From Burkholderia lata (lineage in GTDB: Bacteria; Pseudomonadota; Gammaproteobacteria; Burkholderiales; Burkholderiaceae), in assembly GCF_000012945.1 (NCBI RefSeq), contig NC_007510.1, positions 620,001-684,000 of the forward strand: a DNA stretch of 64,000 bases, given 5' to 3'. Within the stretch, counting starts at the first letter, position 1, and every line of letters begins with the position of its first letter. Below are positions 1 to 64,000 of the stretch, one piece after another. The notes under the pieces were generated by a model. That model worked only from the letters and a program-made list of their open reading frames with translations, did no database searches and had not been told where the DNA came from. The translations under genes were made by a program, and so were the position numbers.

Positions 1-299
1 GTGCTGAACGTGACCGCGACCAGCGCGACGACGTTGAGCATCAACAGCCGCACGATCAGCGTATGACGGTTGACCGCGTCGCCGAGCGGGACGATCAGCA
101 GCAGGCTTGCCGCGTAGCCGAGCTGCGTCAGCGTGACGAGATAGCCGAGCTCGGTCGGCGCGCGCCCGAAGCTGCGCGCGATCGCGGCGAGCAGCGGCTG
201 CGCGTAATAGATGTTGCCGATGACGATGCCGCACGCGCAGGCGAACAGCAGCGTCATGCCGCGGGTGAGGGGAGGATGGGTGTCGTGATGCGGTTCCAT
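1..299 (-). CDS. MFS transporter, N-terminal part (runs off left edge)
   Basis: About 99 N-terminal residues of a major facilitator superfamily permease, reading leftwards out of the window. The protein begins MEPHHDTHPPLTRGM and moves into a first transmembrane helix containing GIVIGNIYYAQPLL, a typical TM1 of DHA1-type drug/sugar exporters. A second helix ends PLGDAVNRH, the loop 2-3 motif of MFS proteins. An internal Met at codon 15 is an alternative start. It is divergent from the CynR-like regulator at 612, so that regulator, or whatever binds the dyad at 585-599, probably controls it. The substrate cannot be told from this fragment. Confidence 0.85.
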   Translation of the reverse strand, partial: MEPHHDTHPPLTRGMTLLFACACGIVIGNIYYAQPLLAAIARSFGRAPTELGYLVTLTQLGYAASLLLIVPLGDAVNRHTLIVRLLMLNVVALVAVTFS

Positions 300-611
300 G
301 GTCGCGAAAAACAGCGGCGCCGGCCGGCGGCACGGGGCCGTCGGATGCGCGGGGTGACGGAAATCGGGGCCGGCGTCAGCGGATCGGCGGTGAGCCGATG
401 CGCGCCGGGCGGATCGCGGCCGGGCCCGGATCGGGCGGGCGGCGGATCGTCGTGCGGCGGGCGGAGGCAGGGCGGGCCCGGGCGAGCCGTTCCGGTGCGG
501 TGACAGCGGCGATGCACGGGAACGGATGTGCGTATGATGCGGGAATCGAACCATAGCGTCCAAGACTGGATCGTTATGCACTTCATTGGTAAAACCAATA
601 CATTGGCCGCC
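300..611. other. Divergent intergenic region, MFS / cynR-like
   Basis: This 312-base gap is extremely GC-rich in its left two thirds, with no gene I can support. Only the right end (about 530-611) looks like control DNA. It is less GC-rich and holds the perfect dyad at 585-599, which lies just ahead of the regulator start. Confidence 0.5.
585..599. promoter_or_regulatory. Perfect GGT-N3-ACC dyad, GntR/FadR-type operator candidate
   Basis: The sequence ATTGGT-AAA-ACCAAT is a perfect inverted repeat with a 3-base spacer. That is the architecture bound by FadR-subfamily GntR regulators of the PdhR/LldR/GlcC kind. It sits 12 bases upstream of the regulator start at 612. Two further copies of the GGT-N3-ACC core lie at 2262-2276 and 2435-2449, around the FadR-type gene at 1556-2248. 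LysR regulators normally prefer T-N11-A sites, so this dyad is more likely a target of the GntR protein than of the adjacent LysR protein. Confidence 0.65.
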
Positions 612-1502
612 ATGCTACTGCGCCACATCCGCTATTTCCTGGCCGTCGCCGAGCAGCGCAGTTTCACGCGCGCGGCCGACGCGCTGCACGTCTCGCAGCC
701 GACGCTGTCGCAGCAGGTGCGCCAGCTCGAGGAATCGCTCGGCGTGCAGTTGTTCGACCGCTCGGGCCGCACGGTGCAGCTCACCGAGTTCGGCGAAGTC
801 TATGCGCGCCATGCGCGCGCCGCGCTGCACGAGCTCGATACGGGGCAGCGCGCGCTGCATGACGTCGCCGATCTCGGCAGCGGGTCGTTGCGGCTCGCGA
901 TGATGCCGACCTTCGCGGCCTACCTGAGCGGCTCGCTGATCGACGCGTTCCATGCCGACTATCCGAATGTTGCGCTGTCGATCGACGCGATGCCGCAGGA
1001 ACGCATCGAGGCGTTGCTGGCCGACGACCGGCTCGACGCGGGCTTCGCGTTCATGCCGCCGCGCGCGCCGGACATCGACGCGCTGCCGCTGTGGGACGAG
1101 CCGCTTGCGCTCGTGACGGGCCGCACGCACCGTCTCGCGCGGCGCCGCCGCGCACTGACGCCGGCCGAGCTCGGCGGCGAGCCGCTGGTGCTGCTGAGCC
1201 GCGCGTTCGCGACGCGCGAGAGCATCGACCGGTATTTCATCGAGCACGGGGCGCAGCCGAAGATCGCGATCGAGACGAATACGATCAGCGCGGTGCTGGA
1301 ACTCGTGCGGTGCGGCCGGCTGGCGACGGTGCTACCCGACGCGGTCGCGCGCGAGAGCGCCGACCTGTGCGCGCTGGAGATCGATCCGCCGCTGCCGGCG
1401 CGCACGGCAGCCCTGCTGACGCGCAAGGGCGCGTACCGCAGCGTCGCGGCGCGCGCGTTCATCGAGCGTGCGCTCGCGTATCGCGATCCGTCGGGAGGTT
1501 GA
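612..1502 (+). CDS. LysR-family regulator, CynR-like
   Basis: A 296-residue LysR-type regulator. The N-terminal winged helix-turn-helix (about residues 1-60; FTRAADALHVSQPTLSQQ, then FDRSGRTVQLT) is followed by a two-lobed effector domain. By recollection the whole length resembles E. coli CynR closely, for example the ALHDVADLGSGSLR hinge and the FATRESIDRY and SAVLELVR segments. I chose ATG 612 because it places MLLRHIRYF at the family's usual first residue. The frame is open to 528, but that extension does not look like LysR. No cyanase or carbonic anhydrase gene is adjacent; the neighbour is an MFS transporter, so the effector may differ from cyanate. Confidence 0.85.
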   Translation: MLLRHIRYFLAVAEQRSFTRAADALHVSQPTLSQQVRQLEESLGVQLFDRSGRTVQLTEFGEVYARHARAALHELDTGQRALHDVADLGSGSLRLAMMPTFAAYLSGSLIDAFHADYPNVALSIDAMPQERIEALLADDRLDAGFAFMPPRAPDIDALPLWDEPLALVTGRTHRLARRRRALTPAELGGEPLVLLSRAFATRESIDRYFIEHGAQPKIAIETNTISAVLELVRCGRLATVLPDAVARESADLCALEIDPPLPARTAALLTRKGAYRSVAARAFIERALAYRDPSGG

Positions 1503-1555
1503 CCGGTACGACCGGGCGGTGCGCGCGGCGGGGGCCGCTCGACCGCCCGCCCGCG

Positions 1556-2248
1556 TTATGCGCGCGGCGTCGGGAAGAAGATGCCCGCGCGCTGCGCGGC
1601 GTTCGCGATGTGCGTTTCGATCGCGGTGCCTGCCGCAGCCGCATCGCGTGCGATCAGCGCGTCGACGATCGCGCGGTGCTCCTGCCACGTCGACAGCAGC
1701 AGCTCGCGCCGGTAGAACGGCATGCGCTGGCTTTCCTTCATGATGTCCGCGCTGCTGCGCAGCACCGATTCGATCGCCGCGTTGCCGGCGAGATGGATGA
1801 TCCGCATGTGGAAGTCGAAGTCGAGCTGCGACGCCTCGTCGAGCGCGCTTTCGGTGAGCGCGACATGCAGGTCGGCGAGGTTGTCCTCGAACCACGCGAT
1901 GTCGTCATCGCTGACGACGTGCGCGGCCATCCGCGCGGCGAACCCTTCGAGCGCATAGCGCATCTGGTACGTGTCGGGCGGCGACGACTGCTCGGCGAAC
2001 CGCCACGCATGCGCGGCCGTGGCCTGCGCGCTTTCGACGTACACGCCCTTGCCGGCGCGGATGCGCAGCATCCCGAGCGCCTCGAGCGTCGAGAGCGCCT
2101 CGCGCAGCGACGCGCGGCTGATCTCCAGCTCCTCGGAGAGCTGGCGCTGGGCCGGCAGCAGGCTGCCGACCGGATAAACGCCTGCCTCGATCCGGTCGCG
2201 GATCGTCGCGATGGCGGCGTCGGTCACGGTATGCGGAACGTTTTTCAT
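1556..2248 (-). CDS. FadR/GntR-family transcriptional regulator
   Basis: A 230-residue GntR-family repressor of the FadR subfamily. The N-terminal wHTH spans about residues 1-70 (IRDRIEAGVYPVGSLLPAQR, then ISRASLREALSTLEALGMLR with the RAGKGVYV wing). An all-helical FCD effector domain (about 85-220) contains DFDFHMRIIHLAGN, with the Asp/His positions that often bind metal or carboxylate ligands. I take ATG 2248 (MKNVPHT); an upstream in-frame extension to 2347 runs through the operator. The gene is divergent from the dctA-alc-allA operon and probably represses it and itself through the dyads at 2262-2276 and 2435-2449. The ligand may be a ureide or dicarboxylate-type metabolite (inference). 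Confidence 0.88.
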   Translation of the reverse strand: MKNVPHTVTDAAIATIRDRIEAGVYPVGSLLPAQRQLSEELEISRASLREALSTLEALGMLRIRAGKGVYVESAQATAAHAWRFAEQSSPPDTYQMRYALEGFAARMAAHVVSDDDIAWFEDNLADLHVALTESALDEASQLDFDFHMRIIHLAGNAAIESVLRSSADIMKESQRMPFYRRELLLSTWQEHRAIVDALIARDAAAAGTAIETHIANAAQRAGIFFPTPRA

Positions 2249-2261
2249 GATGTGAACTTTG

Positions 2262-2276
2262 GCCGGTCTGACCGGC
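2262..2276. promoter_or_regulatory. GGT-N3-ACC dyad upstream of the FadR-type gene
   Basis: GCCGGT-CTG-ACCGGC is a perfect 6-3-6 inverted repeat 13 bases before the regulator's start codon. It shares its GGT-N3-ACC core and spacing with the dyads at 585 and 2435, and is best read as an autoregulatory operator. Confidence 0.6.
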
Positions 2277-2434
2277 ATTGTAATCCGCACGCAGGCGGTG
2301 CATGACCGGCCTACGGGAAAGCCACGATCTGTCTCTGTCCGGTGCATCGAAACCAGGCGGGCGGGGGCGGGAAATCCCTATTTCGTCCGTCCTTGACTCC
2401 ACTATATCGGCTTCCTACTATCCACCATAACATC

Positions 2435-2449
2435 ACTGGTCTTACCAGT
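2435..2449. promoter_or_regulatory. GGT-N3-ACC dyad upstream of dctA-like gene
   Basis: ACTGGT-CTT-ACCAGT is a perfect 6-3-6 dyad 41 bases upstream of the GTG start at 2491. It is the third copy of the same operator layout and sits where a repressor would block transcription of the dctA-alc-allA operon. Confidence 0.65.
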
Positions 2450-2490
2450 ATGAACAGACGAAACTGCAACCGTTGGATCGGGAGAGCGCC

Positions 2491-3813
2491 GTGTCGAAAT
2501 TCCTCAATTCGCTGTTTGGCCGAGTAGTCGTCGCATTGATTCTAGGGATCGCGCTCGGCGCGTTCTTCCCGCATTTCGCCGAGTCGTTGCGACCGCTCGG
2601 CGACGGCTTCCTGAAGCTCATCAAGATGGTGATCGGGCCGATCGTGTTCTGCGTCGTGGTCAGCGGGATGGCCAACGCGGGCGACCTGAAGAAGGTCGGC
2701 CGGGTCGGCCTGAAGGCCGTCATCTACTTCGAGATCATGACGACGCTCGCGCTCGGCATCGGCCTCATCCTCGCGTGGCTCACGCGGCCGGGCGTCGGGA
2801 TGAACATCGACCTGCGCTCGCTCGACGCGTCGTCGCTCGCGTCGTACGCGAAGAACGCCGAAAGCCTGAAGGACACGGCCGGCTACCTGATGAAGATCAT
2901 CCCCGAGACCGCGATCGACGCGTTCGCGAAGGGCGACATCCTGCAGATCCTCGTGTTCGCGGTGCTGTTCGGCTCCGCGCTGTCGCTGCTCGGCGACAAG
3001 GCGCAGCGCGTCAACTCGCTGATCGAGGAACTGTCGCATGTGTTCTTCCGGATCATCGGCTTCATCATCAAGCTCGCCCCGCTCGGCGTGCTCGGCGCGA
3101 TCGCGTTCACGACCGGCAAGTACGGCGTCGCGTCGCTCAAGCAGCTCGGCTACCTGGTCGCGGTGTTCTACCTGAGCTGCTTCGTGTTCGTCACGGTCGT
3201 GCTCGGCACGGTGATGCGGCTCGCGGGCTTCTCGGTGTTCAAGCTGATCCGCTACCTGCGCGAGGAACTGTCGATCGTGCTCGGCACGGCGTCGTCGGAC
3301 GCGGTGCTGCCGCAGGTGATGCGCAAGCTCGAATACATGGGCGTGAAGGATTCGACGGTCGGCCTCGTGATCCCGACCGGCTATTCGTTCAACCTCGACG
3401 GCTTCTCGATCTACCTGACGCTCGCCGTGCTGTTCATCGCGCAGGCCACCAACACGCCGCTGTCGACGCATGACCTGATCGTCGTGCTGCTCGTGTCGCT
3501 CGTCACGTCGAAGGGCGCGCACGGGATCCCGGGCTCGGCGATCGTGATCCTCGCGGCGACGCTGTCGGCGATCCCCGCGATTCCGGTGCTCGGCCTCGTG
3601 CTGATCCTGCCGGTCGACTGGTTCGTCGGCATCGCCCGCGCGGTGACCAACCTGATCGGCAACTGCGTCGCGACGGTGGTCGTCGCGGTGTGGGAGAACG
3701 ACATCGATCGTGCCCGCGCGAAACGCGTGCTGAACCGCGAGCTGCGCTACGTGCCGGCCGAAGAGGAAGACCGCGCGGCGCCGGTCGCCGGCGACCAGGC
3801 TCACGCGCTCTGA
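2491..3813 (+). CDS. DctA-like dicarboxylate/amino-acid:cation symporter, variant substrate site
   Basis: A 440-residue inner-membrane symporter of the DAACS (DctA/GltP) family. Multiple hydrophobic helices and the family signatures are present: IVLGTASSDAVLPQ (about 262-275), PTGYSFNLDGF (about 295-305) and ARAVTNLIGN (about 382-391). I prefer GTG 2491, preceded by GGGAG at 6-base spacing, over an in-frame TTG at 2473. Typical DctA has TSSSES and NLDGT at these places. Here Ala267, Asp270 and Phe305 replace Ser, Glu and Thr, residues that line the substrate pocket in the family. It leads an operon with allantoicase and ureidoglycolate lyase genes, so a ureide or related acid is a plausible substrate. 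The family is certain, the substrate is not. Confidence 0.88.
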   Translation: MSKFLNSLFGRVVVALILGIALGAFFPHFAESLRPLGDGFLKLIKMVIGPIVFCVVVSGMANAGDLKKVGRVGLKAVIYFEIMTTLALGIGLILAWLTRPGVGMNIDLRSLDASSLASYAKNAESLKDTAGYLMKIIPETAIDAFAKGDILQILVFAVLFGSALSLLGDKAQRVNSLIEELSHVFFRIIGFIIKLAPLGVLGAIAFTTGKYGVASLKQLGYLVAVFYLSCFVFVTVVLGTVMRLAGFSVFKLIRYLREELSIVLGTASSDAVLPQVMRKLEYMGVKDSTVGLVIPTGYSFNLDGFSIYLTLAVLFIAQATNTPLSTHDLIVVLLVSLVTSKGAHGIPGSAIVILAATLSAIPAIPVLGLVLILPVDWFVGIARAVTNLIGNCVATVVVAVWENDIDRARAKRVLNRELRYVPAEEEDRAAPVAGDQAHAL

Positions 3814-3871
3814 GCGCACCCCCCGCGCGGGGCGGCTTCCCCTGGTCGTCCCGCGCAACCGAATTCATGTG

Positions 3872-3893
3872 GCCGGCGCCTCGAAGCGCCGGC
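3872..3893 (+). other. Hairpin between dctA-like and allantoicase genes
   Basis: GCCGGCGC, a six-base loop and GCGCCGGC form an 8-bp perfect stem in the 105-base gap, with no T-run after it. It may stabilise or separate the mRNA segments; it is not a convincing terminator. Confidence 0.4.
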
Positions 3894-3918
3894 ACGTCAT
3901 CGAACCTCAGGAGACGAC

Positions 3919-4926
3919 ATGGCAGCCCCCATCCTCGATCCGAATGCGCCGGCCTTCACGCGGCGCTACATGAACCTCGCCGACCCGCGCCTCGGGGCGC
4001 TGGCGCTCTTTGCCAGCGACGAATTCTTCGCGCCGAAGGAGCGCATGCTGAATCCTGAGCCGGCCGTGTTCATTCCCGGCAAGTACGACGACCACGGCAA
4101 GTGGATGGACGGCTGGGAAACGCGCCGCAAGCGCACGACCGGCCACGACTTCTGCGTGGTGCGGCTCGCGCGGCCGGGCGTGATCTACGGTGTCGACCTC
4201 GATACGAGCCACTTCACCGGCAACTTCCCGCCGGCCGCGTCGATCGACGCATGCGTTGCCGAAGGCGACATGCCGCCCGACGACGCGCAATGGCGCCCGA
4301 TCGTCCCGGCGACGACGCTGCAGGGCAATTCGCATCACTACGTGAGCGTCGACGATGCGCAGCCCTATACGCACCTGCGCGTGAACCTGTACCCGGACGG
4401 CGGCCTCGCACGGCTGCGCGTGTACGGCCAGCCGCAGCGCGACTGGCGCCAGGTGCCGGCCGGCGAGCTCGTCGATCTCGCGGCAACCGAGAACGGCGGC
4501 TACCTCGTGGCCGCGAACAACCAGCACTTCGGCCCGGCGTCGCAGATGCTGATGCCGGGGCGCGGCGTGAACATGGGCGACGGCTGGGAAACGCGGCGCC
4601 GCCGCGAGCCCGGCAACGACTGGGCGATCGTCGCGCTCGCGCGGCCGGGCATCATCCGGCGCGTCGAGGTCGATACCGCGTTCTTCAAGGGCAATTTCCC
4701 CGACCGCTGCTCGCTGCAGGCTGCACAGGTCGCAGGCGGCACCGACGATTCGCTCGTCACGCAGGCGATGTTCTGGGCCGAGCTGCTCGGCGAGCAGAAG
4801 CTGCAGATGGACCACGTCCACACGTTCGACCAGCTCGCCGCGCTCGGCCCCGTCACGCACGTGCGTTTCAACATCTTCCCGGATGGCGGCGTGTCGCGCC
4901 TGCGTCTGTGGGGCGAGCCGGCTTGA
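3919..4926 (+). CDS. alc: Allantoicase
   Basis: A 335-residue allantoicase (allantoate amidinohydrolase), cytoplasmic, which splits allantoate into ureidoglycolate and urea in purine degradation. Two homologous halves of about 160 residues are visible. Each has the same turn ([10 protein letters not shown] near residue 62, [10 protein letters not shown] near residue 219) followed by a beta-rich jelly-roll ending in an [18 protein letters not shown] strand (VNLYPDGG and FNIFPDGG). AGGAGA lies 6 bases before the ATG. The gene is followed at 14 bases by ureidoglycolate lyase, which uses its product, so this is a two-step ureide pathway. Confidence 0.94.
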
Positions 4927-4940
4927 AGGAGGGCAACGGC

Positions 4941-5459
4941 ATGAGCGAATCCCACATCCTGCGCGTCGAGCGCCTGACGCGCGAAGCGTTCGCGCCGTTC
5001 GGCGACGTGATCGCGCTCGAAGGCGCGCGGCATTTTCCGATCAACGGCGGCACGACCGAGCGCTTCCACGATCTCGCGACGATCGACGTGTGCGCGGACG
5101 GCGGCCGCCCGCTCGTCAGCGTGTTCCGCGCGCAGCCGCGTGCGCTGCCGGTCGCGGTCACGCTGATGGAGCGCCATCCGCACGGCAGCCAGGCGTTCAT
5201 CCCGCTCGCGGCCGTGTCGCGCTACGCGATCGTCGTCGCGCCGGCCGGCGAATTCCGGCCCGACGCGATGCGCGCGTTCCTCGCGGAAGGCTGGCAGGGC
5301 GTGAACTATGCGAAGGGCGTCTGGCACCATCCGCTGCTCGCGCTCGACGCGGTCAGCGATTTCGTGATCGTCGATCGCGGCGGCACGCAGCCGAACTGCG
5401 ACGAGATCCCGCTCGAGCGCGCGTGGGCGCTCGAGTTCGAGCCGGCCTGCGCGGCCTGA
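4941..5459 (+). CDS. allA: Ureidoglycolate lyase
   Basis: A 172-residue cupin-fold ureidoglycolate lyase, converting ureidoglycolate to glyoxylate and urea. The family signature [12 protein letters not shown] lies at about residues 35-46, [14 protein letters not shown] at about 76-89 and [10 protein letters not shown] at about 117-126. Start ATG 4941 follows GAAGGAGGGC with good spacing and lies 14 bases after the allantoicase stop, so the two are co-translated neighbours. Length is normal for AllA. With allantoicase it yields glyoxylate plus nitrogen; no allantoinase or urease gene is in the window, so the pathway must be completed elsewhere. Confidence 0.93.
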
Positions 5460-5570
5460 CGCAAGCGCAACGCCCGACTCCGGCTGCCTGACGGCAGCCC
5501 GGGCGGACCGGTCGAAGGGTTTTCGAAAGCCGGGGCGCGCGACTCACGCGGCGGCGTGCGGCCGCTATCC

Positions 5571-5614
5571 CGAAAAGAACACGGCCCGGGCGGCGAGATG
5601 CCGGCCGGGCCGTG
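5571..5614 (-). terminator. Rho-independent terminator of fur
   Basis: CACGGCCCGG (5580-5589) pairs perfectly with CCGGGCCGTG (5605-5614). On the minus strand the stem is followed by TTCTTTTC, placing it 23 bases after the fur stop codon. Confidence 0.75.
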
Positions 5615-5636
5615 CTGCGTGCGCGAAGCGCGCGAA

Positions 5637-6065
5637 TCAGTGCTTGCGGTGCGGGCAGTTCTCGGTCGTGCAGGAACCGTACATCGCAAGCGAGTGCTCC
5701 TGGAGCCGGAAGCCGCGCTCCTTCGCGATCGCCTGCTGGCGGCCTTCGATCTCGGCGTCGAAGAATTCCTCGACACGGCCGCAATCGAGGCACACGAGGT
5801 GATCGTGGTGCGAGCCTTCGTTCAGTTCAAACACGGCCTTGCCGGATTCGAAGTTGCTGCGGGTGAGCAGGCCGGCCTGCTCGAACTGCGTCAGCACGCG
5901 GTAAACGGTGGCCAGCCCGATGTCGAGCTGCTCGTTGAGCAGGTTCCGGTAGACGTCTTCTGCCGTCAGGTGGCGCACCGGGCTTTGCTGGAAGATCTCG
6001 AGAATCTTGAGGCGCGGTAGGGTGGCCTTTAGCCCGATATTCTTGAGATCCGTCGGATTGGTCAT
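5637..6065 (-). CDS. fur: Ferric uptake regulator Fur
   Basis: A 142-residue Fur repressor, which in the Fe(II)-bound form binds Fur boxes upstream of iron-uptake genes. A winged-helix DNA-binding domain (residues 1-82, [17 protein letters not shown] recognition region) is followed by the [10 protein letters not shown] metal site (about 86-95). Two zinc-type Cys pairs are seen, C92/C95 and C132/C137. Length matches the family. It is divergent from bamE, an arrangement widely conserved in Proteobacteria; the two promoters must overlap in the 141-base gap. A strong stem-loop terminator follows the gene. Confidence 0.97.
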
Positions 6066-6083
6066 GGCTAGGCATCCCTAGAG

Positions 6084-6089
6084 TACAAT
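6084..6089 (+). promoter_or_regulatory. Probable -10 element for bamE
   Basis: TACAAT in the fur/bamE divergent gap, about 118 bases before the bamE start. No ideal -35 is visible at 17-base spacing, so this is tentative. Confidence 0.4.
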
Positions 6090-6206
6090 GCAGGGCTTCA
6101 ATGTTACCGGCTTTTCGCCGTTCCAGAAACACGCGCGGCCTGCACACGGGCCTGCACGGTGAGGGAAATGATTCCAGAATCTCTTTCGCACTTTCAGAGG
6201 AGCCGC

Positions 6207-7025
6207 ATGCGGAGTGTCATCATCGCTGCCGCCGCCGTTGCCGCGCTGGCTGGTTGTTCGTCGTACGACAGCGTAACGCAGCGCATCGCGCAGAGCATCA
6301 CCCCCTACCGGATTACCGTCGTGCAAGGCAACTTCGTGTCGCAGGAGAAGGCCGCACAGCTGCAGGTCGGCATGTCGCGCGAGCAGGTGCGCGCGCTGCT
6401 CGGCACCCCGTTGCTGGCCGACATGTTCCACGCCGACCGCTGGGATTACCTCTTCTACTTCAAGCGCGGCTCGACGGCAGTCGTCCAGCAGCGCGATCTC
6501 GTCGTGACGTTCTCGGGCGATCGCGTGGCGGGCTGGACGGGGGCGGACAACCTGCCTTCCGAACTCGACCTGCTGGCCGATATCGACGGCGACCGCGGCG
6601 GCAAGAAGGCGAAGGCGGCCGCAGCGGCGAAGAAGGCCGCCGAGGCTGCCGCAGCCGCGAGCGCCGCGCAAGCGGCAGCGAGCGCGCCGGCGCCGGAGGC
6701 TGTCGCCAGCCCGTCCGCCGCGCCGGCGTCCGGTGCGGCGGTCGACCAGGATGCGAACGCGCAGGCCGCCCGTGCGGCCAACCGTGCGACCAACCAGGTG
6801 TCGGGTCAGGGCTCGGCCGCACGGCGGTTCGCGCCGTCCACGCAGGCTGCCGGCGGTGCGCCGGTGCCGGGCGGCCAGCCGCCGGGCGCGGTTCCGGCGA
6901 TCCAGCCGCAGTTCCAGTTCCATCGTCCGCCGCAGCCGAACGCGTCGAACGAGGCGTCGCCGCCGGTCGGCCCGCAAGGCTCGGACACGCTGCAGAACCA
7001 GCCGATCACCGCGCCGGCGCAGTAA
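6207..7025 (+). CDS. bamE: Outer membrane assembly lipoprotein BamE (OmlA/SmpA) with long low-complexity tail
   Basis: A 272-residue lipoprotein of the BAM complex. ATG 6207 follows AGAGGAG; the frame is open to 6159 but the start here gives a clean signal (RSVIIAAAAVAALAGC) with lipobox Leu-Ala-Gly-Cys at residues 14-17. The BamE domain fills about residues 30-120 (LQVGMSREQVRALLGTP, WDYLFYFKRG). The remaining 150 residues are Ala/Lys-rich then Pro/Gln-rich, about twice the usual family length. The tail is probably a disordered periplasmic segment of unknown role. The gene is divergent from fur and followed by dapB. Confidence 0.93.
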   Translation: MRSVIIAAAAVAALAGCSSYDSVTQRIAQSITPYRITVVQGNFVSQEKAAQLQVGMSREQVRALLGTPLLADMFHADRWDYLFYFKRGSTAVVQQRDLVVTFSGDRVAGWTGADNLPSELDLLADIDGDRGGKKAKAAAAAKKAAEAAAAASAAQAAASAPAPEAVASPSAAPASGAAVDQDANAQAARAANRATNQVSGQGSAARRFAPSTQAAGGAPVPGGQPPGAVPAIQPQFQFHRPPQPNASNEASPPVGPQGSDTLQNQPITAPAQ

Positions 7026-7087
7026 GTCCGCGTGCGGAAACCGGGCGGCATGAGCCGCCCGTCTTTAGACCTGTCGTGTAGAAAGCC

Positions 7088-7885
7088 ATGAAGATTGCGA
7101 TTGCCGGTGCATCGGGCCGAATGGGCCGGATGCTGATCGAAGCCGTTCTCAACGATTCCGACGCGCAGCTCGTCGGCGCGCTCGACCGCGCCGATTCGCC
7201 GTTCCTCGGCCAGGACGCCGGCACGTTCCTCGGCAAGGAAACCGGGGTCAAGCTGACCGCCGACCTCGACGCCGTGTTCGCGCAGGCCGACACCCTGATC
7301 GATTTCACGCGTCCGGAAGGCACGATGGCCCATATCGAGGCCGCACTGCGCCACGACGTGAAGCTCGTGATCGGCACGACCGGCTTCACCGCCGAGCAGA
7401 AGGCCGAGCTGCAGGCCGCGGCGGGCAAGATCGGCATCGTGTTCGCGGCGAACATGAGCGTCGGCGTGAACGTCACGCTGAAGCTGCTCGAATTCGCGGC
7501 GAAGCATTTCTCACATGGCTACGACATCGAAATCATCGAGGCGCATCACCGTCACAAGGTCGACGCGCCGTCGGGCACCGCGCTGATGATGGGCGAAGCC
7601 GTTGCCGGCGCGCTCGGGCGCTCGCTCGACGATTGCGCGGTGTACGGCCGCCACGGCGTGACGGGCGAGCGCGATCCGTCGTCGATCGGCTTCGCCGCGG
7701 TGCGCGGCGGCGACATCGTCGGCGATCACACGGTGCTGTTCGCCGGGATCGGCGAGCGCATCGAGATCACGCACAAGTCGTCGAGCCGCGTGTCGTACGC
7801 GCAAGGCGCGTTGCGCGCGGTCCACTTCCTGTCGGCGCGCGGCGCCGGCCTGTTCGACATGCAGGACGTGCTCGGCCTGCGCTGA
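7088..7885 (+). CDS. dapB: 4-hydroxy-tetrahydrodipicolinate reductase
   Basis: A 265-residue DapB, the NAD(P)H-dependent reductase of lysine/diaminopimelate synthesis. The N-terminal Rossmann motif is [10 protein letters not shown] (about residues 5-14). The catalytic signature [15 protein letters not shown] (about 155-169) contains the His/Lys acid-base residues, and the conserved GTTGFT is at about 97-102. Length is normal. It stands 62 bases after bamE and 18 bases before an exbB-like gene, so all four genes may share a transcript. Confidence 0.97.
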
Positions 7886-7903
7886 CCCCACGGGGAAACT
7901 CCG

Positions 7904-8572
7904 ATGGCGATACCCACCGGCGTTGTCCACTACCTCGAAAGCGGCGATGCGATCACGCATGCCGTCGCCTATGTGCTGCTGGCGATGTCCATCGCCAGCT
8001 GGTGCTTCCTCTTCATGAAAGCCTGGCTCCTGGTCCGCGCGAAGCGGCAGGGGCCGCGCGCGCTCGCCGCGTTCTGGCGCGCGCCGTCGCTCGACGCGGG
8101 CATTGCCGCGCTCGCCGGCGCCGATCGCGAGCGCGTGTTCGTGCCGCTCGCCGAAGCCGCCCGCGATGCGGCCGACGATCACGACCCGGCCGCGCTGGCC
8201 GCGCGTGTCGACCGCAGCGAACGCGTGCTGCGCGCGCTGCGGCACGCGATGCTGCGCTCGCAGCGGCGCCTCGAATTCGGCCAGGTGCTGCTCGCGTCGA
8301 TCGGCAGCACCGCGCCGTTCGTCGGGCTGCTGGGCACCGTGTGGGGCATCTACCACGCGCTCGGCAGCATCGCCGCGAGCGGGCAGGCGCAGATCGAGAA
8401 CGTCGCGGGGCCGGTCGGCGAGGCGCTGATCATGACCGCGTTCGGGCTCGTCGTCGCGATTCCCGCGGTGCTGGCCTACAACATCCTCGGGCGGCTCGTG
8501 CGGCAGCTCGCCGAGGAGCTCGACGGCTTTGCGCGCGACCTGCACGTGTTCGTGTGCGCGCAGGAAGCCTGA
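7904..8572 (+). CDS. exbB: MotA/TolQ/ExbB proton channel family protein
   Basis: A 222-residue inner-membrane proton-channel subunit. There is one N-terminal helix (about 20-42), a cytoplasmic loop with many Ala/Arg/Asp residues, and two C-terminal helices around GSTAPFVGLLGTVWGIYHAL (about 130-149) and GEALIMTAFGLVVAIPAVLAYN (about 168-189), the family signature regions. It pairs with the ExbD-like gene 24 bases downstream. No tonB is adjacent, so energising TonB receptors is inferred from the family rather than from context. Confidence 0.88.
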   Translation: MAIPTGVVHYLESGDAITHAVAYVLLAMSIASWCFLFMKAWLLVRAKRQGPRALAAFWRAPSLDAGIAALAGADRERVFVPLAEAARDAADDHDPAALAARVDRSERVLRALRHAMLRSQRRLEFGQVLLASIGSTAPFVGLLGTVWGIYHALGSIAASGQAQIENVAGPVGEALIMTAFGLVVAIPAVLAYNILGRLVRQLAEELDGFARDLHVFVCAQEA

Positions 8573-8596
8573 CGCACCCATTCCGGAGAAGCGGCC

Positions 8597-9055
8597 ATGG
8601 CATTCGGCGGACTCGAGCACCACAAGACGTCCGCGCCGATGGCGGAGATCAACATGACTCCGCTGATCGACGTGATGCTGGTGCTGCTCGTCATCTTCAT
8701 CATCACCGCGCCGCTGATGACGCACGCGATCCGGCTCGACCTGCCGAAGGTCGCGGCCAGCGTCGCGCACGACACGCCGCAATCCGTCACCTTGTCGATC
8801 GACGACGCGGGCAAGCTGTACTGGGACGACTCACCGGTCGCGCTCGATGCGCTGCCCGCGCGCTTCCGGGCCGCCGCCGCGGGCGGCGCGCCGCCCGAGC
8901 TGCGGCTGCGCGCATCGCGCGCGACCCGCTACGACGTGATCGCGCAGGTGATGGGCGCCGCGCAGGCCGCCGGCCTCACGCGGATCGGCTTCGTGACCGA
9001 CGTGCCGCCGCCGGGCGGTTCCGCGGCGGCGCCTGCCGTGCCGGCCAACCGCTGA
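8597..9055 (+). CDS. exbD: ExbD/TolR family biopolymer transport protein
   Basis: A 152-residue ExbD/TolR subunit. A short cytoplasmic N-terminus holding AEINMTPLIDVMLVLLVIF includes the critical transmembrane Asp of the family (about residue 25). One helix follows, then a periplasmic domain. The C-terminal 15 residues are Pro/Ala-rich. It forms an operon with the upstream ExbB-like gene and together they would make a proton-driven motor complex. ExbD rather than TolR is likely because tolA, tolB and pal are absent. Confidence 0.88.
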   Translation: MAFGGLEHHKTSAPMAEINMTPLIDVMLVLLVIFIITAPLMTHAIRLDLPKVAASVAHDTPQSVTLSIDDAGKLYWDDSPVALDALPARFRAAAAGGAPPELRLRASRATRYDVIAQVMGAAQAAGLTRIGFVTDVPPPGGSAAAPAVPANR

Positions 9056-9133
9056 GCGGAGCCGGCGGGCCTATCCCTGCCTTGGGATCGGGCCGCGCGC
9101 CGCAAGACCGGTCGAATGGGCCGGCGCGGGCGG

Positions 9134-9139
9134 TATAAT
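9134..9139 (+). promoter_or_regulatory. -10 element of leuS
   Basis: A consensus TATAAT about 208 bases before the leuS ATG, implying a 5' leader of about 200 nt. A recognisable -35 is not present upstream, where the DNA is very GC-rich. Confidence 0.6.
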
Positions 9140-9171
9140 CAACGTTTTTCCCGGTTGGCAGGCTTTTTTCA

Positions 9172-11942
<2,771 letters not shown>

Positions 11943-11980
11943 CGGCCGCTGGCCGTCGGACGTACCCAGAAGGAGCGAAG

Positions 11981-12535
11981 GTGATCCGCAGATCGTTTTT
12001 GATGCTCGCTGTCGGCAGCGCGGTTGCGCTGTCGGCATGCGGCTTCCAGTTGCGCGGCCAGCAGGACTACGCGTTCAAGCACCTGCTGATCGCCGGCGCG
12101 CCGGCGCCGGTCGAGGCGCGCCTCGTGCGCCTCGTCGAGGCCGGCAGCGACACGAAGATCGTCAAGTCGGCGGACGACGCCGATGCCGTGCTGCGCATGT
12201 GGGAGTCGCGTGGCCAGAACACGCTGACGCTCAACAAGTACGGCTCGGCGCAGGAATACGCGCTGTTCTACACGCTGACCTACACGTTGACGAGCAAGGA
12301 CGGCACCGTGCTGATCCCGCCGAGCGCGATCGCGCTGAACCGCGCGATGACGTACAGCGATCAGTACACGAACGCGAAGGCGCAGGAAGCCGACCTCCTG
12401 TACGCCGACATGCAGAGCGACGCGGTCGACCAGCTGATGCGGCGTCTCGCGATCGTCCATTCGCTGACGCCGGCGCCGGAAGACGTGGTACCGGGCGTCG
12501 CACCGCGCGCGCCGTTGCCGCCGCCGCCGCTCTGA
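11981..12535 (+). CDS. lptE: LPS-assembly lipoprotein LptE
   Basis: A 184-residue outer-membrane lipoprotein that plugs the LptD translocon. It starts at GTG 11981 behind AAGGAG, and the signal peptide ends in ALSACGFQLRG with lipobox Cys at about residue 21. CGFQLRG is the LptE/RlpB family hallmark. The tail is proline-rich (RAPLPPPPL). The leuS-lptE-holA order is the same as in many Proteobacteria, which supports the call more firmly than the modest sequence conservation. Confidence 0.93.
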   Translation: MIRRSFLMLAVGSAVALSACGFQLRGQQDYAFKHLLIAGAPAPVEARLVRLVEAGSDTKIVKSADDADAVLRMWESRGQNTLTLNKYGSAQEYALFYTLTYTLTSKDGTVLIPPSAIALNRAMTYSDQYTNAKAQEADLLYADMQSDAVDQLMRRLAIVHSLTPAPEDVVPGVAPRAPLPPPPL

Positions 12536-12553
12536 TCGACGGCGCACGTATCG

Positions 12554-13648
12554 ATGCAACTGCGACTTGATGCGCTGGAGCCGCACCTCGCGAAGGGGTT
12601 GGCCGGGCTCTATACCGTCTACGGCGACGAGCCGCTGCTCGCGCAGGAAGCGTGCGACCGCATTCGTGCGGCCGCGCGCGCGGCCGGCTTCACCGAACGT
12701 TCGGTGCATACGGTCGAGCGCGGCTTCGACTGGAGCGTGCTGCTCGGCGCAACCCAGGCGATGTCGCTGTTCGGCGAGCGTCAGCTGATCGAGCTGCGCA
12801 TTCCGTCGGGCAAGCCCGGCAAGGAAGGCGCCGATGCGCTGAAGACGCTCGCGGCCACGCCGAACCCCGACGCGCTGATGCTCGTCACGCTGCCGCGTCT
12901 CGACGCGGCCACGCAGAAATCCGCGTGGTTCACGGCACTGCAGAACGGCGGCGTCGCGCTGAAGATCGATCCGGTCGACCGCGCGCAGCTGCCGAACTGG
13001 ATCGGCCAGCGTCTCGCGCTGCAGGGCCAGCGCGCCGCGCCCGGCGACGACGGGCGGCGCGCGCTGCAGTTCATCGCCGAGCGCGTCGAAGGCAACCTGC
13101 TTGCCGCCCACCAGGAAATCCAGAAGCTCGGGCTGCTGTATCCGCAGGGCGCGCTGTCGTTCGAGCAGGTGCACGACGCGGTGCTGAACGTCGCGCGTTA
13201 CGACGTCTTCAAGCTGAACGAAGCGATGCTCGCCGGCGACGCCGCGCGGCTCGCGCGGATGATCGACGGGCTGAAGGGCGAGGGCGAGGCGATCGTGCTC
13301 GTGATGTGGGCCGTCGTCGAGGAATTGCGCACACTGCTGCGGATCAAGCGCGGCACGACGGCGGGCAAGCCGCTCGCGACGCTGCTGCGCGAGAACCGCG
13401 TATGGGGGCCGCGCGAGCGGCTGATCGGCCCCGCGCTGAATCGCGTGTCCGAAGCCGTGCTCGAGAGGGCGCTTGCGTTTGCCGCGAAGCTCGACCGTCA
13501 GGTCAAGGGGTTGACGGCCGTCGCGCCCGGCCGCCGCACGCAGGACGAACCGCCGCCCGATCCGTGGGACGGGCTGTTCCAGCTCGCGATGACGGTGGCC
13601 GGTGCCCGCGGCGAGCGACCGCCGACCGCGGGGCGCGTGCGACGCTAA
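12554..13648 (+). CDS. holA: DNA polymerase III subunit delta
   Basis: A 364-residue HolA, the clamp-loader wrench that opens the beta ring. An N-terminal AAA+-like domain lacks a Walker A motif, as expected (GLYTVYGDEPLLAQEACDRI, about 15-34; MSLFGERQLIELR, about 71-83). A helical C-terminal domain follows (LAARHQEIQKL-type segment LLAAHQEIQKLGLLYP, about 182-197). It begins 18 bases after lptE, in the conserved leuS-lptE-holA operon. Confidence 0.96.
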   Translation: MQLRLDALEPHLAKGLAGLYTVYGDEPLLAQEACDRIRAAARAAGFTERSVHTVERGFDWSVLLGATQAMSLFGERQLIELRIPSGKPGKEGADALKTLAATPNPDALMLVTLPRLDAATQKSAWFTALQNGGVALKIDPVDRAQLPNWIGQRLALQGQRAAPGDDGRRALQFIAERVEGNLLAAHQEIQKLGLLYPQGALSFEQVHDAVLNVARYDVFKLNEAMLAGDAARLARMIDGLKGEGEAIVLVMWAVVEELRTLLRIKRGTTAGKPLATLLRENRVWGPRERLIGPALNRVSEAVLERALAFAAKLDRQVKGLTAVAPGRRTQDEPPPDPWDGLFQLAMTVAGARGERPPTAGRVRR

Positions 13649-13687
13649 GTCCCGTTCGGGCCTTCAGCGCGGGCTGCGCAACCCGCT

Positions 13688-13693
13688 TACAAT
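13688..13693 (+). promoter_or_regulatory. Probable -10 element of proA
   Basis: TACAAT 94 bases before the proA start in the holA-proA gap; the -35 is indistinct. Confidence 0.4.
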
Positions 13694-13786
13694 GTTTCGA
13701 TAGTTGGCGCGGCCCTCCGGCCGCCGCCGCTCACGCCTCCCCACGAATTCATGCCGCCCAGCGCGGCGCGCTTCTCGAGTCACACG

Positions 13787-15058
13787 ATGGATATCGATCA
13801 GTACATGACCGACCTGGGCCGTCGCGCCCGGCACGCTTCCCGCGCGATGGCGCGCGCCAGCACGGCCGCGAAGAACGCGGCGCTCGACGCGGTGGCGCGC
13901 GCGATCGAACGTGACGCGCAGGTGCTGAAGGACGCGAATGCACGCGATGTCGCCCGCGCCCGTGAAAAGGGGCTCGATGCGGCGTTCGTCGATCGCCTGA
14001 CGCTGTCGGACAAGGCGCTGAATACGATGGTCGAAGGCTTGCGCCAGGTGGCGTCGCTGGCCGATCCGATCGGCGAGATCAGCAACCTCAAGTACCGCCC
14101 GAGCGGCATCCAGGTCGGCCAGATGCGTGTGCCGCTCGGCGTGATCGGCATCATCTACGAATCGCGCCCGAACGTGACGATCGACGCGGCTGCGCTGTGC
14201 CTGAAGTCGGGCAATGCGACGATCCTGCGCGGCGGCTCCGAAGCGCTCGAATCGAACACGGCGCTCGCGAAGCTGATCGGCGAGGGGCTCGAAGCAGCCG
14301 GCCTGCCGCAGGATGCGGTGCAGGTCGTCGCGACGGCCGATCGCGCGGCGGTCGGCAAGCTGATCACGATGACCGAATACGTCGACGTGATCGTGCCGCG
14401 CGGCGGCAAGAGCCTGATCGAGCGCCTGATCAACGAGGCGCGCGTGCCGATGATCAAGCACCTCGACGGCATCTGCCACGTGTACGTCGACGATCGCGCC
14501 GATCTCGCCAAGGCGCTGACTGTCTGCGACAACGCGAAGACGCACCGCTACGGCACCTGCAACACGATGGAGACGCTGCTCGTGTCGAGCGGTGTCGCGG
14601 CGAAGCTGCTGCCGCCGCTCGGCAAGCTGTATCGCGACAAGCAGGTCGAGCTGCGCGTCGATGCGGCCGCGCGCACGGTGCTCGCCGATGCGGGCGTCGG
14701 CCCGCTCGTCGACGCCACCGAGGAAGACTGGCACACCGAGTATCTCGCGCCGGTGCTCGCGATCAAGGTCGTCGACGGCCTCGACGCCGCGATCGAGCAC
14801 ATCAACCATTACGGCTCGCACCACACGGACGCCATCGTCACCGAGGATCACGACCGCGCGATGCGGTTCCTGCGCGAGGTCGATTCGGCGAGCGTGATGG
14901 TCAACGCATCGACGCGCTTCGCGGACGGCTTCGAATTCGGCCTCGGCGCGGAAATCGGCATCTCGAACGACAAGCTGCACGCACGCGGCCCCGTCGGCCT
15001 GGAAGGGCTGACGTCGCTGAAGTACGTCGTGCTCGGACACGGCGAAGGCCGCCAGTAA
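13787..15058 (+). CDS. proA: Gamma-glutamyl phosphate reductase
   Basis: A 423-residue ProA of the aldehyde dehydrogenase superfamily, reducing glutamyl-5-phosphate with NADPH in proline synthesis. The coenzyme domain has [15 protein letters not shown] (about 112-126) and [11 protein letters not shown]. The catalytic cysteine is in [12 protein letters not shown] (about residue 258). The frame extends to an ATG at 13751, but [15 protein letters not shown] gives the standard ProA N-terminus. proB is not adjacent. It is followed by the hemJ-like gene at 19 bases. Confidence 0.97.
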
Positions 15059-15077
15059 ATAGCGAGGCACACAATCG

Positions 15078-15500
15078 ATGGCGATGCTCTGGGTCAAGAC
15101 GTTCCATATCGTTCTGATCGCCGCGTGGTTTGCGGGGTTGTTCTACCTGCCGCGCATCTACGTGAACCTGGCCATGGAAACCGATCCGGCCGCGGTGCGA
15201 CGCCTGCTGTTGATGGCACGCAAGCTGTTCCGTTTCATGACGATGATCGCGGTGCCGGCGCTGGCCTGCGGGCTCTGGCTCTGGCTGTCGATCGGCATCG
15301 GGCAGGGGCAGGGCTGGATTCACGCGAAAGTGACGGTCGTGCTGCTGCTCATCGTCTATCACGCGTATTGCGGGCACCTGCTGCGGGTGTTCGAGCGCGG
15401 CGAGAACCGCCGCACCGACAAGTGGTATCGCGTGTTCAACGAACTGCCGGTGCTCGGCATGCTCGCGGCGGTTGCGCTGGTCGTGATCAAGCCGTTCTGA
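15078..15500 (+). CDS. hemJ: Protoporphyrinogen oxidase HemJ-like membrane protein
   Basis: A 140-residue protein with four predicted membrane helices. It contains KTFHIVLIAAWFAGLFYLPR (residues 7-26), the conserved His/Arg N-terminal signature of the HemJ/UPF0093 family, GWIHAKVTVVLLL (about 79-91) with the conserved Lys, and the C-terminal FNELPVLGM ... VVIKPF. HemJ oxidises protoporphyrinogen IX in haem synthesis in bacteria lacking HemG/HemY. It is often labelled CopD-family. It follows proA and ends at a perfect palindromic terminator shared with hexR. Confidence 0.75.
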   Translation: MAMLWVKTFHIVLIAAWFAGLFYLPRIYVNLAMETDPAAVRRLLLMARKLFRFMTMIAVPALACGLWLWLSIGIGQGQGWIHAKVTVVLLLIVYHAYCGHLLRVFERGENRRTDKWYRVFNELPVLGMLAAVALVVIKPF

Positions 15501-15539
15501 GCGGCAAGGCCTGCGAGGTTGCAGGCGTCGCCTGATGCA

Positions 15540-15565
15540 AAACGGCGCCCCGCGGGGCGCCGTTT
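15540..15565. terminator. Bidirectional terminator, hemJ / hexR
   Basis: AAACGGCGCCCCG is followed directly by its exact reverse complement, a 26-base perfect palindrome with terminal A- and T-runs between two convergent genes. Confidence 0.8.
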
Positions 15566-15605
15566 GTCGTTTACGCGCGCTCGACGTGGTCGGCGCGGTG
15601 CCGGC

Positions 15606-16454
15606 TCAGTCCTTCGCGCCGTCGTCGATCCGGCGGCGCGTGATCGCTTCCTTCGCGCGGCCGACCCGTTCCATCAGCGCAGGGCCGCGCGACAGCGCGA
15701 CGCCGACCGCGAGGATGTCGCCGATCGCGAGATGCGACATCCGCGACGTCATCGGCGAGAACACGTCCGTTTCCTCCGCAACGTTCGACGCGAGACTGAC
15801 CGTCGCGAGCTTCGCGAGCGGCGAATGGCTCTGCGTGATCGCGACGACCTTCGCGCCGCATGCGAGCGCGGAGCGTGCGGCGTCGACGATGTCGCGCGTG
15901 CGGCCGGTGTTCGAGATCGCGACGACGACGTCGTGTGGCCCGAGCAGTGCGGACGACATCGAGAACGTGTGCGGATCCGAATAGGCGACGCTCGGCACGC
16001 CGAGCCGGAAGAACTTGTGCTGGATGTCCTGCGCGGCGATGCCCGAGCCGCCGGCGCCGTAGAACTCGATCCGCGATGCGTTCGACAGCAGCGCGATCGC
16101 ATCGGCGACGCTGCCCGCGGACAGGCTGTTGCGCACCTCGATCAGTGCGCCGATCGTGCGGTCGAACACCTTGCCGATGATGCCGGGCGCCGGCTCGTCG
16201 GGCTCGACGTCGCGATAGACCGACGACACGCCGGGCGCGACGCTCTGTGCGAGCCGGATCTTGAACTCGCGAAAGCCGCTGCAGCCGAGCGCCTGGCAGA
16301 ACCGGGCGATCGTCGGCTGGCTGACGCCCGCGCGCGTCGACAGCTCGGTCATCGCGAGGTCGAGCACCTCGCGCGGCGCGGCGAGGATGTAGTCGGCGAG
16401 CTTGCGCTCGGACGGGCGCAACTCGGCGCGGATCGCTTCAATGCGGGGCAGCAT
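15606..16454 (-). CDS. hexR: HexR, KDPG-responsive RpiR-family repressor
   Basis: A 282-residue RpiR-type regulator. The N-terminal HTH_6 domain (about 1-77) contains TELSTRAGVSQPTIARFCQA. The SIS sugar-phosphate domain (about 120-260) contains FYGAGGSGIAAQD and AISNTGRTRDIV. HexR represses central carbon genes and releases DNA on binding the Entner-Doudoroff intermediate KDPG. It is divergent from edd-eda with two matching operators between them. A perfect palindromic terminator at 15540-15565 separates it from hemJ. Confidence 0.92.
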   Translation of the reverse strand: MLPRIEAIRAELRPSERKLADYILAAPREVLDLAMTELSTRAGVSQPTIARFCQALGCSGFREFKIRLAQSVAPGVSSVYRDVEPDEPAPGIIGKVFDRTIGALIEVRNSLSAGSVADAIALLSNASRIEFYGAGGSGIAAQDIQHKFFRLGVPSVAYSDPHTFSMSSALLGPHDVVVAISNTGRTRDIVDAARSALACGAKVVAITQSHSPLAKLATVSLASNVAEETDVFSPMTSRMSHLAIGDILAVGVALSRGPALMERVGRAKEAITRRRIDDGAKD

Positions 16455-16505
16455 GGGACGGCAGGCAGAAATCGGGTTCGGATGAGCGAGTGTATCGCAA
16501 TCGAA

Positions 16506-16522
16506 TTGTAGAAAATCTACAA
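16506..16522. promoter_or_regulatory. HexR operator candidate (hexR side)
   Basis: TTGTAG-AAAAT-CTACAA is a perfect 6-5-6 dyad, 52 bases upstream of the hexR start. It fits the TGTA...TACA HexR consensus known from other Proteobacteria. It probably mediates autoregulation. Confidence 0.7.
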
Positions 16523-16638
16523 GAAAATGCTAGCGCTGACGCGATGCTTTTTATGAGGTGGGTTAGGGTTTTCACTAGGTATCGCCTTACTGGTAGCGGG
16601 AATAAGGGTTGCGGGGTGCTGAATCTGCATTGCACGTA

Positions 16639-16653
16639 TGTAGTTTTTCTACT
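16639..16653. promoter_or_regulatory. HexR operator candidate (edd side)
   Basis: TGTAG-TTTTT-CTACT is a near-perfect dyad with the same 5-base AT spacer as the site at 16506. It lies 84 bases before edd and is suited to KDPG-relieved repression of edd-eda. Confidence 0.65.
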
Positions 16654-16736
16654 AGACTGACTTCGTTCTGTCGACGCGTTCGACCGTCCCCACGATTCCA
16701 ACCGCCGGTGTCGGCCGGCATACAGGAGCGCCCAGC

Positions 16737-18593
16737 ATGACGTCGCTGCACCCCACTCTGGCGAAGGTCACCGAACGCGTGATCGCCCGCAGCCAATCGA
16801 CCCGTTTCGCCTATCTGCAGCGCATCGACGGCGCGCAGGGCAAGTTCCCGGCACGCGGTGCGCTGTCGTGCGCGAACCTCGCGCACGGCTTCGCCGGCCT
16901 CGAGGGCAACGACAAGTTCTCGATCAAGGCGATCCGCGAGCCGAACATCGGCATCGTGTCCTCGTACAACGAGATGCTGTCCGCGCATGCGCCGTACAAG
17001 GATTTCCCGGAGATCATCAAGGCGGCCGCGCGCGAGAACGGCGGTGTCGCGCAGTTCGCGGGCGGCGTGCCGGCGATGTGCGACGGCGTCACGCAGGGCA
17101 ACCCGGGGATGGAGCTGTCGCTGTTCTCGCGCGAAGCGATCGCGATGGGTACGGCCATCGCACTCACGCACAACATGTTCGACGCGGCGCTCTGCCTCGG
17201 CATCTGCGACAAGATCGTGCCGGGCCTGCTGATCGGCGCGTTGCAGTTCGGCCACCTGCCGACGATCTTCGTGCCGGCCGGCCCGATGACGAGCGGCCTG
17301 TCGAACGACGACAAGGCGAAGATCCGCCAGCAGTTCGCGACCGGCCAGGTCGGCCGCGATGCGCTGCTCGAAGCCGAATCGGCCGCGTATCACGGCCACG
17401 GCACCTGCACGTTCTACGGCACCGCGAACAGCAACCAGATGCTGATGGAGCTGATGGGCCTGCACCTGCCGGGCTCGGCATTCGTTCACCCGCACACGCC
17501 GCTGCGCACCGCGCTCACCGCCGAGGCCGCGCGCCGCGTGCTTGACCTGACCGTCGAGCGCGGCCATTACACGCCGATCGGCCACGTGATCGACGAGAAG
17601 GCGATCGTCAACGGAATCGTCGCGCTGCTCGCGACGGGCGGCTCGACCAATCACACGCTGCACCTCGTCGCGATCGCACGCGCGGCCGGCATCCTGATCG
17701 ACTGGAACGACTTCGACGAACTGTCGGCCGTCGTGCCGCTGCTCGCGAAGATCTACCCGAACGGCAAGGCCGACGTGAACCACTTCCACGCGGCGGGCGG
17801 CGTGGCCTTCCTGGTCCGCAACCTGCTCGAAGGCGGGCTGTTGCACGAGGACGTGACGACGGTCGCCGGCCGTGGCCTGTCGCACTACACGAAGGAGCCG
17901 AAGCTGATCGACGGCAAGCTGACGTGGGTCGACGGCGCGCCCGAGAGCCACGACACGAAGGTGCTGCGCGGCATCCGCGACCCGTTCCAGCCGGACGGTG
18001 GCCTGCGCCTGATGCAGGGTCGACTCGGTCGCGGCGTGATCAAGATTTCGGCGGTCGCGCCCGAGCACCGCAAGGTGACGGCGCCCGCGATCGTGTTCGA
18101 TTCGCAGGAATCCGTGCAGGAAGCATTCGATCGCGGCGAGCTGAAGCGCGATTTCGTCGCGGTCGTGCGCTTCCAGGGCGCGCGCGCGAACGGGATGCCC
18201 GAACTGCACCGTTTGACGCCGCTGCTCGGCGTGCTGCAGGATCAGGGCTTCCATGTCGCGCTCGTCACCGACGGCCGCATGTCGGGTGCGTCGGGCAAGG
18301 TGCCGGCGGTGATCCACGTGTCGCCGGAGGCGCTGCTGGCCGGCCCGCTCGGCAAGGTGAAGACGGGCGATACGCTCGTGATCGACGCGGAAGCCGGCGT
18401 GCTCGACATCGAGGTCGACGCCGCCGAGTGGCAGGCGCGCCCGGTCGCGCAGCCGCTGCACCAGGCCGAGAACGAGGTCGGTTTCGGGCGTGAACTGTTC
18501 GGCGTGTTCCGCGCGGCCGCCGCGCCGGCCGAGCAGGGCGCATCGGTTTTCGGCGCGCTGGTCGGCGAAACGGCCGCCCACGTCGCCGCATGA
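16737..18593 (+). CDS. edd: 6-phosphogluconate dehydratase
   Basis: A 618-residue Edd of the IlvD/Edd Fe-S dehydratase family, converting 6-phosphogluconate to KDPG. Visible signatures include [18 protein letters not shown] (about 67-84), [20 protein letters not shown] (about 112-131), the cluster-ligand segment [13 protein letters not shown] (about 149-161), [16 protein letters not shown], and [15 protein letters not shown] (about 510-524). Length is typical. It lies 19 bases before eda and they form the Entner-Doudoroff operon opposite hexR. An RBS (AGGAG) precedes the ATG. Confidence 0.97.
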
Positions 18594-18612
18594 ATTTCAA
18601 GGAGCCAATTCA

Positions 18613-19239
18613 ATGAAGACGATTGCTGAAATCGTGAAGCTGGGCCCGGTCATCCCGGTGCTCGCATTCGACTCGGTCGAGCAGGGCGAACACGTGTCGC
18701 GTGCATTGCACGCGGGCGGCGTGAAGGTGCTCGAGATCACGCTGCGCACGCCGGCCGGCCTGGAAGCGATCCAGCGCGCCAGCCAGCTCGCGGACGACAT
18801 CGTCGTCGGCGTCGGCACGATCACGAAGCCCGAGCATTGCGAGCAGGCGAAGCGCGCGGGCGCGAAGTTCGGCGTGTCGCCGGGCCTGACGAAGGAGCTG
18901 CACCTCGCGTCGCTCGACGCGGGCCTGCCGCTGCTGCCGGGCGTGATGACGCCGAGCGACATCATCCAGGCGCTCGAATTCGGCTATGAGATCGTGAAGT
19001 TCTTCCCTGCGCAGCAGGCGGGCGGCGTGCCGATGCTGCAGGCGTTCCACGGCCCGTTCCCGGCGCTGAAGTTCTGCCCGACCGGCGGCATCACCGTCGA
19101 AACGGCACCGAACTTCCTGAAACTGCCGAACGTCGTGTGCGTCGGCGGTTCGTGGCTCACGCCGAAAGCCGCGCTTGCCGCGCAGGACTGGGCCGAAGTC
19201 ACGCGCCTCGCGCAAGCCGCGAGCCAGCTCCCCCGCTGA
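18613..19239 (+). CDS. eda: KDPG aldolase
   Basis: A 208-residue class I aldolase that cleaves 2-keto-3-deoxy-6-phosphogluconate to pyruvate and glyceraldehyde-3-phosphate. TIM-barrel signatures are KVLEITLRTPAGLEAI (about 38-53, catalytic Glu), GVGTITKPEH, FGVSPGLTKEL, the Schiff-base lysine in YEIVKFFPAQQAGG (about 124-137), and FCPTGGITVETAPNFL. ATG 18613 follows AAGGAG. It is co-transcribed with edd and is followed by a long-loop terminator. Confidence 0.97.
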   Translation: MKTIAEIVKLGPVIPVLAFDSVEQGEHVSRALHAGGVKVLEITLRTPAGLEAIQRASQLADDIVVGVGTITKPEHCEQAKRAGAKFGVSPGLTKELHLASLDAGLPLLPGVMTPSDIIQALEFGYEIVKFFPAQQAGGVPMLQAFHGPFPALKFCPTGGITVETAPNFLKLPNVVCVGGSWLTPKAALAAQDWAEVTRLAQAASQLPR

Positions 19240-19262
19240 GACTTGTACGAAATGACGGTTTG

Positions 19263-19308
19263 ACCCTCGGAAATCAGGCGCTTAGTGCTTGTTTTACCGA
19301 GGGTTTTT
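19263..19308 (+). terminator. Terminator after eda
   Basis: ACCCTCGG (19263-19270) pairs with CCGAGGGT (19297-19304) over a 26-base loop and runs into TTTTT. The long loop makes it less certain. Confidence 0.55.
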
Positions 19309-19315
19309 GCTGATG

Positions 19316-19325
19316 GAACCGGTTC
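19316..19325. promoter_or_regulatory. LacI-type dyad upstream of gntP
   Basis: GAACCGGTTC is a perfect 10-base palindrome with a central CG, the shape of LacI/GntR-type operators, about 134 bases before gntP. E. coli GntR, a LacI-family protein, controls gluconate uptake. No such regulator is encoded nearby, so this is only suggestive. Confidence 0.35.
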
Positions 19326-19459
19326 TATCCGCGGACCGTAAAGATAAGTAAAATTCAGCGTCCTGACGGGGTGGGTACCCCCCGTGTTCCGGAGACCTGC
19401 ATAGCCGGGCATACTCGCAACAACTCGCCCGGTTCGAACAATTCTAGGAGGAGTGCCAC

Positions 19460-20821
19460 ATGGGGGCTGTCCAAGGCAGCATGCTGCTCGTATTCACGCT
19501 GATCGCGATCGCCGCGCTGATCCTGATGATCGCGCGCTACAAGATCTACCCGTTCCTGGTGCTGATCATCGTTTCGCTCGGCCTCGGTCTCGTCGTCGGC
19601 ATGCCGATGGACAAGATCGTCAAGTCGTTCGAGGCGGGCACCGGCGGCACGCTCGGCCACATCGCGATCGTCGTCGGCCTCGGCACGATGCTCGGCAAGA
19701 TGATGGCCGAATCGGGCGGCGCCGAACGGATCGCGACCACGCTGATCGACTGGTTCGGTGAAAAGAACATCCACTGGGCGATGATGTTCGTCGCGATCAT
19801 CGTTGGCCTGCCGGTGTTCTTCGAAGTCGGCTTCGTGCTGCTGATCCCGATCGCGTTCAACGTCGCGAAGCGCACCGGCAAGTCGCTGCTCGTCGTCGGC
19901 CTGCCGATGGTGGCCGGCCTGTCCGTCGTGCACGGCCTGATCCCGCCGCACCCGGCCGCGCTGCTGGCCGTTCAGCAATACGGCGCCGATATCGGCAAGA
20001 CGATCGCGTTCGGCCTGATCGTCGGCGTGCCGACCGCGATCATCGCGGGCCCGCTGTTTGCGCTGACGATCTCGAAGTTCGTGAAGCTGCCGGAGAACAA
20101 CCCGCTCGCCGCTCAGTTCGTCGATACGCACACGGATGGCCGCAAGCGTGAACTGCCGAGCTTCGGCATCACGCTGTTCACGATCCTGCTGCCCGTCGTG
20201 CTGATGCTCGTCGGCAGCTGGGCCGACCTGCTGTTCACGCCGAAGTCGCTGCCGAACAACCTGCTGCGCTTTGCCGGCAACTCGGACGTCGCGCTGCTGA
20301 TCGCCGTGCTCGTGAGCTTCTTCACGTTCGGCAAGCTGCAGGGCTTCAACCGCGACCAGATCCAGAAGTTCTGCGGCGAGTGCCTGGCACCGATCGCCGG
20401 CATCACGCTGATCGTCGGCGCGGGTGGCGGCTTCGGCGGCGTCCTGCGCGACAGCGGGATTTCGCAGCAGATCGTTGAAACCGCGAAGCACGCGCACCTG
20501 TCGCCGCTGCTGCTCGGCTGGTTCGTTGCCGCGCTGATGCGTCTCGCGACGGGTTCGGCGACGGTCGCAATGACGACGGCCTGCGGCATCGTCGCGCCGA
20601 TCGCCGCGGCGGCCGGCACGACGGTCAGCCCGGAGCTGCTGGTGCTGGCCACGGGCTCGGGCTCGCTGATCTTCTCGCACGTGAACGACGGCGGCTTCTG
20701 GCTGATCAAGGAATACTTCGGGATGACGGTCGGTCAGACGTTCAAGACCTGGTCGTTGCTCGAAACCATCATCTCGGTGCTTGGTCTTGGCTTCACGCTG
20801 CTGCTGAGCATGGTTCTGTAA
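19460..20821 (+). CDS. gntP: Gluconate:H+ symporter, GntP family
   Basis: A 453-residue GntP-family permease with 12-14 hydrophobic segments. Family motifs include GTLGHIAIVVGLGTMLGKMM (about 61-80), GLPVFFEVGFVLLIPI (about 115-130), GLIPPHPAAL (about 156-165) and the C-terminal LIFSHVNDGGFWLIKEYF (about 403-420). AGGAGG precedes the ATG at 8-base spacing. gntK follows 13 bases downstream, so uptake and phosphorylation of gluconate are coupled. The product feeds edd-eda just upstream. Confidence 0.95.
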   Translation: MGAVQGSMLLVFTLIAIAALILMIARYKIYPFLVLIIVSLGLGLVVGMPMDKIVKSFEAGTGGTLGHIAIVVGLGTMLGKMMAESGGAERIATTLIDWFGEKNIHWAMMFVAIIVGLPVFFEVGFVLLIPIAFNVAKRTGKSLLVVGLPMVAGLSVVHGLIPPHPAALLAVQQYGADIGKTIAFGLIVGVPTAIIAGPLFALTISKFVKLPENNPLAAQFVDTHTDGRKRELPSFGITLFTILLPVVLMLVGSWADLLFTPKSLPNNLLRFAGNSDVALLIAVLVSFFTFGKLQGFNRDQIQKFCGECLAPIAGITLIVGAGGGFGGVLRDSGISQQIVETAKHAHLSPLLLGWFVAALMRLATGSATVAMTTACGIVAPIAAAAGTTVSPELLVLATGSGSLIFSHVNDGGFWLIKEYFGMTVGQTFKTWSLLETIISVLGLGFTLLLSMVL

Positions 20822-20834
20822 CAAGGGGTAGGCA

Positions 20835-21338
20835 ATGATTCTGATCGCAATGGGCGTGTCGGGTGCGGGCAAGTCGCTAATCGGCGAAATGCTGGCGGAA
20901 CGCCTGTCGTGCAGCTATACCGATGGCGACGCGTTTCACAGCGCGGCGAACAAGGAAAAGATGCACAACGGCATTCCGCTGACCGACGACGACCGCTGGC
21001 CGTGGCTGCGCACGATCCGCGCGGCCATCGAGGAGAAGCAGCGTGCCGGCGAGACGGCCGTGTTCACGTGCTCGTCGCTGAAGCGCTCGTACCGCGACGT
21101 GCTGCGCGGCACCGACACCGACGTGCGGTTCGTGTATCTGAAGGGTACGTTCGAGATGTTGCACGAGCGCCTGAAGAGCCGCACCGGCCATTTCTTCGAT
21201 CCGTCGCTGCTGAAGAGCCAGCTCGACACGCTCGAGGAGCCGGGCCCGGACGAAGCGATCGAGGTCAGCATCGAGCTGACGCCCGAACAGATCGTCGATC
21301 AGGTCATGCTGAAGATCGGCATCGCGCAGCAGCACTGA
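20835..21338 (+). CDS. gntK: Gluconokinase
   Basis: A 167-residue P-loop kinase making 6-phosphogluconate. The Walker A motif is GVSGAGKS (about 7-14). DGDAFHS (about 30-36) binds substrate, NGIPLTDDDRWPWL (about 45-58) is the family signature, and CSSLKRSYRD lies at about 80-89. RBS and spacing to gntP (13 bases) show one operon. Gluconate imported by GntP becomes the Edd substrate, so genes 16737-21338 make a complete gluconate-to-pyruvate route. Confidence 0.96.
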   Translation: MILIAMGVSGAGKSLIGEMLAERLSCSYTDGDAFHSAANKEKMHNGIPLTDDDRWPWLRTIRAAIEEKQRAGETAVFTCSSLKRSYRDVLRGTDTDVRFVYLKGTFEMLHERLKSRTGHFFDPSLLKSQLDTLEEPGPDEAIEVSIELTPEQIVDQVMLKIGIAQQH

Positions 21339-21362
21339 GCGCGGTTCGCGGCAATCGTCATG

Positions 21363-21391
21363 AAAAAGGCGCCCCTCGGGGCGCCTTTTTT
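21363..21391. terminator. Terminator between gntK and tetR-type gene
   Basis: AAAAAGGCGCCCC and GGGGCGCCTTTTT form a GC-rich stem with a very short loop and a T-run in both directions, between convergent genes. Confidence 0.8.
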
Positions 21392-21413
21392 CGTTTGTGG
21401 CTCCGCAGGCCGG

Positions 21414-22061
21414 TCAGGCCGCGTGGGCCTGCTGCGCGATGCCGTCGAGCAGCACGTCGAGCATCGTGTCGTGCACGGCTGCCGGATCGAGCTGCGCATA
21501 GAGCGGGGCGGCCGCCTTGACGAGCGGATGCGCGGCGTCGGACAGCGCTGCCATTTCCGCGAGCTCGACGTCGTTCGCGGCGCGCGTGAGGCCGCCGGCT
21601 TCGGCCGCGGCCAGCCCGATCACGCTCGCATACCAGCCGACGCACACCGACGGCAGCGCCGCGCGCGGGATGCCGGCGTCGGCCAGCGCGCGATGCACGG
21701 CCTCGATGTGCGCGAGATCGGCCGGCCCGGTACTCATGTGCCGCTGCAGCAGCGCGAACGCGGCCGGGTAGCGCAGCGCGAGCGCGCGGTACTGGCGTGC
21801 GAGATCGCGCAGCCGTTCGCGCCACGGCAGCGCGGCGTCGACCGGCACGAGCGAGCGCGACAGCGCGTTCGCGATCGCGCGGCTCAGGCCTTCCTTCGAC
21901 TTGAAGTGGTACAGCACGCTCATCGGGTCGCAGCCGACCGACTGCGCGAGCTTGCGCACGCTGAACGCGGCTTCGCCGACGTCTTCGAGCAGCGCGAGCG
22001 CGGCCGCGACGATGGCCTCCTTGTCGAGGCCGCGCGGGCCCTGGGCGGGTTTGTCTTTCAT
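21414..22061 (-). CDS. TetR-family transcriptional regulator
   Basis: A 215-residue TetR-family repressor. The N-terminal HTH (about 12-60) contains FSVRKLAQSVGCDPMSVLYHF. The C-terminal ligand domain resembles the TetR_C class (WRERLRDLARQYRALALRYPA, about 80-100). It is divergent from the FAD oxidoreductase gene and faces two tandem dyads at 22115-22150, very likely its own operators. It converges on gntK across a strong terminator. The effector is unknown; an amine or polyamine derivative is a guess based on the neighbouring oxidase. Confidence 0.88.
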   Translation of the reverse strand: MKDKPAQGPRGLDKEAIVAAALALLEDVGEAAFSVRKLAQSVGCDPMSVLYHFKSKEGLSRAIANALSRSLVPVDAALPWRERLRDLARQYRALALRYPAAFALLQRHMSTGPADLAHIEAVHRALADAGIPRAALPSVCVGWYASVIGLAAAEAGGLTRAANDVELAEMAALSDAAHPLVKAAAPLYAQLDPAAVHDTMLDVLLDGIAQQAHAA

Positions 22062-22114
22062 CGATGCAGACGGGCGAGCCGGTAAGGTACCGGCTGTAAA
22101 CTTGACGAAAGCTT

Positions 22115-22131
22115 ATTCTACACTGTAGAAT
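22115..22131. promoter_or_regulatory. TetR operator 1 (perfect dyad)
   Basis: ATTCTACA-C-TGTAGAAT is a perfect 8-1-8 palindrome 53 bases upstream of the tetR-type start. Confidence 0.7.
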
Positions 22132-22133
22132 TA

Positions 22134-22150
22134 TTTCTGCGGTGTAGAAA
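22134..22150. promoter_or_regulatory. TetR operator 2 (imperfect dyad)
   Basis: TTTCTGCG-G-TGTAGAAA repeats operator 1 with 6 of 8 matched arm positions. Its centre is 19 bases away, about two helical turns, so two dimers could bind on one face. Confidence 0.6.
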
Positions 22151-22337
22151 TTGGGTGTCCCGGCACCTTTCAATACGTGCTTTCGCACAGTCCGGGATCC
22201 AGGCGGCACGAGCGTGCCCGCCGTCAACACGGGCCATCGCGCCCCTTTTCACGTTGACACCCATGTGGAACCGGCTGCCCCACCCGCGAAGCCAGAAGGC
22301 TCTTCGACAGGCGGCCCAAGACCATGCAAGTGCAATC

Positions 22338-23759
22338 ATGACTTTCAATAATCAACCCCTGATCCAGGGCGAATCGCGTTTCGAACAAACGCATCTGAAC
22401 ATCGAAAAAGACAACTGGAACTGGTGCGACCCGGCCCGCTACGACGGCGAGCGCCCGGCCAACTGGTACGAGGCGTCGCTGTCGCGCCACGCGAACAGTG
22501 CGCCGCTGGCACACGATGCCGTCTGCGACGTGCTCGTGATCGGCGCGGGCCTGCTCGGCGCGTCGGCCGCGCTGCATCTCGCGGAAGCGGGCGTCGATAC
22601 CATCCTCGTCGACAAGCACCACGTCGGCTCGGCCGCGTCCGGCCGCAACGGCGGGCAACTGACGCCCGGCCTCGCGCGCTGGGAAGCCGCCGACATGATC
22701 GATCACCTGTCGCACGACGACGCGAAGCGGCTGTGGCGCTTTGCGTCGTCCGAATCGATGGACCTGATCGATGCGATCGGCGCACGTTACGCGCTCGAGC
22801 TCGACCGCAAGCGCGGCCACATTACGGCGGCGGTGCACCCGGGCCACATGAGCGCGCTGCTGGACGGCGCGGATGCGCGCCGCCATCTCGGCGACGCGGG
22901 CGTGACGCTCGTCGGCCGCCATCAGCTGCATGACGAATACGTGCGCTCGGGGCTGTACCACGGCGCGGCGATCGATGCGATCGGCGGGCAGATTCATCCG
23001 CTCGCGTTGGTGCGCGGCCTCGTGCACGGCTTCCGCCTGAACGGCGGCGCGCTGTTCGAGGGCACCGAGGTGCTCGAGCTCGACGAGACGCCGGAGGGCG
23101 TCGTCGCAACGACGCCGGGCGGTACGATCACCGCGCGCAAGGGCGTCGTGCTCGCGCTGCACAACACGACGTTCCGGCTGCTCGACGACGGTGCCGCAAC
23201 GACCGTGCCGTTCTTTACCTACGTGAGCGTGACGGCGCCGCTCGACGTCGATGTCGCGACCCTGATGCCGGCCGGCATGCCCGTGTACGACACGCAGTTC
23301 CAGATCGACTATTACCGGCCGGTGCGCGGCAACCGCCTACTGTTCGGCGGGCAGGGCACCGGCACGTGCTGGGCGCAACCGGACGTGAACGCGTACCTGC
23401 TGACGCGGCTGAACACGGTGTTTCCGCAGCACGACGGCCGGTTCGCGCTCGACTACTGCTGGAGCGGCGTCAGCGACTTCACGCTGAACGGCGCGACCGA
23501 CAGCCGCAAGACCGACGGCCGCGTGCCGATGTACATGGTGCAGGGCTGGAGCGGCCACGGCGTCGCGCAGACGGTGCGGATCGGCAAGGCGATCTGCGAC
23601 GATTTCGTCGGACGCAACGACGATTTCTCGATGCTGACCGGCATCGACCATCGCGCGATTCCGCTCGGCCGCCAGTTGTCGCCGATCGCGATTCCCGCCG
23701 CGAAGGCCGCGATGAGCGTGATGAGCGCGCTCAACCCGGGGCGGATGATCTCGTTCTGA
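22338..23759 (+). CDS. FAD-dependent oxidoreductase (DAO family, PuuB/OrdL-like)
   Basis: A 473-residue DAO-fold flavoprotein. An N-terminal extension (KDNWNWCDPARY ... PANWYEASL) resembles gamma-glutamylputrescine oxidases. The FAD-binding motif VLVIGAGLLGASAALHLAEAG lies at about residues 62-82 (split by GAGLLG), with GRNGGQLTPG at about 100-109. A C-terminal SGVSDFTLNGATDSRK and MVQGWSGHGVAQTVRIGKA close the flavin site. ATG 22338 has only a weak RBS; the frame is open upstream to 22155, but that part lacks family character. It is likely repressed by the divergent TetR protein. It probably oxidises an amine or amino acid. Confidence 0.85.
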   Translation: MTFNNQPLIQGESRFEQTHLNIEKDNWNWCDPARYDGERPANWYEASLSRHANSAPLAHDAVCDVLVIGAGLLGASAALHLAEAGVDTILVDKHHVGSAASGRNGGQLTPGLARWEAADMIDHLSHDDAKRLWRFASSESMDLIDAIGARYALELDRKRGHITAAVHPGHMSALLDGADARRHLGDAGVTLVGRHQLHDEYVRSGLYHGAAIDAIGGQIHPLALVRGLVHGFRLNGGALFEGTEVLELDETPEGVVATTPGGTITARKGVVLALHNTTFRLLDDGAATTVPFFTYVSVTAPLDVDVATLMPAGMPVYDTQFQIDYYRPVRGNRLLFGGQGTGTCWAQPDVNAYLLTRLNTVFPQHDGRFALDYCWSGVSDFTLNGATDSRKTDGRVPMYMVQGWSGHGVAQTVRIGKAICDDFVGRNDDFSMLTGIDHRAIPLGRQLSPIAIPAAKAAMSVMSALNPGRMISF

Positions 23760-23778
23760 CGCTGTTGCGGCAGGCAAC

Positions 23779-23816
23779 AAAAAAGCCCGATGCGATTGCT
23801 CGCATCGGGCTTTTTT
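23779..23816. terminator. Bidirectional terminator, FAD oxidoreductase / purB
   Basis: AAAAAAGCCCGATGCG and its exact complement form a 16-bp stem around a 6-base loop, with A- and T-tracts at the ends, between convergent genes. Confidence 0.85.
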
Positions 23817-23836
23817 ACGTGCTCGGACGGCGGCGC

Positions 23837-26410
<2,574 letters not shown>

Positions 26411-26687
26411 CCGTCGGCGGTTAACCACCCGCCGCACGGCCCGGCCGGCTGTCGTCGAGCTTGCGTCGCCTGTCGGGCGGCTGTCCGGCGGCCCTCCCGC
26501 CTCCACGAAACACGATTTTTCACGCACGCGATGCACGATCGATCGCGTGCGTTCTTGCGCAAATCGACCGCAGATTTGCGAAAAATCGCGATCATGCAAG
26601 AAACGCATAATCGAATAAGCAAACGGCATTGGATAAAAAAAACGGGTTTTTCGACAATGTGCGCACCTGTTGACCGTTGGAGCATCC
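26411..26687. promoter_or_regulatory. gdhA upstream region with two hairpins
   Basis: A perfect 10-bp inverted repeat, CGCACGCGAT (26523-26532) with ATCGCGTGCG (26542-26551), is followed by an 8-bp one, CGCAAATC (26558-26565) with GATTTGCG (26573-26580), then A-rich DNA up to gdhA. Either could be a regulator site or leader RNA structure. No coding sequence is supported here. Confidence 0.45.
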
Positions 26688-27974
26688 ATGTCTTCGCAAT
26701 TGCAGTCCATCCCGTCCTACCTTCACGCCGACGATCTCGGCCCGTGGGGCAACTACCTTCAGCAAGTCGATCGCGTCGCGCCGTACCTCGGCTCGCTGTC
26801 GCGCTGGCTCGAAACGCTGAAGCGCCCGAAGCGCATCCTGATCGTCGACTGCCCCATCGAGCTCGATAACGGTACCGTCGCGCACTTCGAAGGCTATCGC
26901 GTGCAGCACAACGTGTCGCGCGGCCCGGGCAAGGGCGGTGTGCGTTACCACCAGGACGTGACGCTGTCGGAAGTGATGGCACTGTCCGCATGGATGTCGG
27001 TCAAGAACGCGGCCGTGAACGTGCCGTACGGCGGCGCGAAGGGCGGTATCCGCGTCGACCCGCGCAAGCTGTCGCGTGGTGAGCTCGAGCGCGTGACGCG
27101 CCGCTACACCAGCGAAATCGGCATCATCATCGGCCCGAACACCGACATTCCGGCGCCGGACGTCAACACCAACGAACAGGTGATGGCGTGGATGATGGAC
27201 ACGTACTCGATGAACCAGGGCCAGACGTCGACCGGCGTCGTGACCGGCAAGCCGATCGCACTCGGCGGTTCGCTCGGCCGCAAGGAAGCAACGGGCCGCG
27301 GCGTGTTCGTCGTCGGCAGCGAAGCGGCGAAGAAGAAGGGCCTCGAGATCGAAGGCGCACGAATCGCGGTGCAGGGCTTCGGCAACGTCGGCGGCATCGC
27401 GGCGAAGCTGTTCCAGGAAGCGGGTGCGAAGGTGATCGCGGTGCAGGATCACACGGGCACGATCTACCAGCCGGCCGGCCTCGATTCGAACAAGCTGCTC
27501 GACCACGTCGCACGCACGGGCGGTGTCGCGGGCTTCGAAGGCGCGGAACCGATGCCGAATGACGAGTTCTGGACCGTCGAAACCGACATCCTGATCCCGG
27601 CGGCACTGGAAAACCAGATCACCGAGAAGAACGCAGGGAAGATCCGCACGAAGATCATCGTCGAAGGCGCGAACGGCCCGACGACGACGGCGGCGGACGA
27701 CATCCTGACCGCGAACGGCGTGCTGGTGATCCCGGACGTGATCGCGAACGCAGGTGGCGTGACCGTGTCGTATTTCGAATGGGTGCAGGATTTCTCGAGC
27801 TTCTTCTGGACGGAAGACGAGATCAACCACCGTCTCGAACGCGTGATGCGCGAAGCGTTCTCCGGCGTGTGGGCGGTCGCGGAAGAGCACAAGGTGTCGG
27901 TGCGTACGGCAGCGTTCATCGTTGCGTGCAAGCGCATCCTGATGGCGCGCGAAATGCGCGGCCTGTACCCCTGA
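26688..27974 (+). CDS. gdhA: Glutamate dehydrogenase
   Basis: A 428-residue Glu/Leu/Phe/Val-type dehydrogenase, reversibly deaminating glutamate to 2-oxoglutarate. Signatures: [20 protein letters not shown] (about 69-88), the catalytic lysine region [14 protein letters not shown] (about 112-125), the DIPAPDVNT segment, and the Rossmann motif [12 protein letters not shown] (about 228-239). Start ATG 26688 follows GGAG; another in-frame ATG lies at 26670. It precedes the glutamate/aspartate transporter genes, so the context points to glutamate use as carbon and nitrogen source. Coenzyme preference cannot be settled by eye. Confidence 0.95.
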
Positions 27975-28054
27975 TTCGCGGTTGCCGATTTCAGATCGGT
28001 TGACTACGATCAATCCATGACGCAATCCATCCGGTTGCGTGCATGAACCCTCGC

Positions 28055-28080
28055 GGGCGGTGCCGAATCCGGTACCGCCC
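28055..28080 (+). terminator. Possible terminator hairpin after gdhA
   Basis: GGGCGGTGCC and GGTACCGCCC form a 10-bp stem with one G-U pair around a 6-base loop, 80 bases after gdhA. There is no T-run, so it may be factor-dependent or only an RNA-stabilising hairpin. Confidence 0.35.
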
Positions 28081-28226
28081 GCGCGCGCATTCAGGCGCCG
28101 GAAGGGGCGCCCGAAGCCGGGAGGAAGGCTTCGCGCAGCGCGATTCGTAGTGCGGTAAACAACCAGTACTTTCAAAAATATTACTTTGATACACTGGCGC
28201 GGGTTTTAGCCAAGGAGATGACCAAA

Positions 28227-29120
28227 ATGAAATACCAAAAGGCAGTCCTGATGTTCGCGGCGCTTTGCGCGTTCGCAAGTGGCGCGCATGCTCAGGAGAC
28301 GGGCACGCTGAAGAAGATCAAGGACACGGGCGTGATCGCGCTGGGCCACCGCGAATCGTCGATTCCGTTCTCCTACTATGACCAGAACCAGCAGGTGGTC
28401 GGCTATTCGCGCGAATTCCAGCTGAAGGTGGTCGACGCGGTGAAGAAGAAGCTGAACCTGCCGAACCTGCAGGTGAAGAACATTCCGGTCACGTCGCAGA
28501 ACCGCATCCCGCTCGTGCAGAACGGCACGGTCGACATCGAGTGCGGCTCGACGACCAACAACGCGGAACGCCAGCAGCAGGCTGCGTTTTCCGACACGAT
28601 CTTCGTGATCGGCACGCGCCTGATGACGAAGAAGGATTCGGGCGTCAAGGATTTCGCCGACCTGAAGGGCAAGACGGTCGTGACCACCGCCGGCACGACG
28701 TCCGAGCGCCTGCTGCGCAAGATGAACAACGACAAGCAGCTCGGCATGAACATCATCAGCGCGAAGGATCACGGCGATTCGTTCAATACGCTGGAATCGG
28801 GCCGCGCGGTCGCGTTCATGATGGATGACGCGCTGCTCGCGGGCGAGCGCGCGAAGGCGAAGCAGCCGGGCGAGTGGGTGATCGTCGGCACGCCGCAATC
28901 GGAAGAAGCGTACGGCTGCATGATGCGCAAGGGCGATGCGGACTTCAAGAAGGTCGTCGACGACGCGATCTCGCAAGTCGAGAAGTCGGGCGAAGCCGCG
29001 AAGATCTACGCGAAGTGGTTCGAAAACCCGATCCCGCCGAAGGGGCTGAACCTGAACTTCCCGCTGTCCGATTCGATGAAGAAGCTGTACGCGAACCCGA
29101 ACGACAAGGCGCTCGACTGA
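28227..29120 (+). CDS. gltI: Glutamate/aspartate ABC transporter, periplasmic binding protein
   Basis: A 297-residue family 3 solute-binding protein. The signal peptide is MKYQKAVLMFAALCAFASGAHA, cut before QETGTL. The binding fold carries ALGHRESSIPFSYYDQNQ (about 38-55), VDIECGSTTNNAERQQQ (about 108-124) and GRAVAFMMDDALLAG (about 192-206). I prefer ATG 28227 because AAGGAG lies 9 bases ahead; ATG 28218 abuts the RBS. It is the first gene of gltIJKL and is followed by a terminator-like hairpin that would keep the binding protein in excess over the membrane parts. Confidence 0.95.
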   Translation: MKYQKAVLMFAALCAFASGAHAQETGTLKKIKDTGVIALGHRESSIPFSYYDQNQQVVGYSREFQLKVVDAVKKKLNLPNLQVKNIPVTSQNRIPLVQNGTVDIECGSTTNNAERQQQAAFSDTIFVIGTRLMTKKDSGVKDFADLKGKTVVTTAGTTSERLLRKMNNDKQLGMNIISAKDHGDSFNTLESGRAVAFMMDDALLAGERAKAKQPGEWVIVGTPQSEEAYGCMMRKGDADFKKVVDDAISQVEKSGEAAKIYAKWFENPIPPKGLNLNFPLSDSMKKLYANPNDKALD

Positions 29121-29153
29121 CCGCACGGCCGTTGATGCAGAAATGACGCTAAT

Positions 29154-29189
29154 GAGACGGAAGAGGCCCCGCTTCTTCCGTCTCTTTTT
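29154..29189 (+). terminator. Intra-operon terminator/attenuator between gltI and gltJ
   Basis: GAGACGGAAGA (29154-29164) pairs perfectly with TCTTCCGTCTC (29174-29184), followed by TTTTT. It ends 15 bases before the gltJ start and probably lets only part of the transcription pass into gltJKL. Confidence 0.75.
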
Positions 29190-29204
29190 GCTGGAGTCTT
29201 GCCC

Positions 29205-29945
29205 ATGTCTTACCACTGGAACTGGGGCATCTTCCTGAGCCCCGTATCGACCGGCGAGCCGACGACTTATTTCGGATGGCTGATGTCCGGCTTCTGGGTG
29301 ACCATCGAAGTGTCGCTCGTTGCCTGGGTCATCGCGCTGATCGTCGGTTCGCTGTTCGGCGTGCTGCGCACCGTGCCGAACAAATGGCTGTCCGCGATCG
29401 GTACCCTGTACGTGTCGATTTTCCGGAACATTCCGCTGATCGTGCAGTTCTTCGTCTGGTATCTCGTGATACCGGAGCTGCTGCCGGCGTCGATCGGCAC
29501 CTGGATCAAGCAACTGCCGCCCACCACGCAGTTCTTTACCGCGTCGATCATCTGTCTCGGCCTGTTCACGGGCGCGCGCGTGTGCGAACAGGTGCGCTCG
29601 GGGATCAACGCGCTGCCGAAGGGCCAGCGTGCCGCCGGCCTCGCGATGGGTTTCACGCAATGGCAGACGTACCGCTACGTGCTGCTGCCCGTTGCGTACC
29701 GGATCATCGTGCCGCCGCTCACGTCGGAATTCCTGAACATCTTCAAGAACTCCGCCGTCGCGTCGACGATCGGCCTGCTCGACCTGTCCGCGCAAGCGCG
29801 CCAGCTCGTCGACTACACCGCGCAGACGTATGAGTCGTTCATTGCGGTGACGCTCGCCTACGTGATCATCAACCTCGTCGTGATGTCGTTCATGCGCTGG
29901 ATCGAAGGCCGTACGCGGCTGCCCGGCTATATCGGAGGCAAGTGA
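29205..29945 (+). CDS. gltJ: Glutamate/aspartate ABC transporter permease
   Basis: A 246-residue inner-membrane permease of the His/Glu/Gln/Arg type. Several hydrophobic helices begin near residue 24 ([20 protein letters not shown]). The EAA-type cytoplasmic loop with which the ATPase docks is [19 protein letters not shown] (about 137-155). ATG 29205 follows CTGGAG at 8-base spacing. Its stop overlaps the gltK start (TGATG), so the two permeases are translationally coupled and form a heterodimer. Confidence 0.94.
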
Positions 29946-30622
29946 TGCATCAGTTCGACTGGAGTAGTATTCCCGGCGCGCTGCCGACGCTGTGGACGGG
30001 GGCGGTCGTCACGTTCCAGATCACGCTGATCGCGATCGTGGTCGGGATCGTCTGGGGCACGCTGCTGGCGCTGATGCGGCTGTCGGGTGTGAAGCCGCTC
30101 GCGTGGTTCGCGCAGGGCTACGTGACGGTGTTTCGCTCGATCCCGCTCGTGATGGTGCTGCTGTGGTTCTTCCTGATCGTGCCGCAGCTGCTGCAGGGCG
30201 TGCTCGGGCTGTCGCCGACGATCGACATCCGTCTTGCGTCGGCGATGGTCGCGTTCTCGCTGTTCGAAGCCGCGTATTATTCCGAGATCATCCGCGCCGG
30301 CATCCAGGCGGTGCCGCGCGGGCAGGCGAACGCCGCGTTTGCGCTCGGCATGAACTACGCGCAGGCGATGCGCCTCGTGATCCTGCCGCAGGCGTTCCGC
30401 GCGATGGTGCCGCTGCTGCTCACGCAGGCGATCGTCCTGTTCCAGGATACGTCGCTCGTGTACGTGATCAGTCTCGCGGACTTCTTCCGCACGGCGGCCA
30501 ACATCGGCGATCGCGACGGCACGACCGTCGAGATGGTCCTGTTCGCCGGCGCATGCTATTTCGTGATTTGCTCGTTGGCGTCTGCACTCGTCAAGGGTCT
30601 CCAGAAAAAGGTCACAAGATGA
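29945..30622 (+). CDS. gltK: Glutamate/aspartate ABC transporter permease
   Basis: A 225-residue permease paralogous to GltJ. The EAA-type loop is [20 protein letters not shown] (about 119-138), and helices begin with [20 protein letters not shown] (about 21-40). Its ATG overlaps the gltJ stop by one base and its own stop overlaps the gltL ATG (ATGA), showing tight translational coupling through the transporter operon. Confidence 0.94.
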
Positions 30623-31344
30623 TTTCCATCAAGAACGTTTCGAAGTGGTACGGCCAGTTTCAGGTTCTCACCGACTGCACGACCGAGGTCAAGAAAGGCG
30701 AAGTGGTCGTCGTGTGCGGCCCGTCGGGCTCGGGTAAATCCACGCTGATCAAGACCGTGAACGGCCTCGAGCCGTTCCAGCAGGGCGAGATCCTCGTGAA
30801 CGGCCAGTCGGTCGGCGACAAGAAGACGAACCTGTCGAAGCTGCGCTCGAAGGTCGGGATGGTGTTCCAGCATTTCGAGCTGTTCCCGCACCTGTCGATT
30901 ACCGAGAACCTGACGCTCGCGCAGGTCAAGGTGCTCGGCCGCGGCAAGGACGAGGCGAACGAGAAGGGCATGAAGCTGCTCGACCGCGTCGGCCTGAAGG
31001 CGCATGCGCACAAGTTCCCGGGCCAGCTGTCGGGCGGCCAGCAGCAGCGTGTCGCGATCGCGCGCGCGCTGTCGATGGACCCGATCGCGATGCTGTTCGA
31101 CGAACCGACGTCCGCGCTCGACCCCGAGATGATCAACGAAGTGCTCGACGTGATGGTCGAACTCGCGCAGGAAGGGATGACGATGATGGTCGTCACGCAC
31201 GAGATGGGCTTCGCGAAGAAGGTCGCCCATCGCGTGATCTTCATGGACAAGGGCGCAATCGTCGAGGACGACCGCAAGGACGATTTCTTCTCGAATCCGA
31301 AATCGGAACGTGCGAAGGATTTCCTCGCGAAGATCCTGCACTGA
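30619..31344 (+). CDS. gltL: Glutamate/aspartate ABC transporter ATP-binding protein
   Basis: A 241-residue ABC ATPase. The Walker A motif is GPSGSGKST (about 34-42), the Q-loop [10 protein letters not shown] (about 82-91), the ABC signature [15 protein letters not shown] (about 136-150), Walker [15 protein letters not shown] (about 156-169) and the H-loop VTHEMGFA (about 190-197). Length is typical of polar amino-acid importers. It ends the operon, 38 bases before a strong terminator. Confidence 0.96.
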
Positions 31345-31382
31345 GTGTTCGTGCTCATTGGCGCGGCAGGTGCGCCGATACG

Positions 31383-31418
31383 AAAACCGCCCGGCCGAGC
31401 GCCGGGCGGTTTTTTTTC
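31383..31418 (+). terminator. Terminator of gltIJKL (facing autotransporter gene)
   Basis: AAAACCGCCCGGC and GCCGGGCGGTTTT form a 13-bp stem with a 5-base loop, followed by a long T-run. Confidence 0.85.
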
Positions 31419-31436
31419 GTCCGCCGCCGGCGGGCG

Positions 31437-34400
31437 TTACCAGCTGTAGCGGTAGCCGACCTGCCCGACGATGCCGCGCCGGTAGTCGCCGCCGATGTTG
31501 CGCGCGATCTTTGCGTTCGCGTACAGCTCGCCCGACTTGCCGAAGCCCGCGGTCACGCCGACGCCGAGCTCGTACCACGTGCGGCCGAGATGCGTCGCGA
31601 ACGGCGTGCCGCCGACGACGGTCTGGCCCGGCGACAGGAAGTCGTGCAGCACGTCGGCCGTGAAGTACGGCGTGGCAGCACCGCCGCCTGAATCCGACTG
31701 GAGGTTCGGCCGGAAGATGCGTACGCCGACGCGGCCGCGCAGCGCGTTCGTCGTCGTACCCGATACCGCCGAGACGTTGTCGTTGAACCCGTTCAGCTTC
31801 AGGTACTGATACATCAGCTGCGCCTGCGGCTCGACCGCGACCGGCAGTGCGCCGATCGCGAACGGCTTGCCGACTTCCTGCGACAGCGCGATGCCGAAGC
31901 CGTTCTGCGACGCCTCGTTGCCGTAGCTGTCGCGATAGCGGTTGCCGTAGTGCGTGACCTGACCGACGCTGTCGAAGTACGTGCCGTCGGACAGGTACTT
32001 CGTCCAGTAGCCGCCGAGGCTTTGCGCGTGCATTTCGACCGAGCCCGTCGACGTCGACAGGTTGGCCGTATCGGCGCGCGCCATGTCGCTGAAGCTCGCG
32101 TTCGACACGCCGATGCTGGCCGTCACGCCCGCATGCGTGCTGCCGCCGCCGTTCGGTGCCTGGTCGAGCGTCCAGTCCTTGCCCAACTGCGCGAAGAACG
32201 TGCGCTCGTCGGCCGCGAAACGGCCCGCGTTCGCGTCGAGACTCTGGCCGCCGATGCGCCCCCACACGCCGTCGCGATTGCCCGGCTGCTGCTTTTCGAG
32301 GTTGTAGATGTCGCCGACGCGCTCGTGCAGCTTGCCCAGTGTCGAGAAGCCGTAGTCGGCGTTCAGCAGCGGCGTGAGGGCGTAGCCCGACACGCCGGGG
32401 CGATACGCGAGCGTGCCGCCGTTGCCATTTCCGTTGCCGCCGCCATCGCCGCCGCCGGACGGGTGAATCGGGTCGCCGGGGTCCGACGGATCGAGTTGCG
32501 ACCGCAGGTACCAGCCGTTCGCGTCGCTCTGCCCGCCGCGATAGAGCCGGTACTCGTACGCGCCCGCCTGCACGGGGCCCGCGAGCTGGAACGCCGATGC
32601 GGTGGTCGTGCCGCCGTTGGCCGTGACGACCACCGGAATCCCGTCGCCCTTCGTCTGCGCGCCGGTGCCGGCCGTGTTGGCGATCTTCAGGCCCGTCGTG
32701 CCGCTCGCGGCGCCGCCGTTCACGATCACCCGGTCGGTCGGCGATGCGTCCGCGCCGAGGAACGTGTTGAGCGCGATCGTGCCGCCGTTGCCGACGTAGC
32801 TGCCGGTCGTCAGCGTCTTGTAACTGCTCGCGAGCGTCGGCGAACCGGTCGGCGCGGCGAATGCGACCAGGCCCGCGTTGTTCAGGCTGCTCAGTACCGA
32901 GCTGCCCGTCATGCGCCACGTGCTGGTGTTGTCGATGGTCAGCGCGACCGGGTCGATCTTGCCGGTGAGCGTCGTGCCGTTCGCGAGGAACACGTTGCCG
33001 GTGCTCGATGCGTCGGAGACGATGTCGCCGGCCAGGTTCACGGCCGACGCGGTGAAGGTGGCGTGGTTGCCGTTCGACAGGTCGAGCAACGTACCGTTGC
33101 CGGCCGTCACGACCGTGCCGTTGCGCACGGCGATGTCGGCCGTGCCGCCGCGCGCGGCGAACGCGGGCCCGGTGGCGGACGTGACGCTGCCGCCGTCGAC
33201 GAGCACCGAGCTCGTCGCGCCGTTTGCGAGCGTATCGGATGTCAGCACGCCGGCCGTCGCGCCCTTGAGCGTCGTACCGGTCAACGCGAGCACGCCGCCG
33301 CTGTCGGCGGTCGCGCCGTTGCCGGCGGCGCTGGCGATCGTCGAGCCCGTATCGCCGATGCGGCCGCCGTTCTGCGCGACGAGGCCGTCGGCTGTCGTGC
33401 CCGACGTGGTGATCTTCGTACCCGACAGCAGCGCGGTCGCGCCGCCGGTCGTCACGATCGCGGCAGAACCCGCGCCGGTCGTCGCGACGGTCGTGCCGTT
33501 GGCCGCCAGCGTCGAATCCGCGCCCGACACGAAGAAGCCGCGCGCGTTGTCGCCGGTGGTCCTGACGACGGTCGCCGCATCGGCTGCGATGCGTGCGCCG
33601 GCCCCCGTCGACGACAGGCCGTCGGCGCCAGCGCCCGTCGTGCCGATCTGCGTGCCGGACAGCGCGATCGTCGCGTTCGTCCCCTGGTTGTCGATCCCCT
33701 TGCCCGAGCCGCCGACCGCGATCGACGTCGCGCCGGCCGCGAGCCCGCCGCCCGTCACGGTCGAGTCGATCAGCACGCCGTCGGCGCTGCCGTTCGCGAT
33801 CACGGTGCCGGCGCCCGACAGCGCGACCGATGCGCCGGCGCCCGTCAGGTGGACGCCGGCGATGCCGTCGTCGGCTTCGATCGAACCGGTGTTGGTGAGC
33901 GTCGCCGACGCGCCCTGGACGAGCGCGCCGGTGCCGTCGGATACGCGGATCGTCGACGCGTTGCTCGCCGTGCCGAGCGTGCCGATCACGACGCCGGTCG
34001 AGCCGGCGCCCGTCAGCAGCACCGTTTCGCGGTTCTCGAGCGTGCCGAGGTTCTGCGCGACGAAGCCGGTGACACCGGCCGTCGATGACGTGACGGCGGC
34101 GTGGTTGGTGAGTGTCGTTGCGACCGGAGCGCCGGCGTTGGCGCCGGTGAGGTCGTGCGCCTGGCCGTCGACGACGCCGGCGATCGCACCGGCCGCGTTC
34201 AGGTTGATCGTCGCGCCCGCGTCGATCGTGCCTTGCGCGCCGCCTTCGACCGCGATCGCGATGCCGTTCGCGCCGTTGACGTTGTAGATCGCGTTGCCGG
34301 TCGACAGCACGGTGCCGGCATCGGTCGCGAGCACGCCGTGCGCGCGCTGGCCGTTGACGTCGGTCGTCAGCGCGCCGGCCGTCGACGTACCCGTGTAGGC

Positions 34401-36698
34401 CGCGCCGCCCGCGACGCGGAACAGCGTCGAATCGTCGGTGTCGACGCTGAGGTGCTGCGCGGCGACGTTGATCTTCGAGCCCGCGCCATACGCATAGAAG
34501 CCGATCTGGCTGGTGCCCGACATGAAGGCCGGCACCGCGTTGGCGCCGACGTTGATCGTCGCGCCCGAGCGTGCGTGCACGCCGATCGCGCCGGTGCCCG
34601 TCAGGTTGAGCGCGCCGTTGAGCGTGGCCGTGGCGCTCGGCCCTTCGGCCCACACGCCATAGTTGCGCGTGCCCGAGGCCGGATCGAGGCCGCCGGCGAC
34701 GTTGATCGTGCCGCTCGACAGGGCGGACGTTGCCTGCGCACCGGTGCCGACGACCATGATGCCGATACCGTTCACGCCGTTCAGCGTGATGGTGCCGGTA
34801 TTGGTCACGGTCGCGGCCGTGTTGGCCGCGAGCATGCCGACGTTGGCGAGCGGCGTGCCGGACGCCGCGCCGTTGACGACGATCGTGCCTGCGTTGGTCA
34901 GCGTGCCGGAGGTCGAGCCGATGCTCGCCATCGCGGCGCCGTTTTGCGTCTGCGAGCCGATCACGATCGTGCCGAGGTTGCGCGCGGTGCCGGAATCGCC
35001 GAGCAGGATGCCGTATGCGTGCGCGGCGAGCGCGACGTCGTTTGCCGTTCCGCCGGGCGCGTACTGCGCCGAGCGGCCGAGGTAGATCGTGCCGCCGGCT
35101 TCGTTCGTGAAGCTGCCGCCGGCGACTAGGCCGCCGATCACCTGGCTGTCGAGCGTCGTCGCATTGACGCCGACGTTGATCGTGCCGGCGTTCGATGCCG
35201 TCGCGCCGCCTGTCACGGCGACCGCGTAGTTCTGCAGGTTCGGCTGGTTGCCGTCGAGCGTCCACGCGCCGACGTTCATCACGCCGTTGTTGACGAACGA
35301 CGTGCCCGCGCCGTTCGCAAACACGCCGTTGCCTTCGGTGTACGCGTGGAAGTCGAAGTTGTTCGGCGGCGTGCTGCCGCTCGTGTCGAAGTCGTCGCCG
35401 GACGCGTACCCGGACGAGATCACGCCGTTGTTGACGCCGCTTGCACCGCTCAGCAGGCGTACCAGCGTGAAATCGCCCGACAGGCGCCCGTCGTTGATGA
35501 AGTGCGCGCCGTTTTCCGCGAGGACAGCCGAGCTCGAGACGATCGTGTTGGTGCCGCGGAAGTCGATCTGGCCGTCCTTGCCGATCTGCAGTGTCGCGTT
35601 CGCGCCCGTGCCGTGCATCGCCGACAGGAAATCGATCGGCAGCGTGTTCTTGTCGCCCGAGGACACGTTGTTCTGATACTGGAAGGTTTGCTGCGAGAAC
35701 GTGACCGCCTGGCTGAACGCGCTGTCGTAGGCGGCCTGCGAGCCGAGCGCGCCGCTTTGCACCGAGCGCACGAGAAAGTCGTTGTACGCGGCGAGCGATG
35801 TGGCGTCGGTGACCTTCCACGTGCTGCCGTCGAACGCGGTGAAGGTGCCCGCGTAGGCCGGCACGTCGAGCTGGCGGCTGCCGATGGCGCCGCCGTTCGC
35901 GAGGTAGTCGCCGGTGGTGAACTGGATCTGGTTGCGCGAGTTCCAGTTGACGGTGCTCGTCGTGGCGCCCGTGCCGTCCGCGAAGGTCAGGTCGGTCCCC
36001 TTCGCGGCCATCGAGATCGCGTTGCCGGCTGCATCGGGCGCGTTCGCCGCATTGCCGATCGACACGTTGAGCGTACCGCCGGTGGCGGTGACGGTGCCGA
36101 TGCGCGTGTTCACATACTGGTTGCCGTTCACGTCGTGGTAGACGGGCACCTCGGTCGCGCCGGCCGTCGACGCGGAGAACGCGGACGAGTCGTAGGTCGC
36201 GACCGACGTGCGGGTGCCGGTGATCGAATCGGGCGTGCTGACGCTGTGCGTCTTGCCGCCGAGCGACAGCAGCGGCTGGTTCGGGTTGCCCGACACGATG
36301 GTCGTGCTGCCGATCGGCGTGAGCGTGTAGCCCGGGTCGCCGCCGGCGCCGGTCCATGCACCCGACACGCCGACGGTGTCGCCACCCGAGACGGTGGCGG
36401 AGCCTGCCAGGTTGTCGTTGACCGTCGGGCTGAAACTGCCGGGCGCGCAGGTGCCGCCGTTCGCGACAGCCGTGCCGCCGCCGCAGGTCGATGCGTGCGC
36501 GGAACCGGCCGACAGCGCGGCCAGCAACGCGCCGAATGCCACGATGCGAAGCGAGGTCCGGTGCGTGGCCGCGTGTGCGGCGCGGTGGCGCGTGCCGGAC
36601 GAACTACCCGAACGTTTGCCGCGCGCCCGTGCCGTTTCCGCAACCGCGACCCAGCAGCCGGTGGTCTCGCTCCATATCGATCGAAATGAATGATTCAC
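31437..36698 (-). CDS. Large autotransporter adhesin-like protein (type Va) with ESPR signal
   Basis: A 1753-residue classical autotransporter. Residues 1-30 (NHSFRSIWSETTGCWVAVAE) are an extended signal peptide region. A hydrophobic core ending AGSAHA (about 52-69) is the signal peptidase site. The passenger (about 70-1400) is rich in Gly, Ala, Thr, Ser and Asn with repeated NxGTI- and GAGA-type turns, as in a right-handed beta-helix. It ends in an autochaperone-like part (GDGIPVVVTANGG, AGAYEYRLYRGG, NGWYLRS; about 1335-1405). A Pro/Gly/Asn linker leads to a 12-strand beta-barrel (about 1440-1753) ending in aromatic Tyr-Ser-Trp. The start codon is GTG behind a GAGAGGGG RBS. The target surface or ligand is unknown. 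Confidence 0.93.
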   Translation of the reverse strand: MNHSFRSIWSETTGCWVAVAETARARGKRSGSSSGTRHRAAHAATHRTSLRIVAFGALLAALSAGSAHASTCGGGTAVANGGTCAPGSFSPTVNDNLAGSATVSGGDTVGVSGAWTGAGGDPGYTLTPIGSTTIVSGNPNQPLLSLGGKTHSVSTPDSITGTRTSVATYDSSAFSASTAGATEVPVYHDVNGNQYVNTRIGTVTATGGTLNVSIGNAANAPDAAGNAISMAAKGTDLTFADGTGATTSTVNWNSRNQIQFTTGDYLANGGAIGSRQLDVPAYAGTFTAFDGSTWKVTDATSLAAYNDFLVRSVQSGALGSQAAYDSAFSQAVTFSQQTFQYQNNVSSGDKNTLPIDFLSAMHGTGANATLQIGKDGQIDFRGTNTIVSSSAVLAENGAHFINDGRLSGDFTLVRLLSGASGVNNGVISSGYASGDDFDTSGSTPPNNFDFHAYTEGNGVFANGAGTSFVNNGVMNVGAWTLDGNQPNLQNYAVAVTGGATASNAGTINVGVNATTLDSQVIGGLVAGGSFTNEAGGTIYLGRSAQYAPGGTANDVALAAHAYGILLGDSGTARNLGTIVIGSQTQNGAAMASIGSTSGTLTNAGTIVVNGAASGTPLANVGMLAANTAATVTNTGTITLNGVNGIGIMVVGTGAQATSALSSGTINVAGGLDPASGTRNYGVWAEGPSATATLNGALNLTGTGAIGVHARSGATINVGANAVPAFMSGTSQIGFYAYGAGSKINVAAQHLSVDTDDSTLFRVAGGAAYTGTSTAGALTTDVNGQRAHGVLATDAGTVLSTGNAIYNVNGANGIAIAVEGGAQGTIDAGATINLNAAGAIAGVVDGQAHDLTGANAGAPVATTLTNHAAVTSSTAGVTGFVAQNLGTLENRETVLLTGAGSTGVVIGTLGTASNASTIRVSDGTGALVQGASATLTNTGSIEADDGIAGVHLTGAGASVALSGAGTVIANGSADGVLIDSTVTGGGLAAGATSIAVGGSGKGIDNQGTNATIALSGTQIGTTGAGADGLSSTGAGARIAADAATVVRTTGDNARGFFVSGADSTLAANGTTVATTGAGSAAIVTTGGATALLSGTKITTSGTTADGLVAQNGGRIGDTGSTIASAAGNGATADSGGVLALTGTTLKGATAGVLTSDTLANGATSSVLVDGGSVTSATGPAFAARGGTADIAVRNGTVVTAGNGTLLDLSNGNHATFTASAVNLAGDIVSDASSTGNVFLANGTTLTGKIDPVALTIDNTSTWRMTGSSVLSSLNNAGLVAFAAPTGSPTLASSYKTLTTGSYVGNGGTIALNTFLGADASPTDRVIVNGGAASGTTGLKIANTAGTGAQTKGDGIPVVVTANGGTTTASAFQLAGPVQAGAYEYRLYRGGQSDANGWYLRSQLDPSDPGDPIHPSGGGDGGGNGNGNGGTLAYRPGVSGYALTPLLNADYGFSTLGKLHERVGDIYNLEKQQPGNRDGVWGRIGGQSLDANAGRFAADERTFFAQLGKDWTLDQAPNGGGSTHAGVTASIGVSNASFSDMARADTANLSTSTGSVEMHAQSLGGYWTKYLSDGTYFDSVGQVTHYGNRYRDSYGNEASQNGFGIALSQEVGKPFAIGALPVAVEPQAQLMYQYLKLNGFNDNVSAVSGTTTNALRGRVGVRIFRPNLQSDSGGGAATPYFTADVLHDFLSPGQTVVGGTPFATHLGRTWYELGVGVTAGFGKSGELYANAKIARNIGGDYRRGIVGQVGYRYSW

Positions 36699-37338
36699 GA
36701 CAAGCCCCTCTCTCTTCTTTTGATGTGGTTTTCACTGCGGCGCAGTGAAATCGCAATCCGCGGTGGAGAATGGCGTGAATGGGTGTGCGGCGGCCGTGGC
36801 CGTTTCTCCACCAATCGCAATTCGTTACACCGAGGATGGGCGGAGTCTATTGATCGGGCGGGTGATGGATTGTCGGGAAGCTAACAAATGCGGCAATCAT
36901 GCCGTTTTCATCGAATATATTTTGATTGTGTGATGAATCGAACTGAAAGCCTTGATGGATAAGGGTTTGGTGGATTTGAGCGATATCGATTCGCGATTGC
37001 TGGATCGGTGAGGTGGCGCACGGTTTTAGCCAGGCTGGTGCGTTAAAATACCGCTCCCGGATTATGTGCAGGCTGGACGTCGAATTTTGTTTTTTCTTTT
37101 GATTTATTTTCGTTTGAAGATAAATCAAATCGGGAAAATGTGGCGCGGCGTCGCTTCGATTTACCGGGCCGGGGTCCGGATGAAGCGAATTCGGCGCTCG
37201 GATGGGCGATTCGTTCCGATGGCGAACGTTACTGTATCGCCTGCGCACGACGCCACCGCCGCGATCGGGCGCGGCGAGCCTTCGATTTGCCGCGCAGTAG
37301 CGAAAAGATGAAGGGAAGAGGGCGCTGGCGCGCCGGGC
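36699..37338. other. AT-rich intergenic region upstream of the autotransporter gene
   Basis: A 640-base gap with no gene I can support. Its centre is strikingly AT-rich for this genome: 36901-36960 has 22 G/C in 60 bases and 37081-37140 has 15 in 60. It contains the 10-12-10 inverted repeat at 37098-37129. It probably holds the autotransporter promoter and a site for a silencer protein or regulator. Confidence 0.6.
37098..37129. repeat. Perfect AT-rich inverted repeat
   Basis: TTTGATTTAT (37098-37107) and ATAAATCAAA (37120-37129) are exact complements separated by 12 bases. There is no adjacent T-run fitting a terminator, so an operator-like role is more likely. Confidence 0.6.
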
Positions 37339-38250
37339 TCAGAAGTCGATTGCGTCGTCGGAATCGACTTCTGCGGCCGTGGCGAGCGCCTCGCGTGCGT
37401 CGCGCGGCGCCGATGCCGACGCGTCGAGCGCCGGATTGCGCAGCTTCTCGAGCACGCGTTCGGGCACCGGGATCTGCATCCGTGCGGCGACGTCGCCGCA
37501 CTGGAACATGATCAGCTCGCCCGGCTCGAATGCGGTCCAGACCTCGTTGTCCGTGAGCGGCTGCGTCGCGATCACCGCGACGCGATCCTCGGGCGTCGTG
37601 TATTTCGCGAAGTCGATCGACAGGTCTTCGTCGACGAGATGCGCGGTCGAGAACGGCCAGCGCCGCACGAGGTAGTGCAGCCGCGTCGAGCAGTGCGCGA
37701 ACAGCGCCTGGCCGTTCGACATCAGGAAGTTGAACACGCCGTGATCGGTGATCCCGCGCGTCAGCTCGCCGACGCGCTCGAACAGTTCGGGCAACGGCGG
37801 CTGCGCGCCGGGGAATGCTGCGCGCAGTCCCTGCATCAGCACGCAGAATGCCTGTTCGCTGTCGGTCGTGCCGACCGGATGGTAGACGCTGCCGTCCATG
37901 TCCGGTGCGTAGTCCTGCAGGTCGCCGTTATGCGCGAAGATCCAGTGCCGGCCCCACAGCTCGCGCATGAACGGATGGCTGTTCTCGAGCAGGATGTGGC
38001 CTTGCGTCGCCTTGCGGATGTGCGCGATCGTGTTCTTGGACTTGATCGGGTAGCGCTTCACCATTTCGGCGATCGGCGACGTGGCCGAGGCCTGGTGATC
38101 GATGAACAGGCGGCAGGCTTTATCTTCGAAGAACGCGATGCCCCAGCCGTCGGCGTGGTGATCGGTGAGCCCGCCCCGGGCCGCGAAACCTGTGAAGGAG
38201 AATGTGACGTCCGTCGGCGCGGCGCAGTTCATTCCTAAGAGTTGGCACAT
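37339..38250 (-). CDS. Class II glutamine amidotransferase (YafJ/EgtC type)
   Basis: A 303-residue Ntn-hydrolase amidotransferase with the catalytic N-terminal Cys after Met removal (MCQLLGMN). Other conserved parts are DHHADGWGIAFFEDK (about 29-43), HIRKATQGHILLENSHPF (about 76-93) and WIFAHNGDLQDY (about 102-113). C-terminal 40 residues are Ala/Asp-rich and probably disordered. No partner synthase is adjacent, so the amination target is not known; similar proteins are usually called YafJ. It is divergent from pyrC. Confidence 0.87.
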   Translation of the reverse strand: MCQLLGMNCAAPTDVTFSFTGFAARGGLTDHHADGWGIAFFEDKACRLFIDHQASATSPIAEMVKRYPIKSKNTIAHIRKATQGHILLENSHPFMRELWGRHWIFAHNGDLQDYAPDMDGSVYHPVGTTDSEQAFCVLMQGLRAAFPGAQPPLPELFERVGELTRGITDHGVFNFLMSNGQALFAHCSTRLHYLVRRWPFSTAHLVDEDLSIDFAKYTTPEDRVAVIATQPLTDNEVWTAFEPGELIMFQCGDVAARMQIPVPERVLEKLRNPALDASASAPRDAREALATAAEVDSDDAIDF

Positions 38251-38303
38251 TTTACTTGGGGCAGCAGGCTGAGGCGGGGGGTAACGAACCGGGCGAACCC
38301 CGG

Positions 38304-38309
38304 TACAAT
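38304..38309 (+). promoter_or_regulatory. Probable -10 element of pyrC
   Basis: TACAAT with a weak upstream -35, about 148 bases before the pyrC start, implying a leader of about 140 nt. Confidence 0.4.
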
Positions 38310-38456
38310 GCGGCTTCTAGCATATCACCGAGCCCTGAGCGGTAAAAAGCGGATTCCGCTGGCCAAAGGCCCCGTGTTGCGGTTTGCCGTCAGTCGGCCC
38401 GCGGCACGCGTGTTCCGGCCCCGCCGACGGCCAGCCCGTTCCTCACGACGCCTCCT

Positions 38457-39521
38457 ATGACTGCCTCGAACGCTTCTTCCCCGGCGACGCTCTCGCTCGC
38501 CCGTCCCGACGACTGGCACCTGCACCTGCGAGACGGCGACATGCTGGCCGCCGTGCTGCCGCACACCGCACGCCAGTTCGGCCGTGCAATCGTCATGCCG
38601 AACCTGAAGCCGCCGGTGACGACCACCGCGCAGGCGCAGGCCTATCGCGAGCGCATCCTCGCCGCGCTGCCGGCCGGGATGACGTTCGAACCGCTGATGA
38701 CGCTGTACCTGACCGACAACACGCCGCCCGACGAGATCCGCCGCGCGCGCGAAAGCGGCTTCGTGCACGGCGTGAAGCTGTATCCGGCCGGCGCGACGAC
38801 GAATTCCGACCACGGCGTCACCGATCTCGCGAAATGCGCGAAGACGCTCGAGGCGATGCAGGAAACTGGCATGCCGCTGCTGGTGCACGGCGAAGTGACC
38901 GATGCGTCGATCGACCTGTTCGACCGCGAGAAGGTCTTCATCGACCGCGTGATGACGCCGCTGCGCCGCGATTTCCCGGGCCTGAAGGTCGTGTTCGAAC
39001 ACATCACGACGAAGGATGCGGCCGACTACGTGCGCGACGCCGACGCGGCGCCCGGCCTGCTCGGCGCGACGATCACCGCGCATCACCTGCTGTACAACCG
39101 CAATGCGCTGTTCGTCGGCGGGATTCGCCCGCATTACTACTGCCTGCCGGTGCTGAAGCGCGAGACGCATCGCGTCGCGCTCGTCGAGGCCGCGACGTCG
39201 GGCAACCCGCGCTTCTTCCTCGGTACCGACAGCGCGCCGCATGCGCGCGACGCGAAGGAAACCGCGTGCGGCTGCGCGGGCTGCTACACGGCGCTGCATG
39301 CGCTCGAACTGTATGCGGAAGCGTTCGACACGGCCGGCGCGCTCGACAAGCTGGAAGGCTTCGCGAGCTTCTTCGGCGCCGATTTCTACGGGCTGCCGCG
39401 CAGCGCCGAGACGGTCACGCTGCGTCGCGAGGCATGGGAGCTGCCGCGCGAGATCTTCGCAGGCGATACGCCCGTCGTGCCGCTGCGCGGCGGCGAGACG
39501 ATCGGCTGGAAACTGGCGTGA
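38457..39521 (+). CDS. pyrC: Dihydroorotase (class II)
   Basis: A 354-residue zinc amidohydrolase of pyrimidine synthesis, cyclising carbamoyl aspartate to dihydroorotate. Metal and substrate motifs: [14 protein letters not shown] (about 17-30), [15 protein letters not shown] (about 50-64), [17 protein letters not shown] (about 104-120, carboxylated Lys), [19 protein letters not shown], and FLGTDSAPH (about 252-260). Length is standard for class II PyrC. It lies 62 bases upstream of the RNase P RNA gene. Confidence 0.97.
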
Positions 39522-39571
39522 CGGTCGCACCGCCGAGCGCGCCCGGCCACACGGCCGGCCGCGCTCGGTGC

Positions 39572-39577
39572 TAGAAT
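39572..39577 (+). promoter_or_regulatory. -10 element of rnpB
   Basis: TAGAAT placed so that transcription would start near 39584, at the 5' end of the P1 helix of RNase P RNA. Confidence 0.55.
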
Positions 39578-39583
39578 GCGCGT

Positions 39584-39997
<414 letters not shown>

Positions 39998-40008
39998 GTT
40001 CGAATGCG

Positions 40009-40048
40009 AAAGGGCCGGCGTCTCCCCACGGAGCGCCGGCCCTTTTTT
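40009..40048 (+). terminator. Terminator of rnpB
   Basis: AAAGGGCCGGCG pairs with CGCCGGCCCTTT over a 13-base loop and is followed by a T-run, 12 bases after the P1 helix. Confidence 0.85.
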
Positions 40049-40081
40049 CATGCGCGCTCTTCATGCGCGCTCGCCGTGTGT

Positions 40082-40504
40082 TCAGGCGGCGACGATGTCG
40101 AACGAATGCGTGAGTTCGGCCGTCTTCGCGATCATGATCGACGCGGAGCAATACTTGTCGTGCGACAGGTTGATCGCGCGCTCGACCGTGGACGGGTTCA
40201 GGTTGCGCCCGGTGACGGTGAAGTGGAAGTGCACCTTCGTGAATACCTTCGGATCTTCGCTCGCGCGCTCGGCCTTCAGCGTGACCGAGCAGCCGCTGAC
40301 TTCCTGGCGGCTCTTCTTCAGGATCAGCACGACGTCATAGGCCGTGCAGCCGCCGGTGCCGAGCAGCACCATTTCCATCGGGCGCGGCGCGAGGTTGTGG
40401 CCGCCGCCTTCGGGCGCGCCATCCATCGTGACGAGGTGGCCGCTGCCGGTCTCGGCGGAAAACGCCATGCCGTCCTGGCCCATCCAGCTTACTTTGCATT
40501 CCAT
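40082..40504 (-). CDS. OsmC family protein
   Basis: A 140-residue OsmC/YhfA-type protein, usually a thiol peroxidase acting on organic hydroperoxides. The two redox cysteines are seen at about Cys53 (LLGTGGCTAYD) and Cys119 (SHDKYCSAS). RPMEMVLLG and the C-terminal helix match the family. ATG 40504 (MECKVSWMG) gives the usual length; the frame is open to 40546. A terminal stop lies just after the rnpB terminator, so the two genes converge. Confidence 0.88.
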   Translation of the reverse strand: MECKVSWMGQDGMAFSAETGSGHLVTMDGAPEGGGHNLAPRPMEMVLLGTGGCTAYDVVLILKKSRQEVSGCSVTLKAERASEDPKVFTKVHFHFTVTGRNLNPSTVERAINLSHDKYCSASIMIAKTAELTHSFDIVAA

Positions 40505-40784
40505 GCTTGCACTCCAGCGTTGCCTGATTCGGATTCGATCCGGCATTGTAGCCCGCTGAGCAACGGTCGGCTGATGCGCTGCACGACGCGTAATGCCGGA
40601 GCCGCGCGAGCCGCGTGCCGGACGGCCAATTCCCGCTCGAATTTAGGGGTTTTGCTCTAGAAGAGGGCGGTTTCTGACCCCGTCATACGGTATCAGGTGT
40701 TTGATTTTAAAGGGGAAACCAATTTTTCAAACGGGTTTCCTTAAATTCCGCATTATGGTGTTTGATTTCGCAATGCAAATTTTC
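40505..40784. other. Gap between osmC-type gene and small RNA promoter
   Basis: No gene is supported here. The last 100 bases (about 40690-40790) are AT-rich for this genome and lead into the small RNA promoter. Confidence 0.4.
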
Positions 40785-40813
40785 TTGTGGAGTCGGCGAC
40801 GCGTTCGTATAAT
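40785..40813 (+). promoter_or_regulatory. Sigma-70 promoter of the small RNA
   Basis: TTGTGG (40785-40790), a 17-base spacer, then a consensus TATAAT (40808-40813). A start site near 40820 would be expected. Confidence 0.7.
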
Positions 40814-40819
40814 GAGCCT

Positions 40820-40911
40820 CATTGGTTGTCGCGCTGCGGCAACCTCCGAATGTCTCCTCCACCCTCCTCCTATGGTGGATTAAGCCCGAACCAGCCGTTC
40901 GGGCTTTTTTT
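40820..40911 (+). ncRNA. Candidate trans-acting small RNA with anti-Shine-Dalgarno loop
   Basis: A stand-alone transcription unit of about 92 nt. Stem 1 is GGTTGTCGC/GCGGCAACC (40824-40832 with 40836-40844, one G-U pair). Stem 2 is TCCACC/GGTGGA (40858-40863 with 40874-40879), displaying the loop CTCCTCCTAT (40864-40873), which is complementary to AGGAGG ribosome binding sites. The terminator AAGCCCGAAC/GTTCGGGCTT (40882-40891 with 40897-40906) ends in a T-run. No ORF of note is inside. The layout resembles anti-SD-loop RNAs such as the Cuckoo RNAs of Rhodobacter and double-hairpin RNAs of Burkholderia. Identity to a named RNA could not be checked. Confidence 0.8.
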
Positions 40912-40956
40912 CGTCCCATGCAAACATCGGCGCGCGGCTTGCGCGCCCCGGCATCG

Positions 40957-41262
40957 TTACACCGGTTGCTTGGCGGCCGGCTGCGATGTCGCGCCGGGCA
41001 GCGTGCCGGGCGAGCGTGCATCAGGTGCCGGCGCGTGGACGGCCGACGCATGGCCGTGCCCGCGTGCGCAGAAATGACGGACGCGTTCGCGCACCGCGCG
41101 CAGGCGGGCGACGCGATCCTCGGCGTGGGCGGCGCGGGCTTCGGCAATGCGTGTATCGAGTGCGTCGAGCTTGGCTTCGCAGTCGGCGCGGGCGGCGACG
41201 GCAGGCGCCGCGGCGGCCAGCAGCGCGGCCGTGAGGAAGGGCGTAAGTCGTTGATTCATCAT
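40957..41262 (-). CDS. DUF1090 (YqjC-like) small periplasmic protein
   Basis: A 101-residue exported protein. The signal peptide spans about residues 1-27 (MMNQRLTPFLTAALLAAAAP ... ARA). The mature part has the YqjC/DUF1090 pattern: Cys28, LDALDTRIAEARAAHAEDRV with a short heptad helix, RLRAVRERVRHFC with a second Cys at about 65. The tail is Ala/Pro-rich. Start may be either of two adjacent ATGs. Function is unknown; relatives respond to envelope or oxidative stress in some bacteria. Confidence 0.72.
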   Translation of the reverse strand: MMNQRLTPFLTAALLAAAAPAVAARADCEAKLDALDTRIAEARAAHAEDRVARLRAVRERVRHFCARGHGHASAVHAPAPDARSPGTLPGATSQPAAKQPV

Positions 41263-41422
41263 GCTTGTTTGTTGTTTTCCAGATTCGGCCGGTCTGGCGC
41301 GGGATGGTCATGTGCCGCGCGTCGATGGGTGCCTCCCCGGGCGCTCGGTTCGCCTGGCTTGTCGGGGCACGAACGGATTTTGGCCCATTTCGGCGCCCGT
41401 GGACACGGGATGTGGATTCCCT

Positions 41423-41452
41423 TTGACCGCGTTGCCGTATTTCCTTTATAAT
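41423..41452 (+). promoter_or_regulatory. Promoter of rplM-rpsI
   Basis: TTGACC (41423-41428), an 18-base spacer and TATAAT (41447-41452) make the best promoter in the window. The predicted leader to rplM is about 115 nt. Confidence 0.8.
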
Positions 41453-41458
41453 TCAGGG

Positions 41459-41573
41459 CTTTTCCGCATTCATGCCCACGGAAAAAGAACAGGGAGAGCC
41501 TGCACCGCGCCTCGAAGCGCACACAGACAAGCAGGAAGAACACATCGGGCAAAGCAATTTTTTTGGATCGATC
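41459..41573 (+). promoter_or_regulatory. rplM 5' leader, possible autoregulatory region
   Basis: TTTTCCG (41460-41466) pairs with CGGAAAA (41479-41485) at the very 5' end of the predicted transcript, followed by an unstructured A/G-rich segment. L13 represses its own operon in E. coli, so a control role is plausible, though no matching structure is proven here. The frame is open upstream of rplM to 41472, but this is leader rather than coding sequence. Confidence 0.4.
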
Positions 41574-42002
41574 ATGAAGACGTTTTCCGCAAAAGCCCAT
41601 GAGGTGACGCGCGAATGGTACGTGATTGACGCGACGGATAAGGTTCTCGGCCGTGTTGCCAGCGAAGTGGCACGCCGTCTGCGCGGCAAGCACAAGCCTG
41701 AGTTCACCCCGCACGTCGACACTGGTGATTTCATCATCATCATCAACGCAAGCAAGTTGAAGGTCACGGGCAACAAGACTCTGGACAAGAAGTACTACCG
41801 TCACTCGGGTTACCCGGGCGGTATCTATGAAACGACGTTCGGCAAGATGCAAGAACGCTTCCCGGGCCGTGCGCTCGAGAAAGCGGTCAAGGGCATGCTG
41901 CCGAAGGGCCCGCTCGGCTACGCGATGATCAAGAAGCTGAAGGTCTACGCTGAAGCTACGCATCCGCATTCGGCTCAACAGCCGAAGGCGCTCGAGATCT
42001 AA
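41574..42002 (+). CDS. rplM: 50S ribosomal protein L13
   Basis: A 142-residue L13 of the large subunit. Signatures are [19 protein letters not shown] (about 13-31), [19 protein letters not shown] (about 34-52), the YRHSGYPGG turn (about 75-83) and [12 protein letters not shown] (about 104-115). Codon usage is the less extreme, highly expressed type. It is co-transcribed with rpsI, 11 bases downstream. Confidence 0.98.
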
Positions 42003-42013
42003 GGGGAGCCCAC

Positions 42014-42406
42014 ATGATCGGTAACTGGAACTACGGTACGGGCCGCCGCAAGAGCGCAGTCGCACGTGTCTTCATCAAGGCTGGCAAGGGCGACATCATC
42101 GTCAACGGCAAGCCCATCGCTGACTACTTCTCGCGCGAAACGTCGCTGATGATCGTGCGTCAACCGCTGGAACTCACGAACCACGGCCAGACGTTCGACA
42201 TCAAGGTCAACGTCAACGGCGGCGGCGAAACGGGTCAGGCAGGTGCAGTGCGCCACGGTATCACCCGTGCACTGATCGACTACGATGCGACGCTGAAGCC
42301 GTCGCTGTCGAGCGCAGGCTTCGTCACGCGCGATGCACGTGAAGTCGAGCGTAAGAAGGTTGGTCTGCGCAAGGCACGCCGCGCAAAGCAGTTCTCGAAG
42401 CGTTAA
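42014..42406 (+). CDS. rpsI: 30S ribosomal protein S9
   Basis: A 130-residue S9 of the small subunit. The typical start [13 protein letters not shown], the [15 protein letters not shown] segment (about 70-84) and the Arg/Lys-rich C-terminus ending QFSKR, which reaches the P-site tRNA, are all present. Second gene of the universal rplM-rpsI operon, closed by a strong terminator. Confidence 0.98.
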
Positions 42407-42448
42407 TTCCGCTTCATGGCCTCGCCGCTCCCGGGCGGCGTCCGCCGG

Positions 42449-42482
42449 AAAAACCGCCAGTGTTCGCGCTGGCGGTTTTTTT
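42449..42482 (+). terminator. Terminator of rplM-rpsI
   Basis: AAAAACCGCCAG pairs with CTGGCGGTTTTT around an 8-base loop, followed by further T residues. Confidence 0.88.
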
Positions 42483-42624
42483 ATGTCTGTCTCCAGGCGC
42501 GTGCTGCCGCGGCCCGCGCGGGCGTGTTTGATGAAATCGACAAGAACCTATTGATTTCATGGACTTCAGCACGATCTTCTGATCGGCCCTACAATAGCGG
42601 CTAAAGCTTTTTGGAGAGTTCGCA

Positions 42625-42996
42625 ATGAACGCTGTTACCGAATCCGCAGCAACGACGGCCGAAATGCCGGTTCCGTTCGTCTTCACCGACGCCGCAGCCG
42701 ACAAGGTCAAGCAACTGATCGACGAAGAGGGCAATCCCGACCTGAAGCTGCGCGTGTTCGTGCAGGGCGGCGGCTGCTCCGGCTTCCAGTATGGCTTCAC
42801 GTTCGACGAGGAAGTCAACGAGGACGACACCGTGATGAACAAGAACGGCGTCCAGCTCCTGATCGACTCGATGAGCTACCAGTACCTGGTCGGCGCAGAG
42901 ATCGACTACAAGGACGACCTCAACGGCGCCCAGTTCGTGATCAAGAACCCGAACGCGAGCACCACCTGCGGGTGCGGTTCGTCGTTCTCGGTCTGA
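42625..42996 (+). CDS. erpA: Iron-sulfur cluster insertion protein ErpA
   Basis: A 123-residue A-type carrier protein that delivers Fe-S clusters to apoproteins. The three cluster cysteines are in [11 protein letters not shown] (about 49-59) and [11 protein letters not shown] at the C-terminus. The N-terminal 15 residues are a variable extension. A TACAAT -10 element at 42590-42595 gives it its own promoter, and a terminator follows at 43031. Confidence 0.95.
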
Positions 42997-43030
42997 GCAC
43001 ACGGCTGATCCGACCCGGTTCGCCGGAATG

Positions 43031-43059
43031 AAAAACGGGGCTTCATGCCCCGTTTTTTT
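43031..43059. terminator. Terminator between erpA and anmK
   Basis: AAAAACGGGGC and GCCCCGTTTTT form an 11-bp stem around TTCAT, with A- and T-runs, serving two convergent genes. Confidence 0.85.
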
Positions 43060-43109
43060 ATGCCCGTTCGCAATGGCGATGCGGTGCCCGCCGTATGGCA
43101 GGCGCCGCG

Positions 43110-44258
43110 TCAGCGCGGATAGAGCGCGCCGAGCACGCGGTTGCCGGCCGCACCGGTGACCGTCGCGAGATTGCCGGGCTGGCGCGCGGTGAAACGGTAC
43201 GCGAGCCACGCGAACGCGAGCGCCTCGACCTGCTGCGGCGGCACGCCGAGCGTGGCTGTCGTATCGACCGTGGCCGGCACGCCGGCCTCGCGCAGCGCGT
43301 GCCGGAGCGCGTCGAGCAGCACCGGATTGCGTGCGCCGCCGCCGCAGACGAACACGGCCTTGCAGCCGGCTGCGTGTTGCGCGATCTCGCGTGCGACCGA
43401 CACGGCGGTAAGCGCGGTGAGGGTCGCCTGCACGTCCTCCGGCGCAACCTGTGCGAACGCGGCGAGCTTCGCGTCGAGCCATGCGGGATTGAACAGGTCG
43501 CGCCCGGTGCTTTTCGGCGGCGGAGCAGCGAAATACGGTTCGTCGAGCAGCGCGTCGAGCAGCGGCGCGTGGACGGTGCCGCGCGCGGCGAACTTGCCGC
43601 CGTCGTCGTACGGCTTGCCGAGATGGCGGGTCGCCCATTCGTCGAGGAGCGCATTCGCGGGGCCGCAGTCGAAGCCGCGCACGTCGCCGCCTTCGCCGGG
43701 CAGAATCGTGATGTTGCTGATCCCGCCGAGATTGCAGACGACGCGCGTCTCGCCCGGCGCGCCGAACACCGTGGCATGGAAGGCCGGCGCGAGCGGCGCG
43801 CCGTGGCCGCCTGCCGCGACGTCGCGGCTGCGGAAATCGGCGATCACGTCGACCTGGGTCAGCTCGGCGAGCAGGGCCGGATTGTTGATCTGCCGCGTAT
43901 AGCCGCGCTCGGGGCGATGGCGCACGGTCTGGCCGTGCACGCCGATCGCGCGGATCTCGTCGCGCGACAGTCCGGCCGTGCGCTGCAATTCGTGGCAGCA
44001 CACCGCGTAGCGCGTGACCAGTGCGTTCGCCGCGAGCGATTCGCGGTCGATCTCGTCGTCGCCGGGCTGCTGCAGCGCGAACAGCGCGTCGCGCAGCGAT
44101 TGCGCGAAGCCGACGAACGCTTCCGCGAGCACGACCGGTGCCTTGCCGGCCTCGAAACGCACGGCGACGCCATCGACGCCGTCCATGCTGGTTCCCGACA
44201 TCAGCCCGAAGTAGATGCCGTCGGCCGGATGGGCGTTTTGCGGCTGTCGTTGCGGCAC
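43110..44258 (-). CDS. anmK: Anhydro-N-acetylmuramic acid kinase
   Basis: A 382-residue sugar kinase of the ASKHA fold, phosphorylating and opening 1,6-anhydroMurNAc in murein recycling. Motifs: [17 protein letters not shown] (about 16-32, phosphate 1), [11 protein letters not shown] (about 106-116), [12 protein letters not shown] (about 176-187), and [14 protein letters not shown] (about 305-318, adenosine). Length is standard. It is divergent from tyrS. Confidence 0.96.
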
Positions 44259-44400
44259 GTTGGGTTCTCCTGGATCGTGCGGCGCGGGCCGGTGCCGCGC
44301 GCCTTGCGCCCGATTATCCGCGCAACGTGACGCGCCGTTAAGCGATGGGCGCGCAAGTTATGGGAAAATCCCTGTCTTTGCGACATTCTTCCTGGCACCG

Positions 44401-45642
44401 ATGAGCACCGAACCCAGTTCCAAGCCTGTTTTCCCGATCACCGACGAAGTCCGGCATGCGCTCGCCGTCACGAAGCGCGGCGTCGACGAGCTGCTGGTCG
44501 AGGAAGAGTTCGCGCAGAAGCTCGCGCGCAGCGCGGCGACGGGCACGCCGCTTCGCATCAAGCTCGGCCTCGACCCGACGGCGCCTGACATCCACATCGG
44601 CCATACGGTCGTGCTGAACAAGATGCGTCAGCTGCAGGACCTCGGCCACACGGTGATCTTCCTGATCGGCGATTTCACGTCGCTGATCGGCGACCCGTCG
44701 GGCCGCAACGCGACGCGCCCGCCGCTCACGCGCGAGCAGATCGAGTCGAACGCGAAGACCTACTTCGAGCAGGCCGCACTCGTGCTCGACCGCGACAAGA
44801 CCGAAATCCGCTACAACAGCGAATGGTCGATGCCGCTCGGCGCGGACGGGATGATCAAGCTCGCGTCGCGCTACACGGTCGCGCGGATCCTCGAGCGCGA
44901 GGATTTCACGAAGCGCTTCCAGGGCGGCGTGCCGATCTCGATCCACGAATTCCTGTACCCGCTGATGCAGGGCTACGACTCGGTCGCGCTGAACGCCGAC
45001 CTCGAGCTCGGCGGCACCGACCAGAAGTTCAACCTGCTGGTCGGCCGCGAACTGCAGAAGCAGTACGGCCAGGAACAGCAGTGCATTCTGACGATGCCGC
45101 TGCTCGAAGGTCTCGACGGCGTCGAGAAGATGTCGAAGTCGAAGGGCAACTACGTCGGCATCAGCGAGCAGCCGACCGACATGTTCGGCAAGCTGATGAG
45201 CATCTCGGACACGCTGATGTGGCGGTACTTCGAACTGCTGTCGTTCCGCCCGATGGACGAGATCGGCGGCTTCAAGCGCGAGATCGAAGGCGGCCGCAAC
45301 CCGCGCGACTTCAAGGTGCTGCTCGCGCAGGAAATCGTCGCGCGCTTCCACTCGCAAGCCGACGCCGAGCGTGCGCTCGAAGATTTCAACCACCGCGCGA
45401 AGGGCGGCGTGCCGGACGACATTCCGTCGGTCACGCTCGCGGGCGCGCCGCTGGCGATCGGCCAGTTGCTGAAGCAGGCCGGCCTCGTGCCGTCGACGAG
45501 CGAGGCGCTGCGCAACATCGAGCAGGGCGGCGTGAAGATCGATGGCGCGACCGTGTCGGACAAGGGCCTGAAGGTCGAAGCCGGCGAGTTCGTCGTGCAG
45601 GTCGGCAAGCGCCGCTTCGCGCGCGTCACGCTGACCGCATGA
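44401..45642 (+). CDS. tyrS: Tyrosyl-tRNA synthetase
   Basis: A 413-residue class I TyrRS of the TyrZ type. The HIGH motif is DIHIGHTVV (about 63-71), the tyrosine/KMSKS loop is [12 protein letters not shown] (about 242-253), and a C-terminal S4-like RNA-binding domain (about 340-413) ends [15 protein letters not shown] 44401 has no clear Shine-Dalgarno sequence; upstream frame lacks family similarity. Its stop overlaps the dtd start (ATGA), coupling translation of two tRNA-quality genes. Confidence 0.96.
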
Positions 45643-46097
45643 TCGCGCTGATCCAGCGCGTGAAGCGCGCCGACGTGCGCGTCGGCGACCGTACGACCGG
45701 CGAGATCGGCGCGGGCCTGCTCGCGCTGGTCTGCGCGGAGCGCGGCGACACCGACGCAGCGGCCGACAAGCTGCTCGCGAAGATGCTCGGCTATCGCGTG
45801 TTCAGCGACGCCGCCGGCAAGATGAACCTGCCGGTATCGAATATCGACGGTGAGGGCCGCGCGGGCGGCCTGCTGCTCGTGTCGCAGTTCACGCTGGCGG
45901 CCGATACCAACAGCGGGCTGCGTCCGAGCTTTACGCCGGCCGCGCCGCCCGACGAAGGCGCGCGGCTGTTCGACTATTTCGTCGCGGCCGCGCGTGCGCG
46001 CCATCCGGTCGTCGAGACGGGCGAGTTCGGCGCCGACATGCAGGTGTCGCTCGTCAACGACGGCCCCGTGACATTCTGGCTGCAAGTGCGGCCCTGA
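45639..46097 (+). CDS. dtd: D-aminoacyl-tRNA deacylase
   Basis: A 152-residue Dtd that hydrolyses D-amino acids from tRNA. The N-terminus [15 protein letters not shown], the active-site SQFTLAADT (about 85-93) and the cross-subunit motif [10 protein letters not shown] (about 140-149) identify the family. It overlaps tyrS by four bases; TyrRS is a known source of D-Tyr-tRNA, which gives the pairing functional sense. Confidence 0.97.
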
Positions 46098-46120
46098 TTC
46101 TTCCCCGGAGACGCGCCGCG

Positions 46121-46783
46121 ATGGCCACCACGCAGATTCTTTTCATCCGCCATGGCGAGACGGCCTGGAATCGCATCAAGCGCATCCAGGGTCATATCGA
46201 CATCCCGCTGGCCGAAACAGGCCTCGAGCAGGCACAGAAGCTGGCCGCGCGGCTCGCACGCGACGCGCGTGACGGCGCACGGCTCGACGCGATCTATTCG
46301 AGCGACCTGATGCGCGCGCAGCAGACTGCGCAGCCGTTCGCCGACGCGCTCGGGCTTTCGCTGCGGCTGCGGGAAGGGCTGCGCGAACGCTCGTACGGCC
46401 AGTTTCAGGGGCACGACAGTGCCGAGATCGAGACGCTGTTCCCCGACGCCTACGCGGCCTGGCAGACGCGCGACCCCGGCTTCGCGCCGGAGGGCGGCGA
46501 GTCGCAGCGCGAGTTCTACCACCGCGTGCTGCATGCGCTCGAACCGATCGTCGCCGAGCATCCGGGCGGCCGGATCGCGTGCGTCGCGCATGGCGGCGTG
46601 CTCGATTGCGTCTATCGTTTCGCGAACGGCATCGAGCTGTCGGCGCCGCGCAACTATCAACTGCTCAACACGAGCATCAACGTCGTCGATTACGTCGATG
46701 GCCGCGCGCAAGTCGTGCAGTGGGCCGACGTGTCGCACCTGGACGCGGCAAGCGACGACGACGGGTACCGCAAGGTGCTCTGA
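46121..46783 (+). CDS. Histidine phosphatase family protein (GpmB-like)
   Basis: A 220-residue phosphatase of the phosphoglycerate mutase superfamily. Catalytic LFIRHGETAWN (about 6-16) carries the phospho-acceptor His. RERSYGQFQG (about 88-97) and CVAHGGVLDC (about 153-162) supply the other Arg/Glu/His residues. Often annotated as GpmB or cobalamin phosphatase-like, but there is no cobalamin context. It lies 23 bases after dtd, likely co-transcribed. The substrate is unknown. Confidence 0.85.
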   Translation: MATTQILFIRHGETAWNRIKRIQGHIDIPLAETGLEQAQKLAARLARDARDGARLDAIYSSDLMRAQQTAQPFADALGLSLRLREGLRERSYGQFQGHDSAEIETLFPDAYAAWQTRDPGFAPEGGESQREFYHRVLHALEPIVAEHPGGRIACVAHGGVLDCVYRFANGIELSAPRNYQLLNTSINVVDYVDGRAQVVQWADVSHLDAASDDDGYRKVL

Positions 46784-46848
46784 GCCAGCAGGCCCCGTCC
46801 GGCATTGCCGGCCGGGGTGTCCTTCCTGCGTGGCGGTTGCCGCTTGCC

Positions 46849-47985
46849 TTACTGCGGCAGCGCGTGGCGCGTCTTGTAGTCGAGCGCGTACGCGATCTTG
46901 CCGGGCTTGTCCGCCGTGATCGGCTGGCGCAGCTTGTCGAACTCCCCCTTGCTGTATTTCTTCCCGCCGTTGATCGCGTCCGCGCGGCCGAGGTCGGCGC
47001 CCGTCTTGCCGTCGATCACCGGGTCCGTGGCCGCGACCATGCGCGTCGACGCATTCCAGACCGCGTTCAGGTAGCCCGTGTCGGCCTTCGCCGGATCCGG
47101 GTCGGTTGTGCCGGCGCGCGTCAGGTCATAGCCGGTGAGCGCGAACGTGCCCGGTTGCGCGCGCAGCCAGTCGGCCCAGTAGAACTCGAGATAGTCGGTC
47201 GCTTGTGCGGGCTTGCTGTAGCCGATGTCGCGCGTGAAATAGACGAGCGAGCGGTAGCGGTCGTTCGTCATCCCGAGTTTCAGGCCGAGCCCGGTCGGCA
47301 GTTGCGCGGTCGTGATCGGCTTGCCTTCGCCGTTCTTGAGGCGCAGATAGCCGCGGCTCTGCATCTGCTGCCAGAACGCGTCGCCCGAGTAGTCGCTGAG
47401 GTTGTCCTTGACGACGACGTGTACGTGCAGCGCCGGGCCGCCGTCGGGCGTCTCGTAGTAGGTCGACAGGCCGTGATGGCCGTCGGTCAGGTACAGCGCA
47501 TCGCCATTCGGGCCGATCACGACCGGGTTCAGCACCGAGCGGTCGCGGGCGTTCGCATCGGTGGTCGTGCACGTGTAGCTCGCGGGATCGCGCAGCGTCG
47601 ACTTGGCCGTATAGCCGCTCGATGCGACGCCGACGAGGCCTTCGTCCGCGCAGAAGTCGTCAAATTTCTTGTCGGGCTGCAGTTCGTAGCGGCCGAGCTT
47701 GTAGTAGATCTGGTCGTAGCCGATCGCGCCCTGCGTCGGGTGGAGGTCGCCGAGCGTCACGTCGATCAGGTCGCCCGCGCGAGCGGCCTTCCACTTGCCC
47801 GGTTGCGGCGTGACGGTGGCCGGCGGCGTGGGGGCCGGCGTGGTCGGGGTGCCGCCGGATGGCGTTTGCGCGTCCGAACGCGCGACGGCGGCGACATCGT
47901 CGCCTCCGCAGGCGGAAAGGGCGAAAACGGTGGACAGGCTGGCGGCAAGGGCGAAACGGATCGGCAGGCGTGGCATCGCGGGCAT
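46849..47985 (-). CDS. Exported lipoprotein with ParB/Srx-like domain (ParBc_2 type)
   Basis: A 378-residue putative lipoprotein. The signal PIRFALAASLSTVFALSACGG has lipobox Leu-Ser-Ala-Cys (about Cys26 from this start). A Thr/Pro linker (about 36-64) leads to a domain with DVTLGDLHPTQGAIGYDQIY and GNGDALYLTDGHHGLS-type signatures (GPNGDALYLTDGHHGLS, about 152-168), the hallmark of ParB/Srx folds. The protein is normally a DNA- or nucleotide-binding type, so finding it behind a lipid anchor is odd. Several starts are possible (48045, 47985, 47976). Function is not known. Confidence 0.75.
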   Translation of the reverse strand: MPAMPRLPIRFALAASLSTVFALSACGGDDVAAVARSDAQTPSGGTPTTPAPTPPATVTPQPGKWKAARAGDLIDVTLGDLHPTQGAIGYDQIYYKLGRYELQPDKKFDDFCADEGLVGVASSGYTAKSTLRDPASYTCTTTDANARDRSVLNPVVIGPNGDALYLTDGHHGLSTYYETPDGGPALHVHVVVKDNLSDYSGDAFWQQMQSRGYLRLKNGEGKPITTAQLPTGLGLKLGMTNDRYRSLVYFTRDIGYSKPAQATDYLEFYWADWLRAQPGTFALTGYDLTRAGTTDPDPAKADTGYLNAVWNASTRMVAATDPVIDGKTGADLGRADAINGGKKYSKGEFDKLRQPITADKPGKIAYALDYKTRHALPQ

Positions 47986-48127
47986 CGGGTGTCGGTCGGG
48001 TGGGCGGGACACCGCGCGGGTCACGACAGGCGGGACGTGCGGCACGGGCGACCGTGCGCGGGTGCAAGCCCGTCAGCTTGTCACAGGTATTTGACAGTAA
48101 ATTGAAATGATAAGAGGAAGCGGATCG

Positions 48128-49081
48128 TCAGGCAGGCGGGGTGCCGTCGGGCGGTGTCGCGGCGGCACGGCGGCGCGCACGCTTTGACGCGCCGTTCACG
48201 AGCGCCCAGCGCAGCACAGGGGCGACGACCCGGATGCCGGGCCGGACCACCGCGCGTCGCAGCGGCGCGAACGCCGACACGCCAAGCATGCGCTGCGCCC
48301 ACGGCGGCAGCAGGTCGATTCCCGCGTGCATCACCAGCGACGCGGCCGGCCGCAGAGCAGGCTTCGCGACCGGCACGTTCAGAAGGATGGACATCACGTC
48401 GAACGTGCGTGGCCCGGCCTCGAGTTCGGGCAGCATGCGTGCGAGATAGGCGGCCACTTCGGCACGCGAGCGAGGTACTTCACGTGCGCCGAGCATTTCG
48501 GCGATCAATGCCGTTTCGGCGTAGTAGCGATCCTGCAGCTCGCCCGGCAGCGCCGGATTCACGTAGCGCAGATGTGCGGCGAGGAAACTCGACACTTCCG
48601 CGACATGCACCCAGGTCAGCAACGCCGGATCGTCGGCGCGGTACGGCCGGCCGTCCGGCGCGGTGCCCGATATGTGCGAGTGGATCGATTTTACGCGCTC
48701 GACCAGCGCGAGTGCGTCCGCGCGGCTGCCGAACGTCGTGCCGGTGATGAACGTGGCGGTGCGCCGCAGGCGGCCGAGGATGTCGGTGCGGAACGACGAG
48801 TGATCCCAGACGCCCGCGAGTGCGAGCGGGTGGAGCGCCTGCAGCAGCAGCGCGGCGATGCCGCCCGTCATCATCGACGTGAAGTCGGCATGCACGCGCC
48901 AGCAGATGGCATCGGGACCGAACAGCCCCGGATCTCCCGGCGGCGAAGAGAGGTCGAGCGACGGGCCGCCGCCGCCCGCCGTCAGGTGCGTGACGCCGGC
49001 CACGAGCCGCTTGCGGATCGGCTCGGCCCAGCGCGGGCCCGGTGCGGGTGCGGCGGAGTGGGAGCTGGGCGGCGTCGTCAT
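48128..49081 (-). CDS. Oxygenase MpaB family protein (DUF2236)
   Basis: A 317-residue protein of the MpaB/latex-clearing-type haem family. Conserved pieces are DPGLFGPDAICWRVHADF (about 50-67), LLQALHPLALAGVWDHS (about 79-95), TATFITGTTFG (about 108-118) and LTWVHVAEVSSFLAA (about 154-168, with a candidate His haem ligand). A C-terminal Arg/Ala-rich tail follows. Family members include O2-dependent oxygenases, but the substrate here is not indicated. It lies 24 bases after ruvB on the same strand. Confidence 0.82.
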   Translation of the reverse strand: MTTPPSSHSAAPAPGPRWAEPIRKRLVAGVTHLTAGGGGPSLDLSSPPGDPGLFGPDAICWRVHADFTSMMTGGIAALLLQALHPLALAGVWDHSSFRTDILGRLRRTATFITGTTFGSRADALALVERVKSIHSHISGTAPDGRPYRADDPALLTWVHVAEVSSFLAAHLRYVNPALPGELQDRYYAETALIAEMLGAREVPRSRAEVAAYLARMLPELEAGPRTFDVMSILLNVPVAKPALRPAASLVMHAGIDLLPPWAQRMLGVSAFAPLRRAVVRPGIRVVAPVLRWALVNGASKRARRRAAATPPDGTPPA

Positions 49082-49105
49082 GGCGGGTGCGGCTCGGGCG
49101 GCGGG

Positions 49106-50176
49106 TTACTTCCCGTCGGGGGTATCCCACTCGCCGCGTTCGGTGCGGCCGGTGTCGGGCACGGAAAGCCCGAAGTGGCGATAGGTAAGCAGTGTCGCGA
49201 CGCGCCCGCGCGGCGTGCGCTGCAGGAAGCCCTGCTGGATCAGGTACGGCTCGAGTACGTCTTCGATCGTGTCGCGCTCCTCGCCGATCGCTGCCGCGAG
49301 GTTGTCGATGCCGACCGGGCCGCCGTCGAACTTGTACAGGATCGCCTCGAGCAGCTTGCGGTCCATCAGGTCGAAGCCGACCGGATCGACGTCGAGCATC
49401 GCAAGTGCCGCATCGGCGACGGCCGCGGTGATCTGGCCGTCGGCCTTCACTTCCGCGAAGTCGCGCACGCGGCGCAGCAGCCGGTTTGCAATCCGCGGCG
49501 TGCCGCGCGAACGCTTCGCGATTTCGAGCGCGCCGTTCGGATCGATCTGCGCGTTCAGCAGCGACGCCGAGCGCCGCACGATGCGCGACAGTTGCTCGGC
49601 ATCGTAGAACTCGAGGCGCGCGACGATCCCGAAGCGATCGCGCAACGGGTTGGTCAGCATCCCGGCGCGAGTGGTGGCGCCGACCAGCGTGAACGGCTGC
49701 AGGTCGAGCTTCACGCTGCGCGCGGCCGGGCCTTCGCCGATCATGATGTCGATCTGGTAATCCTCGAGTGCCGGATACAGGATTTCCTCGACGACCGGCG
49801 ACAGCCGGTGGATCTCGTCGATGAACAGCACGTCGTTCGCTTCGAGGTTCGTCAGCAGCGCGGCGAGATCGCCCGCGCGCTCGAGCACGGGGCCCGACGT
49901 CTGGCGCAGGTTCACGCCCATCTCCCGCGCGATGATGTGCGCGAGCGTCGTCTTGCCGAGGCCCGGCGGCCCGAACAGCAGCACGTGGTCGAGCGGCTCG
50001 GAGCGGCGCTTGGCGGCTTCGATGAAGATCTCGAGTTGGCCGCGCACCTTTTCCTGGCCGACGTAGTCGTCGAGCTGGCGCGGCCGCAGCGCACGTTCGA
50101 ACACCTCCTCGTGCGACGAGGCGGGCGTGGCGGCGATGATCCGCTGCTCGGTGGCGAGTTTGTCGGTTTCAATCAT
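49106..50176 (-). CDS. ruvB: Holliday junction helicase RuvB
   Basis: A 356-residue AAA+ motor that drives branch migration. Walker A is [12 protein letters not shown] (about 69-80), Walker [12 protein letters not shown] (about 116-126), sensor 1 [18 protein letters not shown] (about 164-181), and the C-terminal winged-helix contains [13 protein letters not shown]. It acts with RuvA and RuvC, encoded just upstream on the same strand in the order ruvC-ruvA-ruvB. Confidence 0.98.
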
Positions 50177-50306
50177 GCGGCCATTGTACCGCGCGCCGCT
50201 ATCCCGCCCACCTGGCCGAACGGCCGACTGGCGAGCGCTGCGCGGCCGCGCGACACTGGCTTCAACGCACCGGCTGGCGGTGCGTCATGCGGGCATCGTG
50301 CGTGGG

Positions 50307-50888
50307 TCAGACCTTCGACAACGCCTTCAATGCGAGCTTGATGCCTTCGGATACGCCGGTGCCGGCCGGCACGTTCTTGATCGCGGCGAGGCCTTCCTTT
50401 TCGGAATAGCCGAGCGCGAGCAGCGCGTTGAGGATGTCGGTTGCGTGGTCGGACGGCGACGCGGCGCCGGCGAGCTCGCCGAGATCGGCGCCGAGCTTGC
50501 CCTTCAGTTCGAGCAGCAGGCGCTCGGCCGTCTTCTTGCCGATGCCGGGCAGGCGCGTGAGGCGCGCGGCGTCCTGCATCGTCACGGCTTGCGCGAGTTC
50601 CTGCACGCTCATGCCGGACAGCACGGCGAGTGCCATGCGTGCGCCGATGCCGGTGATCTTCAGCAGCTCGCGGAAGGTCGTGCGCTCCTGCGGCGTCAGG
50701 AAGCCGTACAGCAGGTTCGCGTCCTCGCGGACGATCTGCTGCGTGAGCAGTACGACGCGCTCGCCGTTTTGCGGCAGGTTGTAGAAGGTACTCATCGGCA
50801 CGTCGATTTCGTAGCCGACGCCGTTGCAGTCGACGAGCAGGTGAGGCGGGTTCTTTTCGAGCAGGATGCCGGCGATGCGACCGATCAT
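50307..50888 (-). CDS. ruvA: Holliday junction DNA-binding subunit RuvA
   Basis: A 193-residue RuvA. Domain I has [20 protein letters not shown] and an acidic-pin region. The helix-hairpin-helix segments ([13 protein letters not shown], about 76-88; [17 protein letters not shown], about 111-127) bind the junction. The C-terminal domain III (about 145-193) contacts RuvB. Gaps of 130 and 156 bases separate it from ruvB and ruvC, larger than in many genera, so internal promoters are possible. Confidence 0.98.
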
Positions 50889-51044
50889 GGATGGCTTGAT
50901 GCGAGGAAGAAAGCGCGAGTGTAGCGCACGTGCGGCGCTATGCCGACGGAGTCGGCCATCCGGCCGGGGCGATGTACGTCGCGTGTGCGACGCGCTCAGG
51001 CACCGCGGCCGAGCCGGCGTGCCGCGTGAGGGCGCGCGCCGGTG

Positions 51045-51587
51045 TCAGCCGACCAGCCGCCCGCGCCGCACGCGCAGCCCTTTCTTCGCGAGCGCCGGCG
51101 CGAGGCCGCCGAGCGTGCTGAGCGTGTTGCCGCCGTGCGCGTGGCAGATCGCCATGCCGAGTGCATCGGCCGCGTCGGAGCCCGGTTGTCCGGAGAGATT
51201 GAGCAGGCGCGTGACCATTTCCTGCATCTGCGTCTTGGTCGCGCGGCCGTAGCCGACCACCGCCTGCTTGAGCTGCAGCGCCGTGTATTCGGCAACGGGC
51301 AGGCCGCCCGCGACGAGGCCGCAGATCGCGGCGCCGCGCGCCTGGCCGAGCAGCAGCGTCGACTGCGGGTTCACGTTGACGAACACCTTTTCGATCGCGG
51401 ACTGGTCGGGGGCGTGCTCGCGCACGATGGTCGAGACGCCCTGGAAGATCGTACCGAGCCGGGTGGCCAGGTCGGCGGTCGGCGTGCGGATCACGCCGCT
51501 CGCAACATACGCGAGCCGGTGGCCGCTGACGTCGATGATGCCGAAGCCGGTGACGCGCAGGCCGGGGTCGATGCCGAGAATTCGCAT
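51045..51587 (-). CDS. ruvC: Holliday junction resolvase RuvC
   Basis: A 180-residue endonuclease. The four catalytic acidic positions are recognisable: Asp7 in [10 protein letters not shown], Glu in SAIEKVFVN (about 67), and Asp residues in [14 protein letters not shown] (about 138-145). It resolves junctions with RuvAB. First gene of the ruvCAB group; it lies 87 bases from the purH terminator. Confidence 0.97.
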
Positions 51588-51674
51588 GGGTAAGGAGAAA
51601 AGCCTGATGCAGCGATACTACAACGAATGGTGCGGCGTGCCGGCCGCACGGTCGCGTACGAGGGCGCCGCGCAA

Positions 51675-51707
51675 TAAAAAACCCGGCGGGTGCGATGCCG
51701 CCGGGTT
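51675..51707 (-). terminator. Terminator of purH
   Basis: AACCCGGCGG (51680-51689) pairs with CCGCCGGGTT (51698-51707); on the minus strand the stem is followed by a T-run, 32 bases after purH. Confidence 0.8.
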
Positions 51708-51738
51708 GTCGTGCAGCGGCCGCGCGGGCCGCGTGCGA

Positions 51739-53304
51739 TCAGTGACGGAAGTGGCGCACGCCCGTCAGGATCATCGCGATGTTGTGCTCGTCGGCTGCAG
51801 CGATCACTTCGTCATCGCGCATCGAGCCGCCCGGCTGGATCACGCAGGTCGCGCCCGCCGCCACGACGACGTCGAGGCCGTCGCGGAACGGGAAGAACGC
51901 GTCCGATGCCACGGCCGAACCGGCCAGCGTCAGGCCTGCGTTCTGCGCCTTGATGCTCGCGATGCGTGCGGAATCGACACGGCTCATCTGGCCTGCGCCG
52001 ACGCCGAGCGTCATGCCGTTGCCGCAGAACACGATCGCGTTCGACTTCACGTACTTCGCGACACGCCATGCGAACAGCAGGTCGTCCATTTCCTTCGCGG
52101 TCGGCTGGCGCTTCGTGACGACGCGCAGTTCGCTCGGCTGCACGTTCTTCGAGTCGAGCGACTGCACGAGCAGGCCGCCGCCCACGCGCTTCAGGTCGAA
52201 CGCGTTATGGCCGTCGCCGAGCGCGATTTCGAGCAGGCGCACGTTCTGCTTCGCGGCGAACACCTGCTTCGCGGCGTCGGAGAACGACGGTGCGATCAGC
52301 ACTTCGACGAACTGCTTCGCAACGGCCTGGGCCGCCGCTTCGTCCACTTCGCGGTTGAACGCGATGATGCCGCCGAATGCCGACGTCGGGTCCGTCTGGA
52401 ACGCCTTCGCGTACGCGTCGGCCGAATCGTTGCCGACCGCGACGCCGCACGGGTTCGCATGCTTGATGATCACGCAGGCCGGTGCGTCGAACGTCTTCAC
52501 GCATTCCCACGCTGCGTCCGAATCGGCGATGTTGTTGTACGACAGTTCCTTGCCCTGCAGCTGGCGGTAGTTCGCCAGCGCGCCGGCCGGCGTCGCGAGG
52601 TCACGGTAGAACGCGGCGCTCTGGTGCGGGTTCTCGCCGTAGCGCAGGTCCTGCACCTTGTCGAACGCCAGGTTCAGCGTCGCCGGGTACGCGCTGCGCG
52701 ATGCGTGCTTCAGCTCGTCGGTCAGGCTCGTCAGGTAGTTCGTGATCGCGCCGTCGTATTGCGCGGTGTGCGCGAACACCTTCGTCGCGAGGCGGAAGTT
52801 GGTCGCGTAGCCGACCGCATTGCCGTTCGCCTTCATTTCATCGAGCACGACCGCGTAATCGGCCGGATCGACAACAACCGTCACGTCGCGGTGGTTCTTC
52901 GCAGCCGAGCGCAGCATCGTCGGGCCGCCGATGTCGATGTTCTCGATCGCGTCGGCGAGCGTGCAGTCGTCCTTCGCGATCGTCGCGACGAACGGGTACA
53001 GGTTCACGACCAGCAGGTCGATCGTCGGGATACCGTGCTGTTCCAGCGCCTGCATGTGCTCGGGCAGGTCGCGGCGGGCCAGGATGCCGCCGTGCACCTT
53101 CGGGTGGAGCGTCTTCACGCGCCCATCGAGCATTTCCGGGAAGCCCGTGTAATCAGCCACTTCGGTCACGGGCAGGCCCGCGTCGGCGAGCAGTTTCGCG
53201 GTGCCGCCCGTCGACAGCAGCTTGACGCCGAGGTCGGACAGCGACTTCGCGAAGTCGACGATGCCGGTCTTGTCGGAAACGGAAATGAGCGCTTGCTTGA
53301 TCAT
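51739..53304 (-). CDS. purH: Bifunctional AICAR transformylase/IMP cyclohydrolase
   Basis: A 521-residue enzyme catalysing the last two steps of IMP synthesis. The N-terminal MGS-like cyclohydrolase domain (about 1-195) has [26 protein letters not shown] and [15 protein letters not shown]. The AICAR transformylase domain (about 200-521) contains [29 protein letters not shown] with the catalytic Lys-His, and [13 protein letters not shown]. It follows fis with a 44-base gap, the common beta-proteobacterial dusB-fis-purH order. Confidence 0.98.
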
Positions 53305-53348
53305 GATGGAACCACCAATAGCCAGGGAAACGGGGACGGGACGGCTGC

Positions 53349-53582
53349 CTACAGCAGGCCGTGCTGCTGCAGCTTCTTGCGCAGCGTATTGCGATTGATG
53401 CCGAGGTACTCCGCGGCGAGCGACTGGTTGCCGCCTGCCTGTACGAGCACGACCTCGAGCATCGGCTTTTCGACGCAGGACATCACCATTTCATAGACGT
53501 CGTGCGGATTGGAGCCGTCTAGATCCCGGAAATACACGTCCAGGCTCTCGCGGACACATTGTTCGATGTTGTGCTTGCTCAT
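53349..53582 (-). CDS. fis: Nucleoid-associated protein Fis
   Basis: A 77-residue Fis-family DNA-bending protein. The C-terminal [23 protein letters not shown] (about 52-71) is near-identical to the Fis/NtrC-type recognition helix. It is shorter at the N-terminus than E. coli Fis (98 residues) but normal for beta-proteobacteria. Its ATG overlaps the dusB stop by four bases, so Fis is translated from the dusB message. Confidence 0.96.
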
Positions 53583-54646
53583 GCTGCTAACTGGTTATGG
53601 TCGTCCGACTCGCCCTGGCCGTTTTCCTCTTCGTCATCGACGTAGACGAGGTGGTCCGACAGCGCCTTTTGCGCCTCAAAGAATGCATTGACGGCGGCGA
53701 GCTGCTCGCGGGAGGAATCGAGCGTGTTCATCCTGTGCCGGAACCCGTTGGCACCGGAAAGGCCGCGAGTGTACCAGCCGATGTGCTTGCGCGCAGTACG
53801 GACTCCCGTGAATTCACCATAGAAAGCGTAGTGGTCTTCCAGGTGTTCGTTCATCACGTGCTGGATCTCGTCGATCAGCGGCGGGGGCAGCAGCTCGCCG
53901 GTTTGCAGGAAATGATCGATTTCGCGGAACAGCCACGGCCGACCTTGCGCGGCACGACCGATCATCAGCGCGTCGGCGCCGGTTGCATCGAGCACGGCCT
54001 TCGCCTTCGCGGGCGACGTGATGTCGCCGTTCGCGACCACCGGAATCCGTACGGCCGCCTTCACGGCCGCGATGGTGTCGTATTCGGCGTCGCCGCGGTA
54101 CAGGTCGGCGCGCGTGCGGCCGTGCACGGTGAGCATCGAGATGCCGGCGGCTTCGGCGAGGCGCGCGACCGTGATCGCGTTCTTGTGCTCGCGATCCCAG
54201 CCCGTGCGGATCTTCAGCGTGACGGGTACCGCATCGGGCCCCGTGCCGACCGCCGCGACGACGGCCTCGACGATGCGTTGCACCAGCGGTTCGTTCTGCA
54301 GCAGCGCGGAGCCGGCCGCGACGTTGCAGACCTTTTTCGCCGGGCAGCCCATGTTGATGTCGATGATCTGCGCGCCGTTGTCGACGTTGTAGCGGGCCGC
54401 TTCGGCCATCATCGCCGGATCGGCGCCCGCGATCTGGACCGCGATCGGCTCGACCTCGCCTTCGTGGTTCGCACGCCGCATCGTCTTCGCGCTTTTCCAC
54501 AGCTGCGCGTTGGACGCGACCATCTCGGACACGGCGTAACCGGCCCCGAGCCGCTTGCAGAGCTGGCGGAACGGACGATCCGTCACGCCGGCCATCGGGG
54601 CGACGAACAGGTTGTTACGCAATACGTGAGGGCCGATAACGGGCAT
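53579..54646 (-). CDS. dusB: tRNA-dihydrouridine synthase B
   Basis: A 355-residue FMN enzyme reducing uridine in tRNA. The N-terminus MPVIGPHVLRNNLFVAPMAGVTDRPFR, given in parts, has the APMAGVTD flavin motif (about 17-24). The catalytic Cys is in NMGCPAKKVC (about 99-108), and HGRTRADLYRGDAEY (about 174-188) and VVANGDITS follow. A longer Glu/Asp/Gln C-terminal tail overlaps fis. The dusB-fis pair is conserved. Confidence 0.97.
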   Translation of the reverse strand: MPVIGPHVLRNNLFVAPMAGVTDRPFRQLCKRLGAGYAVSEMVASNAQLWKSAKTMRRANHEGEVEPIAVQIAGADPAMMAEAARYNVDNGAQIIDINMGCPAKKVCNVAAGSALLQNEPLVQRIVEAVVAAVGTGPDAVPVTLKIRTGWDREHKNAITVARLAEAAGISMLTVHGRTRADLYRGDAEYDTIAAVKAAVRIPVVANGDITSPAKAKAVLDATGADALMIGRAAQGRPWLFREIDHFLQTGELLPPPLIDEIQHVMNEHLEDHYAFYGEFTGVRTARKHIGWYTRGLSGANGFRHRMNTLDSSREQLAAVNAFFEAQKALSDHLVYVDDEEENGQGESDDHNQLAA

Positions 54647-54770
54647 CGCAATGGCACCGCCCGCGGCGGGCGCGGGCAGGGAAAGGGCAGACGGAAACGC
54701 GCATTTTACCGTATTCCCATGCCCCGCCGATTTGACCCGGTTTGAGTGGCGCGACTGTGCGCGCCGCGCG

Positions 54771-55958
54771 TCAGTTGCGCTGGCCGAACATCATCTGGCG
54801 CGCGATCACTTTCTTGAGCGGCGGCACGAACTCGAGCGCGGTGAGCGCGGCGCCGCGCAGCAGCGGGAGCGGGCCCGAGTCGATCGTGAACAGGCGCGCG
54901 AGCGTGTCGGTCGCGCCGATCGTAAAGCGCCGGTCGAGTGCGCGGCGCGCGTTGAAGGAGGCGAGCGCGGTCGCTTCGAAGCCTTGCGCGGACAGCGTAT
55001 CGACGAGCGTATGCGCATCGCGCAGCCCGAGGTTGAGCCCCTGGCCCGCAACGGGGTGCAGGGTTTGCGCGGCATTGCCGACGATCGCGACGCGGCCGTT
55101 GACGAGCGTTTGAGCGGCGTTCAGGCCGAGCGGGAACGACGCGCGGCCCGCAATCGCGACGAAGTCGCCCATGCGTTCGCCGAACGCGCTGCCGAGCTCG
55201 CGCAGGAACGCGTCGTCGGGCAGCGCGGCGCGGCGTGCCGCTTCGTCGGGCGTGCAGCACCAGACGAGCGCGTACTCGGCCTGGCGCGGCCCGCCGAGCG
55301 GCAGCAGCGCGAGCGGGCCTTCGTGCGTGAAGCGTTCCCACGCGACGTTCGGGCGCGGCGCCGATACGGTGACCGTGCCGACGAGCGCGGTCTGTCCATA
55401 GTCGCGGCGATGTTTGCCGGCGTCGGCCTGCTGTTCGTGGAACAGCCCGCCTTCGGCATTGATGACGACGCGTGCGCGCAGCGTGCGATCGCCCTGCGGG
55501 CCGTCGAGCGTCAGCGTCACGCCGTCGGCGTCCTGCTGCGGCGCGCGCGCGGTGGTCGACGTGTGCCAGTCGACACGCGTGCCGCGCACGGCGCCGGCGA
55601 GCGCCTGCATGAGCGAGCCGTAGCGCACGACATAGCCGAGCGCGGCGACGTCGTGCTCGTCGCGGTCGATCAGCGTGCGGCCGAAATGGCCGCGCTGCGA
55701 GACGTGGATATGTTCGATCGGCGTCGCGTCGGCGGGCCATGCGAGCGTGTCGAGCAGCACGCGGCTGCCGTGCGACACCGCGATCGCGCGCGGATCGTTC
55801 GCGCTCGCGGCCGGTTCGCGTGCATCGATCAGCGCGATCGATGCATGCTGCGTGGCGCTGCGGCGCGCGAGCCAGCCGGCGAGCGCGAGCCCGACGGGGC
55901 CCGCGCCGACGATGGCGAGGTCGTAGTCCGGCGTGGCCGGGGAGGAAGCGGTCGTCAT
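54771..55958 (-). CDS. UbiH/UbiF/VisC-family FAD-dependent hydroxylase
   Basis: A 395-residue aromatic-ring-type flavin monooxygenase of the ubiquinone pathway. FAD motif LAIVGAGPVGLALAGWLA (about 14-31), the DG-like element RDEHDVAALGYVVRYGSL, and the second FAD motif GRVAIVGNAAQTLHPVAGQG (about 296-315), where Gln replaces the more usual His/Asp of GDAAH. It probably hydroxylates ubiquinone precursors as UbiH or UbiF; the paralogue cannot be assigned by eye. It follows pepP by 40 bases, a pairing (pepP-ubiH) seen in E. coli as well. Confidence 0.88.
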   Translation of the reverse strand: MTTASSPATPDYDLAIVGAGPVGLALAGWLARRSATQHASIALIDAREPAASANDPRAIAVSHGSRVLLDTLAWPADATPIEHIHVSQRGHFGRTLIDRDEHDVAALGYVVRYGSLMQALAGAVRGTRVDWHTSTTARAPQQDADGVTLTLDGPQGDRTLRARVVINAEGGLFHEQQADAGKHRRDYGQTALVGTVTVSAPRPNVAWERFTHEGPLALLPLGGPRQAEYALVWCCTPDEAARRAALPDDAFLRELGSAFGERMGDFVAIAGRASFPLGLNAAQTLVNGRVAIVGNAAQTLHPVAGQGLNLGLRDAHTLVDTLSAQGFEATALASFNARRALDRRFTIGATDTLARLFTIDSGPLPLLRGAALTALEFVPPLKKVIARQMMFGQRN

Positions 55959-55998
55959 CTTGATTCGTGAAACGGTGGTAACGGTCGGCTGCAGCCGG

Positions 55999-57384
55999 TC
56001 ATGCGCCTGCGCGCATCAGCGCTTCGATCTCGTCCGCTGCGACGGGCACGCCGCGCGTGATCAGTTCGCAGCCGTGCTCGCGCACGATCGCGTCGTCCTC
56101 GATGCGGATGCCGATGTTCCAGTACTCGGGCGGCACGTCGTCGGCGGCGCGCACGTACAGGCCGGGCTCGATCGTCAGCGTCATGCCGGCTTTCAGCGTG
56201 CGCCACGGCAGCACGCCGTTGCCGTCACGCTCGGCGAGCCGTTCGCGGTAGTCGCCGCAATCGTGCACGTCCATGCCGATCCAGTGGCCGGTGCGGTGCA
56301 TGTAGAAGCGCGCGTAGGCGCGCTCGGCGATCACGTCGTCGACGTTCGAGAAGCGCGATTTCGGGATGATGCCGGTGTCGAGCAGCCCCTGCGCGAGCAC
56401 GCGCACGGCGGCGTCGTGCGGCGCCTCGAACGGCACGCCGGCACGCGTCGCATCGATCGCGGCCTGCTGCGCGGCGAGCACGATGTCGTACAGCGTGCGT
56501 TGCGCGGGCGAGAAGCGCCCGTTGGCCGGGAACGTGCGCGTGATGTCCGACGCGTAGCCGTCGAGTTCGCACGCGGCGTCGATCAGGATCAGGTCGCCAT
56601 CTTTCGCGGTCGCGTTGCCGGCCGGGTAGTGCAGCACGCACGCGTTCGCGCCGGCCGCGACGATCGAGCCGTACGCGGGCGACTGCGCGCCGTGCTTGCG
56701 GAATACGTACAGCAGCTCGGCCTCGAGTTCGTATTCGCGGACGCCGGGGCGGCACGCCTGCATCGCGCGGCGGTGCGCGAGCGCGGAGATGTGCGCGGCG
56801 CGCATCATGATCGCGAGTTCGTGCTCGTCCTTCACGAGCCGCATGTCGTCGAGCAGCGGCGTGAGGTCGAGCATCGCGTCCGGCGCGGCGACACCCGAGC
56901 GCGCCAGCGCGCGCACCGCGTCGATCCAGCCCGCGAGCTGGCGATCGAAGTCGGCCGATGCGCCGAACCGGTAGTGCACGGTGCCCGCGTCGGCGAGCAG
57001 GCGCGGCATCTCGGTATCGATCACGTCGACCGCGAACGCCGCGTCGAAGCCGAATGCGTCGCGCGCGGCTTCGGGCCCGTAGTGGAAGCCTTCCCAGATC
57101 TCGCGGTCGACATTCTTGCCGCGGCAGAACAGGATCGATTCCGGCGCGCCGTGCGGCGCGGCCGCGTTCAGCACGAGCACGGCATCCGGCTCGCTGAAGC
57201 CCGTCAGGTAGTGGAAGTAGCTGTCGAACCGGTACGGATAGTCCGTATCGCGGTTGCGCGGCACTTCGGGCGCGGTGGGGACGATGGCGACGCCGCCGCC
57301 GGCGGCACGCAGTGCGGCAAGCACGCGTTCACGGCGCTGGCGGTAGACGTCGACGGCGATGGCGGTATCGAGGGGCGCGTTCAT
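55999..57384 (-). CDS. pepP: Xaa-Pro aminopeptidase (aminopeptidase P)
   Basis: A 461-residue metallopeptidase removing N-terminal residues before proline. An N-terminal creatinase-like domain (about 1-170) precedes the pita-bread domain. Metal ligands fit ILIDAACELDGYASDITRTF (about 258-277, two Asp), MHRTGHWIGMDVHDCG (about 350-365, His) and the C-terminal GLYV and GIRIEDDAIV segments (Glu). Upstream of the ubiH-type gene in one operon. Confidence 0.95.
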   Translation of the reverse strand: MNAPLDTAIAVDVYRQRRERVLAALRAAGGGVAIVPTAPEVPRNRDTDYPYRFDSYFHYLTGFSEPDAVLVLNAAAPHGAPESILFCRGKNVDREIWEGFHYGPEAARDAFGFDAAFAVDVIDTEMPRLLADAGTVHYRFGASADFDRQLAGWIDAVRALARSGVAAPDAMLDLTPLLDDMRLVKDEHELAIMMRAAHISALAHRRAMQACRPGVREYELEAELLYVFRKHGAQSPAYGSIVAAGANACVLHYPAGNATAKDGDLILIDAACELDGYASDITRTFPANGRFSPAQRTLYDIVLAAQQAAIDATRAGVPFEAPHDAAVRVLAQGLLDTGIIPKSRFSNVDDVIAERAYARFYMHRTGHWIGMDVHDCGDYRERLAERDGNGVLPWRTLKAGMTLTIEPGLYVRAADDVPPEYWNIGIRIEDDAIVREHGCELITRGVPVAADEIEALMRAGA

Positions 57385-57537
57385 TCGTGCGATTGTAGCG
57401 CCGCGGGACGCCGTGCGTGAGAGAGGGGGCGGGAAGCCGCCCTGGAAGGCCCGCGCGGCGGTTGTTGCAAACCATCCACAGGCCGTCCGGGCGATTTTCT
57501 GTCACGCGATGCTGGCCGGTTATGATCGGCGACAACG

Positions 57538-57543
57538 TATACT
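57538..57543 (+). promoter_or_regulatory. -10 element of the GST gene
   Basis: TATACT 29 bases before the start codon, implying a short leader of about 20-25 nt. Confidence 0.5.
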
Positions 57544-57571
57544 CTCGGCGGTTCCCTTAAAAAGGCAGATG

Positions 57572-58183
57572 ATGAAATTAATCGGTTCGCTCAGCAGCCC
57601 GTACGTCCGCAAGGCGCGGATCGTGCTGGCTGAAAAGAAGATCGACTACAAGCTGGAGCTCGAGAACGTGTGGGCGCCGGAGACGGATATTCATGCATCG
57701 AATCCGCTCGGCAAGGTCCCGTGCCTCGTGATGGAGGATGGTGCCGCGGTGTTCGATTCCCGCGTGATCTGCGAATACGTCGACACGCTGTCGCCGGTCG
57801 GCAAGCTGATTCCGCCGTCGGGCCGCGAGCGCCTCGAGGTGCGCTGCTGGGAAGCGCTCGGCGACGGCGTGATCGATGCGGCAGTCGCGATTCGCATCGA
57901 ACTGACGATGCGCGACGAGGCGCAGCGCAGCGCAAGCTGGATCGCGCGTCAGCAACGCAAGATCGACGACGGTCTCGTCGCGATGTCGCAGGGCCTCGGC
58001 GGCAAGACGTGGTGCGTCGGTAATCATTACACGCTCGCCGACATCGCCCTCGGCTGCGCGCTCGGCTATCTCGACTTCCGGATGCCCGAGCTCAACTGGC
58101 GCGATCGCCACCCGAACCTCGACAAGCATTTCGTGAAGCTGCAGCAGCGGTCGTCGTTCACCGATACGCTGCCGCAGAACTGA
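57572..58183 (+). CDS. Glutathione S-transferase family protein (YibF-like)
   Basis: A 203-residue GST. The thioredoxin-like N-domain starts MKLIGSLSSPYVRKARIVL, with Ser at the usual catalytic position, then NPLGKVPCLV (about 48-57) with cis-Pro and DSRVICEYVD (about 65-74) binding glutathione. The all-helical C-domain contains NHYTLADIALGCALGYLDFR. It resembles E. coli YibF. The ATG 57569/57572 pair follows AAAGG. Substrate not known. Confidence 0.88.
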   Translation: MKLIGSLSSPYVRKARIVLAEKKIDYKLELENVWAPETDIHASNPLGKVPCLVMEDGAAVFDSRVICEYVDTLSPVGKLIPPSGRERLEVRCWEALGDGVIDAAVAIRIELTMRDEAQRSASWIARQQRKIDDGLVAMSQGLGGKTWCVGNHYTLADIALGCALGYLDFRMPELNWRDRHPNLDKHFVKLQQRSSFTDTLPQN

Positions 58184-58225
58184 GCCGCACGCGACGCATT
58201 CACGCGTTCACGGATTCGGCAGACG

Positions 58226-58257
58226 AAAGAAAAGCGCCCCGCGGGGCGCTTTTCTTT
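58226..58257. terminator. Bidirectional terminator, GST / gltB-like
   Basis: AAAGAAAAGCGCCCCG is followed directly by its exact complement: a 32-base perfect palindrome with poly-A and poly-T ends between convergent genes. Confidence 0.85.
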
Positions 58258-58294
58258 TTGCCGGGCCGCCCCGCAGCGAGGGCGGTCGCCCGCG

Positions 58295-59914
58295 TCATTC
58301 GATCGACGCGTACACGGCTTCGCCGAGCGTGAACGAATCGCTGCGCGCAATCGGCCACCACTTGTCGTACAGCGTAAAGCCGCAGGTGTTGCCGTCGAGC
58401 AGCGAGCCGGGCTTCAGGTACTTCAGCAACTGCGACATCAGCCGGACCTCGTGCGGTGCGATGCGCTGCACGATGTGATGCGCGCGCAGCTCCGACGGAT
58501 GCGCGAGGCCGGCCGCCTGCACGAGTTCCTGCAGCGCGTGCAGCGTGTTGCGGTGGAAGTTGTACACGCGATCGGCCTTGTCGGGCACGACGAGCGCGCG
58601 CTGGCGCACCGGGTCCTGCGTTGCGACGCCGGTCGGGCAGCGGCCTGTGTGGCAGGTCTGCGCCTGGATGCAGCCGACCGCGAACATGAAGCCGCGCGCC
58701 GAGTTCACCCAGTCCGCGCCGATCGCGAGCGTGCGCGCGACGTCGAACGCGGTGATGATCTTGCCGCTCGCGCCGAGCTTCACGCGATCGCGCACGCCGA
58801 TCCCGACGAGCGTGTTGTGCACGAGCAGCAGCCCTTCCTGCAGCGGCACGCCGACGTGGTCGGTGAATTCGAGCGGCGCCGCACCGGTGCCGCCTTCCGC
58901 GCCGTCGACGACGATGAAGTCCGGCACGATGCCGGTCTCGAGCATCGCCTTCGCGATCCCGAAGAATTCCCACGGATGGCCGACGCACAGCTTGAAGCCG
59001 GTCGGCTTGCCGCCCGACAGCGTACGCAGCCGTTCGACGAATTCGAGCAGCCCGCGCGGCGTCGAGAACTCCGAGTGCGTCGCGGGCGAGATGCAGTCCT
59101 TGCCCATCGGCACGCCGCGCGTCTCGGCGATTTCCGGCGTGATCTTCGCGGCCGGCAGCACGCCGCCGTGGCCGGGCTTCGCGCCCTGCGACAGCTTCAC
59201 CTCGATCATCTTGACCTGCGGATCGGCGGCCTGCTTCGCGAACTTGTCGGGGTTGAAGGTGCCGTCGTCGTTGCGGCAGCCGAAGTAGCCGGACGCGATT
59301 TCCCAGATGATGTCGCCGCCGTTCTCGCGGTGGTACTTCGACAGCGAGCCTTCGCCCGTGTCGTGCGCGAACCCGCCTTTCTTCGCGCCGAGGTTCAGCG
59401 AGCGGATCGCGTTCGCGGACAGCGAGCCGAAGCTCATCGCCGAGATGTTGAAAATCGAAATGTCGTACGGTTGTGCGCGGTTCGCGCCGACGCGGACGCG
59501 GAAATCGTGGTTCGGCAGCTTCGTCGGCGCGAGCGAGTGGCTGATCCATTCGTGCGCGACGGCCTTCACGTTCAGCTCGGTGCCGTACGGGCGGTTGTCG
59601 GCGACGTTCTTCGCGCGCTGGTAGACGAGGCTGCGCTGCGCGCGCGAGAACGGCTTCTCGTCGGTGTCGTCCTCGACGAAATACTGGCGGATTTCAGGTC
59701 GGATGAATTCGAACAGGAAGCGGAAGTGGCCCCAGAGCGGGTAGTTACGCAGGATCGCGTGGCGGTCCTGCTTCAGGTCGTACAGGCCGAGGGCGACGAG
59801 GGCGACGGGAATGATGATCCAGAACCAGGAAAGCACGTGGATCGAGGCGAGCGCGGCCGCGGCGACGAGCAGCAGGACGGCACACCACATCGCCAGATAG
59901 CGTCGTGAAAGCAT
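58295..59914 (-). CDS. Membrane-anchored FMN-binding glutamate synthase family protein
   Basis: A 539-residue GltB-like protein. Two N-terminal hydrophobic helices (about 5-45, MWCAVLLLVAAAALASIHV and WFWIIIPVALVALGLYD) are followed by a FMN barrel like the synthase domain of GltB: SFGSLSANAIRSLNLGAKKG (about 160-179), VKLSQGAKPGHGG (about 239-251), GAEGGTGAAPLEF and a Cys cluster CIQAQTCHTGRCPTG (C-x5-C-x4-C) matching the [3Fe-4S] site of GltB. It lacks the amidotransferase domain, so it is not a complete glutamate synthase. Its reaction is uncertain. Confidence 0.88.
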   Translation of the reverse strand: MLSRRYLAMWCAVLLLVAAAALASIHVLSWFWIIIPVALVALGLYDLKQDRHAILRNYPLWGHFRFLFEFIRPEIRQYFVEDDTDEKPFSRAQRSLVYQRAKNVADNRPYGTELNVKAVAHEWISHSLAPTKLPNHDFRVRVGANRAQPYDISIFNISAMSFGSLSANAIRSLNLGAKKGGFAHDTGEGSLSKYHRENGGDIIWEIASGYFGCRNDDGTFNPDKFAKQAADPQVKMIEVKLSQGAKPGHGGVLPAAKITPEIAETRGVPMGKDCISPATHSEFSTPRGLLEFVERLRTLSGGKPTGFKLCVGHPWEFFGIAKAMLETGIVPDFIVVDGAEGGTGAAPLEFTDHVGVPLQEGLLLVHNTLVGIGVRDRVKLGASGKIITAFDVARTLAIGADWVNSARGFMFAVGCIQAQTCHTGRCPTGVATQDPVRQRALVVPDKADRVYNFHRNTLHALQELVQAAGLAHPSELRAHHIVQRIAPHEVRLMSQLLKYLKPGSLLDGNTCGFTLYDKWWPIARSDSFTLGEAVYASIE

Positions 59915-60032
59915 GGGGACTCCGTAAGAATCTTGAAATGCCGCCATGCGTGCGCTGCGCGGCGGCGTGCCGGCCGCGGCGGAATCGTGTTCCGCCGGGC
60001 GCGGCGTGCCGCAAGTCTAAACCGAATATGTG

Positions 60033-61184
60033 TCAGCGTGCTTCGGCAAGCGCCCGCGCGGGTGCCGTCTGACCGGGCTGGCCGATGACTGCGGATTCGA
60101 TGATCCCGCCGCCGAGGCAGATCTCGCCGTCGTACAGCACGGCCGACTGGCCGGGCGTGACGGCCCACTGCGCGTCGTCGAACGCGAGCGAGAAGCGTGC
60201 TTCGCCTGCCGGGCCGGGCGTGGCGGCGCCGAATGCGCATGCCGCGTCGGCCTGCCGGTAGCGGGTCTTCGCGCCGCATGCGAAGCCTTCGGCCGGCGGC
60301 TCGCCGGCGACCCAGCTCACGTTGCCGGCGACGAGCTCGCGCGCCAGCAGCCACGGATGATCGTGACCCTGCACGACGTACAGCGTGTTCGACGCGATGT
60401 CCTTCGCGGCGACGAACCACGGATCGCCATTGCCGCTCTTGCTGCCGCCGAGGCCGATGCCCTTGCGCTGGCCGAACGTGTAGAACGCGAGGCCGATGTG
60501 CTCGCCGACGATCTTGCCGTCCGGCGTCTTCATCGGGCCCGGTTTCGTCGGCAGATAGCGGTTCAGGAAATCGCGGAACGGCCGTTCGCCGATGAAGCAG
60601 ATGCCGGTCGAATCCTTCTTCTTCGCGTTCGGCAGCCCGATCTGTGCGGCGATCTCGCGCACCTTCGTCTTCGGGATCTCGCCGAGCGGGAACATCGTCT
60701 TCGACAGTTGCGCCTGGTTCAGCCGGTGGAGGAAGTACGACTGGTCTTTCGTATGATCGTAGGCCTTCAGCAGTTCGAAACGCCCGTCACGCTCGCGCAC
60801 GCGCGCATAGTGGCCGGTCGCGATCATTTCCGCGTCGAGCGACATCGCGTGGTCGAGGAACGCCTTGAACTTGATTTCGGCGTTGCACAGCACGTCGGGG
60901 TTCGGCGTGCGGCCGGCCGAGTATTCGCGCAGGAATTCGGCGAACACGCGGTCCTTGTATTCGGCCGCGAAGTTGACCGCTTCCACGTCGATGCCGATCA
61001 GGTCGGCCACCGACACGACGTCGATCCAGTCCTGGCGCGTCGAGCAATACTCGCCGTCGTCGTCGTCTTCCCAGTTCTTCATGAACAGGCCGACCACGTC
61101 GTAACCCTGTTCCTTCAGCAGCCACGCGGTCACCGACGAATCGACGCCGCCCGACATGCCCACTACTACACGGCGCTTGCTCAT
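60033..61184 (-). CDS. mnmA: tRNA-specific 2-thiouridylase MnmA
   Basis: A 383-residue MnmA that makes 2-thiouridine at U34 of Lys/Glu/Gln tRNAs. The PP-loop is [15 protein letters not shown] (about 7-21). The catalytic cysteines are in [12 protein letters not shown] (about 102) and [12 protein letters not shown] (about 204). The C-terminal beta-barrel ends in a variable tail. ATG 61184 overlaps the stop of the upstream Nudix gene (ATGA), so the two are translationally coupled. Confidence 0.97.
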
Positions 61185-61690
61185 TTGTTGACCGCCTGAC
61201 GTTCGAATGCTTCGGGGCGCGGCGCGACCGAATGCGTGTGCACGAAATCGAGCGGAATGCGCCGCCCGGCGAGGTAATCGTCGACGCAGCGCATCACCGC
61301 GGGCGAGCGATGGCGCTCGCCGCACGCGCGCAGTTCGTCGGCGGTCATCCACAGCGTGCGGACGATGCCGTCGTCGAGCGCGTGGCCCGCGACCGGCTCG
61401 CCGGCCGTGCCGCAGAACGTGAAGCGCAGGTAGGTCGCGCCGGCGGTGCCGGGGCGGTCGTAGTGCGCGAGATAGACGCCGACGAGCGCGTCGGGCGTGA
61501 ACGGGTGCGCGGTTTCCTCGAGCGTCTCTCGGATCACGGCGTCGGCCAGCGTTTCGCCGGCTTCGAGGTGGCCTGCCGGCTGGTTGATGCGCAGGCCCGA
61601 CGAGGTTTCTTCCTCGATCATGAGAAAGCGGCCGGCGTGCTCGACGAGCGCGGCGACCGTCACATGCGGGGTCCAGATTTCGGGTTTCAT
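61181..61690 (-). CDS. Nudix hydrolase (NudJ-like), variant Nudix box
   Basis: A 169-residue Nudix protein. The box is [22 protein letters not shown] (about 35-56, split here), matching GX5EX7REUXEEX except that Ala replaces the final Gly. Catalytic Glu residues are kept. NudJ-like length and its position directly before mnmA resemble the E. coli nudJ-mnmA (ymfB-trmU) pair. Start ATG 61690 ([11 protein letters not shown]); the frame is open to 61810. Likely a phosphatase of HMP-PP or nucleoside triphosphates (inference). Confidence 0.85.
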
Positions 61691-61967
61691 GGTTCGGCAT
61701 TTTACCGGTTGCGCCCGAACGCTGCCGGTCGCTGCGTTAAACGAATCGGACCCTTTCAATTCGTCTGTCCCGCCGATACGCGGCGATGCCGGCCGGGCCG
61801 GCGTCGCCATCTCGCACGATCGTGCGGAGCGTGGGGGTACGGCCTTCGCTTTCGCCTAAAGTGAAAGGTGAATGCCGTCGCTCGTGAGCCGGTCGTCAGC
61901 CTGCCCGGCTCGTTGCGCAGTAGAAATCGCAGGAAACGAAAAACTGACGATGACGGAGGGACCGACG

Positions 61968-63107
61968 ATGCATATTGGCGTGCCTGCCGAAACGCGGGCG
62001 AACGAGACGCGCGTGGCCGCGACGCCGGAAACCGTGAAGAAATACGCGGCGGCCGGGCATCGGGTCAGTATCGCGAAAGGGGCCGGCATCGCCGCGAGTT
62101 ATCCGGACGAAGCCTACGCGGCCGCCGGTGCCGAACTGACGGGCCAGTCAGCTGCTTTCGATGTCGACATCGTGCTGAAAGTGCAGGCGCCCACCGACGC
62201 CGAACTGCCGTTGCTCAAGCGCGGCGCCGTGCTGGTCGGCATGCTCGACCCGTTCAACGGCGAACAGGCGGCGCAGCTCGCCGCGGCCGGCGTGACGGCC
62301 TTCGCGCTCGAAGCCGCGCCGCGCACGACGCGTGCGCAGAGCCTCGACGTGCTGTCGTCGCAGGCGAACATCGCGGGCTACAAGGCCGTGCTGGTGGCCG
62401 CGGCGCTGTATCCGCGCTTCTTTCCGATGCTGATGACGGCCGCGGGCACCGTGAAGGCCGCGCGCGTGCTGATTCTCGGCGCGGGCGTCGCGGGCCTGCA
62501 GGCGATCGCGACCGCGAAGCGCCTCGGCGCGGTGATCGAGGCGTCCGACGTGCGGCCGGCCGTGAAGGAGCAGATCGAGTCGCTCGGCGCGAAATTCCTC
62601 GACGTCCCGTACGAAACCGACGAAGAGCGCGACGCTGCGCAGGGCGTGGGCGGCTATGCGCGCCCGATGCCGCCGTCGTGGCTCGGCCGCCAGGCCGCGC
62701 TCGTGCACGAGCGCGCGAAGCAGGCCGACATCGTGATCACCACCGCGCTGATTCCCGGGCGCCCGGCGCCGACCCTGATCTCGGTCGAGACTGTGCAGTC
62801 GATGAAGCCGGGCTCGGTGCTCGTCGATCTCGCGGCCGGCCGCGGCCCGGAATTCGACGGCCGCAAGAGCGGCAACTGCCCGCTGACGGTCGCCGACCAG
62901 GTGATCGTGCACGACGGCGTGACGATCGCCGGCTACACGAATCTCGCGTCGATGGTCGCAGCGGACGCGTCGGCGCTGTATGCACGCAACCTGCTCGACT
63001 TCATGAAGCTGATCGTCACGAAGGACGGCACGCTGAACATCGACCTGACCGACGACATCGTCGCCGCGACGCTCCTGTGCCGCGACGGCGAAGTCGCGCG
63101 CAAGTAG
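61968..63107 (+). CDS. pntAA: NAD(P) transhydrogenase alpha subunit, part 1
   Basis: A 379-residue peripheral NAD(H)-binding domain of the proton-translocating transhydrogenase. It starts MHIGVPAETRANETRVAA behind GGAGGG. RQD-loop region, Rossmann VLILGAGVAGLQAIATAKRLG (split) at about 168-187, and ALIPGRPAPTLIS (about 263-275) fit PntA domain I. In E. coli PntA is one chain; here it is split into pntAA and pntAB, as in Rhodospirillum and Burkholderia. Spacing to pntAB is 18 bases. Confidence 0.95.
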   Translation: MHIGVPAETRANETRVAATPETVKKYAAAGHRVSIAKGAGIAASYPDEAYAAAGAELTGQSAAFDVDIVLKVQAPTDAELPLLKRGAVLVGMLDPFNGEQAAQLAAAGVTAFALEAAPRTTRAQSLDVLSSQANIAGYKAVLVAAALYPRFFPMLMTAAGTVKAARVLILGAGVAGLQAIATAKRLGAVIEASDVRPAVKEQIESLGAKFLDVPYETDEERDAAQGVGGYARPMPPSWLGRQAALVHERAKQADIVITTALIPGRPAPTLISVETVQSMKPGSVLVDLAAGRGPEFDGRKSGNCPLTVADQVIVHDGVTIAGYTNLASMVAADASALYARNLLDFMKLIVTKDGTLNIDLTDDIVAATLLCRDGEVARK

Positions 63108-63125
63108 CCGGGAGAGGAGGCGACC

Positions 63126-63452
63126 ATGGAAGTCATCAATCACACGGTGATCAACGTGATCATCTTCGTGCTGGCGGTGTACGTCGGCTACCACGTGGTG
63201 TGGAACGTCACGCCGGCGCTGCATACGCCGCTGATGGCCGTGACCAACGCGATCTCGGCGATCGTGATCGTCGGCGCGATGCTGGCGGCGGCGCTGACCG
63301 TCGGCGCGACCGGCAAGGTGTTCGGCACGCTCGCGGTCGCGCTCGCGGCCGTCAACGTGTTCGGCGGGTTCCTCGTGACGAGGCGCATGCTCGAGATGTT
63401 CCGCAAGAAGGCGCCCAGGCAGGCCGAGGGCGGCAAGGAGGGCGCGCGATGA
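63126..63452 (+). CDS. pntAB: NAD(P) transhydrogenase alpha subunit, part 2
   Basis: A 108-residue membrane segment corresponding to the C-terminal helices of E. coli PntA: three helices, beginning [19 protein letters not shown] and including the signature [14 protein letters not shown] (about 33-46). It ends with a charged tail and overlaps pntB by four bases (ATGA). Confidence 0.95.
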
Positions 63453-64000
63453 GCATGAACGTCGTCACGCTGCTGTACCTCGTCGCATCGGTGTGCTTCA
63501 TCCAGGCGCTGAAAGGCCTGTCGAACCCGAAGAGCGCGCGGCGCGGCAACCTGTTCGGGATGGCCGGGATGGCCATCGCGATCCTCACGACGATCGCGCT
63601 GATCGTCAAGCAGGCCGAGTGGCTCGGCGCGAACCTGCCGCTCGGCATCGCGCTGGTGCTCGGCGCGCTGATCGTCGGCGGCGGCGTGGGGGCGTTCGTC
63701 GCCGCGCGCGTCGAGATGACGAAGATGCCGGAGCTCGTCGCGGCGATGCATTCGCTGATCGGTCTCGCGGCCGTGTGCATCGCGTATGCGGTGGTGTCGG
63801 AGCCGGAAGCGTTCGGGCTCGTGCCGCAGGACGCGGTGTCGTCGGACTTCATCCCGTACGGCAACCGTGTCGAGCTGTTCATCGGCACGGTCGTCGGCGC
63901 AATCACGTTCTCCGGGTCGGTGATCGCGTTCGGCAAGCTGTCTGGCAAATACAGGTTCCGGCTGTTCCAGGGCGCGCCGGTCGTGTATGCGGGCCAGCAC
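63449..64000 (+). CDS. pntB: NAD(P) transhydrogenase beta subunit, N-terminal part (runs off right edge)
   Basis: 184 residues of PntB before the window ends. Membrane helices start [20 protein letters not shown]. The signature [16 protein letters not shown] (about 93-108) with the conserved proton-channel His, and [12 protein letters not shown] (about 156-167), identify the membrane domain. The NADP-binding domain lies beyond the edge. Confidence 0.95.

What the first reader, a model, noticed from the sequence alone, without database searches (positions are those of the whole stretch)
40785..40911. Unannotated small RNA with an exposed anti-Shine-Dalgarno loop
A consensus promoter (TTGTGG, 17 bases, TATAAT), two hairpins and a clean terminator delimit a transcript of about 92 nt with no ORF. 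Stem 2 (TCCACC/GGTGGA) presents CTCCTCCTAT, complementary to AGGAGG. RNAs with this loop (Cuckoo RNAs of Rhodobacter, double-hairpin RNAs of Burkholderia such as NcS27, as I recall) repress many mRNAs by covering ribosome binding sites, often with Hfq. Here it stands alone between an OsmC gene and a DUF1090 gene, which hints at stress regulation.
Basis: partly seen in the sequence, partly recalled or inferred. Interest (0 to 1): 0.78.

Follow-up and report, generated by a model that had tools for sequence, protein, structure and literature searches.

The report
Known small RNA ncS27, Burkholderia copy
This stretch matches an already catalogued small-RNA family (Rfam RF02278) and is likely the local copy of the known Burkholderia RNA ncS27, which is predicted to switch off nutrient-uptake and catabolism genes by covering their ribosome-binding sites.

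Summary
Bases 40851-40912 match Rfam RF02278 (Betaproteobacteria toxic small RNA) at 74.6 bits against a gathering score of 50. The predicted 92-nt transcript, 40820-40911, has the length, fold energy, z-score and neighbour orientation published for ncS27 of B. cenocepacia J2315. 'Unannotated', 'consensus promoter' and 'stress' do not hold. Added here: (1) in 76 aligned orthologues the 5' hairpin covaries while the anti-Shine-Dalgarno stem is nearly invariant; (2) a divergent osmC lies upstream in 65/65 genus, 57/60 family and 94/120 named loci, often with rplM downstream; (3) two 15-bp palindromes 20 bp apart lie upstream of the -35 in most Burkholderiaceae loci; (4) the perfect complement of the RNA's 5' end precedes an ATG at 19 places in this genome, against 3 and 2 for permuted controls, 15 of them at transport or catabolism genes. 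Across 150 genomes the target signal is moderate. No transcript data for this strain were available.

The parts
40820..40911 (+). ncS27-type small RNA, predicted primary transcript (92 nt)
   Evidence: fold z -5.5; RF02278 74.6 bits; published ncS27 length 92 nt; transcription start inferred from the -10
40851..40912 (+). RF02278 match, close to the likely processed double-hairpin form
   Evidence: processing of ncS27 and S17 is published, not shown here
40824..40844 (+). 5' hairpin GGTTGTCGC/GCGGCAACC, supported by covariation
   Evidence: 6 of 9 pairs with changes on both sides, 28 cells; 0/500 shuffles reach the cells, 5/500 the pairs; RNAalifold does not call it
40851..40860 (+). Site 1: UGUCUCCUCC, complement of GGAGGAGACA; first 7 bases unpaired
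   Evidence: unpaired 0.90-0.99 for UGUCUCC; site enrichment
40858..40879 (+). anti-SD stem-loop TCCACC-CTCCTCCTAT-GGTGGA
   Evidence: loop unpaired 0.957
40882..40911 (+). intrinsic terminator hairpin plus T run
   Evidence: 3 of 9 pairs with changes on both sides
40785..40790 (+). -35 TTGTGG (weak)
   Evidence: TTGT kept at 95% or more and the next G at 70% or more in 64 distinct genus sequences
40808..40813 (+). -10 TATAAT
   Evidence: kept at 95% or more in 64 distinct genus sequences
40746..40760 (+). upstream palindrome IR1 (TTCCGCATTATGGTG), predicted regulator site centred near -67
40766..40780 (+). upstream palindrome IR2 (TTTCGCAATGCAAAT), 20 bp from IR1, predicted regulator site centred near -47
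40085..40504 (-). OsmC family protein gene, conserved divergent neighbour
   Evidence: NF008009 149.7 bits over cut-off 138; synteny
40960..41262 (-). DUF1090-like gene, neighbour only within part of the genus
   Evidence: 23.6 bits, just below 24.4; found in 51 of 65 genus loci, 0 of 60 family loci
41574..42002 (+). rplM (ribosomal protein L13), frequent downstream neighbour; rpsI follows at 42014-42406
   Evidence: TIGR01066 205.7 bits; synteny

Best explanation
The locus matches RF02278 and likely encodes the orthologue of the small RNA ncS27, which would be trimmed to a double-hairpin form of about 60 nt and is predicted to repress carbon-uptake and catabolism mRNAs by pairing its CU-rich 5' end (UGUCUCCUCC) and loop (CUCCUCC) with their ribosome-binding sites. 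Shown here: family match, predicted fold, conservation, conserved position, promoter palindromes, and in this genome an excess of the perfect target complement just before ATG. Published for relatives, not shown here: transcription and processing (ncS27; S17 trimmed by RNase E), Hfq dependence (S17), direct repression through Site 1 (S17), growth attenuation on overexpression (ncS27). Inferred: that this copy acts in the same way, that the 5' hairpin shields or tunes the primary transcript before trimming, and that an unidentified activator binds the two palindromes.
For: RF02278 74.6 bits against 50. 92 nt, -38.3 kcal/mol, z -5.5 against 92 nt, -37.8, z -5.1 printed for ncS27. In J2315 ncS27 lies between BCAL3348a and BCAL3349 with orientations -> <- ->; the window has the mirror image <- -> <-. 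Four copies above cut-off in this genome with match lengths 60, 68, 62 and 59, near the published 59, 67 and 57 nt of ncS03, ncS05 and ncS62. A match in 65 of 65 genus genomes and RF02278 above cut-off in 41 of 41. S17 of B. pertussis is processed by RNase E, Hfq-enhanced, and represses BP2158 through Site 1 with compensatory mutations; the core of a Bordetella locus (L218) differs from the window's at one base from CTCCTCCA to GGATT. GGAGGAGACA 1-10 bases before an ATG: 19 places against 3 and 2 for two permuted controls. In 150 order genomes the conservative target:control totals are 119:54 in the 59 genomes with RF02278 above cut-off (own included) and 51:49 in the 51 without a match; Fisher p 0.018 on 100:51 against 51:49, own genome left out.
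Against: No RNA data from this strain. The per-genome comparison of target sites is not significant (Mann-Whitney p 0.38, 0.44 without the own genome), genomes with weak RF02278 matches show no excess (29:49), and only one control pattern was run on the 150 genomes. The paralogues above cut-off share UGUCUCCUCC, so the 19 sites cannot be assigned to this copy alone. S17 showed no effect on two tested candidates, BP0442 and BP1445. The J2315 sequence itself was not held, so orthology rests on length, fold, family and neighbour orientation.
Confidence: 0.88

Rival explanations
1. A general translation poison: the RNA mimics the 16S anti-Shine-Dalgarno end and blocks ribosome binding on many mRNAs without choice, as the Rfam name 'toxic' suggests.
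For: RF02278 RNAs are named for growth inhibition in E. coli (legend seen); ncS27 overexpression attenuates growth.
Against: [quoted passage not shown] coli and only modestly impaired later growth; the excess in this genome is specific for the extension ACA beyond GGAGGAG (19 against 3 and 2); ncS27 overexpression attenuated growth on some substrates and not on others (review passage).
Confidence: 0.08
2. A cis element: a terminated leader or attenuator of the downstream rplM-rpsI operon, with which it is often syntenic.
For: rplM follows on the same strand in 55 of 60 family loci, at 208-983 nt from the core.
Against: Own terminator; a separate promoter-like site TTGACC-18-TATAAT at 41423-41452 before rplM; a DUF1090-like gene on the opposite strand lies between in this genome; many loci keep the RNA without rplM in the held flank (43 of 120 named loci); paralogues lie elsewhere.
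Confidence: 0.02
3. A short coding gene: a reading frame starts at ATG 40850.
For: ATG TCT CCT CCA ... is open in this sequence; S17 has a putative 32-residue ORF.
Against: 12 of 76 orthologues have a one-base gap inside the otherwise nearly invariant core (column 48), which shifts the frame, and the ATG becomes GTG, CTG, TTG or GCG in others.
Confidence: 0.01

Closest known systems
ncS27 / NcS27 of Burkholderia cenocepacia J2315, Rfam RF02278 (a B. cenocepacia RF02278 RNA is called bdhR1 in PMC11722255; the passages seen do not say whether it is ncS27)
   Same: Family, 92-nt length, MFE and z-score, 5' extension before a double hairpin, neighbour orientation, one of about four copies
   Different: Different strain; J2315 sequence not compared; expression not seen here
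S17 / S17S of Bordetella pertussis
   Same: Same 5' CU core and processed short form; a 27-nt core reported as 100% conserved in species of Burkholderiales and other Betaproteobacteria
   Different: 190-nt precursor; lies between a glycosyltransferase gene and coq7; enhanced by BvgA; two mismatches to the B. cenocepacia RNA compared there
NmsRA/NmsRB of Neisseria meningitidis (RF02877 for NmsRb)
   Same: Two anti-SD motifs, metabolic targets
   Different: 24.3 bits against gathering 52; tandem siblings; TCA-cycle targets
anti-hemB (RF02837) of Burkholderia
   Same: CU-rich loop and similar terminator (alignment)
   Different: 25.2 bits against gathering 49.5
CcsR / Cuckoo RNAs of Rhodobacter
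   Same: CU-rich anti-SD loop (motif recalled), RNase E maturation
   Different: Co-transcribed with a DUF1127 gene from an RpoH promoter; no DUF1127 neighbour seen here

Membership tests
Rfam RF02278 | Covariance-model score at or above the gathering score, full length | tested here: met
   74.6 against 50 bits, positions 1-64 of 64
Rfam RF02278 | Double hairpin with CU-rich unpaired stretches complementary to RBS | tested here: met
   predicted fold
Rfam RF02278 | Growth inhibition when expressed in E. coli (source of the name) | not testable with these tools
   published for the family (legend)
ncS27 orthologue | 5' extension before the double hairpin, about 92 nt in all | tested here: met
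   transcription start inferred from the -10
ncS27 orthologue | Orientation of the two adjacent genes | tested here: met
   J2315 -> <- ->, window mirror image; identity of BCAL3348a and BCAL3349 not checked
ncS27 orthologue | Processing to the short form | not testable with these tools
   published for ncS27
ncS27 orthologue | Sequence identity to the J2315 RNA | not tested
   J2315 sequence not held under its name
NmsR (RF02877) | Gathering score and tandem arrangement | tested here: not met
   24.3 against 52 bits; one copy at this locus
anti-hemB (RF02837) | Gathering score | tested here: not met
   25.2 against 49.5 bits
Cuckoo / CcsR | Adjacent DUF1127 gene, co-transcription | tested here: not met
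   adjacent genes are OsmC and a DUF1090-like gene, both on the opposite strand
Cuckoo / CcsR | RpoH-type promoter | not tested
   only a sigma-70-type -10 was looked at

The most novel reading that the evidence does not exclude
ncS27 is the RNA arm of a carbon-source switch: a dedicated activator binding tandem 15-bp palindromes 20 bp apart, and shared with the isocitrate lyase gene, turns the RNA on, and the RNA then shuts a regulon marked by GGAGGAGACA at the RBS (aromatic-acid and organic-acid transporters, porins, ring-catabolism enzymes and an IclR-type regulator). The anti-SD module has stayed beside osmC, and often rplM, since early Betaproteobacteria.
Probability: 0.2. Interest if true: 0.5.

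Novelty: already known. Interest (0 to 1): 0.25.

Why it matters
As an RNA it is known and needs only annotation. What could matter is what sits around it: a conserved, unassigned operator pair that could name the signal controlling these anti-SD RNAs, and a short genomic target code (GGAGGAGACA before ATG) that gives a directly testable regulon.

Tried and rejected
Attenuator of rplM: rejected (own terminator, separate promoter-like site before rplM, opposite-strand gene between). Coding gene: rejected (one-base gap in the core in 12 of 76 rows). Cuckoo, NmsR and anti-hemB membership: not met (and context). DUF1090 link: dropped, found in 0 of 60 family loci and 4 of 120 named loci. 12-base direct repeat GGTGTTTGATTT: the downstream copy overlaps the two palindromes and their spacer, the upstream copy lies in weakly conserved sequence; left unexplained. 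Regulator identity: genome scans for the palindrome gave 4 places, each at one mismatch (control 0), and for IR2 12 matches at two mismatches or fewer (control 1); 11 of these 12 were checked (IR2 itself and 10 others), and besides this locus only the aceA upstream region had a second good site nearby. That is a lead, not a result. RNAalifold on A1 did not find the 5' hairpin, against count of structure pairs, whose shuffles do not allow for relatedness.

Rows dropped: of 125 genus and family loci I took the 79 distinct sequences that carry an ATYGRT motif within 60 bases upstream of the core, then gave 76 to the alignment (L138, L148, L190 left out because my start point was wrong); 16 of the 60 family loci are not among them for lack of the motif, so the 5' hairpin is tested only where that motif exists. 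The 205 loci were located by the letters CTCCTCCA, and the named ones were picked by a pattern containing the core, so core invariance is partly by selection. In one search nine hits in eight genomes (self-overlaps or duplicates) were removed by hand, and for genomes whose hits were not listed the number of RF02278 matches was subtracted.

Full report
What is there. Its fold is far better than shuffles (z -5.5, 0 of 200). The -35 matches the consensus at only 3 of 6 positions and the promoter scan did not list the promoter.

It is a known RNA. Rfam RF02278 matches 40851-40912 at 74.6 bits (gathering 50, E 9.8e-15). Sass et al. 2017 (PMC5688073; passages seen) list ncS03, ncS05, ncS27 and ncS62 of B. 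cenocepacia J2315 as RF02278 'double-hairpin RNAs'; ncS27 is 92 nt, -37.8 kcal/mol, z -5.1, with a processing site giving a short form. The window RNA is 92 nt, -38.3, z -5.5. An earlier paper (PMC4603805; one passage seen) places ncS27 on the complement strand between BCAL3348a and BCAL3349, orientations -> <- ->; the window shows the mirror image, with osmC and the DUF1090-like gene both opposite to the RNA. That BCAL3348 is rplM is recalled, not checked. This genome has four copies above the cut-off; their match lengths 60, 68, 62 and 59 lie close to the published RNAs. The J2315 sequence itself was not available, so 'orthologue' is a strong inference. The genus is Burkholderia by inference: two same-genus genomes have contigs of exactly the lengths of named Burkholderia records (157,140 and 200,986 bases).

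Conservation. A match to the 136-base stretch from promoter to terminator, over at least 94 bases, is found in 65 of 65 genus genomes; a match at E 1e-4 or better, often to the RNA part alone, in 192 of 249 family genomes. RF02278 is found above cut-off in 41 of 41 genus genomes and, at E 0.001 or better, in 99 of 150 order genomes, 59 of them above the cut-off. In 76 aligned orthologues the whole structure pairs in 95.0% of cells (shuffled 92.5, slid versions at most 42.7). The 5' hairpin has changes on both sides in 6 of 9 pairs and 28 cells (shuffled means 3.5 and 6.5; 5 and 0 of 500 shuffles as high; slid versions at most 4 pairs and 15 cells). The anti-SD stem has one such cell (27 of 500 shuffles reach it), so its conservation is of sequence, as expected if the arm itself is the pairing site; covariation does not prove this stem. 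The terminator has 3 such pairs of 9. RNAalifold on the same alignment does not call the 5' hairpin, and 16 of 60 family loci lack the motif by which I aligned it.

Position. A divergent osmC lies upstream in 65 of 65 genus loci and 57 of 60 family loci, and in 94 of 120 named loci, which include Burkholderiales and Rhodocyclales; rplM follows on the same strand in 42 of 65 (35 of these 65 loci were only 1 kb long), 55 of 60 and 77 of 120. Loci cut short by a contig or flank end are counted as lacking the gene. The DUF1090 gene is found in 51 of 65 genus loci, 0 of 60 family loci and 4 of 120 named loci. The words osmC and rplM do not occur in the main texts of PMC5688073, PMC11722255, PMC7011215, PMC10175445 and PMC4603805, so the depth of this synteny may be undescribed; supplements and Sass et al. 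2019 were not seen.

Promoter. Upstream of the -35 lie two palindromes of consensus TTTCRCAWTRYGAAA, start to start 20 bp: in the window 40746-40760 and 40766-40780. At 11 of 15 or better within 200 bases (scanned with TTTCRCAWTGYGAAA), 64 of 65 genus loci have at least one and 35 at least two; 57 and 45 of 60 family loci; 44 and 18 of 76 named loci (shuffled, at least one: 5.8, 5.8 and 9.4 loci; mononucleotide shuffles). Centres near -47 and -67 from the inferred start would fit an activator. The protein is unknown. Among the 11 of 12 IR2-like places in this genome that I checked, the only other one with a second site close by is upstream of an isocitrate lyase gene (TTTTGCAATGCAAAA and TTCCACAATACGAAA, starts 63 bp apart). 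Sass et al. mention a common upstream motif of three homologues in a supplementary figure I could not see; it may be the -35 element or this pair. The words palindrom- and inverted repeat do not occur in the main texts of PMC5688073 and PMC11722255, and palindrom- not in PMC4603805; no wider literature search was made for the motif.

Targets. The complement of the RNA's 5' end, GGAGGAGACA, stands 1-10 bases before an ATG at 19 places in this genome, against 3 for GGAGGAGCAA and 2 for GGAGGAGAAC. None of the 19 overlaps any of the 23 RF02278 matches. The 19 reading frames (my reading of the best Pfam and NCBIfam matches, several below an equivalog cut-off): MFS transporters (L320, L323, L325, L331, L336), lactate permease (L326), porin or outer-membrane proteins (L321, L333, and L337, the last by recall of what PF13557 proteins are), a TonB receptor (L322), catabolic enzymes (L319 aldehyde dehydrogenase, L324 acyl-CoA ligase, L327 CoA transferase, L328 amidohydrolase, L330 HpaG-type), that is 15 of 19; then a fatty-acid desaturase (L329), an IclR-type regulator (L332), and two without a family (L334, L335). 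I computed no background rate for these classes. In 150 order genomes, with GGAGGAGCAA as the only control, the conservative target:control totals are 119:54 in the 59 with RF02278 above cut-off (own included), 29:49 in 40 with weak matches and 51:49 in 51 without. Fisher p is 0.018 for 100:51 against 51:49 (own left out), but the per-genome Mann-Whitney p is 0.38 (0.44 without own), so the support is moderate. The string GGAGGAGA does not occur in the main texts of PMC5688073 and PMC11722255, nor GGAGACA in the latter; both papers do predict RBS pairing of the CU tracts.

Mechanism. For S17 of B. pertussis (PMC11722255, a preprint; passages and section 5 seen) the authors report RNase E processing, Hfq enhancement, and repression of BP2158 through Site 1 with compensatory mutations; Site 1 is the 5' end and Site 2 the first loop, the counterparts of the two CU tracts here. 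BP0442 and BP1445 showed no effect. ncS27 overexpression attenuates growth and antisense has the opposite effect; a review passage reports attenuation on several substrates and effects on phenylalanine and tyrosine catabolism genes (PMC10987360). A transposon screen in B. cenocepacia H111 lists ncS27 and ncS03 among fitness-affecting loci (PMC12013268, passages). Four RF02278 RNAs are listed in Herbaspirillum seropedicae (PMC7011215, passages). Kimelman et al. 2012, source of the name 'toxic', was not held. I therefore commit to RBS occlusion of carbon-uptake and catabolism mRNAs by the trimmed RNA, with the steps marked in Best explanation.

Verdict. The promoter palindromes, the synteny and the target code are the parts worth a follow-up.

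Noticed in passing
L007:1501-1565 (minus strand), own genome C3:249358-249422: A diverged double-hairpin RNA candidate (28.1 bits, below cut-off) with CGUCUCCUCC at its 5' end, a changed loop and a strong terminator; z -5.2. Possibly an unlisted relative.
   Followed up: partly
L005:1501-1569, own genome C3:499898-499966: Diverged RF02278-like copy at 42.5 bits, just below the cut-off, folding less well (z -2.5).
   Followed up: partly
40746-40780: Two palindromes 20 bp apart upstream of the small RNA, present in most Burkholderiaceae loci examined; regulator unknown.
   Followed up: partly
L317 and L343, own genome C3:684350-684427: Two palindromes of the same kind upstream of an isocitrate lyase gene; a hint of a shared regulator.
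   Followed up: partly
40696-40707 and 40757-40768: Exact 12-base direct repeat GGTGTTTGATTT, spacing 61; unexplained.
   Followed up: no
39587-39998: RNase P RNA gene (RF00010, 293.7 bits) between an amidohydrolase-family gene and osmC.
   Followed up: no
L195-L314: A TTGCRWYGCA element lies within 200 bases upstream of the core in 39 of 115 named loci with enough flank; a similar stretch is in the promoter of paralogue L002 and at the -35 of other family loci, but it is degenerate in the window.
   Followed up: partly
G289 and G337 (order genomes): Two genomes with many RF02278 matches at E 0.001 or better (9 and 8), some only a few hundred bases apart.
   Followed up: no
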